Below, one piece after another: positions 1-64,000 of a DNA stretch of 64,000 nt. A program made the position numbers and the translations under genes. Each line of letters opens with the position of its first letter. The first letter of the stretch is position 1. This DNA comes from Halobaculum roseum (GTDB lineage Archaea > Halobacteriota > Halobacteria > Halobacteriales > Haloferacaceae): positions 1,630,521 through 1,694,520 of the forward strand of contig NZ_CP082286.1 of the NCBI RefSeq assembly GCF_019880245.1, written 5' to 3'. The notes below the pieces were generated by a model. The model made no database searches. It was not told the origin of the DNA and worked only from the letters and a program-made list of their open reading frames with translations.

Positions 1-428
1 GCGTCGGCGACCCGGTCGCCGGGCTGGTCGCTCCCGACATCGTCCGCGCCATCGGCCGCGGGTTCACCCCCGAGTCCGCCCTCTCGCTGCTGGAGCACGA
101 CCTGCGACGGTTCGAGTTGGTCGACCTCGCATCGGAGACCCGCAACAAGAACGACCTCCAGCGCCAGAAGGGCCGCCTCATCGGCGAGAACGGCCGAACG
201 CGCGAGCTGATGGAGGACCTCTCGGGCGCCGAAGTCGTCATCAAGGGGACCACCCTCGGCGTCATCGGCCAGCCCGAGGAGGTCGAGGCCGTCCGCCGCG
301 CGGCGGGGATGATCCTCGACGGCGCCCCCCACGGCGCCGTCTACTCGTTCCTCGAACGCAAGCACAACGAGATCCACGGCGCGCCCGACCTCTCGACCCC
401 CTCGGGGAGCGCCGAGGAACCGCGGTAA
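1..428 (+). CDS. KH-domain rRNA-processing protein (Dim2/Pno1/Krr1-like), 3' part
   Basis: Partial: the frame is open from base 3 and about 141 C-terminal residues are visible. The segment around residues 48-66 has the KH signature with a GxxG loop (IGENGRT) followed by a helix and a beta strand (AEVVIKG). Archaeal Dim2/Pno1 homologues bind the 3' end region of 16S rRNA during small-subunit maturation and are often encoded near a Rio-type kinase and the thermosome. The thermosome lies 1.7 kb downstream here; a kinase, if present, would be off the left edge. The RNA-binding fold is clear, the specific role is by family. Confidence 0.85.
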   Translation, partial: VGDPVAGLVAPDIVRAIGRGFTPESALSLLEHDLRRFELVDLASETRNKNDLQRQKGRLIGENGRTRELMEDLSGAEVVIKGTTLGVIGQPEEVEAVRRAAGMILDGAPHGAVYSFLERKHNEIHGAPDLSTPSGSAEEPR

Positions 429-501
429 CGCGGTTCCCGATCCCGCCCGTCGCCGTCCGGTCCGTTCTCCCGGCGCTCCGTCGTACCGCCGTCCCGAGCC
501 G

Positions 502-1362
502 CTATACCGCCTTGAGCCGCGGCGCCACGAACGCCTCGACGCGGCCGTCGCCCCCCGAGATGTCGTAGGCGACGCCGAGGGGCGCCTTTCGTCCGAGCGT
601 GAGCCGCACGTCCGTCCCCGCCGGGATGGCTCGCTCGATGTCGATCAGGTACGACAGCGACAGCAGCGACCCCGCATCGCCCGGCGAGAACGCGACCGCC
701 TCCTCTGCCGTGACCGTGAACTGCACGTCGTCGGTGTCGCCGTCGGCGGCGGCGACGAACGTCTCGGCGTCCGGGTCGACGCTGAGCGCGAGGTGGTCCG
801 CGACCATCCCCGCGGCCGTTACGAACCGGCCGACCGTGTCGACCGGGACCGTCAGCGACGCGGTGTGTTCGAAGCCGAGGTCGTCCACGTCGGGCGGCCC
901 GCGGACGCTGTCGGGGTCGAACAGCCCCATCGCGTACTCCAGGCCGTCGGCGACGACGTGGAGGCGGAACGACTCGGGGTCGAGCGCGAGCGTCACGGGG
1001 TCGTCGCCGGCGACCATCGAGAGGACCTCCTCGAGTCGGGTCACGTCGACGCCGACGACGGTGCCGTCGGCCTCGTAGGACGCCGCGGCCGCAGCGTCGA
1101 GTTCCGCGTCGACCGCCGCGACGGTCGCCGGGTCCATCGCGGCCGCGCGGATGCCGTCGCGGCCGAACGTCAGCCGACACTCGTCGACGAGCGCGCCGAC
1201 CGCCGAGAGCAGTGGCTTCAGGGTGTCCGCCCGCACGCGCACGGACACCGGTACCTCCCCGTCGATGTCGGGCGTCTGTCCCGACTCCGCGTCCGTCTCG
1301 TCTCCCTCGTCGGTCACGGCGCTCGCCTCGGGCATGGCCGGATCCCGAACGTATCGGCTCAT
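502..1362 (-). CDS. divergent PCNA-family sliding clamp with N-terminal extension
   Basis: 286 codons. From about residue 40 onward the protein has the PCNA pattern: LVDECRLTF, AAAMDPATVAAVD, LEYAMGLFDPDSV, GDTDDVQFTV, SLLSLSYLIDIERAIP and a C-terminal FVAPRLKAV. PCNA trimers tether DNA polymerases, ligase, FEN1 and RFC to DNA. Two things differ from the usual haloarchaeal PCNA of about 247 residues: an acidic N-terminal tail of about 40 residues, and many changed core positions with Ala-rich stretches. The start is uncertain: ATG at 1362 is used here, but a TATA-like box at 1366-1372 sits at leaderless distance from the in-frame ATG at 1335. It is divergent from the gene at 1448. Probably a second clamp rather than the main one. 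Confidence 0.85.
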   Translation of the reverse strand: MSRYVRDPAMPEASAVTDEGDETDAESGQTPDIDGEVPVSVRVRADTLKPLLSAVGALVDECRLTFGRDGIRAAAMDPATVAAVDAELDAAAAASYEADGTVVGVDVTRLEEVLSMVAGDDPVTLALDPESFRLHVVADGLEYAMGLFDPDSVRGPPDVDDLGFEHTASLTVPVDTVGRFVTAAGMVADHLALSVDPDAETFVAAADGDTDDVQFTVTAEEAVAFSPGDAGSLLSLSYLIDIERAIPAGTDVRLTLGRKAPLGVAYDISGGDGRVEAFVAPRLKAV

Positions 1363-1365
1363 AAG

Positions 1366-1372
1366 TATTTTT
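1366..1372 (-). promoter_or_regulatory. TATA-like box of the PCNA-like gene
   Basis: The minus strand reads AAAAATA here. It lies only a few bases before the ATG at 1362 but about 31 bases before the in-frame ATG at 1335, the spacing typical of leaderless haloarchaeal genes. It therefore favours Met10 as the translated start, although an RNA start farther upstream cannot be excluded. Confidence 0.4.
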
Positions 1373-1410
1373 GCAAGCGATCAGGTAGATACCCTGTTTC
1401 CGAGTACAAA

Positions 1411-1418
1411 CATATATG
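1411..1418 (+). promoter_or_regulatory. TATA box for the gene starting at 1448
   Basis: CATATATG lies about 30 bases before the ATG at 1448, the spacing of a leaderless haloarchaeal promoter. This 85-base spacer also has to serve the divergent PCNA-like gene. Confidence 0.5.
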
Positions 1419-1447
1419 AATCTCGTTTTCATACCTCGTTTTGGATT

Positions 1448-2011
1448 ATGAGCGGCGAACGGGAGCGCGGCGTCTTGAGCCCGGCCGACCGGGCGTACCT
1501 GCGCGGGGAGACGGAGTTCGCGAGCGTGCAGTCCGAGCGCAACGCGCGGGCGCGCATCCGGGACAGGCTTCACGCCGGGCTCTACGACTTCGAACTGCTC
1601 GTCGAGGGGCTCTCGGAGACGGACCGGAAACTCGTGTTCGAGGACCGCCTCGACCGCGAAGGGACGGACGCCTTCGACGCGCTCGTCTCGGCGATGGCGT
1701 TCCTCTACCGCGGGGTCGAGGACACGGACCTGGAGTTCGAGACGGTGCTCGCGGAGGGGATCAACCTCGCGGAGGCGAGCGAGGAGCGCGCGGCGACCGT
1801 CGACCTCGACGTGACGTTCCGCGCGTTGAGCGTCGCCGAGGTGCGCCGGAAGATGCGGGCGGGCGAAACGCTGTCGCTGACGGAACTGGCCTTCGCCGAC
1901 GCGCGCGAAGAGATCGCTCCCGACGAGTTCGCGGAGTACGTCCGCGGCGACGATACGGACGACCGCAGCGTCGACGACGGCCGGATCCAGTCGCGGGTCA
2001 CCGACTTCTGA
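1448..2011 (+). CDS. conserved haloarchaeal protein of unknown function
   Basis: 187 residues, acidic, with no membrane segment and no cysteine. The opening (LSPADRAYLRGETEFASVQSE) followed by a mixed-charge helix (NARARIRDRLHAGLYDFELL) looks like an N-terminal domain I associate with uncharacterised haloarchaeal proteins. The rest is mostly predicted helix with repeated Glu/Asp/Arg. The C-terminal tail (RGDDTDDRSVDDG) is probably disordered. It starts at ATG 1448 behind a TATA box at 1411-1418, is divergent from the PCNA-like gene and precedes the thermosome. I do not recognise a function; the R/E-rich helices could suggest a DNA- or partner-binding regulator, but that is a guess. Confidence 0.75.
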   Translation: MSGERERGVLSPADRAYLRGETEFASVQSERNARARIRDRLHAGLYDFELLVEGLSETDRKLVFEDRLDREGTDAFDALVSAMAFLYRGVEDTDLEFETVLAEGINLAEASEERAATVDLDVTFRALSVAEVRRKMRAGETLSLTELAFADAREEIAPDEFAEYVRGDDTDDRSVDDGRIQSRVTDF

Positions 2012-2047
2012 GCCCCGGCCTCGAGGAGATCGACGCCGACGGGGCCG

Positions 2048-2055
2048 TATATAAA
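2048..2055 (+). promoter_or_regulatory. upstream TATA-like element in the thermosome promoter region
   Basis: A clean TATATAAA sits about 110 bases before the thermosome start, well upstream of the proximal box at 2128-2135. It could be a second start site giving a long 5' leader, or simply an AT-rich patch. Confidence 0.3.
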
Positions 2056-2120
2056 TTCCCCTTGATAACTTATCACACACGCCCGCAACGGCTCCGTGCG
2101 AGCAGTTGACGAACCGACGC

Positions 2121-2136
2121 CGGAATGTTTTTATAG
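2121..2136 (+). promoter_or_regulatory. proximal thermosome promoter (BRE/TATA)
   Basis: CGGAATGTTTTTATAG combines a BRE-like CGGAA with a TTTTTATA box ending 27 bases before the ATG at 2163. The start site should fall within a few bases of the ATG. The CGAA-like element plus T-rich TATA resembles heat-inducible haloarchaeal chaperonin promoters. Confidence 0.55.
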
Positions 2137-2162
2137 AATCGAAAACAATCAGGGAGTGACTC

Positions 2163-3845
2163 ATGTCTCAGCGCCAGCGAATGGGCAACCAGCCCATGAT
2201 CGTACTCTCGGAGGACAGCCAGCGAACGTCGGGCAAGGACGCCCAGTCGATGAACATCACGGCCGGCAAGGCCGTCGCGGAGTCCGTTCGGACCACCCTC
2301 GGTCCGAAAGGAATGGACAAGATGCTCGTCGACTCCTCGGGCGGCGTCGTCGTGACGAACGACGGCGTGACCATCCTGAAGGAGATGGACATCGACCACC
2401 CGGCGGCCAACATGATCGTCGAGGTCTCCGAGACCCAGGAGGACGAGGTCGGCGACGGCACGACGACGGCCGTCGTCATCGCCGGTGAGCTGCTCGACCA
2501 GGCCGAGGAGCTCATCGACTCGGAGGTCCACCCGACGACCATCGCGCAGGGGTACCGCCAGGCCGCCGAGAAGGCCAAGGAGGTCCTCGACGAGCAGGCC
2601 ATCGACGTCACCGCCGAGGACCGCGAGACGCTCGAGAAGATCGCCGCGACGGCGATGACGGGCAAGGGCGCCGAGTCCGCCCGCGACACGCTCGCGGAAC
2701 TGGTCGTCGACGCCGTGCTCGCCGTCCGCGACGACGACGGCACCGTCGACACGGACAACGTCTCCGTCGAGACCGTCGTCGGCGGCGCCATCGGTAACTC
2801 CGAGCTCATCGAGGGCGTCATCGTCGACAAGGAGCGCGTCGACGAGAACATGCCCTACGCGGTCGAGGACGCCAACGTCGCCCTCTTCGACGGCGCCATC
2901 GAGGTCAAGGAGACCGAGATCGACGCCGAGGTCAACGTCACCGACCCCGACCAGCTCCAGCAGTTCCTCGACCAGGAGGAACAGCAGCTCAAGGAGATGG
3001 TCGACAAGCTGAGCGCCGTCGGCACGGACGTCGTCTTCGTCGGCGACGGCATCGACGACATGGCCCAGCACTACCTCGCGCAGGAGGGCATCCTCGCCGT
3101 CCGCCGCGCGAAGGACTCCGACCTGAAGCGGCTGGCCCGCTCGACGGGCGGTCGCGTCGTCGCCAACCTCGACGACCTCGAGGAGAGCGACCTCGGCTTC
3201 GCCGGCTCCGTCGCCCAGAAGGACATCGGCGGCGACGAGCGCATCTTCGTCGAGGACGTCGAGGACGCCCGCTCGGTCACGCTCGTCCTCCGCGGCGGCA
3301 CCGAGCACGTCGTCGACGAGGTCGAGCGCGCCATCGAGGACTCGCTGGGCGTCGTCCGCACGACGCTGCGTGACGGACAGGTGCTCCCCGGCGGCGGCGC
3401 GCCCGAGACCCAGCTGGCGCTGGAGCTTCGTGACTTCGCCGACTCCGTCGGCGGCCGCGAGCAGCTGGCCGTCGAGGCGTTCGCCGACGCGCTGGAGGTC
3501 ATCCCGCGCACCCTCGCCGAGAACGCCGGGCTCGACCCGATCGACTCGCTGGTCGACCTGCGCGCCCGCCACGACGGCGGCGAGTTCGGCGCCGGTCTCG
3601 ACGCCTACACGGGCGACGTGATCGACATGGAGGCCGAGGGCGTCGTCGAGCCGCGCCGCGTCAAGACGCAGGCCATCGAGTCCGCCACCGAGGCGGCGAC
3701 GATGATCCTCCGCATCGACGACGTCATCGCTGCCGGCGACCTGAAGGGCGGCGGCACCGACGACGGCGGCGACGACGAGATGCCGCCGGGCGGCGGCGGC
3801 ATGGGCGGCATGGGCGGTATGGGCGGCATGGGCGGCGCGATGTGA
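2163..3845 (+). CDS. thsA: thermosome subunit (group II chaperonin)
   Basis: 560 residues, the normal length. The protein forms one subunit of the ATP-driven double-ring cage that folds cytosolic proteins. Visible hallmarks are the N-terminal nucleotide-binding segment ([13 protein letters not shown]), VTNDGVTIL, the GDGTTTAVV loop near residue 100, an apical domain at roughly 200-370, and the return equatorial segment VLPGGGAPE and LRIDDVI. The C-terminal tail ends in repeated GGM units (bases 3785-3845), as in haloarchaeal CCTs whose tails project into the cavity. It has its own promoter. Haloarchaea usually carry two or three paralogues; which one this is cannot be fixed from sequence alone. 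Confidence 0.97.
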
Positions 3846-3981
3846 AGTAGGCCCACAGCCACTCCACCTCAGCCACCCGCCGACGTCGACACGCACCGCC
3901 TCTCGACCGATCTTCGGTTCTTTCGACGCCGCGACCGCGAGCGACAGCTCTCCGTGTCGCGATCGTCCCGGGACCGGGCCC

Positions 3982-4371
3982 CTACAGTCCCGGAACCACG
4001 CCGCCGAGCAGTAACACGAGCGCCACGGTGAGCACGAACAACCCCAGCGAGAACACCCGTAGGCGCGCCCGGCGGCTCCGAGCCACGTCCGGGAGGTCGG
4101 CGTCCGCGTTGCCGCCGCCCCCGCCGTTGCCGCCGAGTCCGAGGATCCCGCGTTGCTGCTGGCGACCGCGGTCGGCTTCCGGAGGACGCATGCCGCCCGT
4201 CTCCGAGACGAGCAGTCCGGCGAGCGTCGCCGCCGCGACCATCGAGAGCGCGAGCACCGCCAGCCCGGGGTCCGCCCCGAGCAGCGCCGCGCCGCCGGCG
4301 ACGGCGACGACCGCGGCGACGGGGTAGGCGACCCCGACCCGCGCGTACGCCGCCGCCCGTCGTCGATCCAT
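3982..4371 (-). CDS. small three-helix membrane protein, unknown function
   Basis: 129 residues. Hydrophobic segments lie at about residues 14-32, 36-55 and 107-127, separated by a soluble loop (60-100) that is rich in Arg, Gln and Gly with a run of glycines (NGGGGGN). There is no signal peptide and no conserved catalytic residue. It is convergent with the thermosome and divergent from the flavin oxidase at 4503. The reading frame looks real from its hydrophobicity periodicity and codon use, but I do not recognise the family. Confidence 0.7.
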   Translation of the reverse strand: MDRRRAAAYARVGVAYPVAAVVAVAGGAALLGADPGLAVLALSMVAAATLAGLLVSETGGMRPPEADRGRQQQRGILGLGGNGGGGGNADADLPDVARSRRARLRVFSLGLFVLTVALVLLLGGVVPGL

Positions 4372-4502
4372 ACCGGGGGTCTGCGCGCCGGTCCGAAAGC
4401 CGTTGTGTTGTCGACGACGGCGGGGCTCCCGCCGGCGACGAACGGCGGCGTCGACGGACGGCGCCGCGATGGGTTTTCGTCCCGTCGGACGTATCCGGTG
4501 GT

Positions 4503-6122
4503 ATGAGCGATGAACCGCACGGCTGCGGGGGTCCGCGTTCGGAGGCGGACGCCGAGGCGGCGTTCGGCCGCGAGGACGCCGACGCGGTCGCGGCGGCGCA
4601 CGCGGACGCGCTCGCGTCGCTGGCGGCGGAGTTGGTCGGCGACGGGAGGCCCGCGCCCCGCGACGCCGTCGGCGAGTGGCGGACGCTGTTCCCCGGGGCG
4701 GTCGTGACGCCCGGCGATCCCGAGTACGACGACGCCCGCCGCGTCTGGAACGGGTACGTCTCCGCGTTCCCGGCGGCCGTCGCGTACCCCACGACGCCGG
4801 CGGGCGTCGCCCGCGTCGTCGACGCCGCCCGGGAGACGGGACTCGGGATCGCGACGCGCTCGGGCGGGCACTCCTCGGTCGGAACCTCGACCGGCGACGG
4901 CGTGCTGGTGTGCGACGTGGGCGCGATGCGGGACGTGACGGTCGACCCGGCGGCCGGGACGGCGACCGTCGAGCCGGGTGCCACCATCGGCGAACTCGAC
5001 GCGGCGACGACCGAACACGCCCTCGCGACCCCGCAGGGCGTCGCCCCGGAGGTCGGCGTGACCGGCCTGACGCTCGGGGGCGGAACGGGCTACCTCTCGC
5101 GGGCACACGGCCTCGCGTGCGACCCCCTCCGCCGGGTCGAGTTGGTGACCGCCGCCGGGGAACGAGTAGTCGCCAGCGAGGCGAGGAACCCCGATCTGTT
5201 CCGTGCGGTGCGGGGCGCCGGCGGCGACTTCGGCGTCGCCGTCGAGTTGGAGTTCGACCTCGTCCCCGTTCCCGACGAGGTGGCGATGTGTGACACGTGG
5301 GTCGGCGTCGACGGCGCCGACGAGGTCGCGGCGCTGTTGCGGGCGTACCGCCGGCTGCTTCGCGCGGCGCCGCGGGAGACGAACGTCTCGCCGTACGTTG
5401 CGCGCGTTCCCGACGAGCCGGGGTTCCCCGACGACCGCGCGGGCGACCTCGCGCTGTGCATGCTCGGCGCCCACGCCGGGGACCCCGAGGCGGGAGAACG
5501 GGCGCTGGCGCCGTTTCGCGATCTGGCTCGCGAAGCCGAACGCGGGACCGAGGAGGAACGCGAGAGCGGGGACGGAACGAACCGCGGCGGCGACGCGACG
5601 GCGCCGCTGTTCGATCACGCCGAGCGCGTTCCGTACCGGGAACTGCAGCGGTACCTCGGCGGCGACTCCGCCGCCGGCGACCGCTACTACTGGAAGTCGG
5701 TCGCCGTGGAATCGTTCACCGACGACCTCGTCGATCTCGTCGCCGAGCGGATGACCGCGCTCCCGGGCGAGAGCGGCGCGGAGCCGGACAGCACCGTCGT
5801 CGTCTGGCCGATGGGGGGCGCGATCGCCGACCTCGACCCCGGCGACACGGCGGTGCCCGAGCGCGACGCGGAGGTCGTCCTCAACTTCGAGGCGTGTTGG
5901 AGCGACCCCGACGCGGACGACGAACACGTCTCGTGGGCACGGGAGTCGGCCGAGTCGGCTCGCGATGTGGGAGAGGTGTCCGGCGAACTGCCGAACTTCT
6001 CCGGCACCGAGCGCGGCGAATCCGCCGCCCGCGACGTGTACGGCGACAACTACGACTGGCTCCGGGAGACAAAGCTGGAGTGGGACCCCGAACGGGTGTT
6101 CTCGCCGAGCGGCCGGTTGTGA
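4503..6122 (+). CDS. berberine-bridge-enzyme-like FAD-linked oxidase
   Basis: 539 residues. A PCMH-type FAD domain occupies about residues 75-260: RSGGHSSVGTS carries the histidine that bonds covalently to FAD, and GLTLGGGTGYLSRAHGLACD is the second flavin motif. The substrate domain follows, with a C-terminal BBE tail (DVYGDNYDWLRETKLEWDPERVFSP) typical of berberine bridge and carbohydrate oxidases. The cysteine that makes the second flavin bond in bicovalent family members is replaced (EVGVTGL), so a mono-covalent flavin is expected. Such enzymes oxidise alcohol or sugar groups with O2. An acidic linker near residues 345-365 is lineage-specific. The substrate is unknown. Confidence 0.85.
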   Translation: MSDEPHGCGGPRSEADAEAAFGREDADAVAAAHADALASLAAELVGDGRPAPRDAVGEWRTLFPGAVVTPGDPEYDDARRVWNGYVSAFPAAVAYPTTPAGVARVVDAARETGLGIATRSGGHSSVGTSTGDGVLVCDVGAMRDVTVDPAAGTATVEPGATIGELDAATTEHALATPQGVAPEVGVTGLTLGGGTGYLSRAHGLACDPLRRVELVTAAGERVVASEARNPDLFRAVRGAGGDFGVAVELEFDLVPVPDEVAMCDTWVGVDGADEVAALLRAYRRLLRAAPRETNVSPYVARVPDEPGFPDDRAGDLALCMLGAHAGDPEAGERALAPFRDLAREAERGTEEERESGDGTNRGGDATAPLFDHAERVPYRELQRYLGGDSAAGDRYYWKSVAVESFTDDLVDLVAERMTALPGESGAEPDSTVVVWPMGGAIADLDPGDTAVPERDAEVVLNFEACWSDPDADDEHVSWARESAESARDVGEVSGELPNFSGTERGESAARDVYGDNYDWLRETKLEWDPERVFSPSGRL

Positions 6123-6200
6123 CACGATCGAGGGTGAGAGACTCTCTCGTGTGAGAATTCCGGGGACGAGGTTATCCGTCCCGAGCGCGTATCGGGGGGT

Positions 6201-6392
6201 ATGGACGACCCCTCCACACGCACCGCCCGACCGCCCCCGAAGAACACCCTGTTTTGCCCCGAGTGCGGCCACGCCGCGCCGGCCGACGGCGACTGGGTCG
6301 TGCGCGAGCGCGACGGCGTCGAGGCGCTGACGTGCCCCGACTGCGGCGCGACCCTGACGGTCCGTCGGCGGCAGCTGGCGGCCCCGGCCTGA
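6201..6392 (+). CDS. small CPxCG zinc-ribbon protein
   Basis: 63 residues with two CPxCG knuckles, FCPECGH at about 18-24 and TCPDCGA at about 44-50, separated by one short beta hairpin. This is the single-zinc microprotein type abundant in haloarchaea and mostly of unknown function. ATG at 6201 follows the oxidase by 78 bases. The pairing of knuckles with the intervening WVVRERDG strand makes a real gene likely despite its size. Confidence 0.75.
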   Translation: MDDPSTRTARPPPKNTLFCPECGHAAPADGDWVVRERDGVEALTCPDCGATLTVRRRQLAAPA

Positions 6393-6521
6393 CGCCCGAG
6401 CGCGGGCGAACCGTCGGTCGCCGAACGCAGTGGGACCGAGAAGCGACGTGCGGAGCGACGGCGTCCCCCGGCGTTCGCCGACACGCTGGGGTTGAAGCCG
6501 CGGGCGACCGTGGAGATCCGC

Positions 6522-7565
6522 ATGCGCGCAGCAGTGTTCCACGGCCCCGGCGACATCCGGGTCGAGGAGGTCGACAAGCCCGAGATCGAGGAGCCGACCG
6601 ACGCCATCGTCCGCGTCACCCACACCGCTATCTGCGGGTCGGACCTGTGGTTCTATCGCGGCGAGAGCGACCGCGACCCGGGAACGGGCGTCGGCCACGA
6701 GCCGATGGGGGTCGTCGAGGAGGTCGGCGAGGACGTGCGCTCGGTCGAGCCGGGCGACCGCGTGCTCGCCCCGTTCGCCATCTCCTGTGGCTCCTGTGAG
6801 TTCTGCCGGAAGGGGTTGCACACCTCCTGTGTGAACCGCGACTCGTGGGGCGGCGACAACGGCGGCGCCCAGGGCGAGTTCGTCCGCTCGACGCACGCCG
6901 ACGGCACGCTCGTCCGGGTGCCCGACCGCTACGCCGACGACGAGGACGCCCTCCGGTCGCTGCTCCCGCTCACCGACGTGATGGGGACGGGCCACCACGC
7001 CGCCCTGTCGGCGGGCGTCGAGGCCGGCGAGGACGCGGTCGTCGTCGGCGACGGCGCCGTGGGGCTGTGCGGCGTCGCCGCCGCCCGCCGGCTGGGCGCC
7101 GAGCGCATCGTCGCCGTCGGCCACCACGAGGACCGCCTCGCGATCGCCGAGGAGTTCGGCGCGACCCACACGGTCGCCGAGCGCGGCGACGACGCGGTCG
7201 ACGCCGTGCTCGACATCACCGACGGCGGCGCCAACCACGTGCTGGAGTGCGTGGGCGCCGCCTCCGCGATGGAAACGGCCGTCGAAGCGGCCCGTCCCGG
7301 CGGCACCGTCGGCTACGTCGGCGTGCCCCACGGGATGGAGGGCGGGCTCGATCTCTTCCCGTTCTTCGGCGACAACGTCGCGCTGCGCGGCGGCGTCGCG
7401 CCGGTCCGCGCGTACGCCGAGGAGCTGCTGGCCGACGTGCTCCAGGGAACGCTCGACCCGTCGCCGATCTTCACCGAGACGGTCGGCCTCGACGGCGTCC
7501 CCGAAGGCTACCGAATGATGGACGATCGGGAGGCCGTGAAGGTGCTCGTGAAGCCCTGGGCGTAG
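6522..7565 (+). CDS. zinc-dependent medium-chain alcohol dehydrogenase
   Basis: 347 residues from ATG 6522 (an in-frame TTG at 6492 would add ten untypical residues). Catalytic-zinc ligands are visible in AICGSDLWFYRG and GHEPMG. The structural zinc lobe has four cysteines (CGSCEFCRKGLHTSC). The Rossmann dinucleotide motif is VVVGDGAVGLCGV near 177. The DGGANHVLECVG and PGGTVGYVGVPHG segments are typical of the Zn-ADH/threonine dehydrogenase superfamily, closest in feel to the glutathione-independent formaldehyde or sorbitol dehydrogenase-like branch. NAD(P) dependence and substrate cannot be set from sequence. Confidence 0.9.
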   Translation: MRAAVFHGPGDIRVEEVDKPEIEEPTDAIVRVTHTAICGSDLWFYRGESDRDPGTGVGHEPMGVVEEVGEDVRSVEPGDRVLAPFAISCGSCEFCRKGLHTSCVNRDSWGGDNGGAQGEFVRSTHADGTLVRVPDRYADDEDALRSLLPLTDVMGTGHHAALSAGVEAGEDAVVVGDGAVGLCGVAAARRLGAERIVAVGHHEDRLAIAEEFGATHTVAERGDDAVDAVLDITDGGANHVLECVGAASAMETAVEAARPGGTVGYVGVPHGMEGGLDLFPFFGDNVALRGGVAPVRAYAEELLADVLQGTLDPSPIFTETVGLDGVPEGYRMMDDREAVKVLVKPWA

Positions 7566-7636
7566 GCGAACGTGCGGATCCACGTTGGATGCTACCGCGT
7601 GGCAAACGCTAAACCCCGAGCGGCCGATGGGCCGGT

Positions 7637-8368
7637 ATGGAGGTCGTCGAGCGACCCACGTTCGAGTCAGAGGTGAGCAAACGCATCTACGAGTACGTCG
7701 AGCGGCACGGAACCGCGAACCGTCACATCGTCCAGCAGACCGTGTCGGCGCCGGCCGATGAGTTCGAGCGCGAGCTCGACCGCCTGGAGTCGCGGGGATA
7801 CCTCGACGACGACGGCGGAACTCTCCGGGTCGCGCTCGACGTGGGCGCCGTCGAGGAGTACGAGACCGCCGACACGTCGTTCACGATCCGGCCGGCCCGC
7901 CAGGACGACTTCGAGGGCCTCGTGGCGGCGATCCGGCAGGTCACCGACGAGGAGACGTACGTCGTCGCCGAGAGCATCGCCGAGCAGTTGCTGTACGAGG
8001 AGACGGTGACGCGGCACAACTCCGTCGAGTCGCGGGTGTTCTTCGTCGCCGTCGCCGACGACGCCATCGTCGGGTGGACCCACCTCGACCTGCCGCAGGT
8101 GTCGCGGGTGCGCGAGACGGCCAAACAGACCGTCGGGGTCGTTCCCGAGTACCGTCGGTCCGGGATCGGGGGACAGCTCCTCCGGCGCGGCCTCGACTGG
8201 GCGGAGGCCAACGGCTTCCGGAAGGTGTACAACAGCGTTCCGGTGACGAACGCCGCCGCCCTGGACTTCCTCGGCGACCACGACTGGGAGACCGAGGCGA
8301 TCCGCCGCGACCACTACACCATCGACGACGAGCACGTCGACGAGGTCATGATGGCGTACACGTTCTGA
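7637..8368 (+). CDS. GNAT N-acetyltransferase with N-terminal winged-helix-like domain
   Basis: 243 residues in two parts. Residues 1-75 resemble a winged helix (FESEVSKRIYEYVERHGTANRHIVQQTVSAP ... RLESRGYLDDDGG), and residues 82-243 are a GNAT domain with the acetyl-CoA loop VGVVPEYRRSGIGGQLL. The C-terminal VYNSVPVTNAAALDFLGDHDW is a normal GNAT motif B. The fusion suggests an acetyltransferase whose activity or location is tied to DNA or to a protein partner. I recognise the architecture as recurrent in haloarchaea but not the substrate. The gene is alone and convergent with the tRNA. Confidence 0.85.
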   Translation: MEVVERPTFESEVSKRIYEYVERHGTANRHIVQQTVSAPADEFERELDRLESRGYLDDDGGTLRVALDVGAVEEYETADTSFTIRPARQDDFEGLVAAIRQVTDEETYVVAESIAEQLLYEETVTRHNSVESRVFFVAVADDAIVGWTHLDLPQVSRVRETAKQTVGVVPEYRRSGIGGQLLRRGLDWAEANGFRKVYNSVPVTNAAALDFLGDHDWETEAIRRDHYTIDDEHVDEVMMAYTF

Positions 8369-8404
8369 TTGGGAGGGAACGAGGGCGCTGCCCGTCCGTG
8401 ACTC

Positions 8405-8453
8405 ACGTCCGAACCTACTCGCCAGCGCTCACTCCGTAGTTCGGTTCGGACGT
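8405..8453. repeat. 11-bp perfect inverted repeat in the convergent spacer
   Basis: ACGTCCGAACC (8405-8415) is exactly complementary to GGTTCGGACGT (8443-8453), with a 27-base loop. It lies between the ends of the acetyltransferase gene and tRNA-Arg, so in either transcript it could form a 3' hairpin. No T-tract follows on either strand. Confidence 0.45.
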
Positions 8454-8470
8454 CTTGCAGAAGCGACACA

Positions 8471-8499
8471 CGCGGCACGGTTCCTCACGGTGTGCCGCG
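8471..8499 (-). terminator. hairpin just downstream of tRNA-Arg
   Basis: CGCGGCAC (8471-8478) pairs with GTGCCGCG (8492-8499) around a 13-base loop, starting 9 bases after the tRNA discriminator base. It could protect or define the 3' trailer removed by RNase Z. There is no T-run, so a termination role is only suggested by position. Confidence 0.35.
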
Positions 8500-8507
8500 A
8501 GAGATAG

Positions 8508-8580
8508 CGGGCGACGAGGGATTTGAACCCCCGACCTCTTGGTCCGGAACCAAGCGTTCTGTCCGCTGAACTAGCCGCCC
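8508..8580 (-). tRNA. tRNA-Arg(CCG)
   Basis: On the minus strand the sequence folds as a full cloverleaf: acceptor GGGCGGC/GTCGCCC (one G-U), D stem GTTC/GAAC, anticodon stem CTTGG/CCAAG with loop TTCCGGA, five-base variable loop, and T arm with TTCAAAT. The anticodon is CCG, decoding CGG arginine codons. There is no intron and no encoded CCA, so RNase Z cleavage (an rnz gene is at 20222) and CCA addition are needed. The discriminator base is G. Confidence 0.95.
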
Positions 8581-8710
8581 TCACACCCTGCTATCGCGGC
8601 CCGGCGAATAAGCCTTCGGAACCGTCACGGGCTCGCGACGAACGGAACGCGAAGCTGACGGAAACGAACGCGACGACGTGGAAAAGCGGGTCGGCGACGG
8701 GGGCGAACGG

Positions 8711-9292
8711 TTACGGCGCCTCGCCGGTCTCGATCGTGAAGTCGGCGCGGGGGTACGCGACGCAGGTGAGGGTGTACCCCTCGTCGAGTTCGGCGTCGTC
8801 GAGCATCTGCTGGTTGTCGTGTTCGACGTAGTCCTCGGCGTTGCCGCCGGAGGTGATCTGCCCGGCGCAGGAGACGCACTGGCCCTGCCGGCAGGCGTAG
8901 GGCATGTCCCAGCCCTCGTCCTCGCCGGCCTCCAGGACCGTCTCGTTGTTGGCGATCTCGATCGTGTCGCCCTCCTTCGTGAACTCGACCTCGAAGTGTT
9001 CGATCTCGTCCTCGGGAATGTCGCCGGGGCCGGCCGAGTCCTCGGCCGCCGCGCCCTCCTCCAGTTCGCCCTCCTCGCCGCCGGCGACCGCGCCCGCGGG
9101 GGCGCTCCCGCCCCCGATGGCGCGGCTCCCCGGCTCGGGGAACTCCGTCTCCTCGACGGTGGAGGCCCGACGCTCGATGACCTCCTCGGAGATGTCCGCG
9201 GTGGCCTCCCAGCCGGTACCGCGGGCGGCGTGCAGCGCGACGAAGACCAACACGAGGCCCGCGCCGAACCCGATTGCCACGGGGTCTACCAT
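8711..9292 (-). CDS. membrane-anchored 2Fe-2S ferredoxin
   Basis: 193 residues. An N-terminal hydrophobic helix (about residues 5-22, VAIGFGAGLVLVFVALHAA) lacks a cleavage site and should anchor the protein. An acidic, Ala/Gly-rich linker runs to about residue 95, followed by a plant-type ferredoxin domain. The cluster ligands are CRQGQCVSC plus the late cysteine in YTLTCVAYP, the standard C-x4-C-x2-C...C spacing. Soluble haloarchaeal ferredoxins of about 129 residues serve 2-oxoacid oxidoreductases. A tethered form points to electron transfer at the membrane. It follows gnd on the same strand by 108 bases. Confidence 0.9.
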   Translation of the reverse strand: MVDPVAIGFGAGLVLVFVALHAARGTGWEATADISEEVIERRASTVEETEFPEPGSRAIGGGSAPAGAVAGGEEGELEEGAAAEDSAGPGDIPEDEIEHFEVEFTKEGDTIEIANNETVLEAGEDEGWDMPYACRQGQCVSCAGQITSGGNAEDYVEHDNQQMLDDAELDEGYTLTCVAYPRADFTIETGEAP

Positions 9293-9400
9293 GATTCCGG
9301 GTTAGAAGCGGGGGGTAACAAGGGTTGTGATTATCCAGCGCGCCCGCGGTCCGCGTAATCCCACGACGGCGAACGTGTTCGCGTGCGAGAGGAGGGCGAC

Positions 9401-10336
9401 CTACTCGCCCGTCCGGGGAACCTCGTGGCGACCGAAGCCGTACCGCAGCCGACTCGCGAGCCGGCGGCCGAACCGCTCCTCGCGGGAGTCGAAGCGCTCG
9501 GCCAGCGCCTGGTAGATGAGCGGGACGGGCACCTCCTGTTCGAGCGCCTCCTGCACGGTCCAGGTGCCGGTGGACCCGCCCTCGATGCGGTCGGCCACGT
9601 CGCCCAGGTCGTTGCCCTCCTCGCGGAACGCCTCCTCGCACAGTTCCAGCAGCCACGACCGGATGACTGCGCCGTTGTTCCACGTGCGCGCGACGGCCTC
9701 CAGGTCGAGGTCGTAGCGGCCGCGGTGGAGGAGCTCGAATCCTTCCCCATAGGCCTGCATCAGCGCGTACTCGACGCCGTTGTGGACCATCTTCACGTAG
9801 TGGCCCGAGCCGGCGGGCCCCATCCGGTCGTGGCCCGCGGGGCCGGTGGCGACGGCGTCGAACACGGGCGTCAGCTCCTCGTAGGCCCACTCGGGGCCGC
9901 CGACCATCAGCGAGAAGCCGAGTTCCGCGCCGGCGGGGCCGCCGGAGGTGCCGCAGTCGAGGTACGCCGCGTCGGTCGCCTCCGCGCGGCGGACGGAGTC
10001 CTCGAAGTAGGAGTTCCCGCCGTCGACGACGACGTCGTCGCCGTCGAGGTGCGGTTCGAGTTCGTCGAGCGTGGCGTCGACCGCGTCGCCGGCGGGGACC
10101 ATCAGCCAGATGCGGGCGCCGGCGTCGTCTCCCTCGCCGGCTCCGCCCTCGCCGCTATCCAGTCGCTCGTACAGGTCCGCCACCGAGTCCGCCGGCTCCG
10201 CGCCGGCCTCGGCGGCCGCGGCGGTCGCCTCCGCGTCGAGGTCGAACGCGACCACGTCGTGGCCGGCGTCGAGGACGCGGTCGACGACGATCCGTCCCAT
10301 GCGACCGAGTCCGATCACGCCGAGTTGCATGCTCAT
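9401..10336 (-). CDS. gndA: 6-phosphogluconate dehydrogenase, decarboxylating (NAD-type)
   Basis: 311 residues, the short form used in the haloarchaeal oxidative pentose phosphate pathway to make ribulose 5-phosphate, CO2 and reduced cofactor. The N-terminal Rossmann motif is LGVIGLGRMGRIVVDRV, and the substrate loop is DGGNSYFEDSVRR followed by DCGTSGGPAG. The catalytic lysine lies in GSGHYVKMVHNGVEY. The C-terminal helical part (GGSTGTWTVQEALEQ) completes the fold. An acidic aspartate (AFDLDAE) at the end of strand 2 fits NAD rather than NADP. The start is either ATG 10336 or ATG 10330. An acidic insert near residues 60-70 is species-specific. Confidence 0.92.
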   Translation of the reverse strand: MSMQLGVIGLGRMGRIVVDRVLDAGHDVVAFDLDAEATAAAAEAGAEPADSVADLYERLDSGEGGAGEGDDAGARIWLMVPAGDAVDATLDELEPHLDGDDVVVDGGNSYFEDSVRRAEATDAAYLDCGTSGGPAGAELGFSLMVGGPEWAYEELTPVFDAVATGPAGHDRMGPAGSGHYVKMVHNGVEYALMQAYGEGFELLHRGRYDLDLEAVARTWNNGAVIRSWLLELCEEAFREEGNDLGDVADRIEGGSTGTWTVQEALEQEVPVPLIYQALAERFDSREERFGRRLASRLRYGFGRHEVPRTGE

Positions 10337-10489
10337 ACCGGCGCGTCGGCGAGGCGGGGCGTATGCGTTGCGGTGTGGGGGAGCCGCCGCGCGGGCCGGG
10401 GTGCGCGGGCGCGGCCGCACGGTCGGCAGATCGCAGCCGGATCGCCCGGAAGCGCCGCACTTACGCGCCGCGCTCGCGCACACACCCCT

Positions 10490-11596
10490 ATGGACGACCG
10501 AGTGCGAGAACACGCCGAGGTGCTGGTCGACTGGAGCGCCCGCGTCGAGGCGGGCGACCAGGTCGTGATGGACGTCGCCGAGGGCGCCCACGACCTGGCG
10601 GTCGCGGTGGCCGCGGAGCTGGGCGAGCGCGACGCGACGCTGCTGACCACGTACGGCTCCAGCGAGGTGGGCCGCGCGTTCCTCCGCGGCGGCGACGACG
10701 ACGACCGCGAGTTCGCACACAGCGAGCCGAAGCTGGCGATGCTGGAGGCCGCGGACGTGTACCTCCGCATCGGCGGCGGACGTAACACGACCGCCCTCGC
10801 GGACGTGGACGGCGGCCGCCGCCGGCGCGCCCGGAAGGCGACCACGGCGACCCGCGAGGCGCGGATGGACACCGACTGGGTCTCCACGGTCCACCCGACG
10901 CGGTCGCTCGCCCAGCAGGCCGGGATGGCCTACGAGGAGTACCGGGACTTCGTGTACGACGCCGTCCTCCGCGACTGGGAGTCGTTAGCCGACGAGATGG
11001 CGAACATGAAGGAGGTCCTCGACGCCGGCAGCGAGGTCCGCATCGAGAAGGAGCGCACGGACCTCACGATGTCCATCGAGGGCCGCACGGCGGTCAACTC
11101 CGCCGCGAGCGTCGCCTACGACTCCCACAACCTGCCCTCGGGCGAGGTGTTCACCGCGCCGCACGCCACCGAGGGCGAGGTGTACTTCGACGTGCCGATG
11201 ACCATCGACGCCCGGCGCGTGCGGGGCGTCTCGCTCACCTTCGAGGACGGCGAGGTGGTCGACTTCGCCGCCGAGCAGGGCGAGGAGGCGATCGCGGACG
11301 TGCTCGACACCGACGAGGGCGCCCGCCGCCTCGGGGAACTCGGGATCGGGATGAACCGCGGCATCGACCGCTTCACCGACTCGATCCTGTTCGACGAGAA
11401 AATGGGCGACACCGTCCACCTCGCGGTCGGGCGCGCGTACGACGCCTGCCTGCCGGAGGGCGAGTCGGGCAACGACTCGGCGGTCCACGTCGACATGATC
11501 ACGGACATGTCCGAGGACTCGCGGATGCTCGTGGACGGCGAGGTGGTGCAGCGCAACGGGACGTTCCGGTGGGAGGACGACTTCTCGGCCGAGTAG
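10490..11596 (+). CDS. M29-family metallo-aminopeptidase
   Basis: 368 residues from ATG 10490. The M29 (thermophilic aminopeptidase T/AmpS) signatures are present in the C-terminal half: HNLPSGEVFTAPH holds the first glutamate ligand, FDEKMGDTVHLAVG holds a Glu and a His, and SAVHVDMITDM holds the His-x-Asp pair, together a two-metal site. The N-terminal half (to about residue 190) is the dimerisation and gating domain. The product should trim N-terminal residues from cytosolic peptides. It is divergent from gnd and followed by a long structured spacer. Confidence 0.9.
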   Translation: MDDRVREHAEVLVDWSARVEAGDQVVMDVAEGAHDLAVAVAAELGERDATLLTTYGSSEVGRAFLRGGDDDDREFAHSEPKLAMLEAADVYLRIGGGRNTTALADVDGGRRRRARKATTATREARMDTDWVSTVHPTRSLAQQAGMAYEEYRDFVYDAVLRDWESLADEMANMKEVLDAGSEVRIEKERTDLTMSIEGRTAVNSAASVAYDSHNLPSGEVFTAPHATEGEVYFDVPMTIDARRVRGVSLTFEDGEVVDFAAEQGEEAIADVLDTDEGARRLGELGIGMNRGIDRFTDSILFDEKMGDTVHLAVGRAYDACLPEGESGNDSAVHVDMITDMSEDSRMLVDGEVVQRNGTFRWEDDFSAE

Positions 11597-12054
11597 GTCG
11601 ACTCGGCGTCGCGTCGTTTGTTGCTGGTCCTCTCGACGCGACCGACACGAGCGGTTCGAACGCTCCGGTTCGAAGGTGTGCACAATCCCACGGGCGGTTG
11701 GCGCGCGGCAGGCCGCGCCCTGTGCGCGGTCGCCGCGCGCGAGGGGCGAACGAGGAGCGAACGAAGTGAGCGACGAGTGAGTCGGGTGGGGAGGGAAAGG
11801 CCGGCGGTGCGGTCGCGGTGGGCGGGAATGAACGGGGCTGACGCGCTCGTGAGACGAGACGAAGTAAGCACCGCAGCGGAGTGAGCGAAGCGAACGAAGC
11901 GAGGAGCACAGCGAGTCGCAGTCCACGAGCGCGTCAGGGGCTTTCGAGGACTGCGACACCACAGCGACGAACGAACCGTGTCCGCGACAGGGAGAAACGA
12001 ATACGGATCAGACCGTCGCGCTTAACCTCCGCCCACCACCACGGACACGCGATC
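11597..12054. other. 458-base gene-free spacer with nested inverted repeats
   Basis: No credible gene is present. The spacer contains words repeated across this window (GAGTGAGCGAAGCGAACGAA at 11879-11898 and GAACGAAGTGAGCGA at 11757-11771). TGACGCGCTCGTG (11839-11851) is exactly inverted at 11924-11936, and GTCGCAGTCC (11915-11924) is exactly inverted at 11948-11957. The two stems touch at base 11924. The region ends about 100 bases before priL and may include its leader, or it may be remnant repetitive DNA. Confidence 0.5.
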
Positions 12055-13155
12055 ATGGAGCCGCGCCACGCCCGCTACCCGTTCTTCGCGTCGGCCCGCG
12101 AGGCCGTCCGCGCGTCGGGCGTCGACCTGGCCGCGCTCGTCGCCGACGGCGACGACGCCGTCGACCGCGGCCGCGAGCGGGTCGAGCGCGCGCTCACCGA
12201 GGGCACCGTCGAACCCGAGGACGCCGGCGCATGGGACACCCGCGACGAGCTGCTCTCGTACCCCATCGCGCGGATCCTCGTCTCGTTGCTCGACTCGCAC
12301 GCGGCCGTCGAGAAGTACGCGCAGGCCGAGGCGGCCACCGCCTACCGCCGCTTCACCGAGGACCTCGACCGCGCCCGCGACGACGGCGCCCGCCGCGAGC
12401 CCGCCCGCGTCGACCGGGACGCCCTGCTGCGGGAGTTCGACCTCGCCGGCGCCGTCCGAATCGAGGACCCGAAGCCCGGGCAGGTGGCGGGGAAGTGGCT
12501 CTGGCTCGGCGTCGGCGCGTACCTCTCGTACGTCGACCCCGACTGGGGCGACGACTGGCGGCTCGTCAACCGCGAGCTCGTCGACGGCGAGGTGCGCACC
12601 GAGCGCGAGGAGCTGTACCGCCTGCTTCGCGAGGCCGTCGAGGACCGCGTCGCCGAGGGGCTCCCGTTCGAGGGCGTCGGCGAGGAGCTCGCCGGCGAGC
12701 TGGAGACCGAGATAAGCGACCTGCGCGACCTGCTGGCCGACCGGAGCGTCGCCGCCGACCTCGACGTGGTCGCGCCCGAGTACTTCCCGCCGTGTATCGC
12801 GAAACTGCTGGGGCGGGCACAGGGCGGCGACGAGCTGGACCCCCACGAGCGCTTCTCGCTGCTCGCGTTCCTCGCTGGCCTCAACCTCGACGCCGAGGAG
12901 GCCGTGGCGCTGTCGGGGCTCGACCCGGAGCTCGTCGCCGACCGCTTCGCGTACCTCCGGGACGACTCCGGCGCGCAGTACCCGCCGCCGTCGTGCCGCA
13001 CGCTCGGCGAGTACGGGATCTGCGGGAACGAGGACAACCACCGCAGCGTCGCCCCCCATCCCCTGGAGTACTACGGCCGGAAGCTCCGCGAGGCCGACGA
13101 GGTCGTCGACTGGCGCGACCGGAACGAGTCGGACGCCGGCGACGCCGCGGCCTGA
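12055..13155 (+). CDS. priL: DNA primase large subunit PriL
   Basis: 366 residues. PriL supports the catalytic PriS subunit in RNA/DNA primer synthesis and carries an iron-sulphur domain at its C-terminus. The N-terminal helical part begins RHARYPFFASAREAV; KWLWLGVGAYLSYV and EYFPPCIAKLLGRAQ are typical of the middle; YPPPSCRTLGEYGICGNEDN ... APHPLEYYGRKL is the cluster domain. Only three cysteines occur in the whole protein (PPC, PSC, GIC), whereas a 4Fe-4S cluster normally uses four. Either a non-cysteine ligand is used or the site has decayed. priS is not in this window. Confidence 0.92.
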   Translation: MEPRHARYPFFASAREAVRASGVDLAALVADGDDAVDRGRERVERALTEGTVEPEDAGAWDTRDELLSYPIARILVSLLDSHAAVEKYAQAEAATAYRRFTEDLDRARDDGARREPARVDRDALLREFDLAGAVRIEDPKPGQVAGKWLWLGVGAYLSYVDPDWGDDWRLVNRELVDGEVRTEREELYRLLREAVEDRVAEGLPFEGVGEELAGELETEISDLRDLLADRSVAADLDVVAPEYFPPCIAKLLGRAQGGDELDPHERFSLLAFLAGLNLDAEEAVALSGLDPELVADRFAYLRDDSGAQYPPPSCRTLGEYGICGNEDNHRSVAPHPLEYYGRKLREADEVVDWRDRNESDAGDAAA

Positions 13156-13203
13156 GCGGCACTCCGGTGGAACGACGGGTCCGGGTCGGAGGTCCTCCGA
13201 TCG

Positions 13204-13410
13204 CTACTCGCGGCGATCGAGGAGGACGCCGGCGGCGGCCATCAGCACGACGAACAGGCCGATCGCGGCGACGAGGTAGTACGCGCCGATGTTCGAGAGG
13301 TTGTGGCCGTCGGTGTACTGGATACCGATGGCGACCAGAAGGGCGATGAAGACGACGACTGCGCCGACGGAGACGGCGATCATGCGGCGCATTTCGGCGT
13401 CGATTTCCAT
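13204..13410 (-). CDS. small two-helix membrane protein
   Basis: 68 residues from ATG 13410. It has a short charged N-terminus (MEIDAEMRR), a hydrophobic helix at about 10-29, a polar turn (QYTDGHNLSN), a second helix at about 42-62 and a basic/acidic end (LLDRRE). It is convergent with priL, 48 bases away. This type of mini membrane protein is recurrent in haloarchaea. No function is known to me. Confidence 0.65.
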   Translation of the reverse strand: MEIDAEMRRMIAVSVGAVVVFIALLVAIGIQYTDGHNLSNIGAYYLVAAIGLFVVLMAAAGVLLDRRE

Positions 13411-13536
13411 GCACCGCCGTATCCGTGGACCCGGCAAAAGGGCTTCGAAGCGTTCGTCAGCCGCCGGATACCGCGAACCGTCAGCGGAGGGCCGACCGAG
13501 CCCTTAGGTTCGCTCGGACCGTACCTTCACCGATCA

Positions 13537-14376
13537 ATGACACCCGCACTCACCACCGACGAGCGACCGGAACGAACCCGCGAACGGAGCCACCACGGCC
13601 GGAACCGCCACGACGGCATCCACGAGAACGGCGTCGCACGCGGACGGCGTCGCTTCACCGAGGACAGGCCGGACGCACCGGACGGTCCTGACGGGCCGGA
13701 CCGCCCCGACGGACCGGACGGCCCCGAGGAACCGAACGCGCAGGACGGCGTCGACGCCGTCCAGTCCGGCGACGGCGAGCGCACCGAGCGCGCCCGGACG
13801 GAGCCGATGGCCGTGTACCCGCTCCGCGACGACGACCGGTACCTCGTCGACACCGAGGGCGGTACGTACGTCGTCGACCTCGGGAGCGACACCTGCACCT
13901 GTCCGGACCACGCGATCCGCGGGAACCGCTGCAAGCACCTCCGGCGCGTCGACATGGAGGTCGGCATCGGCCGCGTGCCCGCCCCCGGCGAGCGCGTCGC
14001 CGCCTGCGCGGTCTGCGGCGACGGCGTGTTCGTCCCCGTCCGCGAGACCGGGGCGTTCCTCTGTGGCGACCATCGGCCCGCGGTCGGCTCGTTCGTCCGC
14101 GACCGCGAGTCCGACAAGCTCCTCGTCGTCACGGGCGTCACGACCGAGCGGGCCGACGAGTACGAGACCGAGGAGGGGAAGCCGATCGCCGACTACGACA
14201 CAAACGCCGCCTACGGCGACCACGAGCCGGTGATCGAGGCGGTGTACGTCGGCAACGCGCTGCGCTCGCCCGGCCCGCTCGACGTGTCCGGGCGCAAGCG
14301 GTACGGCTTCCCCGCCTCGCGGGTGCGCCGGCTCGATCCGGCTGAACGGCCGGACATGCCCGTTATCGGGCTCTGA
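13537..14376 (+). CDS. SWIM zinc-finger protein
   Basis: 279 residues. A SWIM finger (CxCx(n)CxH) is seen as CTCPDHAIRGNRCKHLRRVD at about residues 113-132, just after a beta hairpin (YLVDTEGGTYVVDLG). A second cysteine cluster follows (CAVCGDGVFV ... FLCGDHRP), perhaps another zinc site. The first 85 residues are low-complexity, with a Pro/Asp/Gly repeat (DGPDGPDRPDGPDGP, bases 13672-13730). SWIM domains bind DNA or proteins and accompany helicases and recombination factors. The placement between priL and hjc fits a DNA-repair role, which is inference. ATG 13537 was chosen because the coding pattern begins there. Confidence 0.8.
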   Translation: MTPALTTDERPERTRERSHHGRNRHDGIHENGVARGRRRFTEDRPDAPDGPDGPDRPDGPDGPEEPNAQDGVDAVQSGDGERTERARTEPMAVYPLRDDDRYLVDTEGGTYVVDLGSDTCTCPDHAIRGNRCKHLRRVDMEVGIGRVPAPGERVAACAVCGDGVFVPVRETGAFLCGDHRPAVGSFVRDRESDKLLVVTGVTTERADEYETEEGKPIADYDTNAAYGDHEPVIEAVYVGNALRSPGPLDVSGRKRYGFPASRVRRLDPAERPDMPVIGL

Positions 14377-14411
14377 GGACGCGAACGGGGGAGATACAGC
14401 AACCGACGGAT

Positions 14412-14900
14412 TCAGAGCATCTCCTCGGCCTCCTCGGCCGTGAGGACGCCCTGCTCGACCGCGTTGAGCACCTCCGCGACGCTGGCGTCCGACTCCGTGT
14501 CGTCGCTGGCGGCCAGCAGGTCGTCGATGGTCTCGCCCTCGTCCAGGGCCGCCTCCTTCTTCACGCGGTAGTTCCCGCCGTCGGTGACGTGGAGGTCGCC
14601 CGGGTGGAAGAAGTACCAGTCCTCGCGGTCGAAGCGGACGCCGATCTTCGGGGAGGCGCCGAAGTTGCGCGCGAAGTAGATGAGCGCCTCCACTTCCTCG
14701 CCGCGGAGGTAGATGGGGTCGCCCGAGGAGGACTTCGCCTCGACGGCGTAGAACGCGCGGCCGTCGCCCGCGAGCACGTCCGGCAGCTCGCGGTCGGTGG
14801 AGGAACCGCTGGCGGGCGCGCGCATCACCGCGAAGCCGGCGTCGTGGAGCCTGTTGACGAGTTCGCGCTCCCGGCGATCGCCCTTCGGGTTGCCCGGCAT
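14412..14900 (-). CDS. hjc: Holliday junction resolvase Hjc
   Basis: 162 residues. The archaeal nuclease core is complete: the N-terminal glutamate in [23 protein letters not shown], then [18 protein letters not shown] with the Asp and Glu-x-Lys of the PD-(D/E)xK site, and the following [19 protein letters not shown] helix. The enzyme cuts four-way junctions symmetrically as a dimer. About 40 extra C-terminal residues ([21 protein letters not shown]...) form an acidic helical tail not needed for the core fold and possibly a PCNA or Hel308 contact. It is read toward the SWIM gene. Confidence 0.93.
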
Positions 14901-15032
14901 AGCTGTGCGTGAGCCGTTGGCGCGGATAAACGGGACGGTCGCGAGGGAGTGCGGAGTGAAAGTGAACGCGGGGGGACGCGTCGCGACGGAACGCGACGGA
15001 ACGCGACGGAACGCGGCGGCGACCGCGGGGCG

Positions 15033-15800
15033 TCACTCCCGCCGCGCGATCACCGACTCGCCCGCTCGGACCGCCTCTCCGCGGCTCACACGTACGTCTT
15101 CGCGGGAATACGCGCTCGGGAGCACCACGTCGGCGCGCGAGCCGAACGCGATGTAGCCGATCCGCTCGCCGCGCGTGACCGAATCTCCATGCGAAACGTA
15201 GGGGGTGATCCGACGGGCGAACCAGCCCGCGATGAGCGCGCCGTCGACGCGATCGACGGCGCCGGCGGCGTCCGCGACGCCCGCTTCGACTCCGCCGCGG
15301 TCGGTCGCGTCCTCGTCCGCATCGGGTCCGCCCTCGTCCGCATCGGGTCCGCCCTCGTCCGCATCGGGTCCGCCCTCGTCCGCATCGTCGTTGAGCGCAT
15401 CTCCGCCCGCATCGAGCGTGTACTCGAACCGCTCGTTGCGCTCGGAGTCCTTCGCGAACGCCGGCTTGTGGGCGGCCCCGCGGTGGTCGAGGCGCGTCAC
15501 CGTCCCGTCGGCGGGCGCGCGGCAGACGTGCACGTCGAACGGGCTCATGAACACGCCGACGCGGACGTTGTCGCCGTCCTCGCGGACCACCGAGACGTGG
15601 CCGTCCGCGGGCGCGAGCACGCCCTCGCCCGACGGCTCGCGGTCGGGGTCGCGGTAGAAGTACACGGAGAAGACGCCGGCCGCGAGCAACAGGAGCCCGA
15701 TCGGCGGCACGAGCAACAGGAACGGAATCGCGAGCACGAACGGGACGAGGACGCGACGTTCGCTCCCGGGCGCCAGGTCCGGAACCGGAACCCGGATCAT
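15033..15800 (-). CDS. asd: phosphatidylserine decarboxylase (archaetidylserine type), with repeat insert
   Basis: 255 residues from ATG 15800. Two N-terminal hydrophobic segments (about 17-45) anchor it. Catalytic regions follow: VLAPADGHV, MSPFDVHVCRAPADG, and the self-processing site IAFGSRADVVLP, where cleavage before Ser would create the pyruvoyl group (the GS-R form of short decarboxylases). It should convert archaetidylserine to archaetidylethanolamine in the membrane. Between the catalytic parts an acidic insert carries a tandem DADEGGP repeat (three perfect 21-base units, bases 15311-15373, plus a partial fourth). Its start overlaps the rfcC stop by 4 bases, so the two are translationally coupled. 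Confidence 0.9.
   Translation of the reverse strand: MIRVPVPDLAPGSERRVLVPFVLAIPFLLLVPPIGLLLLAAGVFSVYFYRDPDREPSGEGVLAPADGHVSVVREDGDNVRVGVFMSPFDVHVCRAPADGTVTRLDHRGAAHKPAFAKDSERNERFEYTLDAGGDALNDDADEGGPDADEGGPDADEGGPDADEDATDRGGVEAGVADAAGAVDRVDGALIAGWFARRITPYVSHGDSVTRGERIGYIAFGSRADVVLPSAYSREDVRVSRGEAVRAGESVIARRE
15311..15373. repeat. 21-bp tandem repeat inside asd, three perfect copies
   Basis: The unit CCTCGTCCGCATCGGGTCCGC occurs at 15311-15331, 15332-15352 and 15353-15373, with a partial fourth copy after it. It encodes DADEGGP on the minus strand and stays in frame, so copy-number change alters only insert length. Perfect identity suggests recent expansion by slippage. Confidence 0.9.
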
Positions 15801-16846
15801 GCGTCGACGGGATCGCGGACGGCCGTCTCGGTCGTCGTCCGGCCGGCGCCCCACGCCGCGAGCAGGTGCGTGAGGTGGATGCGGTCGTCGCTCCCCTCGA
15901 CGAGGTCGAGGTCGACCTCGCCCGCGAGGGCGTGCAGTCGGGCGACCGAGTCGGGGGAGGCGTCGGACTTCGACCGCGCGACGCGGAGGATCTCCCGCAA
16001 GAGGTCGCCGCCCTCGTACCCCTCGTCGTGGAGCAGGTCGTCGAGGGCGGAACGGGCCTCCTTCAGCTCCCCCGCCTGCGCCGCCTCCAGCGCAGACAGA
16101 ACGGCCTCATCGGTGCCCACCTCGCCGAGCGTCTCGTAGGCCGCCGACATCGTCACCTCGTCGTGCTCGACGGCGGTCGTCTGCGCCGAGAGGATCGCCT
16201 TCCGGAGGTCGCCGCCGGCCGCGCTGGCGACGAACTCCAGCCCGTCGTCGTCGTGGTCGATCCCCTCGGCCTCGCAAACGTCCGAAAGCACCCCGATGAT
16301 CTCGTCGGTCGTCGGCGCGCGCACGGGCACCGGGAAGCAGCGCGAGCGGATCGGCGGGATGAGCTTGGCGGGCTGGCGGGTCGCGATGACGAACTGCGTC
16401 GTGCGGTGGTACTGCTCCATCACGCGCCGCAGCGCCTGCTGGAAGTCCTCGCGGATCGCCTCGGCGTTGTCGAGCAGGACCGTCTTGTACGACCCCGACA
16501 TCGGCGCGTTCGCGGCCGACTCCTTCAGCACGCGGTTGATCATGTCGCGTTTCGCCATCCGCGAGCGTCCCGTGAGGAACGACTCGAAGCGGGGGTCCTG
16601 CCGGATCTCCTTTTTCGTGCGGCCGAAGAAGTCCGCGACGTTGATCTCGATGAGGTCGTTGTCGGGGTCGGCGTGTGCGGCCTCGGCGAGCGCGCGCACG
16701 GCGGCGGTCTTGCCCGACCCCGGCGGACCCTGCACCACGAGGTTCATCGGCTCGTCCACCGCCCGAGAGAGCCGCTCGCGAACGTCCTCCTGCGGGAGGT
16801 CCGCGAGCGGGGGGGCGTGCGTGTCCGTCCACAGCGGGCCGTCCAT
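15797..16846 (-). CDS. rfcC: replication factor C small-subunit paralogue RfcC (AAA+)
   Basis: 349 residues. The Walker A motif is intact (QGPPGSGKTAAV), and so are sensor 1 and the SRC arginine-finger motif (PPIRSRC). The Walker B position reads LLDNAEAI instead of DEAD/DEAE, losing the canonical acidic pair. Haloarchaea have a second small RFC subunit beside RfcA and the large RfcB, and this sequence fits RfcC. The complex loads PCNA onto primed DNA; a subunit with altered Walker B may bind ATP but hydrolyse it poorly. The collar domain occupies the last 110 residues. It is first in the unit with asd. Confidence 0.9.
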   Translation of the reverse strand: MDGPLWTDTHAPPLADLPQEDVRERLSRAVDEPMNLVVQGPPGSGKTAAVRALAEAAHADPDNDLIEINVADFFGRTKKEIRQDPRFESFLTGRSRMAKRDMINRVLKESAANAPMSGSYKTVLLDNAEAIREDFQQALRRVMEQYHRTTQFVIATRQPAKLIPPIRSRCFPVPVRAPTTDEIIGVLSDVCEAEGIDHDDDGLEFVASAAGGDLRKAILSAQTTAVEHDEVTMSAAYETLGEVGTDEAVLSALEAAQAGELKEARSALDDLLHDEGYEGGDLLREILRVARSKSDASPDSVARLHALAGEVDLDLVEGSDDRIHLTHLLAAWGAGRTTTETAVRDPVDA

Positions 16847-17062
16847 TACCGCGTGGTAGCCGCCCGGACGGCTTGAACCCTGCCGTTCGGCGAGGCCGTA
16901 GCAGTGGCGGGTGCGGTTGCAACGGCGGGTGCGGTCGGATGCGGTCGCCCGATGGGTACTACGGCGGCGGCACCGCTGTGCGTTGAACGTGTCGCGAAAA
17001 AGGCGGTCGGAGTCGGTTCGACCCGTGGGATCGAGTCGGCAGTCGTCGCTCGGTTCGTGGCC

Positions 17063-17082
17063 CCCCGCGGGTGTCCGCGGGG
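17063..17082 (-). terminator. GC hairpin after the DoxX unit
   Basis: CCCCGCGG (17063-17070), loop GTGT, CCGCGGGG (17075-17082): a perfect 8-bp stem 8 bases beyond the stop of the last gene in this unit. No T-run follows, so it may be an RNA end-stabilising structure rather than a classical terminator. Confidence 0.35.
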
Positions 17083-17089
17083 CGGTCGC

Positions 17090-17380
17090 TCAGTCCGCGG
17101 TGACTTCCGTCGGCGTCCGGTCGACCCCGGTGTCGGGCGTGGCCGCCCGGTAGAGGCCCCAGACGAACAGGACCAGCAGTCCGAGGAGGACCAGGCCGGT
17201 CCGCAGCGTCGGGTCGATCGCGGGCGTCGCGATCACTTCGCCCGCCTCGTTGGTCAGCGGGACGGGGCTGTACGGCTTGCCGGCGACGAGCTCGACGAGG
17301 CCGAGCCCCACGATGCCCAGCAGCAGCAGTCCCGCGCCGAACGCCGTCGCGATCTTGTCGGTGATGTCGAATTGGTTCAT
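17090..17380 (-). CDS. small two-helix membrane protein of the DoxX unit
   Basis: 96 residues. The first helix is at about 11-32 (IATAFGAGLLLLGIVGLGLVEL), followed by an external loop with PYSPVPLTNEAGEVIATPAID, a second helix at about 61-79 and an acidic tail. The start at ATG 17380 is chosen because a strong Shine-Dalgarno GGAGGTGA (17386-17393) sits 5 bases before it and overlaps the end of doxX. Co-translation with DoxX 13 bases upstream suggests a partner subunit in the same membrane redox complex. I know no named family for it. Confidence 0.75.
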   Translation of the reverse strand: MNQFDITDKIATAFGAGLLLLGIVGLGLVELVAGKPYSPVPLTNEAGEVIATPAIDPTLRTGLVLLGLLVLFVWGLYRAATPDTGVDRTPTEVTAD

Positions 17381-17393
17381 TGGTGTCACCTCC

Positions 17394-17918
17394 TTAACCG
17401 AGCAGGTAGCGGAGCTTGGGGTAGCGGTTCACCACGTCGAGGCGCTCGAGGAGCGCGTCCAGGCCGTAGTAGCGGCCGGCCGCGAACACCATCATCGTGG
17501 CGAACAGGAGCAGCCCCATCAGGTCGCCGTTGACGAGGCCGTTCCCGAAGCCGGCGTTGCCGACCCAGAACAGGGTCATGAAGACGACCCCGCCGAAGGC
17601 CGCCAGGCGGACGAACGCCCCCGCCATCAGCGCCAGCCCGATGAGCGTCTCGAACAGGGGCACGCCCGGCTCGATGAGCCACGCGAGGTTGTTGCCCATC
17701 CACACCGGGATGGGCCCCAGCGCCGTGCCGGTCATCCCCTGCATGTACGCCGTGCCGTACGTGAAGCTCAGGCCGTCCTCGATGAGCTTCGTCACGCCGG
17801 CGTGGAAGAACCACCAGCCGGTGATGACGCGCAGGAGCGCGATCCAGTACGCCGCGAGCGGCCCGCCGACCTCGAAGCCGAAGTCCTCGGCCAACGGGTT
17901 CGTTTCCGAGTATGCCAT
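17394..17918 (-). CDS. DoxX-family membrane protein
   Basis: 174 residues, with four hydrophobic helices at about 22-42, 82-104, 108-128 and 134-152. YWIALLRVITGWWFFHAGVTK at the start of helix 1 and the PLFETLIGLALMAGAFVRLAA segment are the DoxX/DoxD hallmarks. Relatives are quinone-reactive subunits such as thiosulfate:quinone oxidoreductase DoxD, or partners of thiol-stress systems. A Shine-Dalgarno GAGGTGAG (17923-17930) supports ATG 17918; both genes of this unit have one, which is unusual in this mostly leaderless neighbourhood. Exact substrate is unknown. Confidence 0.85.
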   Translation of the reverse strand: MAYSETNPLAEDFGFEVGGPLAAYWIALLRVITGWWFFHAGVTKLIEDGLSFTYGTAYMQGMTGTALGPIPVWMGNNLAWLIEPGVPLFETLIGLALMAGAFVRLAAFGGVVFMTLFWVGNAGFGNGLVNGDLMGLLLFATMMVFAAGRYYGLDALLERLDVVNRYPKLRYLLG

Positions 17919-18050
17919 GGGTCTCACCTCACAGATGAGGATCGGACGGCTATCCCGGTATAAACGACACCTGGTTCCCAATCGCTGAAAGCCGACGAAA
18001 GTCGGCGCGAGCGTTGCCGTACTACCCGATCGTTGATCGACGATCGGCGG

Positions 18051-20021
18051 TCAGAATCCGGCCGCGCGCAGCGCCGCGTTCCCGTTTCCTGCGTCGTCGT
18101 CGCCGTTCGCCTCGTCGCCCTCGTTCGACTCGAACTCGTGGTCGAGCTCCGACTCGTCGTCGCCGGCCTCGATCTCGACCGTCAACTCGGTCGCGTTCGC
18201 GTCGACCGCGAAGGTGACCGATCCGTTCGCGTCGGTGCTGTACGTCTCAGTCGTCTCCTCGCCGTCGATCTCCTGTGTGACTTCGACAGTGGCGTCCTCG
18301 ACGGCCGAGCCGTTACGCGTCGCCTCGACGGTCGCGTTCTCGCCCGCGGAGACGTTCCCCACGAACGCGGCGTTCAGCTCGGCGGACTCGGATCCCTCCT
18401 CGCCCTCATCGGAGTCGTCCTCCTCGGTCTCGAACTCGCGTTCGAGTTCCGCCTCGCCGTCGTCGCCGGCGGTCGCCTCGGCGCTCAGTTCGGTCGCGTT
18501 GGCGTCGACCGCGAAGGTGACTCTTCCGTTGGCGTCGGTACTGTACGTCTCAGTCGTCTCCTCGCCGTCGATCTCCTGGGTGACTTCGACCGTAGCGTTC
18601 TCGACGGCCGATCCGTTACGCGTCACCTCGACGGTCGCGTTCTCGCCCGCGGAGACGTTCCCCACGAACGTTGCGTTCAGGGCCGGCAGCTCCGTCTCCT
18701 CGTCGCCGTCGTCCGAGTCCGTCTCGTCGACGTCCTCGATGGGCACCTCGTCGCCGGTGCCGGACTCGCCCACGACGGGCTTGAGGATGTACTTCCCCGA
18801 GTTCCCGGCCTTGAACACCGACATGTCGTAGACGAAGTCCACTTCCTCGCCGTCGCCGACGGTGAACTCCTTGTTCAACTGGAGCTTGTTCGACGGCAGC
18901 TTCACGTTCGCGGAGTCGCCGTTCTCCAGCGTCGCGTCGATGCCGTCGACGTAGACGAACACCTTGGTGTAGGTGCCGTTCTCGACGCCGAAGGTGCCGA
19001 GCCTCGTCGCGTTCGCCCCCGGAAGCGTCGTCAGGTCGACCGTCCGGTCGTCGACGTCTTTCTCGACCCAGCCGCCCGACTCGCCGCCGCGCTGGAGTCC
19101 GACGTTCGTCACCGTGACGTTGAGGTGCGCGAAGTCGTCCATGGCGTTCTGCTCGTCGCTGAGGTAGAAGTCCATCGAGGACTGGCCCGAGTTCGAGGAA
19201 CCGGACTCGCCGCGGTCGGAGTCGTCCGCGTCCTCGGTGTGGGCAGCGTCCTCGGTATCGTCGGCGTCGTCAGCGTCGTCGCCGGCGGCGTCATCGCCCT
19301 CGGAGTCCTCGCGTTCGTCGTTCCCCTCGCCGCGGTCGTCGACGTCGCGGATCTCGACCTCGTCGCCCGTGCCGGATTCGCCGGCGACGGGTTTGAGGAT
19401 GTAGCCGTTGGGGCCGCGCTCGAACACGGTCACGTCGAAGACGAAGTCCACTTCCTCGCCGTTGCCGACGGTGAACTCCGTGTTCAGCTGGAGCTTGTTC
19501 GACGGCAGCTTCACGTCCGCCGAGGAGCCGTCGGTAAGCGTCCCGTCTACCGACTCGACCTCGACGAAGACCTTCGTGTACGTGCCGTTCGGAACCGGGA
19601 CGGACCCGAGTCTGGAGGCGTTCGCGCCCTGTAGCTCGGTCAGATCGACGGTGACGTTGTCGACCTCGTAGGTCACCTGCTCGCCGTCGTCGTCCTCCGC
19701 GTCGTCGGCAGCGTCGGACTCGGGCGTCTCGGTCGGCTCCGCGGTCTCCGTCCCGTTCTCGTCGTCCGCGTCGTCGCTATCGTCCGCCCCGTCGGCGTCG
19801 TCCGCCCGAACGAGCGTGACCTCGGTGATCGTGACGTTCAGGTGTTCGAACTGGTCGATCGCGTTCTGCTGGTCGCTGATGTAGAAGTTGACGGTCCCCC
19901 CGTCGTCCCCGCCGTCGGCGGTCCCGGCGTCGCCCCCGGAGGGAACGCCGCCCGCACAGCCGGCGAGGACCAACATCAGGGCCGCGGCGACGGCGGCCCA
20001 CCCGGTCGTGTGTCGTGACAT
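18051..20021 (-). CDS. secreted lipoprotein with two DUF4382 domains and two C-terminal repeats
   Basis: 656 residues. The signal peptide ends in a lipobox (LMLVLAGC), so Cys22 should carry the lipid anchor outside the membrane. Two DUF4382 domains follow: at about 43-230 (VNFYISDQQNAIDQFEHLNVTITEV) and at about 283-435 (MDFYLSDEQNAMDDFAHLNVTVTNV), each ending ILKPV-GESGTGDEV. The first has an acidic insert. Two Ig-like repeats of about 85 residues close the protein (FVGNVSAGENATVE...). Both duplications retain high DNA identity. N-glycosylation sequons (NVT, NAS, NGT, NAT) are very frequent. Function is unknown; it is probably a cell-surface binding or structural protein. A TATA box is at 20049-20057. 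Confidence 0.85.
   Translation of the reverse strand: MSRHTTGWAAVAAALMLVLAGCAGGVPSGGDAGTADGGDDGGTVNFYISDQQNAIDQFEHLNVTITEVTLVRADDADGADDSDDADDENGTETAEPTETPESDAADDAEDDDGEQVTYEVDNVTVDLTELQGANASRLGSVPVPNGTYTKVFVEVESVDGTLTDGSSADVKLPSNKLQLNTEFTVGNGEEVDFVFDVTVFERGPNGYILKPVAGESGTGDEVEIRDVDDRGEGNDEREDSEGDDAAGDDADDADDTEDAAHTEDADDSDRGESGSSNSGQSSMDFYLSDEQNAMDDFAHLNVTVTNVGLQRGGESGGWVEKDVDDRTVDLTTLPGANATRLGTFGVENGTYTKVFVYVDGIDATLENGDSANVKLPSNKLQLNKEFTVGDGEEVDFVYDMSVFKAGNSGKYILKPVVGESGTGDEVPIEDVDETDSDDGDEETELPALNATFVGNVSAGENATVEVTRNGSAVENATVEVTQEIDGEETTETYSTDANGRVTFAVDANATELSAEATAGDDGEAELEREFETEEDDSDEGEEGSESAELNAAFVGNVSAGENATVEATRNGSAVEDATVEVTQEIDGEETTETYSTDANGSVTFAVDANATELTVEIEAGDDESELDHEFESNEGDEANGDDDAGNGNAALRAAGF
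18175..18665. repeat. direct repeat within the DUF4382 lipoprotein gene
   Basis: The stretch around 18175-18365 is repeated almost base for base around 18475-18665. For example, ACGTTCCCCACGAACG occurs at both ends and TCTCAGTCGTCTCCTCGCCG in both middles. Each copy encodes one Ig-like unit. The near-identity at the DNA level, beyond the protein need, indicates recent duplication or gene conversion. Confidence 0.75.
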
Positions 20022-20048
20022 CGTACACGGTCGTACCGGCGGCGACCA

Positions 20049-20057
20049 CATATACGG
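20049..20057 (-). promoter_or_regulatory. TATA box of the lipoprotein gene
   Basis: The minus strand reads CCGTATATG ending about 28 bases before ATG 20021, consistent with a leaderless transcript. No Shine-Dalgarno is visible. Confidence 0.5.
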
Positions 20058-20221
20058 AGCCGGCCACGAACCCGGATTCGTCCGGGATTCAGCCGAATTA
20101 ATTCCCGGGATCCGCCAGACACCGTCGCGTCCGCGGTTGCGGGGTCGAGGGGGACGGAACGGGCCCGGCGGCCACACGCCGCTTCGACAGCGTTTCACCG
20201 TGGGCACCACCACTCCCGGGT

Positions 20222-21157
20222 ATGATACGGGTCACCTTCCTCGGGACGAGCGGCGCGGTGCCGACGGTGGAGCGCGCGCCCAGCGCGCTGTACCTGAACC
20301 GCGAGGGCGACGAGTTCCTCCTCGACTGCGGGGAGGGGACCCAGCGCCAGATGATGCGCTTCGGCACCGGCTTCGGCTTCTCGCACCTGTTCGTGACCCA
20401 CCTCCACGGCGATCACGTGCTCGGGATCCCGGGGCTGATCCAGAGCCTCGATTTCAACGACCGCGAGGCGCCGCTGGCGATCCACGGGCCGCCAGGGTCG
20501 AAGCGCCACCTCAAGGGGCTGGTCCACGCCGCCGGCCACGACCCGAGCTTCCCGGTGACCGTCCACGAGGAGCGCCCCGGGTCGGTCGCGCTCGACCGGG
20601 AGGAGTACGAGATCCGGACGTTCGAGACGGAGCACCGAACCTCCTCGGTCGGCTACGCGCTCGTCGAGGAGGACCGGAAGGGCCGGTTCGACCGCGAGAA
20701 GGCCGAGGAGGAGCTCGGCGTCCCGCCGGGGCCGGCCTACGGGAAGCTCCACGAGGGCGAGTCCGTCGAGTTGGACGACGGCCGCGTCATCGAGCCCGAA
20801 CAGGTGGTCGGACCGCCCCGCCCCGGCCGTCGGGTCGTCTACACCGGCGACACCCGGCCCGTCGACGCGACCGTCGAGGCCGCCGAGGATGCTGACCTGC
20901 TCGTCCATGACGCCACGTTCCTCGACGAGGACGCCGACCGCGCACGCGAGACCGCCCACTCGACGGCCGTCGAGGCCGCCCAGATCGCGCGACGTGCGGG
21001 TGCCAAGCGGCTCGCGCTCACGCACCTCTCCTCGCGGTACGCGGGGCGGGCCAACCGGCTGGAGCGGGAGGCCGCCGGCGTCTTCGACGGCGAGGTGTTC
21101 TTCCCCGACGACGGCACCCGGATCGAAGTGCCGTACCCCGACGCGGACGGGGAGTGA
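20222..21157 (+). CDS. rnz: ribonuclease Z (tRNA 3' processing)
   Basis: 311 residues, the short RNase Z form. Metallo-beta-lactamase motifs are complete: FLGTSGAVPTVERAPSA and DCGEGTQRQMMRFG at the N-terminus, FVTHLHGDHVLGIPGL (metal-binding HxHxDH), the exosite arm around VPPGPAYGKLHEGESVEL, VVYTGDTRP, the conserved ETAHST, and LALTHLSSRY. It cuts tRNA precursors 3' of the discriminator so that CCA can be added, and the tRNA-Arg in this window lacks an encoded CCA. The enzyme acts as a dimer with two zinc ions per subunit. It is followed 61 bases later by the DUF460 gene on the same strand. Confidence 0.96.
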   Translation: MIRVTFLGTSGAVPTVERAPSALYLNREGDEFLLDCGEGTQRQMMRFGTGFGFSHLFVTHLHGDHVLGIPGLIQSLDFNDREAPLAIHGPPGSKRHLKGLVHAAGHDPSFPVTVHEERPGSVALDREEYEIRTFETEHRTSSVGYALVEEDRKGRFDREKAEEELGVPPGPAYGKLHEGESVELDDGRVIEPEQVVGPPRPGRRVVYTGDTRPVDATVEAAEDADLLVHDATFLDEDADRARETAHSTAVEAAQIARRAGAKRLALTHLSSRYAGRANRLEREAAGVFDGEVFFPDDGTRIEVPYPDADGE

Positions 21158-21218
21158 CCGGCGGCGACGACGAGCGACCGGCGCGGAGTTTTTACGCGAC
21201 AGCCGCCAAGGCGCGGCC

Positions 21219-23192
21219 GTGAACGCCCGGACGAGCGCGCTCGACTCCGTCGTGTTCGGGGTCGACATCCAGAGCGGCGACATCCGGGGGGACGCCCCCT
21301 CCTACGCGCTCGTCGTCTTCGACGGCGAGTCGATCGAGCGGGACGTCGTCTCCCACCGCAAGCTCCGCCGGCGGATCGAGGCCGACGAGCCCGCCGTCGT
21401 CGCCACCGACAACGCCTACGAACTCGCCGCGGACAAGGACGACCTCGTCCGGTTCCTGCGGGCGCTCCCCCACGAAACGTCGCTCGTGCAGGTGACCGGC
21501 GCCGAACGGCCCGAGCCGCTCTCGCGGGTCGCCTCCCGCCACGGCGTCCCGTACGGGAAGAAACCGATGAAGGAGGCCGAGGCGAGCGCCCGCCTCGCGG
21601 CCGCGAACGTCGGCTACGAGGTGACCGCCTTCACCGACACGACGACGGTGAAGGTGTCCCGCGGGCGCTCGACGGGCAAGGGCGGCTGGAGTCAGGACCG
21701 CTACACTCGACGGATCCACGGCAACGTGAAGCGGCGCGCCCGGGAGGTCGAGTCGGCGTTGGACGACGCGGGGCTCGATTACGAGGTCGACATCACGGAG
21801 AAGTACGGCGGCTACCAGAACGCCGTCTTCTCCGTGTCGGCGCGGCCGCAGGACATCCCGGTGAGCGCCCATCGCTCCGGCGACACCCGCGTCGAGATCG
21901 AGCGCGAGCGCCGCGACGGCATCGAGTTCGAGCCGCTCGTCAAGCGTCGCGACCGCGTGATCGTCGGCATCGACCCCGGCACCACGACCGCGGCGGCCGT
22001 CGTCGGCCTCGACGGCACGGTCTTCGACGTGCACTCGACGCGGACCGCCGACACCGCCGACGTGATCGAGTGGCTGATCGAGCGCGGGCGCCCGGTCATC
22101 GTCGCCGCCGACGTGACGCCGATGCCCGAGACGGTCGAGCGGTTCCGTCGGAGCTTCGACGCCGCCGGCTGGACGCCCAACAGCGACCTCCCGGTCGACG
22201 AGAAGCTCCATCGCACGCGCGAAGAGGCGTACGACAACGACCACGAGCGCGACGCCCTCGCGGCCGCCCTCTTCGCCTTCGACGACCACGAGGACCAGTT
22301 CGAGCGCGTCGGCCGGCAGACCCCCGCGGGGATCGACCGTGCCGAGGTGATCGCCCGCGTCGTCGCCGACGAGCAGTCCGTCGAGGGTGCGCTGTCGGAC
22401 CTGCGCGACGACGACGGCGAGGAGACCGAGGAGTCCGGGCCGGAGCCGCGCGAACTCACCGACGACGAACGGCGTATCCGGGACCTGGAGTCGCAGGTCG
22501 ACCGCCTCCAGTCGCACGTCGAGGACCTCAAGGACGAACTCGACGAGAAGGACGACGAGATCGAGGAGCTGGAGGAGGAGCTGTCGGACGCACGTCGCGA
22601 GGAGCGGCTGGAGGCCCGGCGCGACCGCGAGGTCACGCGGATCCGGCGCGAGAACAGCCGCCTGGAGCGCGAGCGCGACGAGGCCGAGGAGACGGTCGAG
22701 GAGCTGGAGGAGAAGCTCGCGCGCATGAAGACGCTGTGGAAGCTGGATCACGACAACTTCGCGGACGTTTCGGAGGGACGCGACCTGGTGGCCGTGAAGG
22801 CGGTCGAGCAGTTCACGAAGCGCGCGATCGAGCACGCCGACGAGCAGTACGGGCTCGCCGCCGGCGACGTGGTGTACCTCCGCGACGCCTCCGGCGCCGG
22901 GCGCACCACGGCCGAGCGACTCGCGGAGACGGAGCCGCGGGTGATCCTCCGGAACGGGGGACTCTCGGACATCGCCGAGGAGGTGCTGTTCGAACACGAG
23001 ATCCCCGTCGGTCCGGCGGACGACGTGACGCTGCAGGAGGTCGACGAGCTGGCGGTCGCCCGCGAGAGCGACGTGGAGGCGGTGATCGACGACTGGGAGG
23101 ATCGGGCCGCGGCGCGCGAGCGCGAGCAGACCGAGGAGATGGTGGACGAGATCATCTCCGAGCATCGGGCAGGCGAGGCCGAGCGAACGTAG
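21219..23192 (+). CDS. DUF460 protein with RuvC/YqgF-like RNase H fold and coiled coil
   Basis: 657 residues starting at GTG 21219. The N-terminal part (FGVDIQSGDIRGDAPSYALVV) and especially residues about 245-340 (VIVGIDPGTTTAAAVVGLDG ... IVAADVTPMPETVERF ... HERDALAAALFAF) give RNase H-like strands with the expected aspartates. Residues about 415-500 are a long coiled coil (heptads of Glu/Leu/Arg). A C-terminal globular domain follows (GDVVYLRDASGAGRTTAERLAE). This is COG2433, predicted to act on nucleic acid and never assigned a clear task to my knowledge. It may be co-transcribed with rnz, suggesting an RNA-processing context. Confidence 0.88.
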   Translation: MNARTSALDSVVFGVDIQSGDIRGDAPSYALVVFDGESIERDVVSHRKLRRRIEADEPAVVATDNAYELAADKDDLVRFLRALPHETSLVQVTGAERPEPLSRVASRHGVPYGKKPMKEAEASARLAAANVGYEVTAFTDTTTVKVSRGRSTGKGGWSQDRYTRRIHGNVKRRAREVESALDDAGLDYEVDITEKYGGYQNAVFSVSARPQDIPVSAHRSGDTRVEIERERRDGIEFEPLVKRRDRVIVGIDPGTTTAAAVVGLDGTVFDVHSTRTADTADVIEWLIERGRPVIVAADVTPMPETVERFRRSFDAAGWTPNSDLPVDEKLHRTREEAYDNDHERDALAAALFAFDDHEDQFERVGRQTPAGIDRAEVIARVVADEQSVEGALSDLRDDDGEETEESGPEPRELTDDERRIRDLESQVDRLQSHVEDLKDELDEKDDEIEELEEELSDARREERLEARRDREVTRIRRENSRLERERDEAEETVEELEEKLARMKTLWKLDHDNFADVSEGRDLVAVKAVEQFTKRAIEHADEQYGLAAGDVVYLRDASGAGRTTAERLAETEPRVILRNGGLSDIAEEVLFEHEIPVGPADDVTLQEVDELAVARESDVEAVIDDWEDRAAAREREQTEEMVDEIISEHRAGEAERT

Positions 23193-23821
23193 TGAGCGAG
23201 GCCTCGGACGATCGGCGGCGAGGTGGGATCGGTCGAACACAGTGAGACCGCCTCGCCCGAGCCGCCCACGAAGCGAGCGGTGCGGAGTGAGCGAAGCGAA
23301 CGACGCGCCGGAGCACGGCGGCGAGGTCCGAAGGGCCGAGCCGCCCAAAAACGAGCGAGGCCTCGATACGTGAACGGCGAACGGAGTGAGCCGTGAGCGT
23401 GAGCCACGCGGAGTGAGCGAATAGCGACCGAACGGACGTAGTGAGCGACGACGCAACGAATGTCGGAGATATGAAACGGATCGCGTGTACCGGAGGCGAG
23501 TACCTGCGAGCAGCGCCGTCGGAAACCGCCGTTCCGTCCGAAGCGACGGGGTTGCGGACCCGGACCCGAAACGTGCCGCCGGCCTGCCGAGCGCGCGGCG
23601 GCGGCGGCCGCTACCGGCACCGATGACCGTCGAAGTCCGACTGGTGTCCGTCGTTCGTCATCCGTCCGTCAGTCAGAAGTCATACAACATAAAACAGATT
23701 TTTCATTGTGACATATCGCGAAGTTGTTTGCTCGATCCCCGCGTACCCCTCCGTTTCGGGTGGAGTGCGACTCGTTACCACGAATCGAGTGATCGTTTCG
23801 ACGACCGACCCGGCGGACGTG
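23193..23821. other. 629-base gene-free spacer rich in short dispersed words
   Basis: No convincing gene. The first 290 bases are built of haloarchaeal filler words (GAGTGAGCGAAGCGAACG, CGAACGGAGTGAGC, GTAGTGAGCGACGACG), a direct repeat GAGCGAGGCCTCG (23196-23208 and 23352-23366 region) and two copies of the GGCGGCGAG...GAGCCGCCC hairpin element (23214-23266, 23317-23345). The rest is unremarkable except an AT-rich patch at 23678-23712 (CATACAACATAAAACAG, TTTTTCATTGTGACATA), which lies beyond the ilvA stop and could be a promoter for an unseen RNA. Confidence 0.5.
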
Positions 23822-25042
23822 TCAATTGACGCGCGTTACCTCGTAGCCGCGGTCGCGGATCGCATCGAGGAGCTGGCCGGCGTGCTCGCGGCCCGCCGCC
23901 GCGACCTCGAACACGAGGTACGCCTCGCCAACGCGGAGGTCCTCGACCGCGCGGTCGTGGCGGACGTGGCGGACGTTGGCGCCGCGATCGGCGAGAACGG
24001 TCGACAGCGTCGACAGCTCGCCGGGTTCGTCCTCGATTCGGACGCGCAGCCGGAGGAGCTGGTCGCGGTCGGTCATCGCGTGTTCGAGCACGGTGTCGAG
24101 CATCGACATGTCGATGTTGCCGCCGCACAGCAGCGGGACGACCGTCTCGTCGGTCACGTCGATGCGTCCCGACAGCAGGCCGGCGACGCTGGCGGCGCCG
24201 GCGCCCTCGACGAGCTGTTTGGCGCGCTGGAGCAACGTGAGGACGGCGTGGGCGATCTCGTCGTCGCTGACGGTGACGACCTCGTCGACGTGGCGCTCGA
24301 TGAGCTCGTAGGTGAGGTCGGCGACGCCGCCGGTGGCGATGCCGTCGGCGATGGTCCGCGTGTGCTCGCGGTCGACCGGCTCGCCCTTGTCGAGGCTCTC
24401 GGGCACCGTCGCGGCCTCCTCGGCCTGGACGCCGACGACGCGGACCTCGGGGGCGACGGCCGCGAGCGCGGTGGCGATCCCCGCGATGAGGCCGCCGCCG
24501 CCGATGGGGACGATCACGGTGTCGAGGTCGGGGACCTGTTCCGCGAGTTCGAGGCCGAGCGTGCCCTGCCCGGCGACGATGGCGGGGTCGTCGTACGCGT
24601 GGACGAAGACGGACCCGGGCTCCGACGCGAGGTCGCGGGCGTGCGCGACCGCCTCCTGGAACTCCCGGCCGCGGAGGACGACCTCCGCGCCGTAGCCGCG
24701 GGTGGCGTCGACCTTCGCCTGGGGGGCGTCCTCGGGCATCACGACCGTCGCCGGGATCCCGGCGTTCGAGGCCGCGAGCGCGACGCCCTGGGCGTGGTTG
24801 CCGGCGCTGGCGGCGACGACGCGCTCGGTGTCGCCCCCGTCCGCGATCTCGGCGATCTTCGTCGAGGCGCCGCGGGTCTTGAACGAGCCCGTGCGCTGGA
24901 GGTGCTCCATCTTGAGGCGCACGTCCGCGCCGCTCATCTCCGAGAGCGACCGGGAGCGCTCGACGGGCGTCTCGCGGACGATGTCGGGGTCGAACCGCTC
25001 GCGCGCCCGCCGGATGTCGGTGACAGTGACGGGATCGGACAT
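23822..25042 (-). CDS. ilvA: threonine ammonia-lyase (threonine dehydratase)
   Basis: 406 residues. PLP enzyme of fold type II: the Schiff-base lysine is in QRTGSFKTRGA, AASAGNHAQGVALAA is the Asn loop, and VPIGGGGLIAGIATAL is the phosphate-binding glycine loop. LCGGNIDMSML ends the catalytic domain at about 325. A C-terminal ACT domain (LLRLRVRIEDEPGELSTLSTVLADRG) gives feedback control, so this is the short one-ACT type. It converts threonine to 2-oxobutanoate for isoleucine synthesis. ATG 25042 is the natural start; no leader or riboswitch is seen upstream. Confidence 0.95.
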   Translation of the reverse strand: MSDPVTVTDIRRARERFDPDIVRETPVERSRSLSEMSGADVRLKMEHLQRTGSFKTRGASTKIAEIADGGDTERVVAASAGNHAQGVALAASNAGIPATVVMPEDAPQAKVDATRGYGAEVVLRGREFQEAVAHARDLASEPGSVFVHAYDDPAIVAGQGTLGLELAEQVPDLDTVIVPIGGGGLIAGIATALAAVAPEVRVVGVQAEEAATVPESLDKGEPVDREHTRTIADGIATGGVADLTYELIERHVDEVVTVSDDEIAHAVLTLLQRAKQLVEGAGAASVAGLLSGRIDVTDETVVPLLCGGNIDMSMLDTVLEHAMTDRDQLLRLRVRIEDEPGELSTLSTVLADRGANVRHVRHDRAVEDLRVGEAYLVFEVAAAGREHAGQLLDAIRDRGYEVTRVN

Positions 25043-25244
25043 AGCTGGTTGACGGGGCGTCTCCGTGAGTGTGCAAAAGTTGCGTGGATCGGTGGCCGCC
25101 GATCGCCGACGACCCGCCCGGCGCCGCCGAGGCCGCCCTCCCGGAGCCGTCGCCCGGTCGTCCGGTCGGAGGTCAGACCGCGCGGGATCCGACGAGCGGC
25201 TCACAGCCCGAACATCCAATACCCGCGTTCACACACCACACGGT

Positions 25245-26402
25245 ATGAACGCCGTCGTGGTCGGCGGGGGAATCGTCGGCGTCGCCAGCGCGTACGAGCT
25301 CGCCGCCCGCGGCGCCGACGTGACGCTTCTCGAACGGGGGAGCCTCGGCGCCGGCAGCACCGACCGCGCGCTCGGCGGCATCCGTGCGCAGTTCTCCACC
25401 CGGGTCAACGTCGAGCTCTCCGTCGCCTCGATCGAGGTGTGGGACGCCTTCGAGGAGCGGTTCGGCGTCGACATCGACCGCCGGCGGACGGGCTACCTCT
25501 TTTGGACCCGCGACGGCGACACCGCCGACGCCTTCGCCGAGCAGGTCGCCATGCAACGCGAGTACGGCGTAGAGAGCCGGACGGTCTCCCTCGAGGAGGC
25601 CGCCGAGTTGTGTCCCGGGCTCCGCCCCGAGGAGTTCGTCGCCGGCACCTACTGCCCGGACGACAGCTTCGCCGACCCGCACCTCGCGCTCCAGGGGTAC
25701 GCCGGCGCCGCCCGCGAGGCGGGCGTCGAGATCCGGACGAACACGCCCGTCGCGGGACTGGATCCCCGGGAGTCTGGCGTCCGGGTCGAACTCGCGGACG
25801 ACGACGCCGACACCCTCACTGCAGACTCCGTCGTCAACGCCGCCGGCGCGTGGGCGCCGCGGCTGGCCGAGACCGCCGGCTACGACCTCCCCATCGTCCC
25901 GCACCGCCGCCAGACGGCCGTCGTCGAGCCCGAGCGACCGGTTCCGGGATCGGACCCGCTGGTCATCGACGCCGACACGACCGCGCACTTCCGGCCCGAG
26001 CGGGACGGGCGCGCGCTCGTCGGCGGCCACTTCGCGGAGACCGACCCGGTCGTGAGCGATCCGGATCGTTTCTCTGAGACGCCCGACACCGACTGGGCCG
26101 TCGAGGCGATCGAGCGCGTCGGCGCGTTCGCGGACTACTTCGGCCCCGAGAGCCGCCTCGCTGGCGGCTGGACCGGCCTATACGCGGTGACGCCCGACCA
26201 TCACGCGATCGTCGAGGAGTCCGTGCCGGGCGTCGTCACCGCCGCCGGCTTCTCGGGCCACGGCTTCCAGCACGCGCCGGCGACGGCGCAGGTCGTCGCC
26301 GAGCTGGTGCTGGACGGCGAGGCGTCCACGGTCGACGTGTCCGGGCTCGGACGCGACCGGTTCGAGGACGGGGACCTCCTCGTCGAGCAGAACGTGGCGT
26401 AA
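25245..26402 (+). CDS. DAO-family FAD-dependent amine/amino-acid oxidoreductase
   Basis: 385 residues. The N-terminal dinucleotide fold is AVVVGGGIVGVASAYELAAR with the acidic end of strand 2 (LLERG). GSTDRALGGIRAQFS is the flavin loop typical of glycine/sarcosine oxidase and D-amino-acid dehydrogenase relatives. VVNAAGAWAPRLAE and the C-terminal GGWTGLYAVTPDHHAIV ... GVVTAAGFSGHGFQHAPA complete the FAD contacts. It most resembles sarcosine oxidase beta-like proteins. Such enzymes take electrons from secondary amines or D-amino acids to O2 or a quinone/ferredoxin. The substrate is not set by context: the neighbours are unrelated. Confidence 0.88.
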   Translation: MNAVVVGGGIVGVASAYELAARGADVTLLERGSLGAGSTDRALGGIRAQFSTRVNVELSVASIEVWDAFEERFGVDIDRRRTGYLFWTRDGDTADAFAEQVAMQREYGVESRTVSLEEAAELCPGLRPEEFVAGTYCPDDSFADPHLALQGYAGAAREAGVEIRTNTPVAGLDPRESGVRVELADDDADTLTADSVVNAAGAWAPRLAETAGYDLPIVPHRRQTAVVEPERPVPGSDPLVIDADTTAHFRPERDGRALVGGHFAETDPVVSDPDRFSETPDTDWAVEAIERVGAFADYFGPESRLAGGWTGLYAVTPDHHAIVEESVPGVVTAAGFSGHGFQHAPATAQVVAELVLDGEASTVDVSGLGRDRFEDGDLLVEQNVA

Positions 26403-26424
26403 CGCGGCGCGCGGGCACGGCCAC

Positions 26425-26484
26425 GGGTTGGGGTGGGGGTGGGGTTGGGGTTGGGGTGGGGGTGGGGTTGGGGTGGGGGTGGGG
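26425..26484. repeat. G-tract repeat (GGGGT/GGGGTT), G-quadruplex potential
   Basis: Sixty bases made almost wholly of runs of three to five G separated by one or two T on the plus strand. The tract begins 23 bases after the stop of the oxidoreductase gene and ends about 90 bases before the stop of the convergent DUF5518 gene. RNA from the upstream gene would carry the G-runs; RNA from the other gene would carry C-runs. Confidence 0.85.
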
Positions 26485-26575
26485 ATACAGGAACAAGCCA
26501 GTCGAGGAAGTCGCAGGGGCGGCTACCTCATGTGGCGAGCCGAGTCGGTCGTGCTCGCTGGCCCGGTTCGCAGTC

Positions 26576-27070
26576 TTAGCTCCGGTTCGGCTCCCCGATC
26601 GCGTCGTCGAACTCCGTCAACTCCGAACGGGGCTCGTCATCGGACTCAGACCGGTCGTCACGGAGCGTCGTCGGGTCGCCTGCTCGCGCCGGCGTCGAGT
26701 TCGGCCCGTCGAACTCCTCGTTGAGGAGCGCGCCGACGAGGCCGCCGACGGCGCCGAGGGCGCCACCGTACAGCGCGCCGACCAGCAGGAGCACGAGGAA
26801 CAGGGCGAACGCGACGAGCAGCCCCGAGCGCTGGCCGGGGCCGACGATGACGAAAACCGACGCGATCAGCGTCGCGACGACGGCGCCCGGAACCGCGGCC
26901 AGCAGACCCGAGAGCCCGCCGACTTTCGCGCCCTCCGTCCGGTCGGGGCCGTGGAGGTAGCCGGCGACGCCCCCGCCGATCACCGGGGAGAACGGCAGGA
27001 AGAACGTCACGAGCGAGACCGCGGCGCCGATAGCCGCGTGCTTCAGGGCGGTCGTGTTGGATGAGGACAT
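26576..27070 (-). CDS. DUF5518-type membrane protein
   Basis: 164 residues with about four hydrophobic stretches (10-32, 47-69, 72-98 and 95-118) full of Gly and Ala. PVIGGGVAGYLHGPDRTEGAKVGGLSGLLAAVPG is the glycine-rich repeat pattern of the haloarchaeal DUF5518 group, but the run is quoted only in part here because its core GGGVAGYL and GAKVGGLSG are the key residues. The C-terminal tail is acidic and disordered. A TATA box (27095-27103) sits 25 bases before ATG 27070, back to back with the pheST leader promoter. Function is unknown; the family looks like a small integral membrane protein. Confidence 0.78.
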   Translation of the reverse strand: MSSSNTTALKHAAIGAAVSLVTFFLPFSPVIGGGVAGYLHGPDRTEGAKVGGLSGLLAAVPGAVVATLIASVFVIVGPGQRSGLLVAFALFLVLLLVGALYGGALGAVGGLVGALLNEEFDGPNSTPARAGDPTTLRDDRSESDDEPRSELTEFDDAIGEPNRS

Positions 27071-27094
27071 GTCCGGTAGTTCGGTCGCCGATCG

Positions 27095-27103
27095 AATAAA
27101 TAG
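27095..27103 (-). promoter_or_regulatory. TATA box of the DUF5518 gene
   Basis: The minus strand reads CTATTTATT about 25 bases before ATG 27070, giving a leaderless transcript. It is separated by about 35 bases from the divergent pheST leader promoter. Confidence 0.55.
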
Positions 27104-27133
27104 CGCTGCGTGCAGAGCTATCACTCCGCAGCG

Positions 27134-27149
27134 ACCGAACGCTTTAGTC
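27134..27149 (+). promoter_or_regulatory. promoter of the pheST leader transcript
   Basis: ACCGAACGCTTTAGTC contains a BRE-like CCGAAC followed by GCTTTAGT (27141-27148). The usual spacing of about 25 bases puts the RNA start at about 27170, right at the leader-peptide ATG (27172) and 240 bases before pheS. The leader peptide would then be the first thing a ribosome reads on this RNA. Confidence 0.5.
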
Positions 27150-27171
27150 GACCCCGGTCCGTCTCCCCGAT

Positions 27172-27258
27172 ATGGCGACCGGACCCGCCGCGACGACGCA
27201 GGCACCGCACCCGACCACCGACGGGGACGGGTCCGGCTTCTTCTTCCCGCGCCGCTGA
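27172..27258 (+). CDS. candidate Phe-rich leader peptide of the pheST operon
   Basis: A 28-codon frame starts at the predicted RNA start and ends 149 bases before pheS. Its last residues are Gly-Phe-Phe-Phe-Pro-Arg-Arg-stop; the three TTC codons are at 27238-27246. The rest is rich in Thr, Pro, Ala and Gly, with no sign of a folded protein. Three adjacent codons for the very amino acid whose tRNA synthetase is encoded downstream is the signature of ribosome-sensing leaders such as bacterial pheM. Such control is not something I know to be established in archaea. GC hairpins follow directly. The frame and codons are seen; the regulatory role is inferred. Confidence 0.6.
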   Translation: MATGPAATTQAPHPTTDGDGSGFFFPRR

Positions 27259-27298
27259 CCCCGGCGGAACGCGGGGGCGACCGAGGGGTCGCCGCCGC
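27247..27298 (+). promoter_or_regulatory. two mutually exclusive hairpins after the Phe codons
   Basis: Hairpin B pairs CCCGCG (27247-27252) with CGCGGG (27270-27275), with an inner CCG/CGG, and spans the leader stop codon. Hairpin A pairs GCGGGGGCGACC (27271-27282) with GGTCGCCGCCGC (27287-27298): 11 of 12 pairs and a GAGG loop. They share bases 27271-27275, so only one can form at a time. B begins directly after the third Phe codon, where a stalled ribosome would mask it. No T-tract follows A, so the output may be factor-dependent termination or translation control. Confidence 0.45.
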
Positions 27299-27407
27299 GT
27301 GAAACCGACCCGGGTCGCTGCTGCGGGCATCGCCCGGCCCACGCCCGAGGGCGCGAGGCCGGAACGACACGACTAACCACCGACCGATCGGACACGAACA
27401 CAACCGA

Positions 27408-28904
27408 ATGCGACTCCCACAGGCGCAGGTCGCGTTGCTGGAGGCCGCCAGCGCGACCGACGCGAAGACGATCGAACAGCTCGCAGCCGAGACGGACCTG
27501 AAGCCCGAGACGGTCACTCGTGCCGCCTTCGACCTCCGCGACGAGGGGCTCGTCGCCGTCGACGAGCGCGTCGAGGAGTCTGCGACGCTCACCGACGAGG
27601 GCGAGACCTACCGGAGCGAGGGGCTCCCCGAGGTCCGCCTGTTCCGCGCCGCCCGCGACGCCGGCGGCGACGTGGGAATGGGCGAGGCGATCGGCGCCGC
27701 GGGGTTGGAGGGTCCCGAGGTCGACATCGCGCTCGCCAACTACGCCCGCAAGGGGTACGGCGTCGTCGACTCCGGGCAGGTCTCGGCGAACGATGACGCC
27801 GATCCGGACGACGACGACGAGGCCGCCGCGCTCGACGCGCTCGCTGCGGGCGAGGCAGTCGACGACGCGGCCCTGCTCGACCGGCTGGAGAGCCGCGGGC
27901 TCGTCGAGCTCGACGAGCGCACCGTCCGCTCCGTCACGCTCACCGACGACGGCGTGGACGCGCTGATGGCCGGCGTCGAGACCGCCGAGACCGTCGACCG
28001 GCTCACACCCGAACTGCTCACGAGCGGCGAGTGGGCGGACGTGGAGTTCGCCGAGTACAACGTCGAGGCGGACGCGCCGGCCGTCGAGGGGGGCCGCGAG
28101 CACGTCCTCCGCGGCATGTCCGAGCGCGTGAAGGACGTGCTGGTGGGGATGGGTTTCCAGGAGATGGACGGCCCGCACGCCGACGCGGACTTCTGGATCA
28201 ACGACTGCCTGTTCATGCCGCAGGACCACCCGGCGCGCACCCACTGGGACCGCTTCGCGCTCGACGTGCCGCCGGTGGCCGACCTCCCCGAGGGGCTGGT
28301 CGACCGCGTCGAGGCGGCCCACCGCGACGGCGTCGGCGAGGACGGCGACGGCTACCACTCGCCGTGGTCGGAGGACTTCGCGCGGGCGATCGCCCTGCGC
28401 GGGCACACCACCTCGCTGTCGATGCGCTACCTCTCCGGCTACGCGGACGCGGACCTGGAGCCGCCGAAGCGGTACTTCTCCGTCCAGAAGGCGTACCGCA
28501 ACGACACCCTCGACGCGACCCACCTGCTCGAGTTCTACCAGATCGAGGGATGGGTGATGGCCGAGGACCTCTCGGTGCGCGACCTCATGGGTACCTTCGA
28601 GGAGTTCTACCGGCAGTTCGGGATCGAGGAGATCCGCTTCAAGCCGCACTACAACCCCTACACGGAGCCCAGCTTCGAGCTGTTCGGCGAGCACCCCGAG
28701 ACGGGCGAGGAGATCGAGATCGGGAACTCGGGCATGTTCCGCGACGAGGTGCTCGACCCGCTCGGGATCGACTGCGACGTGATGGCGTGGGGACTCGCGC
28801 TGGAACGGCTCGCGATGCTCACGACGGGCGCGGAGGACATCCGCGACCTACACGGGACGCTCGCTGACCTGGAGTTCCTGCGGAACGCGGAGGTGACCTA
28901 CTGA
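27408..28904 (+). CDS. pheS: phenylalanyl-tRNA synthetase alpha subunit
   Basis: 498 residues, the archaeal-type long alpha subunit. Residues 1-160 hold tandem winged-helix domains (LLEAASATDAKTIEQLAAE, TRAAFDLRDEGLVAVDE) that contact DNA or tRNA, with an acidic linker (DDADPDDDDE). The catalytic class II domain follows: motif 1 near VKDVLVGMGFQEMDGP, motif 2 in KRYFSVQKAYRNDT ... LLEFYQIEGW, and motif 3 GLALERLAML. The enzyme charges tRNA-Phe as an (alpha-beta)2 tetramer. pheT follows with a one-base stop/start overlap. Upstream sits the candidate Phe leader. Confidence 0.97.
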   Translation: MRLPQAQVALLEAASATDAKTIEQLAAETDLKPETVTRAAFDLRDEGLVAVDERVEESATLTDEGETYRSEGLPEVRLFRAARDAGGDVGMGEAIGAAGLEGPEVDIALANYARKGYGVVDSGQVSANDDADPDDDDEAAALDALAAGEAVDDAALLDRLESRGLVELDERTVRSVTLTDDGVDALMAGVETAETVDRLTPELLTSGEWADVEFAEYNVEADAPAVEGGREHVLRGMSERVKDVLVGMGFQEMDGPHADADFWINDCLFMPQDHPARTHWDRFALDVPPVADLPEGLVDRVEAAHRDGVGEDGDGYHSPWSEDFARAIALRGHTTSLSMRYLSGYADADLEPPKRYFSVQKAYRNDTLDATHLLEFYQIEGWVMAEDLSVRDLMGTFEEFYRQFGIEEIRFKPHYNPYTEPSFELFGEHPETGEEIEIGNSGMFRDEVLDPLGIDCDVMAWGLALERLAMLTTGAEDIRDLHGTLADLEFLRNAEVTY

Positions 28905-30712
28905 TGCCAGTCGTCGACATCGACACCGACGAGCTTCGAGGATTGACCGGCGAGGAGAGCAAGAGCGACGAGGAGTTCAAGGAGGACCTGTTCGCGCTCG
29001 GGCTGGAGTACGAGGGCGACACCGACGACGGCCTGCTCCAGTTCGAGTTCGGCCCCGACCGGCTCGACCGCCTGTCGGTCGAGGGCGTCGCGCGGTCGCT
29101 GCGCTACCAGTACGGCGCCGACCGCGGCGTGTACGTCCCGAACACGAACGACGCCGGCTGGACCATCGAGGTCGACCCCTCCGTCCCGGACGAGCGCCCG
29201 TACGTCACGGGCGCGGTCGTCCGGGGCGTCGAGCTCGGCGAGTCCGGCCTCGACTCGCTGATCCAGCTGCAGGAGAAGCTGCACGCGACGATGGGGCGGG
29301 GGCGCGCGAAGGGCGCCATCGGCGTCCACGACCTCACGATGCTGAAGGGCCAAGCCCTGACGGAGGAGTCCGAGCCCTCCGGTACCATCGACGCCGCCAC
29401 CGCCGATCTGGGCGCGACCGAGAAGACGATCACCTACCGCGGCGTCGAGCCCGACGGCGACCGGTTCGTCCCGCTGGACGCCAACGCGGAGATGACGCCC
29501 GCGGAGGTGCTGGCGGAGCACGACACCGGCGAGACGTACGCCGATCTGGTCGATGGTCTGGATCGCTACCCCGCGATCTACGACGAACTGGGGCTGTTCT
29601 CGTTCCCGCCGGTGATCAACGGGAAGCGCACGGAGGTCGACACCGACTCCCGCGATCTCTTCATCGAGCTGACCGGGACCGACCAGTGGACCATCGACAA
29701 GATGTGCGTCATCCTCTGTTATGCCCTCTCGGCGCGCGGCGGCACCGTCGAGGAGGTGCAGGTCGACTACACGGACGGCGCGACGTACCCCGACGAGTAC
29801 GGCCCGGAGCTGATCCGGCCGGACCTCGACACCGACGAGAAGTCCGTCACCCACGAGCGCATCGAGACGATGCTCGGGATCGAGTTGGAGCGCGAGGAGG
29901 TCGTCGACCTGTTCGAGCGCTCGGGCCTCGACGCCGCCTACAGCCTGGGCGAGGAGGAAACCGTCTACGACGTGGAGGTCCCGCCGTACCGCGTCGACGT
30001 GCTCCACCCGCTGGACCTGATCGACGACGTGGGACGGGCGTACGGCTTCAACGAGTTGGAGCCGACGTACCCCGACATCGGTACCATCGGCGGTCGCCAC
30101 GAGCGCTCGCGGCTGGAGCGTGCGGTGCGCACGAGCCTCGTCGGCCTCGGCTTCGAGGACATGCTGAACTTCCACATGACCTCCGCCGAGGAGAACTACG
30201 ACCGGCTGCGCCTCGACGAGCGCGACCCCGGCGCCGACCTGTCGGAGGCGCCCCTCGGGAGCGAGCCGCGGGCGGAGATCACCAGCCCGTACAGCGAGGA
30301 CTACACCCAACTGCGCACGTGGGCGCTCCCCTCGCTCGTGCAGGTGCTGGAGAACAACACCCACCGGAGCTACCCGCAGGACCTCGCGGAGGTCGGCTTC
30401 GTCGCCCACCGCGACGATGAGGTGAACACCCGCGTCGCCGAGGACTACCGCGTCGCCGGCGCGCTCGCGCGCACCGACGCGACCTACGAGGACGCGAAGG
30501 CCCGCCTCCAGGCCGTCTGCGACGACTTCGACGCGGACCTGGAGACGCCCGCGACGGAGCACCCGAGCTTCCTCGACGGACGCGTCGCCGAGGTCGTGAT
30601 CGACGGCGACGCGGTCGGCGTCGTGGGCGAACTCCACCCCGAGGTGCTGGTCGACCGGGACATGGAGGTCCCCGTCGCGGCCTTCGAGTTCTCGCTGTCG
30701 GTGCTTGCGTAG
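28904..30712 (+). CDS. pheT: phenylalanyl-tRNA synthetase beta subunit
   Basis: 602 residues, archaeal length and lacking the bacterial N-terminal EMAP-like and C-terminal anticodon-binding extras. The N-terminal VVDIDTDELRGLTG starts domain B1. The B3/B4 editing domain (about 90-270) includes RGVELGESGLDSLIQLQEKLH and the FPPVINGKRTEVDTDS loop, and the B5 DNA-binding-like domain is around 300-365. The catalytic-like domain with DDVGRAYGFNELEPTYP, DMLNFHMTS and VGELHPEVLVDRDMEVPVAAFE closes the protein. It contributes tRNA binding and mischarged Tyr editing. The ATG overlaps the pheS TGA, so translation is coupled. Confidence 0.97.
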   Translation: MPVVDIDTDELRGLTGEESKSDEEFKEDLFALGLEYEGDTDDGLLQFEFGPDRLDRLSVEGVARSLRYQYGADRGVYVPNTNDAGWTIEVDPSVPDERPYVTGAVVRGVELGESGLDSLIQLQEKLHATMGRGRAKGAIGVHDLTMLKGQALTEESEPSGTIDAATADLGATEKTITYRGVEPDGDRFVPLDANAEMTPAEVLAEHDTGETYADLVDGLDRYPAIYDELGLFSFPPVINGKRTEVDTDSRDLFIELTGTDQWTIDKMCVILCYALSARGGTVEEVQVDYTDGATYPDEYGPELIRPDLDTDEKSVTHERIETMLGIELEREEVVDLFERSGLDAAYSLGEEETVYDVEVPPYRVDVLHPLDLIDDVGRAYGFNELEPTYPDIGTIGGRHERSRLERAVRTSLVGLGFEDMLNFHMTSAEENYDRLRLDERDPGADLSEAPLGSEPRAEITSPYSEDYTQLRTWALPSLVQVLENNTHRSYPQDLAEVGFVAHRDDEVNTRVAEDYRVAGALARTDATYEDAKARLQAVCDDFDADLETPATEHPSFLDGRVAEVVIDGDAVGVVGELHPEVLVDRDMEVPVAAFEFSLSVLA

Positions 30713-30848
30713 CCTCTCGCCGCCGGTGCTCCCGGAGGGGGACGGCCGTCGCCACGGGAGGAGACCCGCCCCTCGAACCCGCGGACGGCGGCCGATCCGG
30801 ACGCGCGCGAGGGGAACACCTTTCACGTCATCCGCCGCAGGCACCCGT

Positions 30849-31295
30849 ATGAGCCTGACCGTCGAACGCGTACTGGTCCCCGTGGACGGGAGCGACGAGT
30901 CACTGACGGCGGTCGAGTACGCCGTCGCCGTCGCGAAGCGGTACGGCGCGCAGGTCCACGCCGTGTACGTGCTCGGCGAGGAGGTCGTCCGCGCGATCGA
31001 GGAGGAGATGATCGACCAGTCGGAGGTCGCCGAGGACACCGAGGCGTTCACCGACACGGTCCGCGATCTCGCCCACGCGGAGGGTGTCGAGGTGTCGAGT
31101 TCGATCGCGTACGGTTTCTCGACGAAGCGCAAGACCACCCATCCCGGGTCGGTCATCCTCGACACCGCCGAGGACATCGACGCCGACTTCATCGTCATCC
31201 CGCGCGAGCCGCTCACCGGCGAGCCCGGCGAGGTGCTGGAGAAGGCCGCCGAGTACGTGCTGCTGTACGCGAGTCAGCCCGTCCTGTCGGTGTGA
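30849..31295 (+). CDS. universal stress protein (UspA family)
   Basis: 148 residues. Rossmann-like UspA fold: VERVLVPVDGSDESLTAVEYAVAVAKRYGAQVHAVYVL at the N-terminus (key parts VLVPVDGSD and AKRYGAQVHAVYV), then a helical linker and a C-terminal ASQPVLSV strand. The usual ATP loop G-x2-G-x9-G-S/T is replaced by a less regular PREPLTGEPGEVLEKAAEYV, so nucleotide binding is doubtful. Haloarchaea carry dozens of such proteins with mostly unknown partners. It is 136 bases after pheT with its own start; co-transcription cannot be excluded. Confidence 0.88.
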   Translation: MSLTVERVLVPVDGSDESLTAVEYAVAVAKRYGAQVHAVYVLGEEVVRAIEEEMIDQSEVAEDTEAFTDTVRDLAHAEGVEVSSSIAYGFSTKRKTTHPGSVILDTAEDIDADFIVIPREPLTGEPGEVLEKAAEYVLLYASQPVLSV

Positions 31296-31347
31296 CCTGA
31301 TCGACGCGAGAGAACGGGCGCTACACCCGGAAGCGACGCGTGGGCCG

Positions 31348-31908
31348 CTACGCCGGGTCCGCGAGCACGGCCGTCATCTCCAGTTCGAACGACTCGGCGT
31401 CGCTCGTCTCGAAGCCGACCTTCTTGTAGAGGCCGACCGCGGCGCGGTTCCACCGCTCGACGGTGAGCCACACCTTGTCGACGCCGTTGGCCGCGCCGTG
31501 GCCGAGCAGCGCCTCCATGAGGTGCGTGCCGATGCCGGCGCCCTGGTACGCCTGCAGCACGAAGATGGCGAGTTCGTAGGCGTCGCCGTCGGGGACGAGC
31601 GTGGCGTGGCCGGCGACGGCGTCGCCGTCCCAGGCGACGACGTTGTAGCCGCCGTCGCCGAGGATCGTCTCCAGCCACGAGCGCACGTCCGACTCCCGCC
31701 CCGGGGGGATCCCCTGTGCGCGGTCGGCCGGGTCGAACGCCGTGTACATCTCCACGAGCGCCTCGAACTCCTCCTCGCCGGCCTCGCCGTCGGCGTCGGG
31801 TGGATACGGCCGGATCTCGATGTCGCGGCCCTCGCGGTCGACGAACGACAGCGGCGGCGCCTCGAACGGGCCGGCCGGCTCGTCGGGGTAGACGCGGTCG
31901 CCGCTCAT
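31348..31908 (-). CDS. GNAT N-acetyltransferase
   Basis: 186 residues. A leader (VYPDEPAGPFEAPPLSFVDREGRDIEIRPYPP) precedes the GNAT core. The acetyl-CoA loop is IFVLQAYQGAGIGTHLMEALL (core QAYQGAGIG). The terminal strand VDKVWLTVERWNRAAVGLYKKVGFE is the standard motif B with the WNRAAVGLYKK helix. Substrate is unknown. Its start overlaps the upstream uspA stop by 4 bases, so the two are coupled, a hint that acetylation and the stress protein act together, which remains inference. Confidence 0.88.
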   Translation of the reverse strand: MSGDRVYPDEPAGPFEAPPLSFVDREGRDIEIRPYPPDADGEAGEEEFEALVEMYTAFDPADRAQGIPPGRESDVRSWLETILGDGGYNVVAWDGDAVAGHATLVPDGDAYELAIFVLQAYQGAGIGTHLMEALLGHGAANGVDKVWLTVERWNRAAVGLYKKVGFETSDAESFELEMTAVLADPA

Positions 31909-32273
31909 CTGACCAGTTTCACCGAGACGTGGGAGTTCAGGAGGACGAACTGCGCGATGCTTCCGAGGTTGATCTTCCCCATCGGGCTGGTCTCGCCCCC
32001 GCCGATCGCGATCATGTCGAACCCCTCGTCCTCCGCGATGGCGACGAGTTGGCTGCCCGCGTCGCCCTCGACGCGGCGCACGTCGGCGTCGAGGCCCGCC
32101 TCCGCGAGCACCGTCCGGACGCGGTCCTCGACCTCCTCGGGGGTGCGGTCGGCCTGGGGGTTCTCGACGACCGCGACCGTGAGGTCGTCGCCGGCGGCCT
32201 TCGCCCGCTCGACGGTGTCCTCGAGCGCCCGGAGGGAGTCGTCGCTCCCGCCGATGCCCAGCAGTACGTTCAT
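31905..32273 (-). CDS. short UspA-family protein
   Basis: 122 residues from ATG 32273. NVLLGIGGSDDSLRALEDTVERA opens a UspA fold, VAVVENPQADRT is strand 2, and the ATP-type loop is IAIGGGETSPMGKINLGSIAQFVLL, which keeps the G-x2-G...G-S spacing better than the other UspA in this window. The final strand is SHVSVKLV. It is small for the family (usually 140-160). The stop codon lies inside the start of the GNAT gene. Confidence 0.85.
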   Translation of the reverse strand: MNVLLGIGGSDDSLRALEDTVERAKAAGDDLTVAVVENPQADRTPEEVEDRVRTVLAEAGLDADVRRVEGDAGSQLVAIAEDEGFDMIAIGGGETSPMGKINLGSIAQFVLLNSHVSVKLVR

Positions 32274-32432
32274 GCGCCGACGGTCGGCAGGGCCGGACAA
32301 AAGCATGCCGCCGACGCCGCCGCGGGCGGACGCCGTCACCCCGCGTGCGGGTGCCGGGCACCCGGCGGCCGTCCGCCGTCCGTCGGACGCGTGGGGGACG
32401 GGTTTTTCACGGTCGCTCGGCTACGGGGCGCC

Positions 32433-33251
32433 ATGACCGACGACGCGGGCAAGGAGGCCGGCGGCGACGCCGACGCGGCCGCGGCCGAGGACATCGACGA
32501 GCGGGCCACCGACGGCGGCGAGGGAGCCGCCGAGGGAGTCCTCGCCGCGTCCCCGGAGAGCGAGGAGGAACCTGACGAGGAACGCGCGGACGCCGAGTCC
32601 GTGACGGCGGACGGGTCCACGGCCGACGAGTCTGTGGCGGCCGACGAATCCGCAACGACCGACGACGCGTCGGGGTCGGTTCCCGGACCGGACGTCGGCG
32701 CCGACGCCGGCGAGGGCGTCCCCGAGGACGTGCCCGACGATGTGGCGAAGTACGACCGCTTCCAGAAGATGGAGCGCGCGGAGTACGACCGCGTCAACGA
32801 GTTCCTCCGCGACCGCACCTACGTCACCGCCCGCGAGTGGGCGATCGCGCGGCTGTGTTCGGACTTCCGGACGGAGACGGGCGTCGAGATGACGAAGATC
32901 GGCGAGAACCTCCCGCGGCTCGTCCCGTTCATGACCGACACCTACACCCCCCAGGCGGTGAACCAGGCGCGGGCGTCCTTCGAGGAGAAGGTGCGCAAGG
33001 CCGGCGCCACCTTCCTCTACGGCGCGATGTCCGGGTTCTTCACCGCCGAGGACCTCGACGACGTGATGTACGAGTCGACGGAGGTCGCGAAGTTCCTGCT
33101 GGAGGTTGAGGGCGCGGACCTCGCCGTCGAGGAGGAGCTGGCCGCCGAGGACAAGATCTCCTCGGTGATGCGCGACGTGCGCGAGGCGAGCGCCGAGGTT
33201 CGGGGCGAGGAGGTCAAGTGCCCCGAGTGCGGCCACGTCCACGAGCCGTGA
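32433..33251 (+). CDS. DUF5806-type haloarchaeal protein
   Basis: 272 residues. The first 105 are acidic, low-complexity and probably disordered (repeated TADES, DDASGS). The folded part begins at VAKYDRFQKMERAEYDRVNEFL, continues through REWAIARLCSDFRTETGVEMTKIGENLPRLVPF (core RLCSDFRTETG) and FEEKVRKAGATFLYGAMSGFF, and ends in a likely zinc knuckle CPECGHVHEP. I recognise the body as a conserved haloarchaeal family (DUF5806) without a known role. A T-rich TATA-like box (32401-32410) lies about 25 bases upstream. Transcription-related or chromatin function is possible from the zinc end but unproven. Confidence 0.8.
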   Translation: MTDDAGKEAGGDADAAAAEDIDERATDGGEGAAEGVLAASPESEEEPDEERADAESVTADGSTADESVAADESATTDDASGSVPGPDVGADAGEGVPEDVPDDVAKYDRFQKMERAEYDRVNEFLRDRTYVTAREWAIARLCSDFRTETGVEMTKIGENLPRLVPFMTDTYTPQAVNQARASFEEKVRKAGATFLYGAMSGFFTAEDLDDVMYESTEVAKFLLEVEGADLAVEEELAAEDKISSVMRDVREASAEVRGEEVKCPECGHVHEP

Positions 33252-33437
33252 TCGGTCGGCGCGTGTCGTCCCGCGATCGATTGATTTGACGAGGGTTCGC
33301 GGGAGTACCCGCGACGAGAGCTTCGTTCTCGCCCCCGGATCGAGCACCACGAGCAGCAGCGAGATCCATCCAACGCCGTGACACGACGTATCGAGCGACC
33401 ACAGCCCCTATACCCGAACCACCCGCCGGTACACACA

Positions 33438-34475
33438 ATGAACGCGACACTCGACGGCGACGTGGTCCGCGCGGCGGGCGACGCGCGCCAGCGGTTCCAC
33501 GACGCCCGGGGGTACGGCCGCGCGTCGGGGCCCGACGTAACCCTCGCACGGGTGGAGGCTGCCCATCTGCTGTATCGCGGCGACATCGACTCGGTCTCGG
33601 GGATGGACTTCCGGGCGTTCTTCCGCGACAGCGTCGCCGGCGAGTCCGGCTTCGCCGCCCGGTTTCTGGTGTACGCAGACCTGCGCGAGCGGGGCTTCTA
33701 TCTCGCCCCCGCCCGCGACGGCTGGCCGGGGAGCGCGGACGGACGCGCCGGCGACGCCGACATCCTCGTGTTCGAGCGCGGCGAGAAGCCCGGCGGCCCG
33801 GTCGCCCATCGCGTCCGCGTCGTCGGCGAACGCGAGGAGCTGGCGGCCGCGTCGCTGGGGGGACGAACGCTCGCCGTCGTCGACGAGGAGAGCGAGGTGT
33901 CGTACTTCGCGTGCACGGCCGACGGCGGGTTCGACGGGCGAACCGAGTACGACCTGCCCGCCGGCCTCGACGCCGACCTGCTCGACGACCGCGTCGTCTG
34001 CTGGTCGCCGCCGGCCGACCTGTACGAGTCGGCGTTCTACGGCCAGCCGATCTCCGGGCGCGACGACGCCGACGTCGACGCCCTCCAGCTGTCGCTGGTC
34101 GAGGCCGCCGACCTGGCCGCCCGCGGCGCCGTCGACCTCGACGCCGACGCGGTGATCGAGCGCGGGCGGGCGGTCGAGGGCGAGCGGTTCGACCGCCGTC
34201 TGTCGGTGTATCGCGAGCTTCGCGACCGCGGCGTCGTCCCCAAGACGGGCTACAAGTTCGGCGCCGACTTCCGGACCTACGACGCCGTGGAGACGGTGAC
34301 GGACCTCCCGCACTCCGAGCGACTCGTCCGGGTGGTGCAGCCGGACCACCGCTTCCACCCCCGCGAGTTGGCGCTCGACGTGCGACTGGCCGGCGGCGTG
34401 CGGAAGGGAATGGTTTTTGCGCTCGCCGGCGACGACTCGAACGACTACCTGACGGTCGAGCGACTCACCCCATGA
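33438..34475 (+). CDS. endA: tRNA-splicing endonuclease EndA
   Basis: 345 residues, twice the length of the alpha4-type enzyme, so a two-repeat alpha2 form. The C-terminal repeat carries the catalytic triad: Tyr in TGYKFGADFRTY, His in VQPDHRFHPREL and Lys in GGVRKGMVFAL. The N-terminal repeat (VEAAHLLYRGDIDSV ... ARFLVYADLRERGFYLAP) has lost these and is structural. The enzyme excises archaeal tRNA and rRNA introns at bulge-helix-bulge motifs. Its stop overlaps the trpS start by 4 bases (ATGA). Haloarchaeal pre-tRNA-Trp is a known intron-containing substrate, so this pairing is meaningful. Confidence 0.95.
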   Translation: MNATLDGDVVRAAGDARQRFHDARGYGRASGPDVTLARVEAAHLLYRGDIDSVSGMDFRAFFRDSVAGESGFAARFLVYADLRERGFYLAPARDGWPGSADGRAGDADILVFERGEKPGGPVAHRVRVVGEREELAAASLGGRTLAVVDEESEVSYFACTADGGFDGRTEYDLPAGLDADLLDDRVVCWSPPADLYESAFYGQPISGRDDADVDALQLSLVEAADLAARGAVDLDADAVIERGRAVEGERFDRRLSVYRELRDRGVVPKTGYKFGADFRTYDAVETVTDLPHSERLVRVVQPDHRFHPRELALDVRLAGGVRKGMVFALAGDDSNDYLTVERLTP

Positions 34476-36079
34476 GCGACGACAACACCGGCCCCGTACG
34501 GGGCACCGACGAAGCCGAAGCCGACAGCGAGGAGCAACGAGCGCGAACCGACGGTGGCGTCGCGCTCGATCCGTGGGGCTCGGCGACCGTCGCCGACTAC
34601 CGCGAACTGTTCGAGGAGTTCGGCATCGAGGCGTTCGAGGAGATCATCGACGAGGTGCCCGAGCCGCACTACCTGATGCGCCGCGGCGTCATCTTCGGCC
34701 ACCGCGACTACGGCGCCGTCGCCCGCGCGCTCGCGAACGACGAGCCCGCGGCAGCCCTCTCGGGGTTCATGCCCACCGGCGACCCCCACATCGGCCACAA
34801 GCTCGTGTTCGACGAGCTGATCTACCACCAGGAGCAGGGTGCCGACACCTACGGCCTCATCGCGGACCTGGAGGCCCACTCCGCCCGCGGGATGACGTGG
34901 GAGGAGATCGACGAGCACGCCCGCGACTACCTGCTCTCGCTGCTCGCGCTCGGGTTCGACCCCGAGGAGGGCGAGCTGTACCGCCAGTCCACGAACCGCC
35001 GGCTGCAGGACCTCGCGTTCGAGTTGGGATCGAACGCCCGGTTCGCGGAGTTCGAGTCGATCTACGGCTTCGACGGCGGCACCTCCGTCTCGCACATGCA
35101 GTCGGTCGTCACCCAGATGGCGGACATCCTCTACCCGCAGCTGGACGAGCCGAAGCCGACCGTGATCCCGGTCGGTCCGGATCAGGACCCGCACGTCCGC
35201 TTCTCGCGGGACATCGCCCGCAAGACGCGCTACTTCAAGGTGACCGAGGCGTTCGCCAGCCCGGAGTTCGACGCCGCCGAGCGCGTGCTCGTCCGCCGGG
35301 CCCACGACGAGCGCGAGGCGTGGGCCGACGACCCCGAGACGCCGCGGTGTGAGGACGCCGCCGCGTGGCTCGCCGACGCCGAGGTGGACGCCGAGTTCGA
35401 GTCCGCCCGCGCGGGCGCCGTCGAGAAGCTGGAGAACGCCGGGATGGAGCCGCTTCGTCCCAGAACCAGGTTCCTCGACCGCAACGCCGACGAGGCCGCC
35501 TTCGAGGCGCTCATCGAGGCGGTTCCCGGCGAGAAGCGCGTCTTCGACGCCCACATCGACTCCTTCGAGTTGGACCGCGAGGACGCCGAGGAGCTGGCCC
35601 GCGAGGTCGAGGTCGACAACGGCGGCTTCGGCTTCTACACGCCCTCCTCGATCTACCACCGGTTCATGACCGGCCTCACCGGCGGGAAGATGTCCTCGTC
35701 CATCGAGGCGAGCCACATCTCGCTGCTCGACGACCCCGAGGAGGGGTACGACAAGGTGAAGTCGGCGACGACCGGCGGCCGCGAGACGGCCGAGAAGCAG
35801 CGCGAACTCGGCGGCGAGGCCGACGAGTGCCCGGTGTACGAGCTGTACGCGTACCTGCTGGCGAACGACGACGACGGCTTCGCCGAGGAAGTGTACGAGG
35901 AGTGCGTCGGCGGCGAGCGCCTCTGTGGCGACTGCAAGGAGCAGGCGGCGACGCTGATGAAGGAGTTCCTCGCGGACCACCAGGAGAAGCGCGAGGAGGC
36001 GAAGGAGCTGCTCGCGGAGCTGGACATCGACCTTGACGTCGACGCCTCGCGGCGGGGGATCCCCGGCGAGGAGGAGTAG
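34472..36079 (+). CDS. trpS: tryptophanyl-tRNA synthetase
   Basis: 535 residues of the archaeal/eukaryal class Ic type. The HIGH-like motif is SGFMPTGDPHIGHKLVFDEL, and the KMSKS-like loop is GGKMSSSIEASHI. PVGPDQDPHVRFSRDIA and FYTPSSIYHRFMTGLTGG are active-site segments. An acidic tail of about 35 residues precedes the core, and an insert (about 270-370, with REAWADDPETPRCEDAAAWLADAEVD) is a lineage-specific expansion typical of haloarchaeal enzymes. CGDCKEQAATLMKEFL near the end is conserved. It overlaps endA by 4 bases. A hairpin (36081-36105) follows within 2 bases of the stop. Confidence 0.96.
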   Translation: MSDDNTGPVRGTDEAEADSEEQRARTDGGVALDPWGSATVADYRELFEEFGIEAFEEIIDEVPEPHYLMRRGVIFGHRDYGAVARALANDEPAAALSGFMPTGDPHIGHKLVFDELIYHQEQGADTYGLIADLEAHSARGMTWEEIDEHARDYLLSLLALGFDPEEGELYRQSTNRRLQDLAFELGSNARFAEFESIYGFDGGTSVSHMQSVVTQMADILYPQLDEPKPTVIPVGPDQDPHVRFSRDIARKTRYFKVTEAFASPEFDAAERVLVRRAHDEREAWADDPETPRCEDAAAWLADAEVDAEFESARAGAVEKLENAGMEPLRPRTRFLDRNADEAAFEALIEAVPGEKRVFDAHIDSFELDREDAEELAREVEVDNGGFGFYTPSSIYHRFMTGLTGGKMSSSIEASHISLLDDPEEGYDKVKSATTGGRETAEKQRELGGEADECPVYELYAYLLANDDDGFAEEVYEECVGGERLCGDCKEQAATLMKEFLADHQEKREEAKELLAELDIDLDVDASRRGIPGEEE

Positions 36080-36080
36080 C

Positions 36081-36105
36081 GAGACGCGAGCGGAGCGAGC
36101 GTCTC
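36081..36105 (+). terminator. hairpin after trpS
   Basis: GAGACGC (36081-36087) pairs with GCGTCTC (36099-36105) around an 11-base loop, starting just after the trpS stop. No T-tract follows; a second hairpin element (36114-36139) lies directly behind it. Confidence 0.35.
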
Positions 36106-36113
36106 GGCAGAAC

Positions 36114-36139
36114 GGCGGCGAGCTTGTGGGCGAGCCGCC
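36114..36139. repeat. dispersed GGCGGC-GCCGCC hairpin element, copy 3
   Basis: GGCGGC (36114-36119) and GCCGCC (36134-36139) enclose GAGCTTGTGGGCGA. Related copies occur at 23214-23266, 23317-23345 and 46372-46397. All four lie in gene-free spacers next to gene ends and beside GAGCGAGC/GAACGAA-type words. Confidence 0.5.
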
Positions 36140-36260
36140 CAGAACGATAGCGTCGTCGAGCGAGCAACGCGACCGAGACGACGGATCCGAGCGGCGACGG
36201 AGTCAGATCCGGAATTTAGACCGAAAGAGGTATGTTTTCGTTCTGAGATGGACGGGATAG

Positions 36261-36413
36261 ATGGAATATCGGTTCGAGTGTGAGTGCGGGGAGGAGGTGT
36301 CCGACTTCACGCGCGGGGGCGACGTGGAGGTCAGCACCGTCGCGGTCTGTGAGGCGTGCGGCACCTCCTACGGGCTCACGATCTCGACGATCCAGAGCGG
36401 CGACGACGAATAG
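36261..36413 (+). CDS. 50-residue Cys-rich zinc-finger microprotein
   Basis: The frame opens at ATG 36261 and encodes CECG near the N-terminus and CEACG in the middle, four cysteines spaced as one zinc knuckle pair, on a strand-rich body (VEVSTVAVCEACGTSYGLTI). This is the CxC/CxxC microprotein type common in haloarchaea. It is shorter than most gene finders report and would be missed. There is a weak TATA-like TTTAGA at 36215. It sits between trpS and the convergent cyclodeaminase gene. Role unknown. Confidence 0.65.
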   Translation: MEYRFECECGEEVSDFTRGGDVEVSTVAVCEACGTSYGLTISTIQSGDDE

Positions 36414-36458
36414 CCTGCAGGCCCCGCCCGACGGCAACGCGCTCCGGTAGACCCGCGC

Positions 36459-37442
36459 TCAGAACGCGACCTCGACCCCGTCCTCCTCGCTCGCTTCTCC
36501 CCACAGATAGTTCGCGGTCGCCGTGTCCAACACCGCCGAGCCGACGCTCTCGACGACGATCACCTCGTCGGTCGATTCCCGGCCGGCCTCGCCCTCGAAC
36601 ACCGCCGACAGCGGCGTCAGCCGCTCGGGGTCGACCTCGTTGTCGACGATGTCGCCGATGGCCGCGACCTCCTCGGGAACGTCAGCGAAGGCTCGGTCGG
36701 CCCGCTCGAACGTCGCGCGGTCGAGTTCCCGCATCGACGCCTCGTAGGCGCCCACGGCGATCACCAGCGCGCCGTCGGCGAGCGCCTCGCCCGGAAACAC
36801 CGGCGTCTCGCTGGTCGTCGCAGTGACGACCACGTCGGCGTCGCGGACGGCCGCCTCCGCCGTGTCGACGGTCTCGGCGGCGATCCCCTCGCTCCGGAGG
36901 TCCGCCGCGCAGCCCTCCCGCGAGTCGGGCGTCGGCGAGTAGATCCGCGCCCGGTCGACGCCGCGGGCCGCGTCGATCGCGCGGGTCTGCCAGCGTGCCT
37001 GCTGCCCGGCGCCGATCACCGCGAGGTCCACCGGACCCGTTCCGGCTGCCAACTCCCGCGCCGCGAGCCCGCCGATGCAGCCCGTTCGGGCGTTCGTGAT
37101 GCGCTCGCCGGCCAACAGCGCGAGCGGGGCGCCGTTCGACGCGTCGGTAAGCAACACCTGTGCCTGCACCGTCGGTCTGTCGACCGCGGGATCGGCGTTC
37201 CCGGGGAACACGGACGCGAGCTTCGTCGCGTACGCCGGGTCGCCGTGGACGTACGCCGGCATCGCGAGTCCGGTTCCCGCGGGGTCCGTGCGGCCGTCGA
37301 GCCCCTCGCCGACCGGGAAGTGCGGCCGCTCGGGACGCTCCACCTCGCCGCGGCCCTGCTTCAGGAACGCCTCCTCGATCACCGGGAGGAGGGCCTCAAG
37401 CGAGAGCAGCGAGGCGACCGCGTCGTCGTCGAGAACGTGCAT
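36459..37442 (-). CDS. ornithine cyclodeaminase / alanine dehydrogenase family enzyme
   Basis: 327 residues, the usual length of the mu-crystallin family. The substrate lysine is in AYATKLASVFPGN, the NAD fold in LAVIGAGQQARWQTRAI, and TNARTGCIGGLAA is the nucleotide-domain edge. VVVTATTSETPVF and VIAVGAYEASMRELD complete the NAD contacts. The family includes ornithine cyclodeaminase, archaeal alanine dehydrogenase and ketimine reductases; these are hard to separate by sequence, and I would not fix the substrate. In archaea the alanine dehydrogenase role is common. It sits downstream of the oxoacid dehydrogenase operon on the same strand, 89 bases away. Confidence 0.9.
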   Translation of the reverse strand: MHVLDDDAVASLLSLEALLPVIEEAFLKQGRGEVERPERPHFPVGEGLDGRTDPAGTGLAMPAYVHGDPAYATKLASVFPGNADPAVDRPTVQAQVLLTDASNGAPLALLAGERITNARTGCIGGLAARELAAGTGPVDLAVIGAGQQARWQTRAIDAARGVDRARIYSPTPDSREGCAADLRSEGIAAETVDTAEAAVRDADVVVTATTSETPVFPGEALADGALVIAVGAYEASMRELDRATFERADRAFADVPEEVAAIGDIVDNEVDPERLTPLSAVFEGEAGRESTDEVIVVESVGSAVLDTATANYLWGEASEEDGVEVAF

Positions 37443-37531
37443 ACGCGGGGGTCGACGCGGCGGGACTTCGGTGTTTCCTCGGGCGGGCGACGACGGCGCG
37501 GCGGCGAAACGGCAGGGCAGCGGCCCCGAGC

Positions 37532-39178
37532 CTAGTCCAACAGCAACAGCTCGGGACGCTCCAGCCGCTCCATCACGAAGTTCGTGAACTGGCCGGCCTC
37601 GGCGCCGTCGATGACGCGGTGGTCGATCGACAGCGACAGCGGGAGGGTGTGGGCCGCGCGTACCTCGCCGTCCTCGGCGACGGGACGCTCGTCGATGGCG
37701 CCGAGCCCCATGATCGCCGTCTCGGGGTAGTTGATGATCGGCGTCGCGTACTCGCCGCCGATGGCGCCGAAGTTGGTGATCGTGAAGGTTCCGCCCTGCA
37801 TCTCCTCGCGGGTGACCTTCCGCTCGCGGGCGCGCGAGGCGAGGTCGTTCACTTCGTCGGCGAGTTCGAGGATCGACTTCTCGTCGACGTGCTTCACGAC
37901 GGGGACCATCAGGCCCGCGTCGGTCGCGACGGCGATCCCGAGGTTGTACTCCTTCTTCAGGAGGATCTCCTCGTCGTCCTCGCGGAGCTCGGAGTTGAGG
38001 TACGGGAACTCCTTCAGCCCGGCCACGAGCGCCTTCATCACGAACGGCATGTAGCTGAGTTTCACGTCGCGCTCGGCCGCCCGCTCCTTCAGGTTCGCGC
38101 GCACGTCGACCAGCTCGTCGACGACGGCGGTGTCGTGGTGGGTGACGTGCGGCGCCGTGTACTTCGAGGTCTCCATCTGCTGGCCGATGGTGCGGCGGAC
38201 GCCGCGGTACGGCACCGACTCCGGCTCGCGGGAGCCGGCGGCGGCGCCGTTGCCCGACGCTGCGGCGGAGGCGGGTGCGCCGGTGTCGTCGGCGCCGGCG
38301 GCCGACTCCGCGGCCTTCGCCTCCTTCACGGCCTGCGCGTACTGCTGGACCTGATCGGCCGTCACGAACGCCTCGCCGTCGCGCGTCTCGTCGGTCGGCA
38401 CGTCGTTCAGGTCGACGCCGACGTCCTCGGCGGCCTTGCGGGTCGCCGGTACCGCGAGCGTGCGGTCGCGGCCGGCGGCCTCGACGGACGACGGAGCCGG
38501 CGACGGCGCGGCGTCGTCCGCGGCGGCATCGGCGTCGTCGGTGTCTCCCGCCTCGGAGACGGCCGACCGCGTGTTCTCGATGTCGACCGATTTCGGTCCC
38601 GAGGAGTCGCCCTCGGCGACGTCCTCGGTCCCGTCCGACTCGGCGTGCGCTCGCACGTCGCCCTCGGTGACGCGACCGCCGGGGCCGCTCCCCTCGACGG
38701 CGGCGATGTCGACGCCGAGCTCACGGGCGAGCCGTCGGGCGGACGGGGGCGCGAACACCCGACCCGAAGAGGGCGCGGGCGCCTCGTCGGCTGTGTCGGC
38801 GTCGGCGTCGACGCCGGCGTCAAGGTCCGCGTCCGCGTCGGTGCCGGCGTCAGCGTCCGCGTCGGCGACCGGTTCGGATCCGGATTCGGACTCGGCCGCA
38901 TCGTCGGCAGCGGCGGCGGTGTCCGCCTCGCCGTCCTCGTCGACGTCGTAGGTGATGATCACGTCGCCCACGGGGACCATCTGGCCCTCCTCGGCGTGCA
39001 GTTCCTTCACCGTCCCGTTGTACGGGGACGGGACCTCCACGAGCGCCTTGTCGGTCTCGACTTCCGCGACCGGCTGGTCCTCGGTGACCGTGTCGCCGGG
39101 GGCGACCAGCCAGTTGACGAGTTCCCCTTCGGCGACGCCCTCGCCGACGTCGGGGAGCTTGAACTCCTTCTCGGCCAT
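37532..39178 (-). CDS. 2-oxoacid dehydrogenase E2 (dihydrolipoyl acyltransferase)
   Basis: 548 residues. A lipoyl domain (residues 1-80) has the lipoylated lysine in VETDKALVEV. A long acidic Ala-rich linker follows. Two peripheral-subunit-binding-like segments are seen: VFAPPSARRLARELGVDIAAVEGSGPGGRV (key SARRLARELGVD) and LAVPATRKAAEDVGVDLNDVP. The catalytic domain (about 320-548) ends in the active-site SIDHRVIDGAEAGQF. Acyl groups pass from E1 to CoA here. A second binding domain is unusual but visible. It is third in the E1alpha-E1beta-E2 operon, 3 bases after E1beta. No E3 gene follows. Confidence 0.95.
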   Translation of the reverse strand: MAEKEFKLPDVGEGVAEGELVNWLVAPGDTVTEDQPVAEVETDKALVEVPSPYNGTVKELHAEEGQMVPVGDVIITYDVDEDGEADTAAAADDAAESESGSEPVADADADAGTDADADLDAGVDADADTADEAPAPSSGRVFAPPSARRLARELGVDIAAVEGSGPGGRVTEGDVRAHAESDGTEDVAEGDSSGPKSVDIENTRSAVSEAGDTDDADAAADDAAPSPAPSSVEAAGRDRTLAVPATRKAAEDVGVDLNDVPTDETRDGEAFVTADQVQQYAQAVKEAKAAESAAGADDTGAPASAAASGNGAAAGSREPESVPYRGVRRTIGQQMETSKYTAPHVTHHDTAVVDELVDVRANLKERAAERDVKLSYMPFVMKALVAGLKEFPYLNSELREDDEEILLKKEYNLGIAVATDAGLMVPVVKHVDEKSILELADEVNDLASRARERKVTREEMQGGTFTITNFGAIGGEYATPIINYPETAIMGLGAIDERPVAEDGEVRAAHTLPLSLSIDHRVIDGAEAGQFTNFVMERLERPELLLLD

Positions 39179-39181
39179 GGG

Positions 39182-40183
39182 TTAGAACTCCACGGCCTCC
39201 TTGATACCGTCGGCGACTCGCGCCGCGTTCGGGAGGTAGTAGTCCTCCAGCGCGTACAGCGGGTACGGCACGTCGTAGCCGGTGACGCGCTTGATCGGCG
39301 CCTCCTGATACAGCAGCGCCTCCTCCTGCAGCGTCGCGGTGATCTCGCCGGCGAGCCCGCCCGTCTTGGGCGCCTCGTGGACGACGCATGCGCGGCCGGT
39401 CTTCTTGAAGGACTCGACGATCGCCTCCCGGTCCATCGGCGAGACGGTGCGAAGGTCGACGACCTCGGCGTCGATACCCTCCTCGGCCAGCTCCTCGGCG
39501 GCCTCGAGGGTCGGGCGGCTCATCGCGCCGTAGGTGAACACGGACACGTCCGAGCCCTCCCGGCGGGTCTTCGCCTCACCGATCGGCACCTCGTAGTCGC
39601 CCTCGGGCACGTCGCCGCGGAAGGCGCGGTAGATGAGCTTCGGCTCCATGAACACGACCGGGTCGGGGTCGCGGATCGCCGAGATGAGCAGCCCCTTCGT
39701 GTCGTACGGCGTCGAGGGCATGACCACCTTCAGCCCGGCCTCGTGGGTGTAGAACGCCTCCTTGGACTCCGAGTGGTGCTCGGGCGCGCGGATGCCGCCG
39801 CCGTAGGGCATGCGCAGCACCATCGGGAGCGTGTAGCGGCTCCGCGAGCGGGTGCGCAGCCGGGCCATGTGGCTCACGATCTGGTCGAAGCCGGGGTAGG
39901 CGAACCCGGAGAACTGGATCTCGGGGATCGGCTTCAGGCCCATCGCGGCCATGCCGACGGCCGTGCCGATGATGCCCGACTCCGCCAGCGGGGTGTCGAT
40001 GACGCGGTCCTCGCCGAACTCGTCGTACAGGCCCTCGGTGGCGCGGAAGACGCCGCCGTTCTTGCCGACGTCCTCGCCCATGACGAGCACGTCGTCGTCC
40101 AGTTCCATCTCGGTCGCGAGCGCGTCGCGGACCGACTGTACCAGCGTCAGGTTCTGCGTGGCTTCTTGCTCTTGCGTGCTCAT
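39182..40183 (-). CDS. 2-oxoacid dehydrogenase E1 beta subunit
   Basis: 333 residues. Transketolase-like pyrimidine domain with the conserved glutamate of thiamine diphosphate activation near GVFRATEGLYDEFGEDRVIDTPLAESG (key LAESGIIGTAVGMA), then LPMVLRMPYGGGIRAPEHHSES, typical of E1beta. The C-terminal domain (RPTLEAAEELAEEGIDAEVVDLRTVSPMD, key VVDLRTVSP) mediates the heterotetramer. It works with E1alpha to decarboxylate a 2-oxoacid and reductively acylate lipoyl-E2. It is encoded 4 bases downstream of E1alpha. Confidence 0.96.
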   Translation of the reverse strand: MSTQEQEATQNLTLVQSVRDALATEMELDDDVLVMGEDVGKNGGVFRATEGLYDEFGEDRVIDTPLAESGIIGTAVGMAAMGLKPIPEIQFSGFAYPGFDQIVSHMARLRTRSRSRYTLPMVLRMPYGGGIRAPEHHSESKEAFYTHEAGLKVVMPSTPYDTKGLLISAIRDPDPVVFMEPKLIYRAFRGDVPEGDYEVPIGEAKTRREGSDVSVFTYGAMSRPTLEAAEELAEEGIDAEVVDLRTVSPMDREAIVESFKKTGRACVVHEAPKTGGLAGEITATLQEEALLYQEAPIKRVTGYDVPYPLYALEDYYLPNAARVADGIKEAVEF

Positions 40184-40187
40184 GATC

Positions 40188-41303
40188 TCACTCCTCCACG
40201 AACGCGTCGTCGCCGTACTCCTCGCGCAGTCGCGCGAACTCCTCGGCCTGCCGTCGGATCTCCGGGGTCTGCTCGGCGAACACGTGCTCGAACATCGAGG
40301 ACGGGTCCGGCCGCACCGTCGACTCCGCCGCGTCGATGGCGTCGGCCACCTCCTCGCGGACGGACTCCTCGACCGCGGCGACGCGGTCGTCGTCGAGGAT
40401 CCCCTGGTTCCGGAGGAACCGCTCCAGCCGCGGGATCGGGTCCTTCGCCTTCCACTTCTCGACCTCCTCGTCCTCGCGGTAGACGCTCGGGTCGTCGGCG
40501 GTCGTGTGCGCGCCGAAGCGGTACTGGACGGCCTCGATCAGCGTCGGACGGCGCTCGCCCTCGCCCGGGTTCTTCGCCTTCTCCAGCGCCTCGGTCGTCG
40601 CCTTGTACACGGCCAGCGGGTCCATACCGTCGATCTGGACGCCCTCGAAGCCGTAGGCGACCGCCTTCTGCGCCAGGGTCTCGCTGGCGGTCTGGCGCTC
40701 GCGCGGGACCGAGATGGCCCACTGGTTGTTGTTGCAGAAGAACACGTTCGGCGTGTCGAACACGCCCGCGAAGTTCAACCCCTCGTGGAAGTCGCCCTCG
40801 CTGGTCGCGCCGTCGCCGAAGTAGCAGATGAACGCGCGGTCGGTGTCGCCGTCGTTCTTCAGCTTGTCCGCCCAGGCCATCCCCGTCGCGTGGGGGACCT
40901 GGCTCGCGATGGGGACCGCGGGCGTGAAGACGTTGGCGTCCTCGGGGATGAGGCTCCCGCGCTCGTCGCCCATCCAGTACAGCAGCGTCTGTTTCAGCGG
41001 CAGGCCGCGGACCAGCGCCGCCCCGTGTTCGCGGTAGGAGGGGATCATCCAGTCGTCCTCGGCCAGCGCCAACGCGGAGCCGACCTGCGCACCCTCCTGT
41101 CCCGACAGCGGCGGGTACGTCCCCATGCGCCCCTGCCGCTGGAGCGACACCGCCCGTTCGTCGAAGTGGCGGGCGAGTTTCATGTGGCGGTACATCGCGA
41201 CAAACTCCTCCTCGGAGAGGTCCGGGACATCGCCGACGACGCCGCCCTCCTCGTCGAGGACCTGAACCATCCCGTCGCCGGGGTCGCGCTCGAGCGTGCT
41301 CAC
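40188..41303 (-). CDS. 2-oxoacid dehydrogenase E1 alpha subunit
   Basis: 371 residues from GTG 41303 (the product then begins STLERDP, as in relatives). The thiamine diphosphate motif is GDGATSEGDFHEGLNFAG...NNNQWAIS; RFGAHTTADDPSVYR is the E1alpha phosphorylation-loop region. Haloarchaea oxidise pyruvate mainly by a ferredoxin oxidoreductase, so the substrate here may be a branched-chain or other 2-oxoacid. The operon promoter (TATA at 41357-41368) has a perfect palindrome just upstream, indicating regulated expression. Confidence 0.95.
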   Translation of the reverse strand: MSTLERDPGDGMVQVLDEEGGVVGDVPDLSEEEFVAMYRHMKLARHFDERAVSLQRQGRMGTYPPLSGQEGAQVGSALALAEDDWMIPSYREHGAALVRGLPLKQTLLYWMGDERGSLIPEDANVFTPAVPIASQVPHATGMAWADKLKNDGDTDRAFICYFGDGATSEGDFHEGLNFAGVFDTPNVFFCNNNQWAISVPRERQTASETLAQKAVAYGFEGVQIDGMDPLAVYKATTEALEKAKNPGEGERRPTLIEAVQYRFGAHTTADDPSVYREDEEVEKWKAKDPIPRLERFLRNQGILDDDRVAAVEESVREEVADAIDAAESTVRPDPSSMFEHVFAEQTPEIRRQAEEFARLREEYGDDAFVEE

Positions 41304-41356
41304 GGTACCCACCTTCGCATACCAGAAGGCTGTCCGTCCCGCCTGATAGTGTTTTC

Positions 41357-41368
41357 GTAAATAGTTTA
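41357..41368 (-). promoter_or_regulatory. promoter of the oxoacid dehydrogenase operon
   Basis: The minus strand reads AAACTATTTACG, a TATA-like box 55-65 bases before GTG 41303, giving a short 5' leader of about 30 bases with a GAAGGTGGG purine stretch near the start codon. Confidence 0.45.
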
Positions 41369-41383
41369 CTGTGGACAGAAATA

Positions 41384-41400
41384 CTGCCAAGAATTGGCAG
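41384..41400. promoter_or_regulatory. perfect palindrome upstream of the operon promoter (candidate operator)
   Basis: CTGCCAAGAATTGGCAG has two 7-base perfect arms around GAA, 16 bases upstream of the TATA-like box. Position upstream of BRE suits an activator, though haloarchaeal repressors also bind near promoters. I do not recognise the motif, and no second copy is visible before lipA. Confidence 0.45.
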
Positions 41401-41587
41401 GGCGTCGAATCTCCCTCGAATGAACCGGATGTTCGTACGTATTTCTTCGTGTATCCCCGAGGTTGCTTTGTGAACGGCCGAAAAGGAGACGGAGTTCTTT
41501 ACAATCGTTAATGCATGCTGTTCGCTAGCACGAGGCACGACATCGCACGCGTCGGACGTGAGAGCGGGGGTCGTGAACAGCCGGGGA

Positions 41588-42532
41588 TCAGTCGGCCGCC
41601 TGTGCGGCCTCGCGCGCCTCCTCGATCGTCGCCCCGTCGCGGACGAGCGCCTCGACGAAGAACTCGCCCGCCTTGTACGACGAGCGGACCATCGGTCCGG
41701 AGGCGCAGTACAGGAACCCGAGTTCCTCCTCGGCGACGCGCGCCCAGGTGTCGAACGCGTCCGGGTGGACGTACTCGAACACGTCGAGGTGCGAGCGCGA
41801 CGGCTGGAGGTACTGCCCGAGCGTGACGATGTCGACGCCGGCGTTCCGGAGGTCCCGCAGCGTGCGGTACACCTCGTGGTCGTACTCGCCGAGCCCGAGC
41901 ATGACGCTGGTTTTCGTGTGGATCCCGGACTCGCGGTGCACGCGTTCGAGCACGTCGAGGGTCTGCTCGTAGTTCGCGCGGCGGTCGCGGACGGGCCACT
42001 GGAGGCGCTCGACGGTCTCGATGTTGTGGGCGATCACGTCCGGGCCGGCGTCGATGATCCGATCGACCGCGTCGGGGTCGCCGCCGAAGTCGGGGATGAG
42101 CACCTCCACGAGGATCGAGGGGTCCCGGCGTTTGATCGCGCGGATCGTCTCCGCGAAGTGGCGCGAGCCGCCGTCGGCGAGGTCGTCGCGGTCGACGGAG
42201 GTGAGCACCACGTAGTCCAGCCCGATCTCCGCGACCGCGTCCGCGACGTTGGCGGGCTCGTCCGGGTCCAGCGGCTCCATCCCGCCGGTCTCCACGTCGC
42301 AGAAGTTGCACCCGCGCGAGCAGCGGTCGCCCATCAGCATGAACGTGGCCGTCCCCGGCCCGTCGCCGGGGCCGCTTCCGCCCGACCAGCACTCCCCGAG
42401 GTTCGGGCAGTTCGCCTCCTCACAGACGGTGTGGAGGTCGCGGTCGCGGAGGATGGACTTGATCTCGGTGAAGCGCCGCCCGGACGGCGGGCGCATCTTC
42501 AGCCAGTCCGGCTTCCGCCGCCGACTACTCAT
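41588..42532 (-). CDS. lipA: lipoyl synthase (radical SAM)
   Basis: 314 residues. The auxiliary cluster motif is CEEANCPNLGECW and the radical SAM motif CSRGCNFCD; the C-terminal GPMVRSSYKAGEF carries the conserved serine ligand. The enzyme inserts two sulphur atoms into octanoyl groups on E2-type proteins. It lies 284 bases upstream of the E1alpha-E1beta-E2 operon in the same direction, so the lipoylated E2 and its modifying enzyme are neighbours. ATG 42532 gives the expected MSSRRRKPDWLKMRPP start. No lipoate ligase or octanoyltransferase is in view. Confidence 0.96.
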   Translation of the reverse strand: MSSRRRKPDWLKMRPPSGRRFTEIKSILRDRDLHTVCEEANCPNLGECWSGGSGPGDGPGTATFMLMGDRCSRGCNFCDVETGGMEPLDPDEPANVADAVAEIGLDYVVLTSVDRDDLADGGSRHFAETIRAIKRRDPSILVEVLIPDFGGDPDAVDRIIDAGPDVIAHNIETVERLQWPVRDRRANYEQTLDVLERVHRESGIHTKTSVMLGLGEYDHEVYRTLRDLRNAGVDIVTLGQYLQPSRSHLDVFEYVHPDAFDTWARVAEEELGFLYCASGPMVRSSYKAGEFFVEALVRDGATIEEAREAAQAAD

Positions 42533-42688
42533 ACCTCGTCCTTCGTCGCGGGGGGCAAAAGCGTGCGGTATACCCCCTCGAGTTGGTCCGCCCGCGACTC
42601 GGATCCGATGCGGTTCGAGCCGCCGGCGCGTGGATCCGACCGTCGATTCCACGCATCGAATGTGATAACAGATTGAACCGACAGGGAT

Positions 42689-42697
42689 TTATTATAT
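42689..42697 (+). promoter_or_regulatory. TATA box of the MATE exporter gene
   Basis: TTTATTATA ends 28 bases before ATG 42725 in an AT-rich patch (GATAACAGATTG, TTTATTATATCG) that stands out from the GC-rich surroundings. A leaderless transcript is expected. Confidence 0.55.
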
Positions 42698-42724
42698 CGC
42701 TAAGAGTGTGGAACAGACCCGCGA

Positions 42725-44143
42725 ATGTTCGACGTCTCGCCCGAGGAGATCACCGACGGGCGGCTGGGGAGAGCGCTCGCGTTCCTCTCGATCCCGATCG
42801 TCGCCCAGCAGCTCGCGGTCACCGCACAGAGCATCGTCGACGTGCTCTGGCTCGGTCGCCTCAGCGGCGAGGCGGTCGCCGCCGTCGGGCTCGTGGCGCC
42901 GCTGATCGGGCTGATGACGGCGGTCGTGAGCGGCGTCTTCACCGGCGAACACGTCCTCGTCTCACAGCGCGTCGGCGACGACGACGAGCGCGGGGCGAGC
43001 CGCGCGGTGTTCCACGCGCTCGTCGCCGGCGTCGCGGTGATGCTCGCGATGGTGGTCGTCGCGAACCTGTTCGGCGCCGAGTTGACCGCGCTGTTCGACC
43101 CCGGACCCGAGGTCGCCCGGATGGGCGCGATCTACCTCGGGACGATGGCGGTCGCGTACACCGTCTCGACCGTCAGCGACGTGTTCGAGTACGGCTTCAT
43201 CGGCGCCGGTGACTCCCGGACCCCGCTCCTGGTCAACCTCCTGTCGATCGGGATCAGCATCGGCCTCGATCCGCTGCTCATCTTCGGATACGGGCCGATC
43301 CCGGGGTACGGGATCGCGGGCGCCGCCTACGCGACGGCGATCGGGTTCGGCGTCGGCGCCCTCGTCATGATCGCCGCCGCACGCTCGGGCCACCGAGGGT
43401 TCACCTTCCGCCTCGACGCCGTCGGCCTCGATCGCGGGGAGTTCCGCGAGCTCGTCTCCGTGGGCGCGCCGAAGGTCGGGCAGGGGATCGCCAGACAGGT
43501 CGCCCGGCTCGCGGTCGTCGCGATCGTGTCGCTGACGGGCGGCGCGGCGGCGCTCACGGCGTACACCATCGGCGCGCGGATCGCGACGGTCGTGTTCGTC
43601 CCCGCGGCGGCGATCGGGTCGGCGGGGACGACCCTCGTCGGGCAGAACCTCGGCGCCGACAAGCCCGCCCGGGCGACCCGGGCGACGTGGCTCGGCGTCG
43701 GCGCCGGCGCGGTGGGGCTCGGCGCGATCGGCGTCGTCCAGTACCTCCTGCCGGAGGCCGTCGCCACCCTGTTCGTCCCCGGGATCGCCGGCGAGGCGCT
43801 GACGCTGACGGTCGCGTACCTCCAGATCCTCGCGCTCGGCTACTGGGCGCTCGGGACGATCTGGACGGTCGAGGCCGGCTTCAACGGCGCCGGCCGAACG
43901 GACGTGAGCATGTACTCGACGATGCTCCAGTACTGGGCCGTCCGGGTGCCCGTCGCCGCCGTCGGCGCGTTCGTCCTCGGCTGGGGGGCGCTCGGGCCCT
44001 TCTGGGCGGTGACGGTCTCGAACGTCGTCGCCGCCGTCGGACTGGTGGGGTACTTCCGCTACTCGACCGCCGGAGGGCTCCACGAGCGGGCCGCCGAGGG
44101 CGCCGGCAGCGACGGCGACGCCGGGGTCGCGGCCGACGACTGA
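42725..44143 (+). CDS. MATE-family multidrug/metabolite exporter
   Basis: 472 residues with about 12 hydrophobic helices in two six-helix halves. The first helix (ALAFLSIPIVAQQLAVTAQSIVDVLWLG) and its second-half equivalent (VSVGAPKVGQGIARQVARLAVVAIVS) show the family's internal symmetry, and FIGAGDSRTPLLVNL / FNGAGRTDVSMYSTM are the matching loops. Such transporters export organic cations or drugs by Na+ or H+ antiport. It is single and has its own AT-rich promoter. A short acidic tail ends the protein. Confidence 0.93.
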   Translation: MFDVSPEEITDGRLGRALAFLSIPIVAQQLAVTAQSIVDVLWLGRLSGEAVAAVGLVAPLIGLMTAVVSGVFTGEHVLVSQRVGDDDERGASRAVFHALVAGVAVMLAMVVVANLFGAELTALFDPGPEVARMGAIYLGTMAVAYTVSTVSDVFEYGFIGAGDSRTPLLVNLLSIGISIGLDPLLIFGYGPIPGYGIAGAAYATAIGFGVGALVMIAAARSGHRGFTFRLDAVGLDRGEFRELVSVGAPKVGQGIARQVARLAVVAIVSLTGGAAALTAYTIGARIATVVFVPAAAIGSAGTTLVGQNLGADKPARATRATWLGVGAGAVGLGAIGVVQYLLPEAVATLFVPGIAGEALTLTVAYLQILALGYWALGTIWTVEAGFNGAGRTDVSMYSTMLQYWAVRVPVAAVGAFVLGWGALGPFWAVTVSNVVAAVGLVGYFRYSTAGGLHERAAEGAGSDGDAGVAADD

Positions 44144-44194
44144 CCCGTCCGGACGAGCGAATCGGGCCGGACCCAAGATCGAACTGTCCGCCGG

Positions 44195-46282
<2,088 letters not shown>

Positions 46283-46371
46283 TGGAGTGGGTGTGGGGCG
46301 GGACGCACTTGACGAGCGCGGTCGAGTGAGTGAGCGACCGAAGGGAGCGAACGAACGAGACCGCGGACAAC

Positions 46372-46397
46372 GGCGGCGCGCTTGCGGGCGCGCCGCC
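46372..46397. repeat. dispersed GGCGGC-GCCGCC hairpin element, copy 4
   Basis: GGCGGCGCGC (46372-46381) pairs perfectly with GCGCGCCGCC (46388-46397) around TTGCGG, a 10-bp stem. Flanks show GAGTGAGTGAGCGACC and GAGCGAACGAAC with GCGGTC (46318) and GACCGC (46359) as an outer inverted repeat. Confidence 0.55.
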
Positions 46398-46507
46398 CAC
46401 AGAGAGCGCGATCGCCGCGACTCACTGGACCGCCGACCGCGTCGGCGACAGCGGCGACGTTCGCGACCGCCGAAACGCATACCACCCGAAGCCGAGAAGG
46501 ACCGAAC

Positions 46508-46780
46508 ATGACACGCACGCTCCTCGTGGAGGCGGCAGAACACGCCGAACGCGCGGCCGACGCCGCCGACGGCGAGGCGGCCGACCGGTTCGACCGGGTC
46601 GCCGACGACCTCCGGGCGGTCGCCGACGAGAGTCGGTCCGGTCCCGACCACGGCTGGATGGCGAAGCGCATCAACACGATCCGTGAGGCCGCGAGCGACG
46701 CGAACGACGACGTGCGGGGCCACGCCGAGGCCGCAGTCGAGTCTATCAGCGAGTACCGCGAGGACGTGCCGGGCGTCTGA
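46508..46780 (+). CDS. small helical haloarchaeal protein, unknown function
   Basis: 90 residues, nearly all helix and very acidic: [19 protein letters not shown], then [16 protein letters not shown], a basic turn [20 protein letters not shown] and a final helix. Regular spacing of Ala and charged residues suggests a three-helix bundle. No cysteine or membrane segment. I recognise this kind of protein as widespread in haloarchaea but know no role. ATG 46508 starts the coding pattern; it is divergent from uvrB and convergent with the next gene. Confidence 0.7.
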
Positions 46781-46832
46781 GGCGACGGCCGGTGCCGTCG
46801 AGCACCGTTCAGCAGACATCCAAGCGAACTGC

Positions 46833-47462
46833 TCAGCAGACGTTCTTCGGCTTGACGCCCATCGACTCCAGCGTCGTCACGTAGTCGTCGTAGGCGACCT
46901 CGACGATCCGGTCGGCGGCGTCGCGGGCGGCGCTCCAGTCCTCGTCGTCGTCGCACACCTCCGCGAGCACGTCGAGCGCGTCGTCGAGGCGCTCGGCCAG
47001 GTCGTCGCGGATACCGCGGAAGTCGTTCGAAGAGGCCGGGTCCGCGTCGCCGACGAAGAAGCCGACCGTCTGCTCGGCGCGGGTGTGGGCGACCACGAGC
47101 CGGCCGTACAGCCCGCCGACGCGCTCGACGGTGTCCGTCAGGTCGGCGAGCACGTCGTACTCCGGGTACTCGTGGGGGTCGTCGGTCTCGGGGTCGAAGT
47201 CGGGGTCGGCCACGTCGCGGTGTTCGCGCGCGTCCTCGGCGGCGTCGCCGAACAGCGCCGCGGCGTCGCCGTTGGCCTCGTCGGCGCTCCACGACTCGAA
47301 GATCCGCCCCGCGAGGGCGAACTCGGCGGCGACGGCGGTGCGGACGGCATCGGCGTCCATCTCGCCGCCGGTCAGCGCGTACAGCGATTTCGAGGACCCG
47401 AGCCGCGAGAGCGGCGTCTCGTTGTCGTCCCGGAACTCCGCTGAGAAGGCGTCTGCGTCCAT
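46833..47462 (-). CDS. conserved haloarchaeal helical protein, unknown function
   Basis: 209 residues. The N-terminus ([26 protein letters not shown]) is a distinctive haloarchaeal motif I have seen in uncharacterised proteins. The body alternates helices with many acidic residues ([59 protein letters not shown]), consistent with a helical bundle; conserved His/Glu pairs could hint at a ferritin-like metal site, but no clear ExxH pattern is complete. The C-terminus ends in KPKNVC. Function not assigned. Confidence 0.75.
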
Positions 47463-47643
47463 GCCCCGACGTACGCCGGTGTGCCGCTTGAAACCCTCGC
47501 CGCCGGCAGCGCTGGCGCGGGCGTGAGAGTCGGCCGGACAACGGGTCGACCGGGCGGTGGCAGTTGGAACGCGCCGATCGCACGCCCGAAGCGGACAGCG
47601 GCCCCGGCGACACCCTTACTAGCCGCCCGGGAGAGTCGCGGAT

Positions 47644-49242
47644 GTGTCACGTCCCTCCGACGAGCCGCGGTCCGTCTCGACCGCGCTCACGGCGGCCGGG
47701 CGGCTCCTCCGCGACCGCCCCGCCGCGGTCCTCCCGGCGTACCTCCTCTCGATCGGCCTCGCCGCCGCCGCCCGCGTCCCGGTGACGGTCGGCCTCGGCG
47801 TCGCCGTGGCGTCGCTAGCGGCGACCGGTCGACTCGAACCGCTCGTGCGTGCGGCCGTCGAGCTACAGGAGGCCGCTCGCGCCGCCGGCGACCCCGGCGG
47901 CGGGATCGGGCCCGGAGACGGTCCGGAATCCGGTTCCGGGGAGATCCCGGCCGGCGCCGCCGAGGCGCTGGCCGACGCCGCCGCGAACGCCGCGACGCCG
48001 ACGGTCGTCGCCGCCCTCGGGATCGGCGTCGTCGTCGCGGTCGTGGTCGGCCTGCTCGCGCGGGCGCTGGGATCGGCGGTGTCGTACGGGACCGTCTGGG
48101 CCGGGCTCGACGGCCGCGACCCGCTCGTGTCCGGCGTCCGAACCGCCGGGCGCTGGCGGACGTTCCTCGGGCTCGCGCTCGTCCGCGCGGTCGTCGGCCT
48201 CGTCGCAGTCGGCGGCCCGCTGTTCGTCGGGGTGAACCTCGCGCTCCGGCCCGCAGTGATCGGCGGCGACGCCGCCGCTGGCGTTGTCGCGGTCCTCCTG
48301 ACCGTCGGACTCGTCGGCCTCGGCGTCCTGGTCCTCCTCCTCGCGTACTTCCTGCTGGCGTTCGCGGAGTCGGCCGCCGTCGTCGACGGCCGCGGGGCCG
48401 TCGGGTCGATCCGGGCGAGCCTCGGGTTCGTTCGCGACCACCCGGCCCACGCCGTCGGGTTCGCGCTCGTCGCCGTCGGCGGCTACGTCGCGGCCGCGGT
48501 CGCCGTCGGCGTCGCCAACGCCGCGGGGGCGGGCAGTCTCGGCGGGATCGTGTTGCCGCTCTTCGTCGTCCCGCTGCTCGACGCCGGCGCGACCGCGCTG
48601 TACGCCGGATGCGACCGCCCTGAACCGGTCGAGCGTCCGGGGTTCCGCACGCGCGTTCGCCGCGCGCTCGGGCACGGCTGGAGCGAGATGACGGGGTTCG
48701 TCGCCGGCCATCCGGTCGCGGTGCTGGCCGCGCTCGCGACGCTGGCGGGCGGGGTCGCCGCTGGGTACGCCACGACCGCCCCGTACGGGGTGACGGCGTC
48801 GGGCCCGGAGGACGTGGCGGGCGTGTTCGGCGCGGTCCCCGTCGGCCCGTTCGTCACCATCGCGGCGAACAACTGGCTCGTGAGCGTGGGGCTCGCGTAC
48901 GGCGGCGTCGCCTTCGGCCTCCCGGCGGTGTCGGGACTGCTGTTCAACGGCGTCCTCGTCGGCGCGCTCGCGGGCGTGTTCGACCGGACGGCGTTCCTCG
49001 CGCTCGTGGCCCCCCACGGCGTGCTCGAGCTCCCGGTGATCGCCGTCGCCGGCGGGCTCGGACTCCACCTCGGCGGCGTCGGCTGGCGTGCGGTTCGCGG
49101 CCGCGCGGACGCCGAGGCGGTCGCGGCCGCGCTGGAACGGGCCGCGCACGTGCTGGTCGGGATCGGGATCCTGCTGGTCGTCGCGGCCGCCGTCGAGGCG
49201 TTCCTCACGCCGCGGGTCGCGGCCGCCGTGCTGGGCGGATAA
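47644..49242 (+). CDS. SpoIIM-like membrane protein with N-terminal multi-helix domain
   Basis: 532 residues starting GTG 47644. About 11-12 hydrophobic helices. The N-terminal half (about 20-310) is a glycerophosphoryl-diester-like membrane domain of haloarchaeal type (RAVVGLVAVGGPLFVGVNLAL, VLLLAYFLLAFAESAAVVDG). From about 345 the SpoIIM/DUF95 domain starts: IAANNWLVSVGLAYGGVAFGLP and VAPHGVLELPVIAVAGGLGLHLG, the PHGxxELP motif being diagnostic. Bacterial SpoIIM works in membrane remodelling at engulfment; archaeal relatives have no known task. The fusion is conserved in haloarchaea. The expected role is at the membrane or cell division, unproven. Confidence 0.85.
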   Translation: MSRPSDEPRSVSTALTAAGRLLRDRPAAVLPAYLLSIGLAAAARVPVTVGLGVAVASLAATGRLEPLVRAAVELQEAARAAGDPGGGIGPGDGPESGSGEIPAGAAEALADAAANAATPTVVAALGIGVVVAVVVGLLARALGSAVSYGTVWAGLDGRDPLVSGVRTAGRWRTFLGLALVRAVVGLVAVGGPLFVGVNLALRPAVIGGDAAAGVVAVLLTVGLVGLGVLVLLLAYFLLAFAESAAVVDGRGAVGSIRASLGFVRDHPAHAVGFALVAVGGYVAAAVAVGVANAAGAGSLGGIVLPLFVVPLLDAGATALYAGCDRPEPVERPGFRTRVRRALGHGWSEMTGFVAGHPVAVLAALATLAGGVAAGYATTAPYGVTASGPEDVAGVFGAVPVGPFVTIAANNWLVSVGLAYGGVAFGLPAVSGLLFNGVLVGALAGVFDRTAFLALVAPHGVLELPVIAVAGGLGLHLGGVGWRAVRGRADAEAVAAALERAAHVLVGIGILLVVAAAVEAFLTPRVAAAVLGG

Positions 49243-49382
49243 CGGTCGGCCACGTGGGGTCGAAGCGCCCGGATCCGCGATCTCGCGGGGTCGGTTCGGC
49301 GTCCGCCGGAGCCGTGATCGGTCGAAATCCTGGCGCAGAGACACATACGCACCTTTTTGGTAGCCGGTGTCCGAGCGCGCCC

Positions 49383-50906
49383 ATGGGCGATCTGTCTCCC
49401 GGGGAAGCCCTCCTCGATCACGCACAGGACGAGATCGCCGTCGTCACCGCCGACGGGACGTTCACCTACGTGAACGCCGCCGTCGAGGCGATCCTGGGAT
49501 TCGAGCCGGCGGACCTCGTCGGCGAGACCGTCTTCTCGTACGTCCACCCCGACGACGCGCCGAGGGTCCGACGGAAGTTCGATCGAACGGTCCGGTCGGA
49601 CGCGTACGACGAGACCACCGTCACGTACAGACATCGAACCAGCGACGGGTCCTGGGTGTGGTTCGAGAGCCGGCTGTCGAACCTGACCGCCGACGCGTAC
49701 GACGGATACGTCGTGAGCTCGCGCGACATCACCGAACGGGTGCTGGCCGAGGAGACGCGCGACGCGGCCGCCGCGCGGTTGCACACGATCGCCTCGGTGT
49801 CGGGCGACGTGCTCTGGCTGTTCGCCGGCGACTGGTCGGAGGCGCTGTTCGTGAACGGCGCCGTCGAGCAGATCTACGGGATCGCCCCGGAACGGCTGTA
49901 TCGGGACTCGGTGGCGTTCCTCGACACGGTCCATCCGGACGACCTAGCCGGCGTGATCGACGGAATGGAGCGGCTCACGGACGGCGAATCCGTCGACATC
50001 GAGTACCGCGTCAACCCCGACGAGAACTTCACCCGGTGGGTGTGGGTGCAGGCGACTCCGATCGTCGAGGACGGCGTCGTCACCCGGATCGCGGGGTTCA
50101 GCCGCGACGTGACCGACAGACGCCGGCGCGAGCAGCACCTGGTGGTGATGGACAACCTCCTTCGGCACACCCTCCGCAACGACCTCAACGTGATCCTGGG
50201 GACGGCAGAACGGATCGCCACCGCGTTCCCGGAGGCTGCCACGCTGACCGAACAGATCCGAGCGACGGGGACGCGACTGCTCCAGAGCGCGGCCAAGGAA
50301 CGACAGATCATCGAGCTCCTCGTCAACCGACGCTTCGGCGAACGGATCGCCGTCGGCGACGCCGTCGAGCGCGCCGTCGAACGGGCGCGAACGCGCCACC
50401 CGAACGGCGATATCGAGTACGTCGCTGGGCCGGACGACCGTTCGGCGGCGATCCCCTCGCCGATCACGGCCGCGGTGACCGAACTGATCGAGAACGGGGT
50501 CATCCATTGCGACGACCGGCGGCCGGCCGTCGACGTTCGCGTTCGGTCCGGCGGCGACGGGAGCGTCGCCATCGAGATCGTCGACGGCGCCGCCCCGCTT
50601 CCCGACGTCGAGGTGAACGTGCTGACCGGGTCCCACGAGTTCGGACGCGACCCCGTCCGTCACAGCGGCGGGCTGGGGGTCTGGCTCGTCTACTGGTGCG
50701 TCGAACTCGCGAACGGAGCCGTCGCCGTCGAGAACGCGGGATCCGACGGGAACCGGATCGAGATCACCGTCCCGACGGACGCGGACGAGTCGACCGTGAA
50801 CCCGGGCGGGCCGACTGCGGATCCGAACGGGTCGAGCGCGAGTTCGAACGGGGGCGGCCCGAACGGGTGTGCGAACACCGGGCGTGCCGACCGCACGTCC
50901 GAGTGA
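49383..50906 (+). CDS. PAS-PAS sensor histidine kinase
   Basis: 507 residues from ATG 49383. Two PAS domains lie at about 8-125 (VVTADGTFTYVNAAVEAILGFEPADLVG) and 135-255 (WSEALFVNGAVEQIYGIAPERLYRD, VWVQATPIVEDGVVTRIAGFSRDVTD). The phosphoacceptor H box is LLRHTLRNDLNVILG. The N box is TAAVTELIENGVIH, and the G2-like turn SGGLGVWLVYW is present, but the G1 box (normally DxGxG) reads EIVDGAAPLPDVE, so ATP use may be weakened. No membrane segment, so it senses cytoplasmic signals. No response regulator is adjacent. A disordered Gly/Asn tail ends the protein. Confidence 0.9.
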   Translation: MGDLSPGEALLDHAQDEIAVVTADGTFTYVNAAVEAILGFEPADLVGETVFSYVHPDDAPRVRRKFDRTVRSDAYDETTVTYRHRTSDGSWVWFESRLSNLTADAYDGYVVSSRDITERVLAEETRDAAAARLHTIASVSGDVLWLFAGDWSEALFVNGAVEQIYGIAPERLYRDSVAFLDTVHPDDLAGVIDGMERLTDGESVDIEYRVNPDENFTRWVWVQATPIVEDGVVTRIAGFSRDVTDRRRREQHLVVMDNLLRHTLRNDLNVILGTAERIATAFPEAATLTEQIRATGTRLLQSAAKERQIIELLVNRRFGERIAVGDAVERAVERARTRHPNGDIEYVAGPDDRSAAIPSPITAAVTELIENGVIHCDDRRPAVDVRVRSGGDGSVAIEIVDGAAPLPDVEVNVLTGSHEFGRDPVRHSGGLGVWLVYWCVELANGAVAVENAGSDGNRIEITVPTDADESTVNPGGPTADPNGSSASSNGGGPNGCANTGRADRTSE

Positions 50907-50936
50907 GCGGTTCGTCTCCGGGGGAGATCGGGCGGG

Positions 50937-51806
50937 TTACTCGCCGCCGGGCTCGCTGCCCTTCACGATCGGGGCGCGAACGAGGTTGCCCCACTCCGTC
51001 CAGGAGCCGTCGTAGTTGACGGTCTGGTCGGCGCCGACGAGCTCGTGGAGCGCGAACCACGCGACCGACGAGCGCTCGCCGATGCGGCAGTAGGCGACGA
51101 TCTCGTCGTCGCCCTCGGCGAGCACGTCGTCGTACAGCTCCTCCAGCTCCTCCTGGGTCTTGAACGTCCCGTCGTCGTTGGTGACGGAGGCCCACGAGAT
51201 GTTGCGGGCGCCGGGGATGTGGCCGCCGCGCTGGGCGGTCTCCTGGAGTCCCGGCGGGGCGAGGATCTCGCCGCTGTACTCCTCGGGCGAGCGAACGTCG
51301 ACGAGGGGAACGCCCGCGCCGATGGCGTCGTCCACGTCGTCGCGGTACGCGCGGATCGACTCGTCGGCCTCGTCGGCCTCGTAACTCGTCTCGGGGAACG
51401 ACGGCACCTCGTCGGTGGTCGGGTAGTCGTGCTCCAGCCAGTACTCGCGGCCGCCGTCGAGCAGCTTCACGTCGTCGTGGCCGTAGTACTTGTACTGCCA
51501 GTAGGTGTAGGCGGCGAACCAGTTCGAGTTGTCGCCGTAGAGGACGACCGTGGAGTCGTCGCTGATGCCGTGTTCGGCGTTCAGCGCCTCGAAGTCCTCC
51601 TTCGTGAGCACGTCGCGCTGGGTCTGGTCCTGGAGGTCGGTCTCCCAGTTGAAGCCGATGGCGCCGGGGGCGTGCTCGGCGTCGTACGCCTCGGTGTCGA
51701 CGTCCACCTCCACCAGTCGGTACGCCGGGTCGTCGGACTGGAACTCGTCGAGGTGGGACTCCACCCAGTCGGCGTCGACGAGTACGTCCTTCGCGTAATC
51801 TGACAT
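50937..51806 (-). CDS. thiosulfate/3-mercaptopyruvate sulfurtransferase (tandem rhodanese)
   Basis: 289 residues from ATG 51806, two rhodanese domains. The N-terminal one (DYAKDVLVDADWVESHLDEFQ ... VVLYGDNSNWFAAYTYWQYKYYG) has lost the cysteine; the C-terminal one has the active-site loop VAYCRIGERSS with the catalytic cysteine and basic residues. LVDVRSPEEYSGE and GGHIPGARNISWAS are standard. It should move sulphane sulphur from thiosulfate to thiol acceptors. It is divergent from a second rhodanese 251 bases away; together they look like a sulphur-transfer pair. Confidence 0.92.
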   Translation of the reverse strand: MSDYAKDVLVDADWVESHLDEFQSDDPAYRLVEVDVDTEAYDAEHAPGAIGFNWETDLQDQTQRDVLTKEDFEALNAEHGISDDSTVVLYGDNSNWFAAYTYWQYKYYGHDDVKLLDGGREYWLEHDYPTTDEVPSFPETSYEADEADESIRAYRDDVDDAIGAGVPLVDVRSPEEYSGEILAPPGLQETAQRGGHIPGARNISWASVTNDDGTFKTQEELEELYDDVLAEGDDEIVAYCRIGERSSVAWFALHELVGADQTVNYDGSWTEWGNLVRAPIVKGSEPGGE

Positions 51807-52057
51807 TGCGAACGAGGGTACGCCTCCCCGCCGTATAATACCCGCATCCCCGGCAGAGGCGGCCATTCGTCGCTTGAACCGGAAATCTTTGCCGCCGTTT
51901 CCCGTCCTCCTGTCGGGACCGCCGTCGCCGGCGACCGACCGCGACCGCCGGCGGAACCGCGGCCCGTCGGAGGCCGCAATACTTTCCGGATTCTCTGACG
52001 CGCCGCGGGCGTCGCCGGCTCGACCGGGCTTTTACCGGCGCCGCGCGAACGGCCGGC

Positions 52058-52840
52058 ATGAGCGACACCTTCGTCCCCGCGTCGTGGCTCGCCGACCGCC
52101 TCGACGACCCCGGCGTCCGCGTCGTCGACGTGCGCGACGCGTGGGAGTACGACGGCATCGGCCACGTACCGGGCGCCGTCTCGATCCCGTTCGACGAGTT
52201 CCGATCGAGTGCGGGAGATACGGGGATGCTCCCGGGCGCCGACCGCTGGGGGGACCTGCTCTCGAACGCCGGCGTCGCCCCCGGCGACGAGATCGTCGCC
52301 TACGACGACGAACACGGCGTGTTCGCCGCCAGGTTCCTCGTGACCGCGGAGCTGTACGGCCACGACCCCGAGCGCTTGCACGTGCTCGACGGCGACTACA
52401 GCTCGTGGAGCCGCGAACACGAGACCGCACGCGAGGCCGCCGACGTGGAGCCGACCGAGTACGAGCCGGGCGAACCGGCCGAGTCCCCGCTCGTCGACTT
52501 CGACGGCGTCCGCGAGCGCCTCGGCGCCGACGCGACGATCGTCGACACCCGCGACCCCGAGGAGTACGCCGCCGGCCACCTCCCGGGCGCGGTGAACCTC
52601 GACTGGCTCGAGCTGGTCGACCCCGACACGCGCGGGCTGAAGCCGCGTGCGGAGCTGGAGGCGACGCTGCGCGAGCGCGGGATCACCCCGGATCGAGAGG
52701 TCATCCTGTACTGCAACACCGCCCGCCGGATCAGCCACACCTACCTCGTGCTCCGGCACCTCGGCTACGGGGACGTGCTGTTCTACGAGGGGAGCCTCAC
52801 CGAGTGGGAGGCGCGCGACGGCGAAGTCGTCACCGAGTAG
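52058..52840 (+). CDS. second tandem-rhodanese sulfurtransferase
   Basis: 260 residues, also two rhodanese domains. The N-terminal domain (VRVVDVRDAWEYDGIGHVPGAVSIPFDE) is inactive: its loop reads VAYDDEHGVF with no cysteine. The C-terminal domain has ILYCNTARRISH with the catalytic cysteine and two arginines favouring thiosulfate. The substrate loop differs from the neighbour (CNTARR vs CRIGER), suggesting different donors or acceptors. ATG 52058 follows a GC-rich leader with a TTTTAC box at 52030-52035. The pair is divergent. Confidence 0.92.
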   Translation: MSDTFVPASWLADRLDDPGVRVVDVRDAWEYDGIGHVPGAVSIPFDEFRSSAGDTGMLPGADRWGDLLSNAGVAPGDEIVAYDDEHGVFAARFLVTAELYGHDPERLHVLDGDYSSWSREHETAREAADVEPTEYEPGEPAESPLVDFDGVRERLGADATIVDTRDPEEYAAGHLPGAVNLDWLELVDPDTRGLKPRAELEATLRERGITPDREVILYCNTARRISHTYLVLRHLGYGDVLFYEGSLTEWEARDGEVVTE

Positions 52841-52871
52841 CGCGCGGGTCAGGGGACAGTAGACGTACGGG

Positions 52872-53945
52872 TCAGGGAGCCGCCTCGTCGTCGGTGTCCG
52901 GCGGCGGCGTCCCGTCGGCCGTCGGGTCAGGGTCGGCGCCGAGCCCCGGGAGCTGCTGTTGGGTGGGGGCGCCGTTGTTCGAGAGCAGCCGCACCGTCTC
53001 CGACAGCAGCGCGACGACGAGCGGCCCGACGACGAACCCGACCGCCCCGAGCGTGAGCAGGCCGCCGACGAAGCCGACGAAGTACACGGAGACGGGGAGG
53101 TCGGTGGCGCCGCCGGCGAGTCGCGGCCGGATCACCGCGTCGGGAACGAACCCGACGAGGATCAGCCCGACGACGAGGACGATCGCCGCGCGGAACGCGT
53201 TGCCGGCGACGAGATCGACGACCGCCAGCGCGACGACGACGACGCTCGGCCCCAACACCGGGACGAACTGGAGTACGGCGGCGACGACCGCCAGCGCGAA
53301 CGGCGACTCGTACCCCAGCGCCGCGAACGTCACGAGCGCGACGACGAACGTCGCCACGGCGGTCGCCCCCTGCAGGACGTAGATCGCCCGCAGCGTCGAC
53401 GCCGTGCGGCGGTGGAGCGCGAAGAGCACGTCGTGGTACTCGCCGGGACACAGCCGCAAGGCGGCCACCCGCGGCGCGTTCGGCTTCAGGAGGAGCCCGT
53501 ACACGAGGATGACGAACACGACCAGCTTCAACGCGATGACGGGAGCGGCCGCAGCCAACGAGATCGCGAGGCTGCGGAGGGTCGCCTCCGCCGTCCGCAA
53601 CAGCGGCGCGGTCTCCAGCACGTACATGAACGCCCCGAGGTCGACGACGATCCGCTCGGGGATGGCCCCGAGGAACGCGAGCAGATCCAGGCGACGACGG
53701 TACAACACGTACGCGAGCGGCATGGCGAGCGCCACGACCCCGAGAAAGCCCGCGGCCGTCGCGGCGCCGGCGGCGACCCGTCCGGAGTAGCCGTACCCGC
53801 TCACCGTCTCCCGGAAGGGGTACAACACGTACGCGACGGTGATCGCGAACACGACCGTCGAGAGGACGCTCTCGAGCACCAGCGCCGCGAGGACGAGGAG
53901 CCCGGCCAGCAGCGCCGCGAGCGCGGTTCGCCGACTGGGCTGCAT
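52872..53945 (-). CDS. AI-2E family membrane permease
   Basis: 357 residues from ATG 53945. Seven or eight hydrophobic segments; YVLQGATAVATFVVALVTFAALGY, followed by LQFVPVLGPSVVVVALAVVDLV and RPRLAGGATDLPVSVYFVGFVGGL, matches the AI-2E (UPF0118) family whose members range from putative signal exporters to Na+(Li+)/H+ antiporters. The archaeal ones have no confirmed substrate; a role in ion or small-molecule efflux is plausible in a halophile. A Pro/Gln/Asp-rich C-terminal tail (about 315-357) is probably cytosolic. It is convergent with the sulfurtransferase gene 31 bases away. Confidence 0.88.
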   Translation of the reverse strand: MQPSRRTALAALLAGLLVLAALVLESVLSTVVFAITVAYVLYPFRETVSGYGYSGRVAAGAATAAGFLGVVALAMPLAYVLYRRRLDLLAFLGAIPERIVVDLGAFMYVLETAPLLRTAEATLRSLAISLAAAAPVIALKLVVFVILVYGLLLKPNAPRVAALRLCPGEYHDVLFALHRRTASTLRAIYVLQGATAVATFVVALVTFAALGYESPFALAVVAAVLQFVPVLGPSVVVVALAVVDLVAGNAFRAAIVLVVGLILVGFVPDAVIRPRLAGGATDLPVSVYFVGFVGGLLTLGAVGFVVGPLVVALLSETVRLLSNNGAPTQQQLPGLGADPDPTADGTPPPDTDDEAAP

Positions 53946-54063
53946 ACGCCTACCCCGTACGGCTCGGTACAAAACGATTGCCCGTGACCGACCACCGGCG
54001 GCGTCCCCGGTTTCCCGCCGTGAACCGCGGGGGTTAATTATCTCCGAGTGTGACCACCGAGTA

Positions 54064-55242
54064 ATGACAGACGAGACCGGACGCAGCAGGCGGCGGTTCC
54101 TCGGGGCGGTCGGCGCCGTCGGCGTCGCCGGGTTGGCCGGCTGTTCGGCCCAGCCGGTCGCCGACGAGGCGACGAGCGAGCCGCCGGCCACGACCGACGA
54201 CCAGGTCACGACCGAAGGGACGACGACCGGCGAGCCGACCGAGTCGATGGCGGACACGCTCGTCGTGGCGACGTACCCGCCGTTCGTGAACGCGCCGTCG
54301 ACGAGCCCCGGCGCGTGGCTGAAGCGGGAGTTCGAGTCCGAGTACGACGCGACGCTCGTGTATCAGACGCCCGACTCCGAGCTCAACTACTACATCGAGC
54401 GTGCGGTGCAGGGCGTCGACTTCGAGGCGGACGTGTACGTCGGACTCGACACCGGCCAGCTGATCGACGTGGACAGCCAGCGCGGCGAGGGGCAGTTCAC
54501 GGGGTCGCTGTTCGCGGAGGCGAGCGACCTCGCCGGCGGCGACGCGATCAAGGACGGCCTCCGGTTCGACCCGGAGGGCAGGGCGGTTCCGTTCGACACC
54601 GGGTACATCTCGCTGGTGTGGAACGCGACGATGGACGGCGGCGAGTTCGTCGCCCCCGAGACGTTCGAGGACCTGACGGCCGCCGAGTTCGAGGGGGACC
54701 TCATCGCGCAGAACCCGACGACCTCGACGACCGGCGAGGCGTTCATGCTCCACACGATCGACGCCTTCGGCGAGGACGGGTACCTCGACTACTGGGAACG
54801 CCTGCAGGACAACGGCGTCACGGTGCTCGGCAACTGGTCGGACTCCTACTCCGCGTACCTGAACGAGGAGGCGCCGATGGTCGTGTCGTACTCCACCGAC
54901 CAGGTGTTCGCCTCCGCCGAGGGTCAGGACCTCGACAAACACCAGATCCGCTTCCTGAACGACCAGGGGTACGCCAACCCCGAGGGGATGGCCCGCTTCG
55001 CGGACAGCGACGCCCCCCGCCTGGCCGAGCGATTCATGGAGTTCATGCTCCGTCCCGAGATCCAGGCCGGGATCGCCCAGCGCAACGTCGCGTTCCCGGC
55101 TATCGCGGACGCGCCGCTGCCCGAGGACTACGCCCAGTACGCCAAGGAGCCGCCCGAGTCGGTCACCTTCACGTACGACGAACTCGAAGCAAACCTCGGG
55201 ACATGGACCGACCAGTGGGCGCGGCGCTTCGCCGGCGGGTGA
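54064..55242 (+). CDS. thiB: thiamine ABC transporter substrate-binding lipoprotein
   Basis: 392 residues. A Tat signal (RRRFLGAVGAVG) with a lipobox LAGC puts the mature protein on the outer face, tethered by Cys. A Thr/Glu-rich stalk (about 28-62) precedes the binding domain. Match to ThiB is strong in LVVATYPPFVNAPST, VDFEADVYVGLDTGQL, NPTTSTTGEAFMLHTIDAF and YSTDQVFASAEG. It binds thiamine (or its phosphates) for the ThiPQ transporter. No TPP riboswitch is seen in the 118 bases upstream. Its stop overlaps the permease GTG (4 bases), so the unit is coupled. Confidence 0.92.
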   Translation: MTDETGRSRRRFLGAVGAVGVAGLAGCSAQPVADEATSEPPATTDDQVTTEGTTTGEPTESMADTLVVATYPPFVNAPSTSPGAWLKREFESEYDATLVYQTPDSELNYYIERAVQGVDFEADVYVGLDTGQLIDVDSQRGEGQFTGSLFAEASDLAGGDAIKDGLRFDPEGRAVPFDTGYISLVWNATMDGGEFVAPETFEDLTAAEFEGDLIAQNPTTSTTGEAFMLHTIDAFGEDGYLDYWERLQDNGVTVLGNWSDSYSAYLNEEAPMVVSYSTDQVFASAEGQDLDKHQIRFLNDQGYANPEGMARFADSDAPRLAERFMEFMLRPEIQAGIAQRNVAFPAIADAPLPEDYAQYAKEPPESVTFTYDELEANLGTWTDQWARRFAGG

Positions 55243-56948
55243 ACGGGGTTCGGACGGCCAGTCCAACCGCCGTCGCCGAGCGGTTCGCGCTGCCACTGCT
55301 GGCGGCCGTCACGGCCCTCCTCCTCGCGCTGCTGTTCTACTACCCGATCGCGACGGTGTTCGTCGACGCCGTCGTCGAGGACGGCCGGCTCACCTTCGGG
55401 CCCCTCGTCGAGGTGGCCACCGACGAGTTCTACCTCGGCCGCGTACTGGGGTTCACCGCCTACCAGGCGCTGCTGTCGACCCTGCTGAGCGTCCTGCTCG
55501 GGCTGCCGGGGGCGTGGGTGCTCGCGCGCTTCGAGTTCCGCGGGCGCGACACGCTCCGGTCGGTGACGATGGTGCCGTTCGTCGTCCCGTCGGTGCTCGT
55601 CGCCGCGGCGTTTTACGCCACCTTCGGCGCGAACGGGACGCTCAACGCCGCGCTGTCGGCGATCGGGCTCCCCCGTGTCGACCTGCTCCCGTCGCTCGGG
55701 GCGATCCTCGTCGCGCACGCGTTCTACAACGCGCCGCTGGTGACGCGGGTGGTCGCCGCCGCGTGGGAATCGGTCGACGCCGGCGCCGTCGAGACCGCCC
55801 GCTCGCTGGGCGCCTCGCGGCGGCGGGCGTTCCGCGACGTGGTGCTCCCGCAGTTGCTCCCGGCGATCCTGACGGGCGCGACGCTGACGTTCGTGTTCAC
55901 GTTCGCGACGTTCGCCATCCCGCTGGCGCTGGGGGGCTCGCAGTACGCCACCATCGAGGTGTTCATCTACTCGGCCCGCCAGCAGCTGGAGTACGGCCGC
56001 GCCGCGTCGCTGGCGGTGCTCGAAACCGGCGTCTCGCTGTCGCTGATGGCGCTCTACCTCCGGTACGAGCGCGCGCAGGCGGCCGAGCGCCGCGGGATCC
56101 GGACGCTCGTTCGCCGGCCGCTGTGGCCCGACTCGTGGACCCGCGGGCGGGCCCTCCGCCGGCTCGCGATCGCCGGCTACGCCGTCGTCGTCGCGCTGGT
56201 GTTCGTCGCGCCGCTCGCGAGCATGCTCTACGCCAGCGTCAGCGTCGACGGACGGTTCACGCTCGACGCCTACCGGTTCCTCGTCGAACGGCAGGCCACC
56301 GGCGCGGCCTTCCAGGTGAAGCCGCTCCCCGCGATCGTCAACTCGCTCGTCTTCGGGGCGGCGACGCTCCTCCTCGCGGTCCCGCTGGGCGTCGTGATGG
56401 GCGTGCTCACGACCCGGCGGTTCCGCGGGCGCTGGCTCGTCGACGCGCTGTCGATGGCGCCGCTCGTGGTGTCGGGGATCGTCGTCGGCCTCGGGCTGCT
56501 CCGCGGGCTCGTGTTCGGGTTCGAGGCGTTCGGCTACCGGTTCACCGTCACCGGCGCCGTCGCCATCGTCGCCGCCCACGCCGTCGCCGCCTACCCGTTC
56601 GTCGTGCGGACGGTCGCGCCGCCGCTGGACTCGCTGGACCGGGCGCTCGTCGACTCGGCGCGTGCGCTGGGCGCCTCCCGGGCGCGGGCCGTCCTCGACG
56701 TGGAGCTGCCGCTCGTGTGGCCGGGCGTCGTCGCCGGCGCCGCCTTCGCCTTCGCCATCTCCATCGGCGAGTTCGACGCCACCGTCATCCTCGCGGAGGG
56801 CGGCGGCACCTACACCATGCCCGTCGCCGTCGAGCGCTTCATCGGCCGGCGGCTCGGCCCCGCGACGGCGATGGGCACCGTGTTGCTGGCGGTGACGGCC
56901 GCCTCGTTCGTCGTCATCGAGCGCGTCGGGGGTGAGTTCCGTGGGTGA
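55239..56948 (+). CDS. thiP: thiamine ABC transporter permease (two fused permease domains)
   Basis: 569 residues from GTG 55239 inside the thiB stop. Two homologous halves, each with about six helices: the coupling-helix EAA motifs are ETARSLGASRRRAFRDVVLPQ at about 185 and DSARALGASRARAVLDVELPL at about 475, both good. GSQYATIEVFIYSARQ and GEFDATVILAEGGGTYTMPVAVE are matching loops. Like bacterial ThiP, the fusion forms the full channel. It works with ThiB outside and ThiQ inside. It overlaps ThiQ by 17 bases, consistent with one mRNA. Confidence 0.93.
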   Translation: MNGVRTASPTAVAERFALPLLAAVTALLLALLFYYPIATVFVDAVVEDGRLTFGPLVEVATDEFYLGRVLGFTAYQALLSTLLSVLLGLPGAWVLARFEFRGRDTLRSVTMVPFVVPSVLVAAAFYATFGANGTLNAALSAIGLPRVDLLPSLGAILVAHAFYNAPLVTRVVAAAWESVDAGAVETARSLGASRRRAFRDVVLPQLLPAILTGATLTFVFTFATFAIPLALGGSQYATIEVFIYSARQQLEYGRAASLAVLETGVSLSLMALYLRYERAQAAERRGIRTLVRRPLWPDSWTRGRALRRLAIAGYAVVVALVFVAPLASMLYASVSVDGRFTLDAYRFLVERQATGAAFQVKPLPAIVNSLVFGAATLLLAVPLGVVMGVLTTRRFRGRWLVDALSMAPLVVSGIVVGLGLLRGLVFGFEAFGYRFTVTGAVAIVAAHAVAAYPFVVRTVAPPLDSLDRALVDSARALGASRARAVLDVELPLVWPGVVAGAAFAFAISIGEFDATVILAEGGGTYTMPVAVERFIGRRLGPATAMGTVLLAVTAASFVVIERVGGEFRG

Positions 56949-58224
56949 GGAGTCCCCGTCGTCCGGGCGGTCGGACTCGGCGGGTCCGCCAGATCGATCA
57001 GGGTCGCGCGAGCGCTCCGACCCGGCGGTTCGACTGGAGAACCTCCGGGTCGAATACGGGTCGACCACCGCGCTCGACGGCATCGACCTGGCGGTCGACG
57101 AGGGGGAGTTCTTCACGCTCGTCGGCCCCTCGGGGTGCGGCAAAACCACCACACTGCGGTGTCTCGCGGGGTTCGAGGAGCCGACCGCCGGGTCGGTTCA
57201 CATCGGCGGCGAGTCGATGGCGGGGGTTCCACCCGAAGCGAGGGGGGTCGGCGTCGTGTTCCAGAGCTACGCGCTGTTCCCCCACATGACCGTCGGCGAG
57301 AACGTCGCCTACGGCCTCCGCTTCTCGGGGGCGCCGGAGGGAACCACGAAGGACGAACGCGTGACTGAGCTGCTGGAGCTGGTCGATCTGCCGGGGTTCA
57401 CCGACCGCGACCCCGACACCCTCTCGGGGGGCCAACAGCAGCGGGTGGCGCTGGCGCGGGCGCTGGCGCCCGAGCCGCGGCTGCTCCTGCTCGACGAGCC
57501 GATGTCGGCGCTGGACGCGCGCCTGCGCGAGCGGCTCCGTGTGCAGGTGCGGGCGATCCAGCGCGAACTCGACATCACGACGGTGTACGTCACCCACGAC
57601 CAGGAGGAGGCGCTGTCGGTCTCCGACCGCGTCGCCGTGATCGACGACGGCGGGATCGAGCAGGTCGGCCCGCCCCGCGAGCTGTACGACGCGCCGGCGA
57701 CGCGGTTCGTCGCGGAATTCCTCGGCGACAACAACGTGTTCGCGGGGTCGGTCGTCGCGGCCGGCGGCGACCGCGCCCGCGACGCGGCGACCGCGCGGAG
57801 CGACGGCGGCGACCCGCTGCGCCTCCGCGTCGACGGGGGCGGGACGCTCCCCCTCCCGAGCGACGCGGCGACTGACATCCGCGACGGCGACCGACTCGTC
57901 GTCTGCGTGCGTCCCGAACGGGTCCGGGTCCGTCGCGGGCGCGACGACGGCGACCGGGGCCACGACGGCCGCGGCAGCAGGGACGACCGCGACGGCCCGG
58001 AACCGGCGGCCGACATGTCGCGGGACGGGGCGACCGATGCCGCCACGTGGTTGTCGGCGACCGTCCAGGGTTCCGAGTTCCTCGGGGACGCGACGCGGCT
58101 CCACTCCGACTGGGACGGGGTCGACGTGACCGCCCGAACAGCCGGCGACCGGTCCTTCGACGCGGGCGACGCCGTGGCCCTCGGCGTCGCCCCCGAGGAC
58201 GTTCGCGTCGTCGAGCGGGAGTGA
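56932..58224 (+). CDS. thiQ: thiamine ABC transporter ATPase
   Basis: 430 residues. Walker A GPSGCGKTTTL, Q-loop VVFQSYALFPHMTVGEN, signature LSGGQQQRVALARAL, Walker B LLLLDEPMSALD, H-loop VYVTHDQEEAL. A C-terminal TOBE domain (about 265-430) has an Asp/Arg-rich insert, characteristic of large haloarchaeal ATPases. GTG 56932 overlaps thiP; GTG 56941 in the same frame is an alternative. It hydrolyses ATP to drive import. The C-terminal regulatory extension is longer than bacterial ThiQ (about 230 residues) and looks like an iron/polyamine-type ATPase; I infer thiamine by context. Confidence 0.9.
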   Translation: MSSVGEESPSSGRSDSAGPPDRSGSRERSDPAVRLENLRVEYGSTTALDGIDLAVDEGEFFTLVGPSGCGKTTTLRCLAGFEEPTAGSVHIGGESMAGVPPEARGVGVVFQSYALFPHMTVGENVAYGLRFSGAPEGTTKDERVTELLELVDLPGFTDRDPDTLSGGQQQRVALARALAPEPRLLLLDEPMSALDARLRERLRVQVRAIQRELDITTVYVTHDQEEALSVSDRVAVIDDGGIEQVGPPRELYDAPATRFVAEFLGDNNVFAGSVVAAGGDRARDAATARSDGGDPLRLRVDGGGTLPLPSDAATDIRDGDRLVVCVRPERVRVRRGRDDGDRGHDGRGSRDDRDGPEPAADMSRDGATDAATWLSATVQGSEFLGDATRLHSDWDGVDVTARTAGDRSFDAGDAVALGVAPEDVRVVERE

Positions 58225-58284
58225 CCGGCCGCACGCGGACGTACCCGCCGGCGGCCCCGGTCCGTCTTCTCGGGGCGCTTTCCG

Positions 58285-58977
58285 TCAGGGCGCCACGCCG
58301 ACGGTGAGCAGCGTCCCGAGCTCGCGGTAGCGCTCGACCATCGCCTCTCGCGTGTCCCACGAGTCGGTGGGGAACTCCTCGGCCGGCGGGATGTCGGTCT
58401 CGCGGTCGGCGACGTTGTCCTGTTCGGCGACGTGAAGGCCGGCCTCGCGGAAGGCGTCGCGGTACCGGGCGGCGTCCCAGCGGGTCATGTCGACGGAGAT
58501 GTTCTCCTGCCAGTCGTGGCTGTGGACGTTCTCCTCGTAGTAGTTGACCGCACAGTAGAACGTCCCGCCGGGCTTCAGCACGCGCGCGACCTCCCGAAGC
58601 GTCTCGTGGGGGTCGTCGCTGTAGTAGAACGCCTCCATGGTGAACGCGTGATCCAGCGAGTCGTCCGCGAAGGGGAGGTGGCCGAAGTCGCCGACGACGA
58701 ACCCCAGGTCGGCCGCCGTCGCCGCGTCGAGGGCGTACTCGCGGGCGTTGCGGGCCATCTCGGGGGCGCCGTCGAGCCCGTAGCCGCGGGTCATCCCCGT
58801 GGACTCGGCGAGCGCGCGCAGCGCGTAGCCGCTGCCGGTGCCCAGATCGAGCACGCGGTCGCCGTCCTCGACGGGCATCCGCGAGAGCACGTGCTTGGCG
58901 GTGTGCCAGTGGCGCTCCTCCATCCCCTTGTCGCGGCCGTCGGCGGCCCAGGCGTCGAACTCGTCGCGAACGCTCAT
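58285..58977 (-). CDS. class I SAM-dependent methyltransferase
   Basis: 230 residues. Motif I is VLDLGTGSGYALRALA, motif II region FVVGDFGHLPFADDSLDHAFTMEAFYY, and motif III VLKPGGTFYCAVNYYEENVHSHDW. The N-terminus (VRDEFDAWAADGRDKGMEERHWHTAKHVL) is a small helical cap. It resembles methyltransferases acting on small molecules or quinones, but the acceptor loop (YYEENVHSHDWQENISVDM) is not one I recognise. It is convergent with thiQ (60 bases). Substrate unknown. Confidence 0.88.
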   Translation of the reverse strand: MSVRDEFDAWAADGRDKGMEERHWHTAKHVLSRMPVEDGDRVLDLGTGSGYALRALAESTGMTRGYGLDGAPEMARNAREYALDAATAADLGFVVGDFGHLPFADDSLDHAFTMEAFYYSDDPHETLREVARVLKPGGTFYCAVNYYEENVHSHDWQENISVDMTRWDAARYRDAFREAGLHVAEQDNVADRETDIPPAEEFPTDSWDTREAMVERYRELGTLLTVGVAP

Positions 58978-59128
58978 GTCCGCGAGTTCTCGCTCGACGC
59001 CTAATATCCCGCCGGTGTCGCCCGCGGCGGGATGGGGCAGGGTGGGCGGGACAGCGGGACGGGCGGGCAGGGCGGGGGCGTCGAGCGCGGGGTGAGGCTT
59101 TAGGGTGAATGCGGGCCAAGCGGAGGGT

Positions 59129-59557
59129 ATGCACGTCCGGGACGCGGTGGAGGCGGACGCCGAGGCGCTGGCGGCGATCGCCGACGCGCCGTCGGATGCG
59201 ATGCGGGGACTGGTCCACGACCGGACGGTTCGCGTCGCCGTCGAGGAGGAGGCGGCGACCGACCCGAACGAGGACGTCGACGCGGACCCCGACGATCACC
59301 TGGGGTTCGTCAGCTTCGACGTCCGCGGCGACACGGTTCACGTCACGCAGTTCGGCGGCACGCGCGAGGCCGCCGAGCGGCTGCTCGCCGAACCGTTGCG
59401 CTTCGCCGCGACCGAGGGGATGGGCGTCGAGTTGCTCGTGATCGAGGGCGAGGAGGACCTCCGGGCGGCCGCCGAGAGCGCCGGCTTCGAGGCGGACGGC
59501 CCGGGTCCGCGCTTCGAGGGAAAGGCGACGACGCGATACCGCGTGGAGGAGGCGTAG
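59129..59557 (+). CDS. GNAT-like haloarchaeal protein
   Basis: 142 residues. The fold pattern is GNAT: VRDAVEADAEALAAIADAPSDAMRGLVHD, then strands FVSFDVRGDTVHVTQFGG and a helix REAAERLLAEPLRFAATEGMG, ending LLVIEGEEDLRAAAESAGFEADG. The acetyl-CoA loop R/Q-x-x-G-x-G/A is not clear (FGGTREAAER), so acetyltransferase activity is doubtful. ATG 59129 with an upstream GGAGGG is favoured over ATG 59108. Small and acidic. Unknown substrate. Confidence 0.7.
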   Translation: MHVRDAVEADAEALAAIADAPSDAMRGLVHDRTVRVAVEEEAATDPNEDVDADPDDHLGFVSFDVRGDTVHVTQFGGTREAAERLLAEPLRFAATEGMGVELLVIEGEEDLRAAAESAGFEADGPGPRFEGKATTRYRVEEA

Positions 59558-59688
59558 CGGGGCGATACATCGCCGTTCGTACCGGACTCCGAGGTCCTCG
59601 CGCGCGACACTCCCACTGAGTGAGATATCCCATGGTTTCGGGTGGAACCGTTGGCGCGAGACGGACGTGAGTCGGGCGCGGGCCCGCG

Positions 59689-61344
59689 TCAAACGAACTT
59701 CCGGACCGTCATGTCGAGCGTGTCCAGATCGAGGATCGGCGCGTGGGCCACGTCGGGGTCGATGTTGACGGACTTCTGGAAGTCGGTCTGGGCCTGCCAG
59801 CAGCCGGAGTTGACCGCGAGGACGTTGTGGTACTTGCCCCACCCGAGCTTGTGGACGTGGCCGGTGTGGAACACGTCCGGCACCTCGTCGATGACGAGGT
59901 AGTCGCGTTCCTCGGGTGCCACGCGGGTCTTCCCCCCGAACTGCGGGGCGACGTGGCGTTTCTTGAGGAGCTGGTACATCGCCTTGTGCGGCTCGTCGTA
60001 GCTGGCCTTCTCCTCGGGCAACTCGGCGATCACCTCGTCGAGGGAGACGCCGTGGTACATCAGGACCGAGACGCCCTCCACATCGACCACCGCGGGGTTG
60101 CTCACGATCTGGGGGTCGTGCGCGCTCATGATCCCGCGGAGCTCCTCGTCGAACCCCGGCTGCGGCTCGGCGAGGCGAACCGCGTCGTGGTTCCCGGGGA
60201 TCATGACGATCTCCATGTCGCCGGGCACCTCCTTCAGGTGCTCCGAGAACGTCTCGTACTGGTCGTAGATGTCGACGATATCGAGCTCCTCGTCCTGGTT
60301 CGGGTAGACGCCGACCCCCTCGACCATGTCCCCGGCGATGAGCAGGTACTCGACGGTCTCGGCCTCCTCGGTGTGGAGCCAGTCGGCGAAGCGCCCCCAC
60401 GCGTCGGCGAGGAACTCCTGGGACCCGACGTGCACGTCCGAGATGAGCGCCGCCTGCACGTGGCGGTCGGCGGTGCTCGGACGGTACGTCCGGGGCACGT
60501 CGGGAAAGTGGATCGCGTCGACGAAGACGATGCCCGCGTCGTCCGCGAGCGTCCCCGAGACCGCGATACACTCGTCCATGAGCAGTTCGTCCACCAGGTC
60601 CGCGATGTCGCGGTCCTTCATCACGAGACACGGGAACGTCCCGGTGGTGTCCTCCAGTTCGACGAGCCAGTGCCCCGACGCGGTCGATCTGATGTCGTTG
60701 ACGAGGCCGATCAGTTCCACGTCTGCGCCGCCGCCCATCGCCTCGATGGAGTCGGCGGGCCGGTGATTGACGCGACCCCGAAGCTGTCCGGAGAGCCGTT
60801 CGTAGCGGTCCCGGAACACGCCGACGAACTCGTCGTACGCCCCCGTCCCGGTCGACGCTCCGGTCATGTCGTTCGCGACGACGGGCGGGGTCGGAGAGCG
60901 ATCGCCGGCTCCGGTCCCCTTCGTTTCGTCTGGATCGGTCTCAGCGTCCTGTTGCGGTTCTCGGGCGGGTGTTCCACTCGAAACGGAGGGGTCTTCTCGT
61001 GTGAGGTCGTCCGTCGTCGACGAGGACGCAGTGTCGGTCCCGGCGGAGGGGGTTTCGGTCGTCGCTGATGCGGTATCGTCCGACGCGGGCCCGGTGGCGT
61101 TCGACGCGGACGACCGGTTCGCGTCGTCGACCTGTTTCGGGTCCGGAATCGGGCCTGCGTCGAGCGCCTCGCGGACGTGGGGGGCGGTGAGGACGAGCGC
61201 GTCCTCGGGGGCGGTCTCGATGGCCGCCTCGAGTGCGACCTCGGGCGACGACGACTCGGCGATGAGGGTGACGGCCTCCCGCTCGGCGTTGTACCCGCGG
61301 CGGGCGAGCGCCTGCACGACTCGGGAGGACGTCTCCAGCGGCAC
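59689..61344 (-). CDS. dp1: DNA polymerase D small subunit (DP1), 3'-5' exonuclease
   Basis: 551 residues from GTG 61344. The N-terminal helical part (PLETSSRVVQALARRGYNAEREAVTLIAESS) is followed by a disordered Ser/Thr linker (about 75-150). The OB-fold region is about 185-265 (ELIGLVNDIRSTASGHWLVELEDTTG). The calcineurin-like nuclease site is complete: ISDVHVGS, AGDMVEGVGV, IPGNHDAVR, MYHGVS and FHTGHVHKLGWG, giving the two-metal proofreading nuclease. DP1 pairs with the DP2 catalytic subunit (not in window). It is divergent from sec11, near orc1, matching the replication-origin neighbourhood of other haloarchaea. Confidence 0.95.
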   Translation of the reverse strand: MPLETSSRVVQALARRGYNAEREAVTLIAESSSPEVALEAAIETAPEDALVLTAPHVREALDAGPIPDPKQVDDANRSSASNATGPASDDTASATTETPSAGTDTASSSTTDDLTREDPSVSSGTPAREPQQDAETDPDETKGTGAGDRSPTPPVVANDMTGASTGTGAYDEFVGVFRDRYERLSGQLRGRVNHRPADSIEAMGGGADVELIGLVNDIRSTASGHWLVELEDTTGTFPCLVMKDRDIADLVDELLMDECIAVSGTLADDAGIVFVDAIHFPDVPRTYRPSTADRHVQAALISDVHVGSQEFLADAWGRFADWLHTEEAETVEYLLIAGDMVEGVGVYPNQDEELDIVDIYDQYETFSEHLKEVPGDMEIVMIPGNHDAVRLAEPQPGFDEELRGIMSAHDPQIVSNPAVVDVEGVSVLMYHGVSLDEVIAELPEEKASYDEPHKAMYQLLKKRHVAPQFGGKTRVAPEERDYLVIDEVPDVFHTGHVHKLGWGKYHNVLAVNSGCWQAQTDFQKSVNIDPDVAHAPILDLDTLDMTVRKFV

Positions 61345-61471
61345 GACCGACGGTCCGCCGGGCGCGGGCAAAAGGATAGCGGAGGGCGACCGCGGCCGAC
61401 CGTACCGATGCGCTCCGGCGTGCGAGAACCTAACAGAAGCTTCAACACCGGTCGCCGGGTTCGGTTGAGTA

Positions 61472-62317
61472 ATGAGCGACGAGGGGCGGTCGCCCGACGA
61501 CCCGCTGTCACGGTTCCTCCACGCCGAGACGGGCGCGGCGGTGTTCATCCGTGAGGTGCTCACGTCGGTGCTCGCGGTCGCGCTGATCGGACTCCTGTTG
61601 TTCGCCGTCTCGGGCGTCTGGCCCCCGATGGTCGCCGTCGAGTCCGGGAGCATGGAACCGCACATGGAGCGCGGCGACCTCGTGTTCATCACGGAACCCG
61701 ACCGGTTCTCGCCCGAGTTCGCCTACGGCGACACCGGGATCGTCACCTACGAGACCGGCGCGTCGGAGGGGTACGGTACCTTCGGCGAGCCGGGTTCCGT
61801 GATCGTGTATCACCCGCCCGGGTCCGGTGGCTCGCCGATCATTCACCGGGCGCGCCTGCATGTCGAGGAGGGGGAAAACTGGGTCGACCGCGCGAACCCC
61901 GACTACCTCCCCGCGACCTCGTGTGAGGGCGTCTCCGCCTGTCCGGCCCCGTACGACGGGTTCATCACGAAGGGCGACGCGAACGCCGAGTACGACCAGG
62001 TGAGCGGCATCGCCCCCGTCGTGAAGTCCGAGTGGATCCACGGGGTCGCCCGCGTTCGCGTCCCGTATCTCGGATACGTCCGGCTCGTCTTCTCGGAAGC
62101 GATACTCGTACAGTCGAACGGGCCGGGAGATGGCCTGGTGAGCGCCTCCGACTCCGGCGGCGAGGGTGTCGCCGCGGCCGAACCGCCGACGGTCGAGTCG
62201 AACGCGACATCGACGGTCGGATCGAACACGGCGCCGACGGCCGGATCGAACGCGACCGTGCCGCCGACCCCGGTCGACGGGTCGACCGGCGGGACGCCGA
62301 CCGCCACGACTGCGTAG
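61472..62317 (+). CDS. sec11: type I signal peptidase (Sec11-like)
   Basis: 281 residues. An N-terminal membrane helix (about 28-50) precedes the S26B catalytic core: nucleophile Ser in AVESGSMEPHMERGDLVF, His in SPIIHRARLHV, and GDANAEYDQ with the third acidic residue, i.e. the Ser-His-Asp archaeal/eukaryal form instead of the bacterial Ser-Lys. A second hydrophobic segment (VPYLGYVRLVFSEAIL) is near 200. The last 60 residues are Thr/Gly/Pro repeats with TVESNATSTVGSNTAPTAGSN (key NAT, NTA), likely glycosylated or disordered. It removes signal peptides. It sits between dp1 and orc1. Confidence 0.93.
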   Translation: MSDEGRSPDDPLSRFLHAETGAAVFIREVLTSVLAVALIGLLLFAVSGVWPPMVAVESGSMEPHMERGDLVFITEPDRFSPEFAYGDTGIVTYETGASEGYGTFGEPGSVIVYHPPGSGGSPIIHRARLHVEEGENWVDRANPDYLPATSCEGVSACPAPYDGFITKGDANAEYDQVSGIAPVVKSEWIHGVARVRVPYLGYVRLVFSEAILVQSNGPGDGLVSASDSGGEGVAAAEPPTVESNATSTVGSNTAPTAGSNATVPPTPVDGSTGGTPTATTA

Positions 62318-62513
62318 GGAACGGCACCAACGCTCGCCGGCGACCGCCAGTGGTTCGAAACGGGACCCTGACCGGGGGGCGACTCCGCAACCCGGGCGAT
62401 GGGCGGTGTTTCGTGTGGAGTCGATACCGGACACGGAATGCCGTACTGCAGACAGGTATCGGAGTCGAAATGAAGGGGTGTCAACCGAGGGATCGATTCC
62501 GGATCGGGTCGAG

Positions 62514-62528
62514 TTGGGTTGGGTTGGG
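62514..62528. repeat. TTGGG tandem repeat, three copies
   Basis: TTGGGTTGGGTTGGG lies 40 bases after the end of orc1 and about 200 bases after sec11, in the convergent spacer. Short and probably incidental. Confidence 0.5.
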
Positions 62529-62568
62529 TCAACCGGCGGGCGTGCGGGGGCGGTGAGCCGGGAACCGC

Positions 62569-64000
62569 TCAGTTATCGAATCGGGCCTGGACGAACGGCT
62601 GGACGTCCTCGATGTCGCCGAGGCGGGAGTCCGACAGCAGGACCGCCTCGGTTTCGTCGATCGGGACCGACAGGGAGATCTCCTTCGTGCGGCCGTAGCG
62701 TCCCTTCGAGACGACGACGGCGTTGACTATCCCCAGCATGTCGAGTTCGGAGATGAGGTCGGTGACGCGCCGTTGGGTGAGCACGTCGGCGTCGATCTCC
62801 TCACAGAGGCGCTTGTAGATGTTGAACACCTCGCCGGTGTTGACGTTGTGGACGCCGTTCTGCTCCAGCAGGATGATCGAAAAGAGGACGATCTTGCTTT
62901 GGGTCGGGAGCGTCCGAACGACCTCGACGACGCGGTCCAACTCGATCTTGTCCTGCGCCTGCCGGACGTGCGCCTCCTCGACGAGGTCCGCCTGCGAGCG
63001 TTCGGCGAGTTCGCCCGCGGTGCGCAGCAGATCGAGCGCCCGCCGCGCGTCGCCGTGTTCCTGCGCGGCGAAGGCGGCACACAGCGGGATCACGTCCTCG
63101 GTGAGCGCGTCGCCCTTGAACGCGATGTCGGAACGGTGCTGGAGGATGTCCCGCAGCTGGTTCGCGTCGTACGGCGGGAAGACGATCTCCTCCTCGCCGA
63201 GGCTCGACTTGACGCGGGGGTCGAGGAAGTCGGTGAACTTCAGGTCGTTGGAGATCCCCATGATGGAGATCCGGGAGTTCTCCAGTTCGGAGTTCATCCG
63301 AGAGAGGTTGTACAGCGTGTCGTCGCCGGACTTCTCGACGAGCTTGTCGATCTCGTCGAGCATGATGACGACGACGCGCTCGTGATAGTCGACGGCGTCG
63401 AAGAACGTCGAGTAGACGCGGTCGGTCGGCCATCCGGTCATCGGCACCTCCTCCATCTCCTCGCGGTCCGACTCGAGGTCGGCGATGCGGTCGTCGACAT
63501 CGGAGACCGAGGCGAACTCGGTCCCGCCGAGCGCGCCGTCGTCGTCGGCAGCCGCGGAGCGGAGGTCCCGCAGGTCGTCGAGACGGTCGCCGATGACCGC
63601 CTCGTTCTTCTCGATGAACTTGTTCGCGAGCTGCGCGAGCACACGGTACTGGGTGTCGGTCACCTCGCAGTTGATGTACTCGACCTCGCAGGGAACGTCG
63701 TACTTCTGACTCGTCGATTCGAGTTCCTGCGAGACGAACTTGGCCGAGGCCGTCTTTCCGGTTCCCGTCTTCCCGTAGATGAGGATGTTCGACGGCGTCT
63801 CCCCGCGTAGCGCGGACACGAGGATCGTCGCCATCTTGTTGATCTGGTCCTTCCGGTGGGGAAGTTCGTGGGGCGTGTACGAGGGTCGAAGCACCTCCTT
63901 GTTCTCGAAGATGGGCTCGCCCGAGAGGAGGTCGTCGAACAGTCCGGTGCTGGCTTCGTCGTCCTCGTCCGCCAGCACCTCGTCGACGTCGAGATCCACG
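62569..64000 (-). CDS. orc1: Orc1/Cdc6 replication initiator, 5' end cut by the window edge
   Basis: At least 476 codons visible; the frame is open at the right edge, where GTG 63999 is only an internal candidate start, so the true N-terminus probably lies outside. Walker A is IYGKTGTGKTASAKF, Walker B VVIMLDEIDKL, followed by sensor 1 (ISIMGISNDLKF) and the arginine-bearing AAA+ lid. The C-terminal winged helix (NIYKRLCEEIDADVLTQRRVTDLISELDMLG, key QRRVTDLISELDM) contacts origin-recognition boxes. An acidic insert lies around 150-190. It defines the origin and loads MCM. Next to sec11 and dp1, it matches the orc beside the main haloarchaeal origin. Confidence 0.95.
   Translation of the reverse strand, partial: VDLDVDEVLADEDDEASTGLFDDLLSGEPIFENKEVLRPSYTPHELPHRKDQINKMATILVSALRGETPSNILIYGKTGTGKTASAKFVSQELESTSQKYDVPCEVEYINCEVTDTQYRVLAQLANKFIEKNEAVIGDRLDDLRDLRSAAADDDGALGGTEFASVSDVDDRIADLESDREEMEEVPMTGWPTDRVYSTFFDAVDYHERVVVIMLDEIDKLVEKSGDDTLYNLSRMNSELENSRISIMGISNDLKFTDFLDPRVKSSLGEEEIVFPPYDANQLRDILQHRSDIAFKGDALTEDVIPLCAAFAAQEHGDARRALDLLRTAGELAERSQADLVEEAHVRQAQDKIELDRVVEVVRTLPTQSKIVLFSIILLEQNGVHNVNTGEVFNIYKRLCEEIDADVLTQRRVTDLISELDMLGIVNAVVVSKGRYGRTKEISLSVPIDETEAVLLSDSRLGDIEDVQPFVQARFDN

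Follow-up and report, generated by a model that had tools for sequence, protein, structure and literature searches.

Leader frame upstream of pheST

We analyzed a 64,000-nt stretch of the Halobaculum roseum chromosome (contig NZ_CP082286.1), referred to below as the window. In it the genes pheS and pheT, coding for the two subunits of phenylalanyl-tRNA synthetase (PheRS), are preceded by a short frame that ends with TTC TTC TTC, then CCG CGC CGC TGA; 149 bases lie between its stop codon and the pheS ATG (Table 1). A preliminary description of the locus had pointed to a 28-codon frame ending in Phe-Phe-Phe in front of pheST; coordinates and codons were verified, and protein family models agreed with the identity of both genes. 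A search of the leader peptide against Pfam gave no match. Divergent from the leader is a DUF5518 gene (window positions 26576-27070, minus strand), and an intergenic simple repeat run of the GGGTGGGGGTGGG type, visible only through Gly/Trp/Val repeats of the frames, is situated at ~26428-26490.

Table 1. Features of the pheST locus in the window (window positions)
Feature	Positions	Strand	Remarks
Promoter P1 (BRE AACG and TATA-like CTTTAG)	27135..27147	+	-37 to -25 from leader ATG
Leader frame MATGPAATTQAPHPTTDGDGSGFFFPRR, then stop	27172..27258	+	predicted start at RNA 5' end; 28 codons
Helix A, 5' strand, CCGGACCCG (leader nt 8-16)	27179..27187	+	covariation; centroid fold of window
Helix A, 3' strand, CGGGTCCGG	27228..27236	+	directly 5' of Phe codons; covariation, centroid fold
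Three Phe codons TTC TTC TTC	27238..27246	+	proposed tRNA-Phe sensor
Hairpin C around stop codon (GCCG-CTGACCC-CGGC)	27251..27265	+	overlaps motif B 5' strand
Motif B: CGGCGGA 27262-27268, variable hairpin 27269-27300, GAAACCG 27301-27307	27262..27307	+	covariation
Candidate P2 of pheS (GGAACG...ACTAAC)	27361..27377	+	~36 nt before pheS ATG
pheS, Phe-tRNA ligase alpha subunit	27408..28904	+	NCBIfam NF003210, 590.8 bits; also TIGR00468
pheT, Phe-tRNA ligase beta subunit	28904..30712	+	NCBIfam TIGR00471, 415.4 bits

It had been argued that such an arrangement is unlikely to occur by chance, and the count supports this. On both strands of the organism's own chromosome (2.84 Mb) just seven frames carried F.FFF or FFF near the stop codon; the pheS leader was the sole one with both a good promoter and a cognate gene downstream, and its P1 score was the highest of any Phe-run small frame in the 2.84 Mb.

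Conservation of the leader across haloarchaea

Relatives provide a stronger test of chance. A Phe-run leader was present upstream of pheS in 63 of 81 haloarchaeal loci (80 fetched pheS loci and the window) as well as in 17 of 20 pheS loci of a later set from other genera and families; 18 pheS loci were devoid of the entire leader cassette. Since the leaders of relatives were chosen by the presence of at least two Phe in the last nine codons, the Phe counts are no independent evidence; the choice made no use of the promoter, its spacing, helix A or motif B.

The leaders were 23-30 codons long, with the usual tail GFGFFF followed by 0-4 lineage-specific codons. Codon positions 1 and 2 of the tail were conserved and position 3 was variable (GGN; TTT/TTC). 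The N-terminal codons were kept at nucleotide level (GAA 51, GAG 3). The frame was open through the Phe run and closed a few codons later, whatever the loop length. Lack of conservation of the short frame or of its Phe codons would have spoken against the original proposal; in relatives both were conserved. The preliminary description had asked whether a Phe-Phe-Phe-Pro-Arg-Arg end is conserved; the Phe run was, but Pro-Arg-Arg was not, as the tail differs by lineage.

Two further ideas about the codons of the run were not upheld. TTT made up 24% in leaders versus 4% in pheS, but other two-fold codons were relaxed in leaders too (TTT against relaxed two-fold codons, Fisher p = 0.086), leaving no case for special TTT use at the sensor. 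For programmed frameshifting at UUC runs, a slippery heptamer shared among the leaders was lacking; the window reads TTC TTC TTC.

At one locus from a metagenome-assembled genome (L105) promoter, helix A and motif B were kept with the UUC run out of frame, possibly due to a sequencing error, or else the leader is naturally broken. In Haloferax marinum (L072) FFF is followed at once by the stop codon. The LTA codons are thereby lost, but their bases are retained, along with a hairpin that they form with the post-stop region; the spacing from Phe run to motif B (see below) is within the usual range.

Across the full leader we saw no excess of third-position changes; judging by these codon comparisons, coding selection is limited to the leader start and the tail. 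One could suppose that the frame is a small protein gene merely neighbouring pheS, whose peptide is itself functional. Conservation of the start and the tail would agree with that, and the corresponding Haloferax volcanii frame is listed among possible small proteins in PMC4983044. This explanation is barely credible to us, however, given that the peptide lacks conservation in its middle part, an overall third-position excess and a Pfam match are both missing, residues change in ways that preserve RNA pairing (see below), and the leader invariably goes together with motif B and pheS.

Promoters and transcription start

The P1 element AACGCTTTAG (27138-27147) has the spacing expected of a leaderless transcript. 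Spacing of P1 (consensus ~CGnAACGyTTTT) to the leader ATG was fixed in the 63 leaders, and the base at -1 of the ATG was a pyrimidine in 58 of them, in keeping with transcription starting at the leader ATG itself; the ATG stood at the predicted RNA start in 62 of 63 cases. By these signals the P1 RNA should have its 5' end at the leader ATG, a start that in the window is predicted from sequence alone.

Differential RNA-seq data exist for Haloferax volcanii. Table 2 of Babski et al. (2016, PMC4983044) assigns pheS (HVO_2948) a 5' UTR of 150-250 nt that contains a 26-aa upstream frame (pI 5.9, 2772 Da). It gives pheS a single distant start site and no additional TSS at the gene. A pheS RNA starting downstream of the leader would have refuted the original proposal; in Hfx. 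volcanii the mapped TSS lies far upstream instead. Five Haloferax leaders in our set had 26 aa as well, with MW 2792-2850 (versus 2772 reported) and pI 5.94 in three species; the Hfx. volcanii leader sequence itself was absent from the fetched set, which accounts for the small mass gap. The 26-aa frame of PMC4983044 is very probably the orthologous leader.

A P2-like element (GGAAC.G.TAAC) was seen in pheS loci with a leader and also in the 18 loci without one. From its sequence and position P2 is likely a second, pheS-proximal promoter, so that control at P1 need not cover all pheS expression; transcription of pheS from P2 may be independent of P1. Taken further, P2 could be the main pheS promoter, with P1, leader and motif B making a separate short transcript of little effect on pheST. 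The occurrence of P2-like elements regardless of the leader fits this possibility; still, it is very unlikely, as only the distant TSS and none at pheS was reported in Hfx. volcanii (PMC4983044), and conservation of the whole cassette would be left unexplained.

No hairpin followed by a U-tract was found in window positions 26900-27500, nor by eye in relatives; simple intrinsic termination is therefore unlikely.

Helix A

Codons 3-6 of the leader pair with the codons immediately 5' of the Phe run (helix A). Pairing was observed in 80-100% of loci per position, with covariation at leader nt 11, 13, 14 and 16. In the window's clade an A-U pair is replaced by G-C (codons GGA and TCC), changing the peptide from E to G together with F to S; this compensatory change is the reason why the window has GSG where most relatives have GFG. 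In Halorubrum a C-G to G-C replacement changes P to R together with G to A. Further compensatory changes were C-G to U-A and G-C to C-G; the later 17 leaders all keep helix A, and two of them show a C-G to G-C change not met in the first set. The residue before Gly-Phe-Phe-Phe (Ser in the window, Phe in most relatives) is dictated by helix A pairing, so only the final Phe codons look like a sensor.

Run on full leaders, RNAalifold recovered helix A along with motif B for four clades out of five (the Haloferax, Natrialbaceae, Halorubrum and Haladaptatus-like sets); in the Halobaculum clade, with n=4 sequences only, helix A was not cleanly recovered. The single-sequence fold of the window region contains both helix A and motif B (z = -2.1).

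Motif B

Past the leader stop begins motif B, with consensus CGGYGGA-hairpin-GAAACCG. By ungapped pairing counts positions 2-7 of the hairpin were paired at 86-93% of loci, with many two-sided changes; the covariation score of motif B was 0.408, versus 0.138 for shuffled and 0.05-0.15 for slid controls (MAFFT alignment of 35 sequences). A covariance model matched the window at 27257-27314 with 34.2 bits. The model matched leader loci; in front of pheS at the 18 loci lacking a leader it gave nothing. Among its matches in 97 genomes, all 16 with a known pheS position were just upstream of pheS. In the organism's own genome no additional strong copy was found: the next-best match scored 24.9 bits, and none of the others had the GGYGGA...GAAACC core.

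Rfam gave no match up to E-value 1 for the window region and up to 0.5 for seven relatives, T-box included. K-turn and T-box readings of motif B were rejected, since its internal loop is symmetric and no Rfam match was found. We also rejected the idea that the leader Phe codons pair with the GAAACCG strand, as the actual codons scored no better than synonymous recodings (mean percentile 0.49). Both helix A and motif B covary and are new in this work; motif B is a candidate for a new structured RNA family.

The GAA of motif B is invariant; it is followed by A, preceded mostly by C or U, and faces an invariant GGA across an internal loop. The resulting YGAAA resembles the anticodon loop of tRNA-Phe (U33-G34-A35-A36-A37), and motif B was found only at pheS, so one might propose that PheRS controls its own synthesis by binding motif B, with the leader peptide being secondary. 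There is a bacterial precedent in E. coli, where ThrRS binds the mRNA that encodes it. We regard such autogenous control as unlikely: GAA, opposite GGA, belongs to an internal rather than a hairpin loop, and the Phe run, the leader start at the RNA 5' end and the constant distance between Phe codons and motif B would have no explanation.

Spacing between Phe codons, stop codon and motif B

Between the last Phe codon and the GGY of motif B there were 18-19 nt in 41 out of 59 loci; the sd of this distance was 1.23. The distance from the leader stop to motif B, 4-12 nt, was more variable (sd 2.24). Where more codons follow the last Phe, the stop lies closer to motif B, and vice versa (r = -0.87, p = 4e-19); hence, the position of the Phe codon relative to motif B is the conserved quantity. 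By general footprint sizes, a ribosome with a Phe codon in the A site would cover the 3' strand of helix A and end a few bases before motif B, and one at the leader stop would lie over motif B's 5' strand.

Hairpin C is weak in the window (-4.1 kcal/mol, not below the shuffled value of -4.8); it reaches -8.7 kcal/mol in most Haloferax and down to -12.5 kcal/mol in Natrialbaceae. It is lineage-dependent and not universal; 40 of the 59 loci exceeded their shuffles in stability. In many Haloferax and Natrialbaceae leaders some of its bases also belong to the 5' side of motif B.

The strength of helix A and motif B, the precedence of helix A over the peptide sequence, the N-terminal codons kept at nucleotide level (as GAA, in the main) and the survival of the structures in L105 despite its broken frame may all suggest a structured-RNA regulator, riboswitch-like or protein-bound, that acts with no ribosome; the frame would then be a by-product and the pyrimidine run an RNA linker. 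We find this quite unlikely. The ATG nearly always stands at the predicted RNA start, the frame remains open through the Phe run despite differences in loop length, sensor codons swap TTT and TTC, and both a TSS and an upstream frame are reported in Hfx. volcanii (PMC4983044).

Trp-codon leader of trpS2

Table 2 of PMC4983044 also lists a 23-aa upstream frame for HVO_A0127 (tryptophan--tRNA ligase). In three Haloferax genomes (loci L135, L136 and L137) a leader of 23 codons, for example MVSTSRATCWRWQAFWEVDSIAV, stands in front of trpS2, ~165-90 bases from its ATG. The CWRW core recurred before trpS2 in Haloferax larsenii, Haloferax mediterranei and Natronorubrum aibiense records, and a shorter leader with one Trp (VSTSRETDERRWR) was seen in Natrinema, Haloprofundus and a Haloferacaceae record. 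The Trp codons are flanked by an inverted repeat, TCCACTTCC / GGAAGTGGA, with no covariation test behind it. The gene trpS2 was present in 79 of 242 genomes, and additional loci were drawn from plasmid records; before two Halobaculum trpS2 genes no such leader was found. Existence of a Trp leader at trpS2 makes an isolated coincidence at pheS less likely.

A scan of the organism's own chromosome (2.84 Mb; 13 synthetase/amino-acid genes) yielded no other convincing cognate-codon leader, and the chromosomal trpS (window 34472-36079) is without one. The latter gene is directly behind an endA-like tRNA splicing endonuclease gene (33378-34475).

Discussion

Leader frame, promoter, RNA structures, spacing and their co-occurrence were observed in the sequences themselves. 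We interpret them as a cis-acting, ribosome-sensing control that tunes PheRS to the level of charged tRNA-Phe, with a probability of about 0.7; no expression or ribosome data on the response to Phe are available. Regulation by charged tRNA-Phe is inferred, and so are ribosome stalling, the RNA switch with its direction, and the output step discussed below. Points that weigh against this interpretation are the missing terminator, the possible independence of P2, the 18 loci devoid of the cassette, the out-of-frame Phe run of L105, the weakness of hairpin C in the window, the unclean recovery of helix A in the Halobaculum clade and the lack of comparable leaders at other amino-acid genes scanned in the same chromosome.

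The proposed mechanism is as follows. RNA from P1 would start at the leader ATG, its last leader codons being the Phe run. With charged tRNA-Phe scarce, a ribosome would stall on the Phe codons, breaking helix A, whose 3' strand would be just upstream within the ribosome, and masking the post-Phe codons, which would otherwise pair with the 5' strand of motif B (hairpin C, in many lineages). Motif B, 18-19 nt downstream, would be left free to fold. With tRNA-Phe plentiful, the ribosome would reach the stop codon, helix A and hairpin C could form, and motif B would be occupied or outcompeted. Folded motif B would be the ON state for pheST; its output could be readthrough of the P1 RNA past a factor-dependent premature end, or an effect on stability or translation of the long mRNA. 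The output step on pheST is the weakest point of the leader model, and the mode of action is unproven. We also lean, with somewhat less assurance, towards the broader statement that in haloarchaea ribosome-mediated attenuation on leaderless mRNAs controls pheST (by Phe) and trpS2 (by Trp) via a previously undescribed helix A/motif B switch that needs no intrinsic terminator.

Leader-peptide attenuation is a textbook bacterial device. Like pheM-pheST, pheL, trpL and hisL of E. coli, the haloarchaeal locus has a short, presumably translated frame in which cognate codons follow one another ahead of the operon, adjoining RNA structures and constant geometry between codons and structure. Unlike these systems, it has the leader on a predicted leaderless mRNA, likely a second promoter, and no intrinsic terminator that could be seen, with motif B and its internal loop in place of the terminator/antiterminator pair. 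Since an intrinsic terminator was not found and the charging response is untested, we do not class the leader as an attenuator of the pheM/trpL/hisL kind; archaeal termination at the leader could be factor-dependent. T-box leaders are similar in that leader RNA controls synthetases by tRNA charging (as proposed here for pheST); the pheS leader, however, has no T-box or other Rfam match, and its codons are within a frame presumed to be translated. In the autogenous operator of E. coli thrS, too, a structured RNA precedes a synthetase gene and carries anticodon-like letters; in haloarchaea such letters belong to an internal loop and are accompanied by a coding leader.

The nearest described case is the upstream frame of HVO_2948 (Babski et al. 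2016, PMC4983044), alike in gene, length (26 aa), pI (5.9) and TSS position (150-250 nt upstream). That paper treats it as a small protein or uORF; the part consulted does not describe the Phe run, the RNA structures or the conservation. A described archaeal ribosome-mediated attenuator was not found in the literature searched, which left out most subscription papers.

Within that literature, the pheST leader, if our interpretation is true, would be the first archaeal case of ribosome-mediated attenuation. Haloferax volcanii is genetically tractable and has both a reported pheS upstream frame and a mapped start site. A conserved case in such an organism would allow direct tests of whether archaea sense amino-acid supply by means of the translating ribosome, whether archaeal transcription and translation are coupled tightly enough for attenuation, and how premature termination could proceed without an intrinsic terminator.
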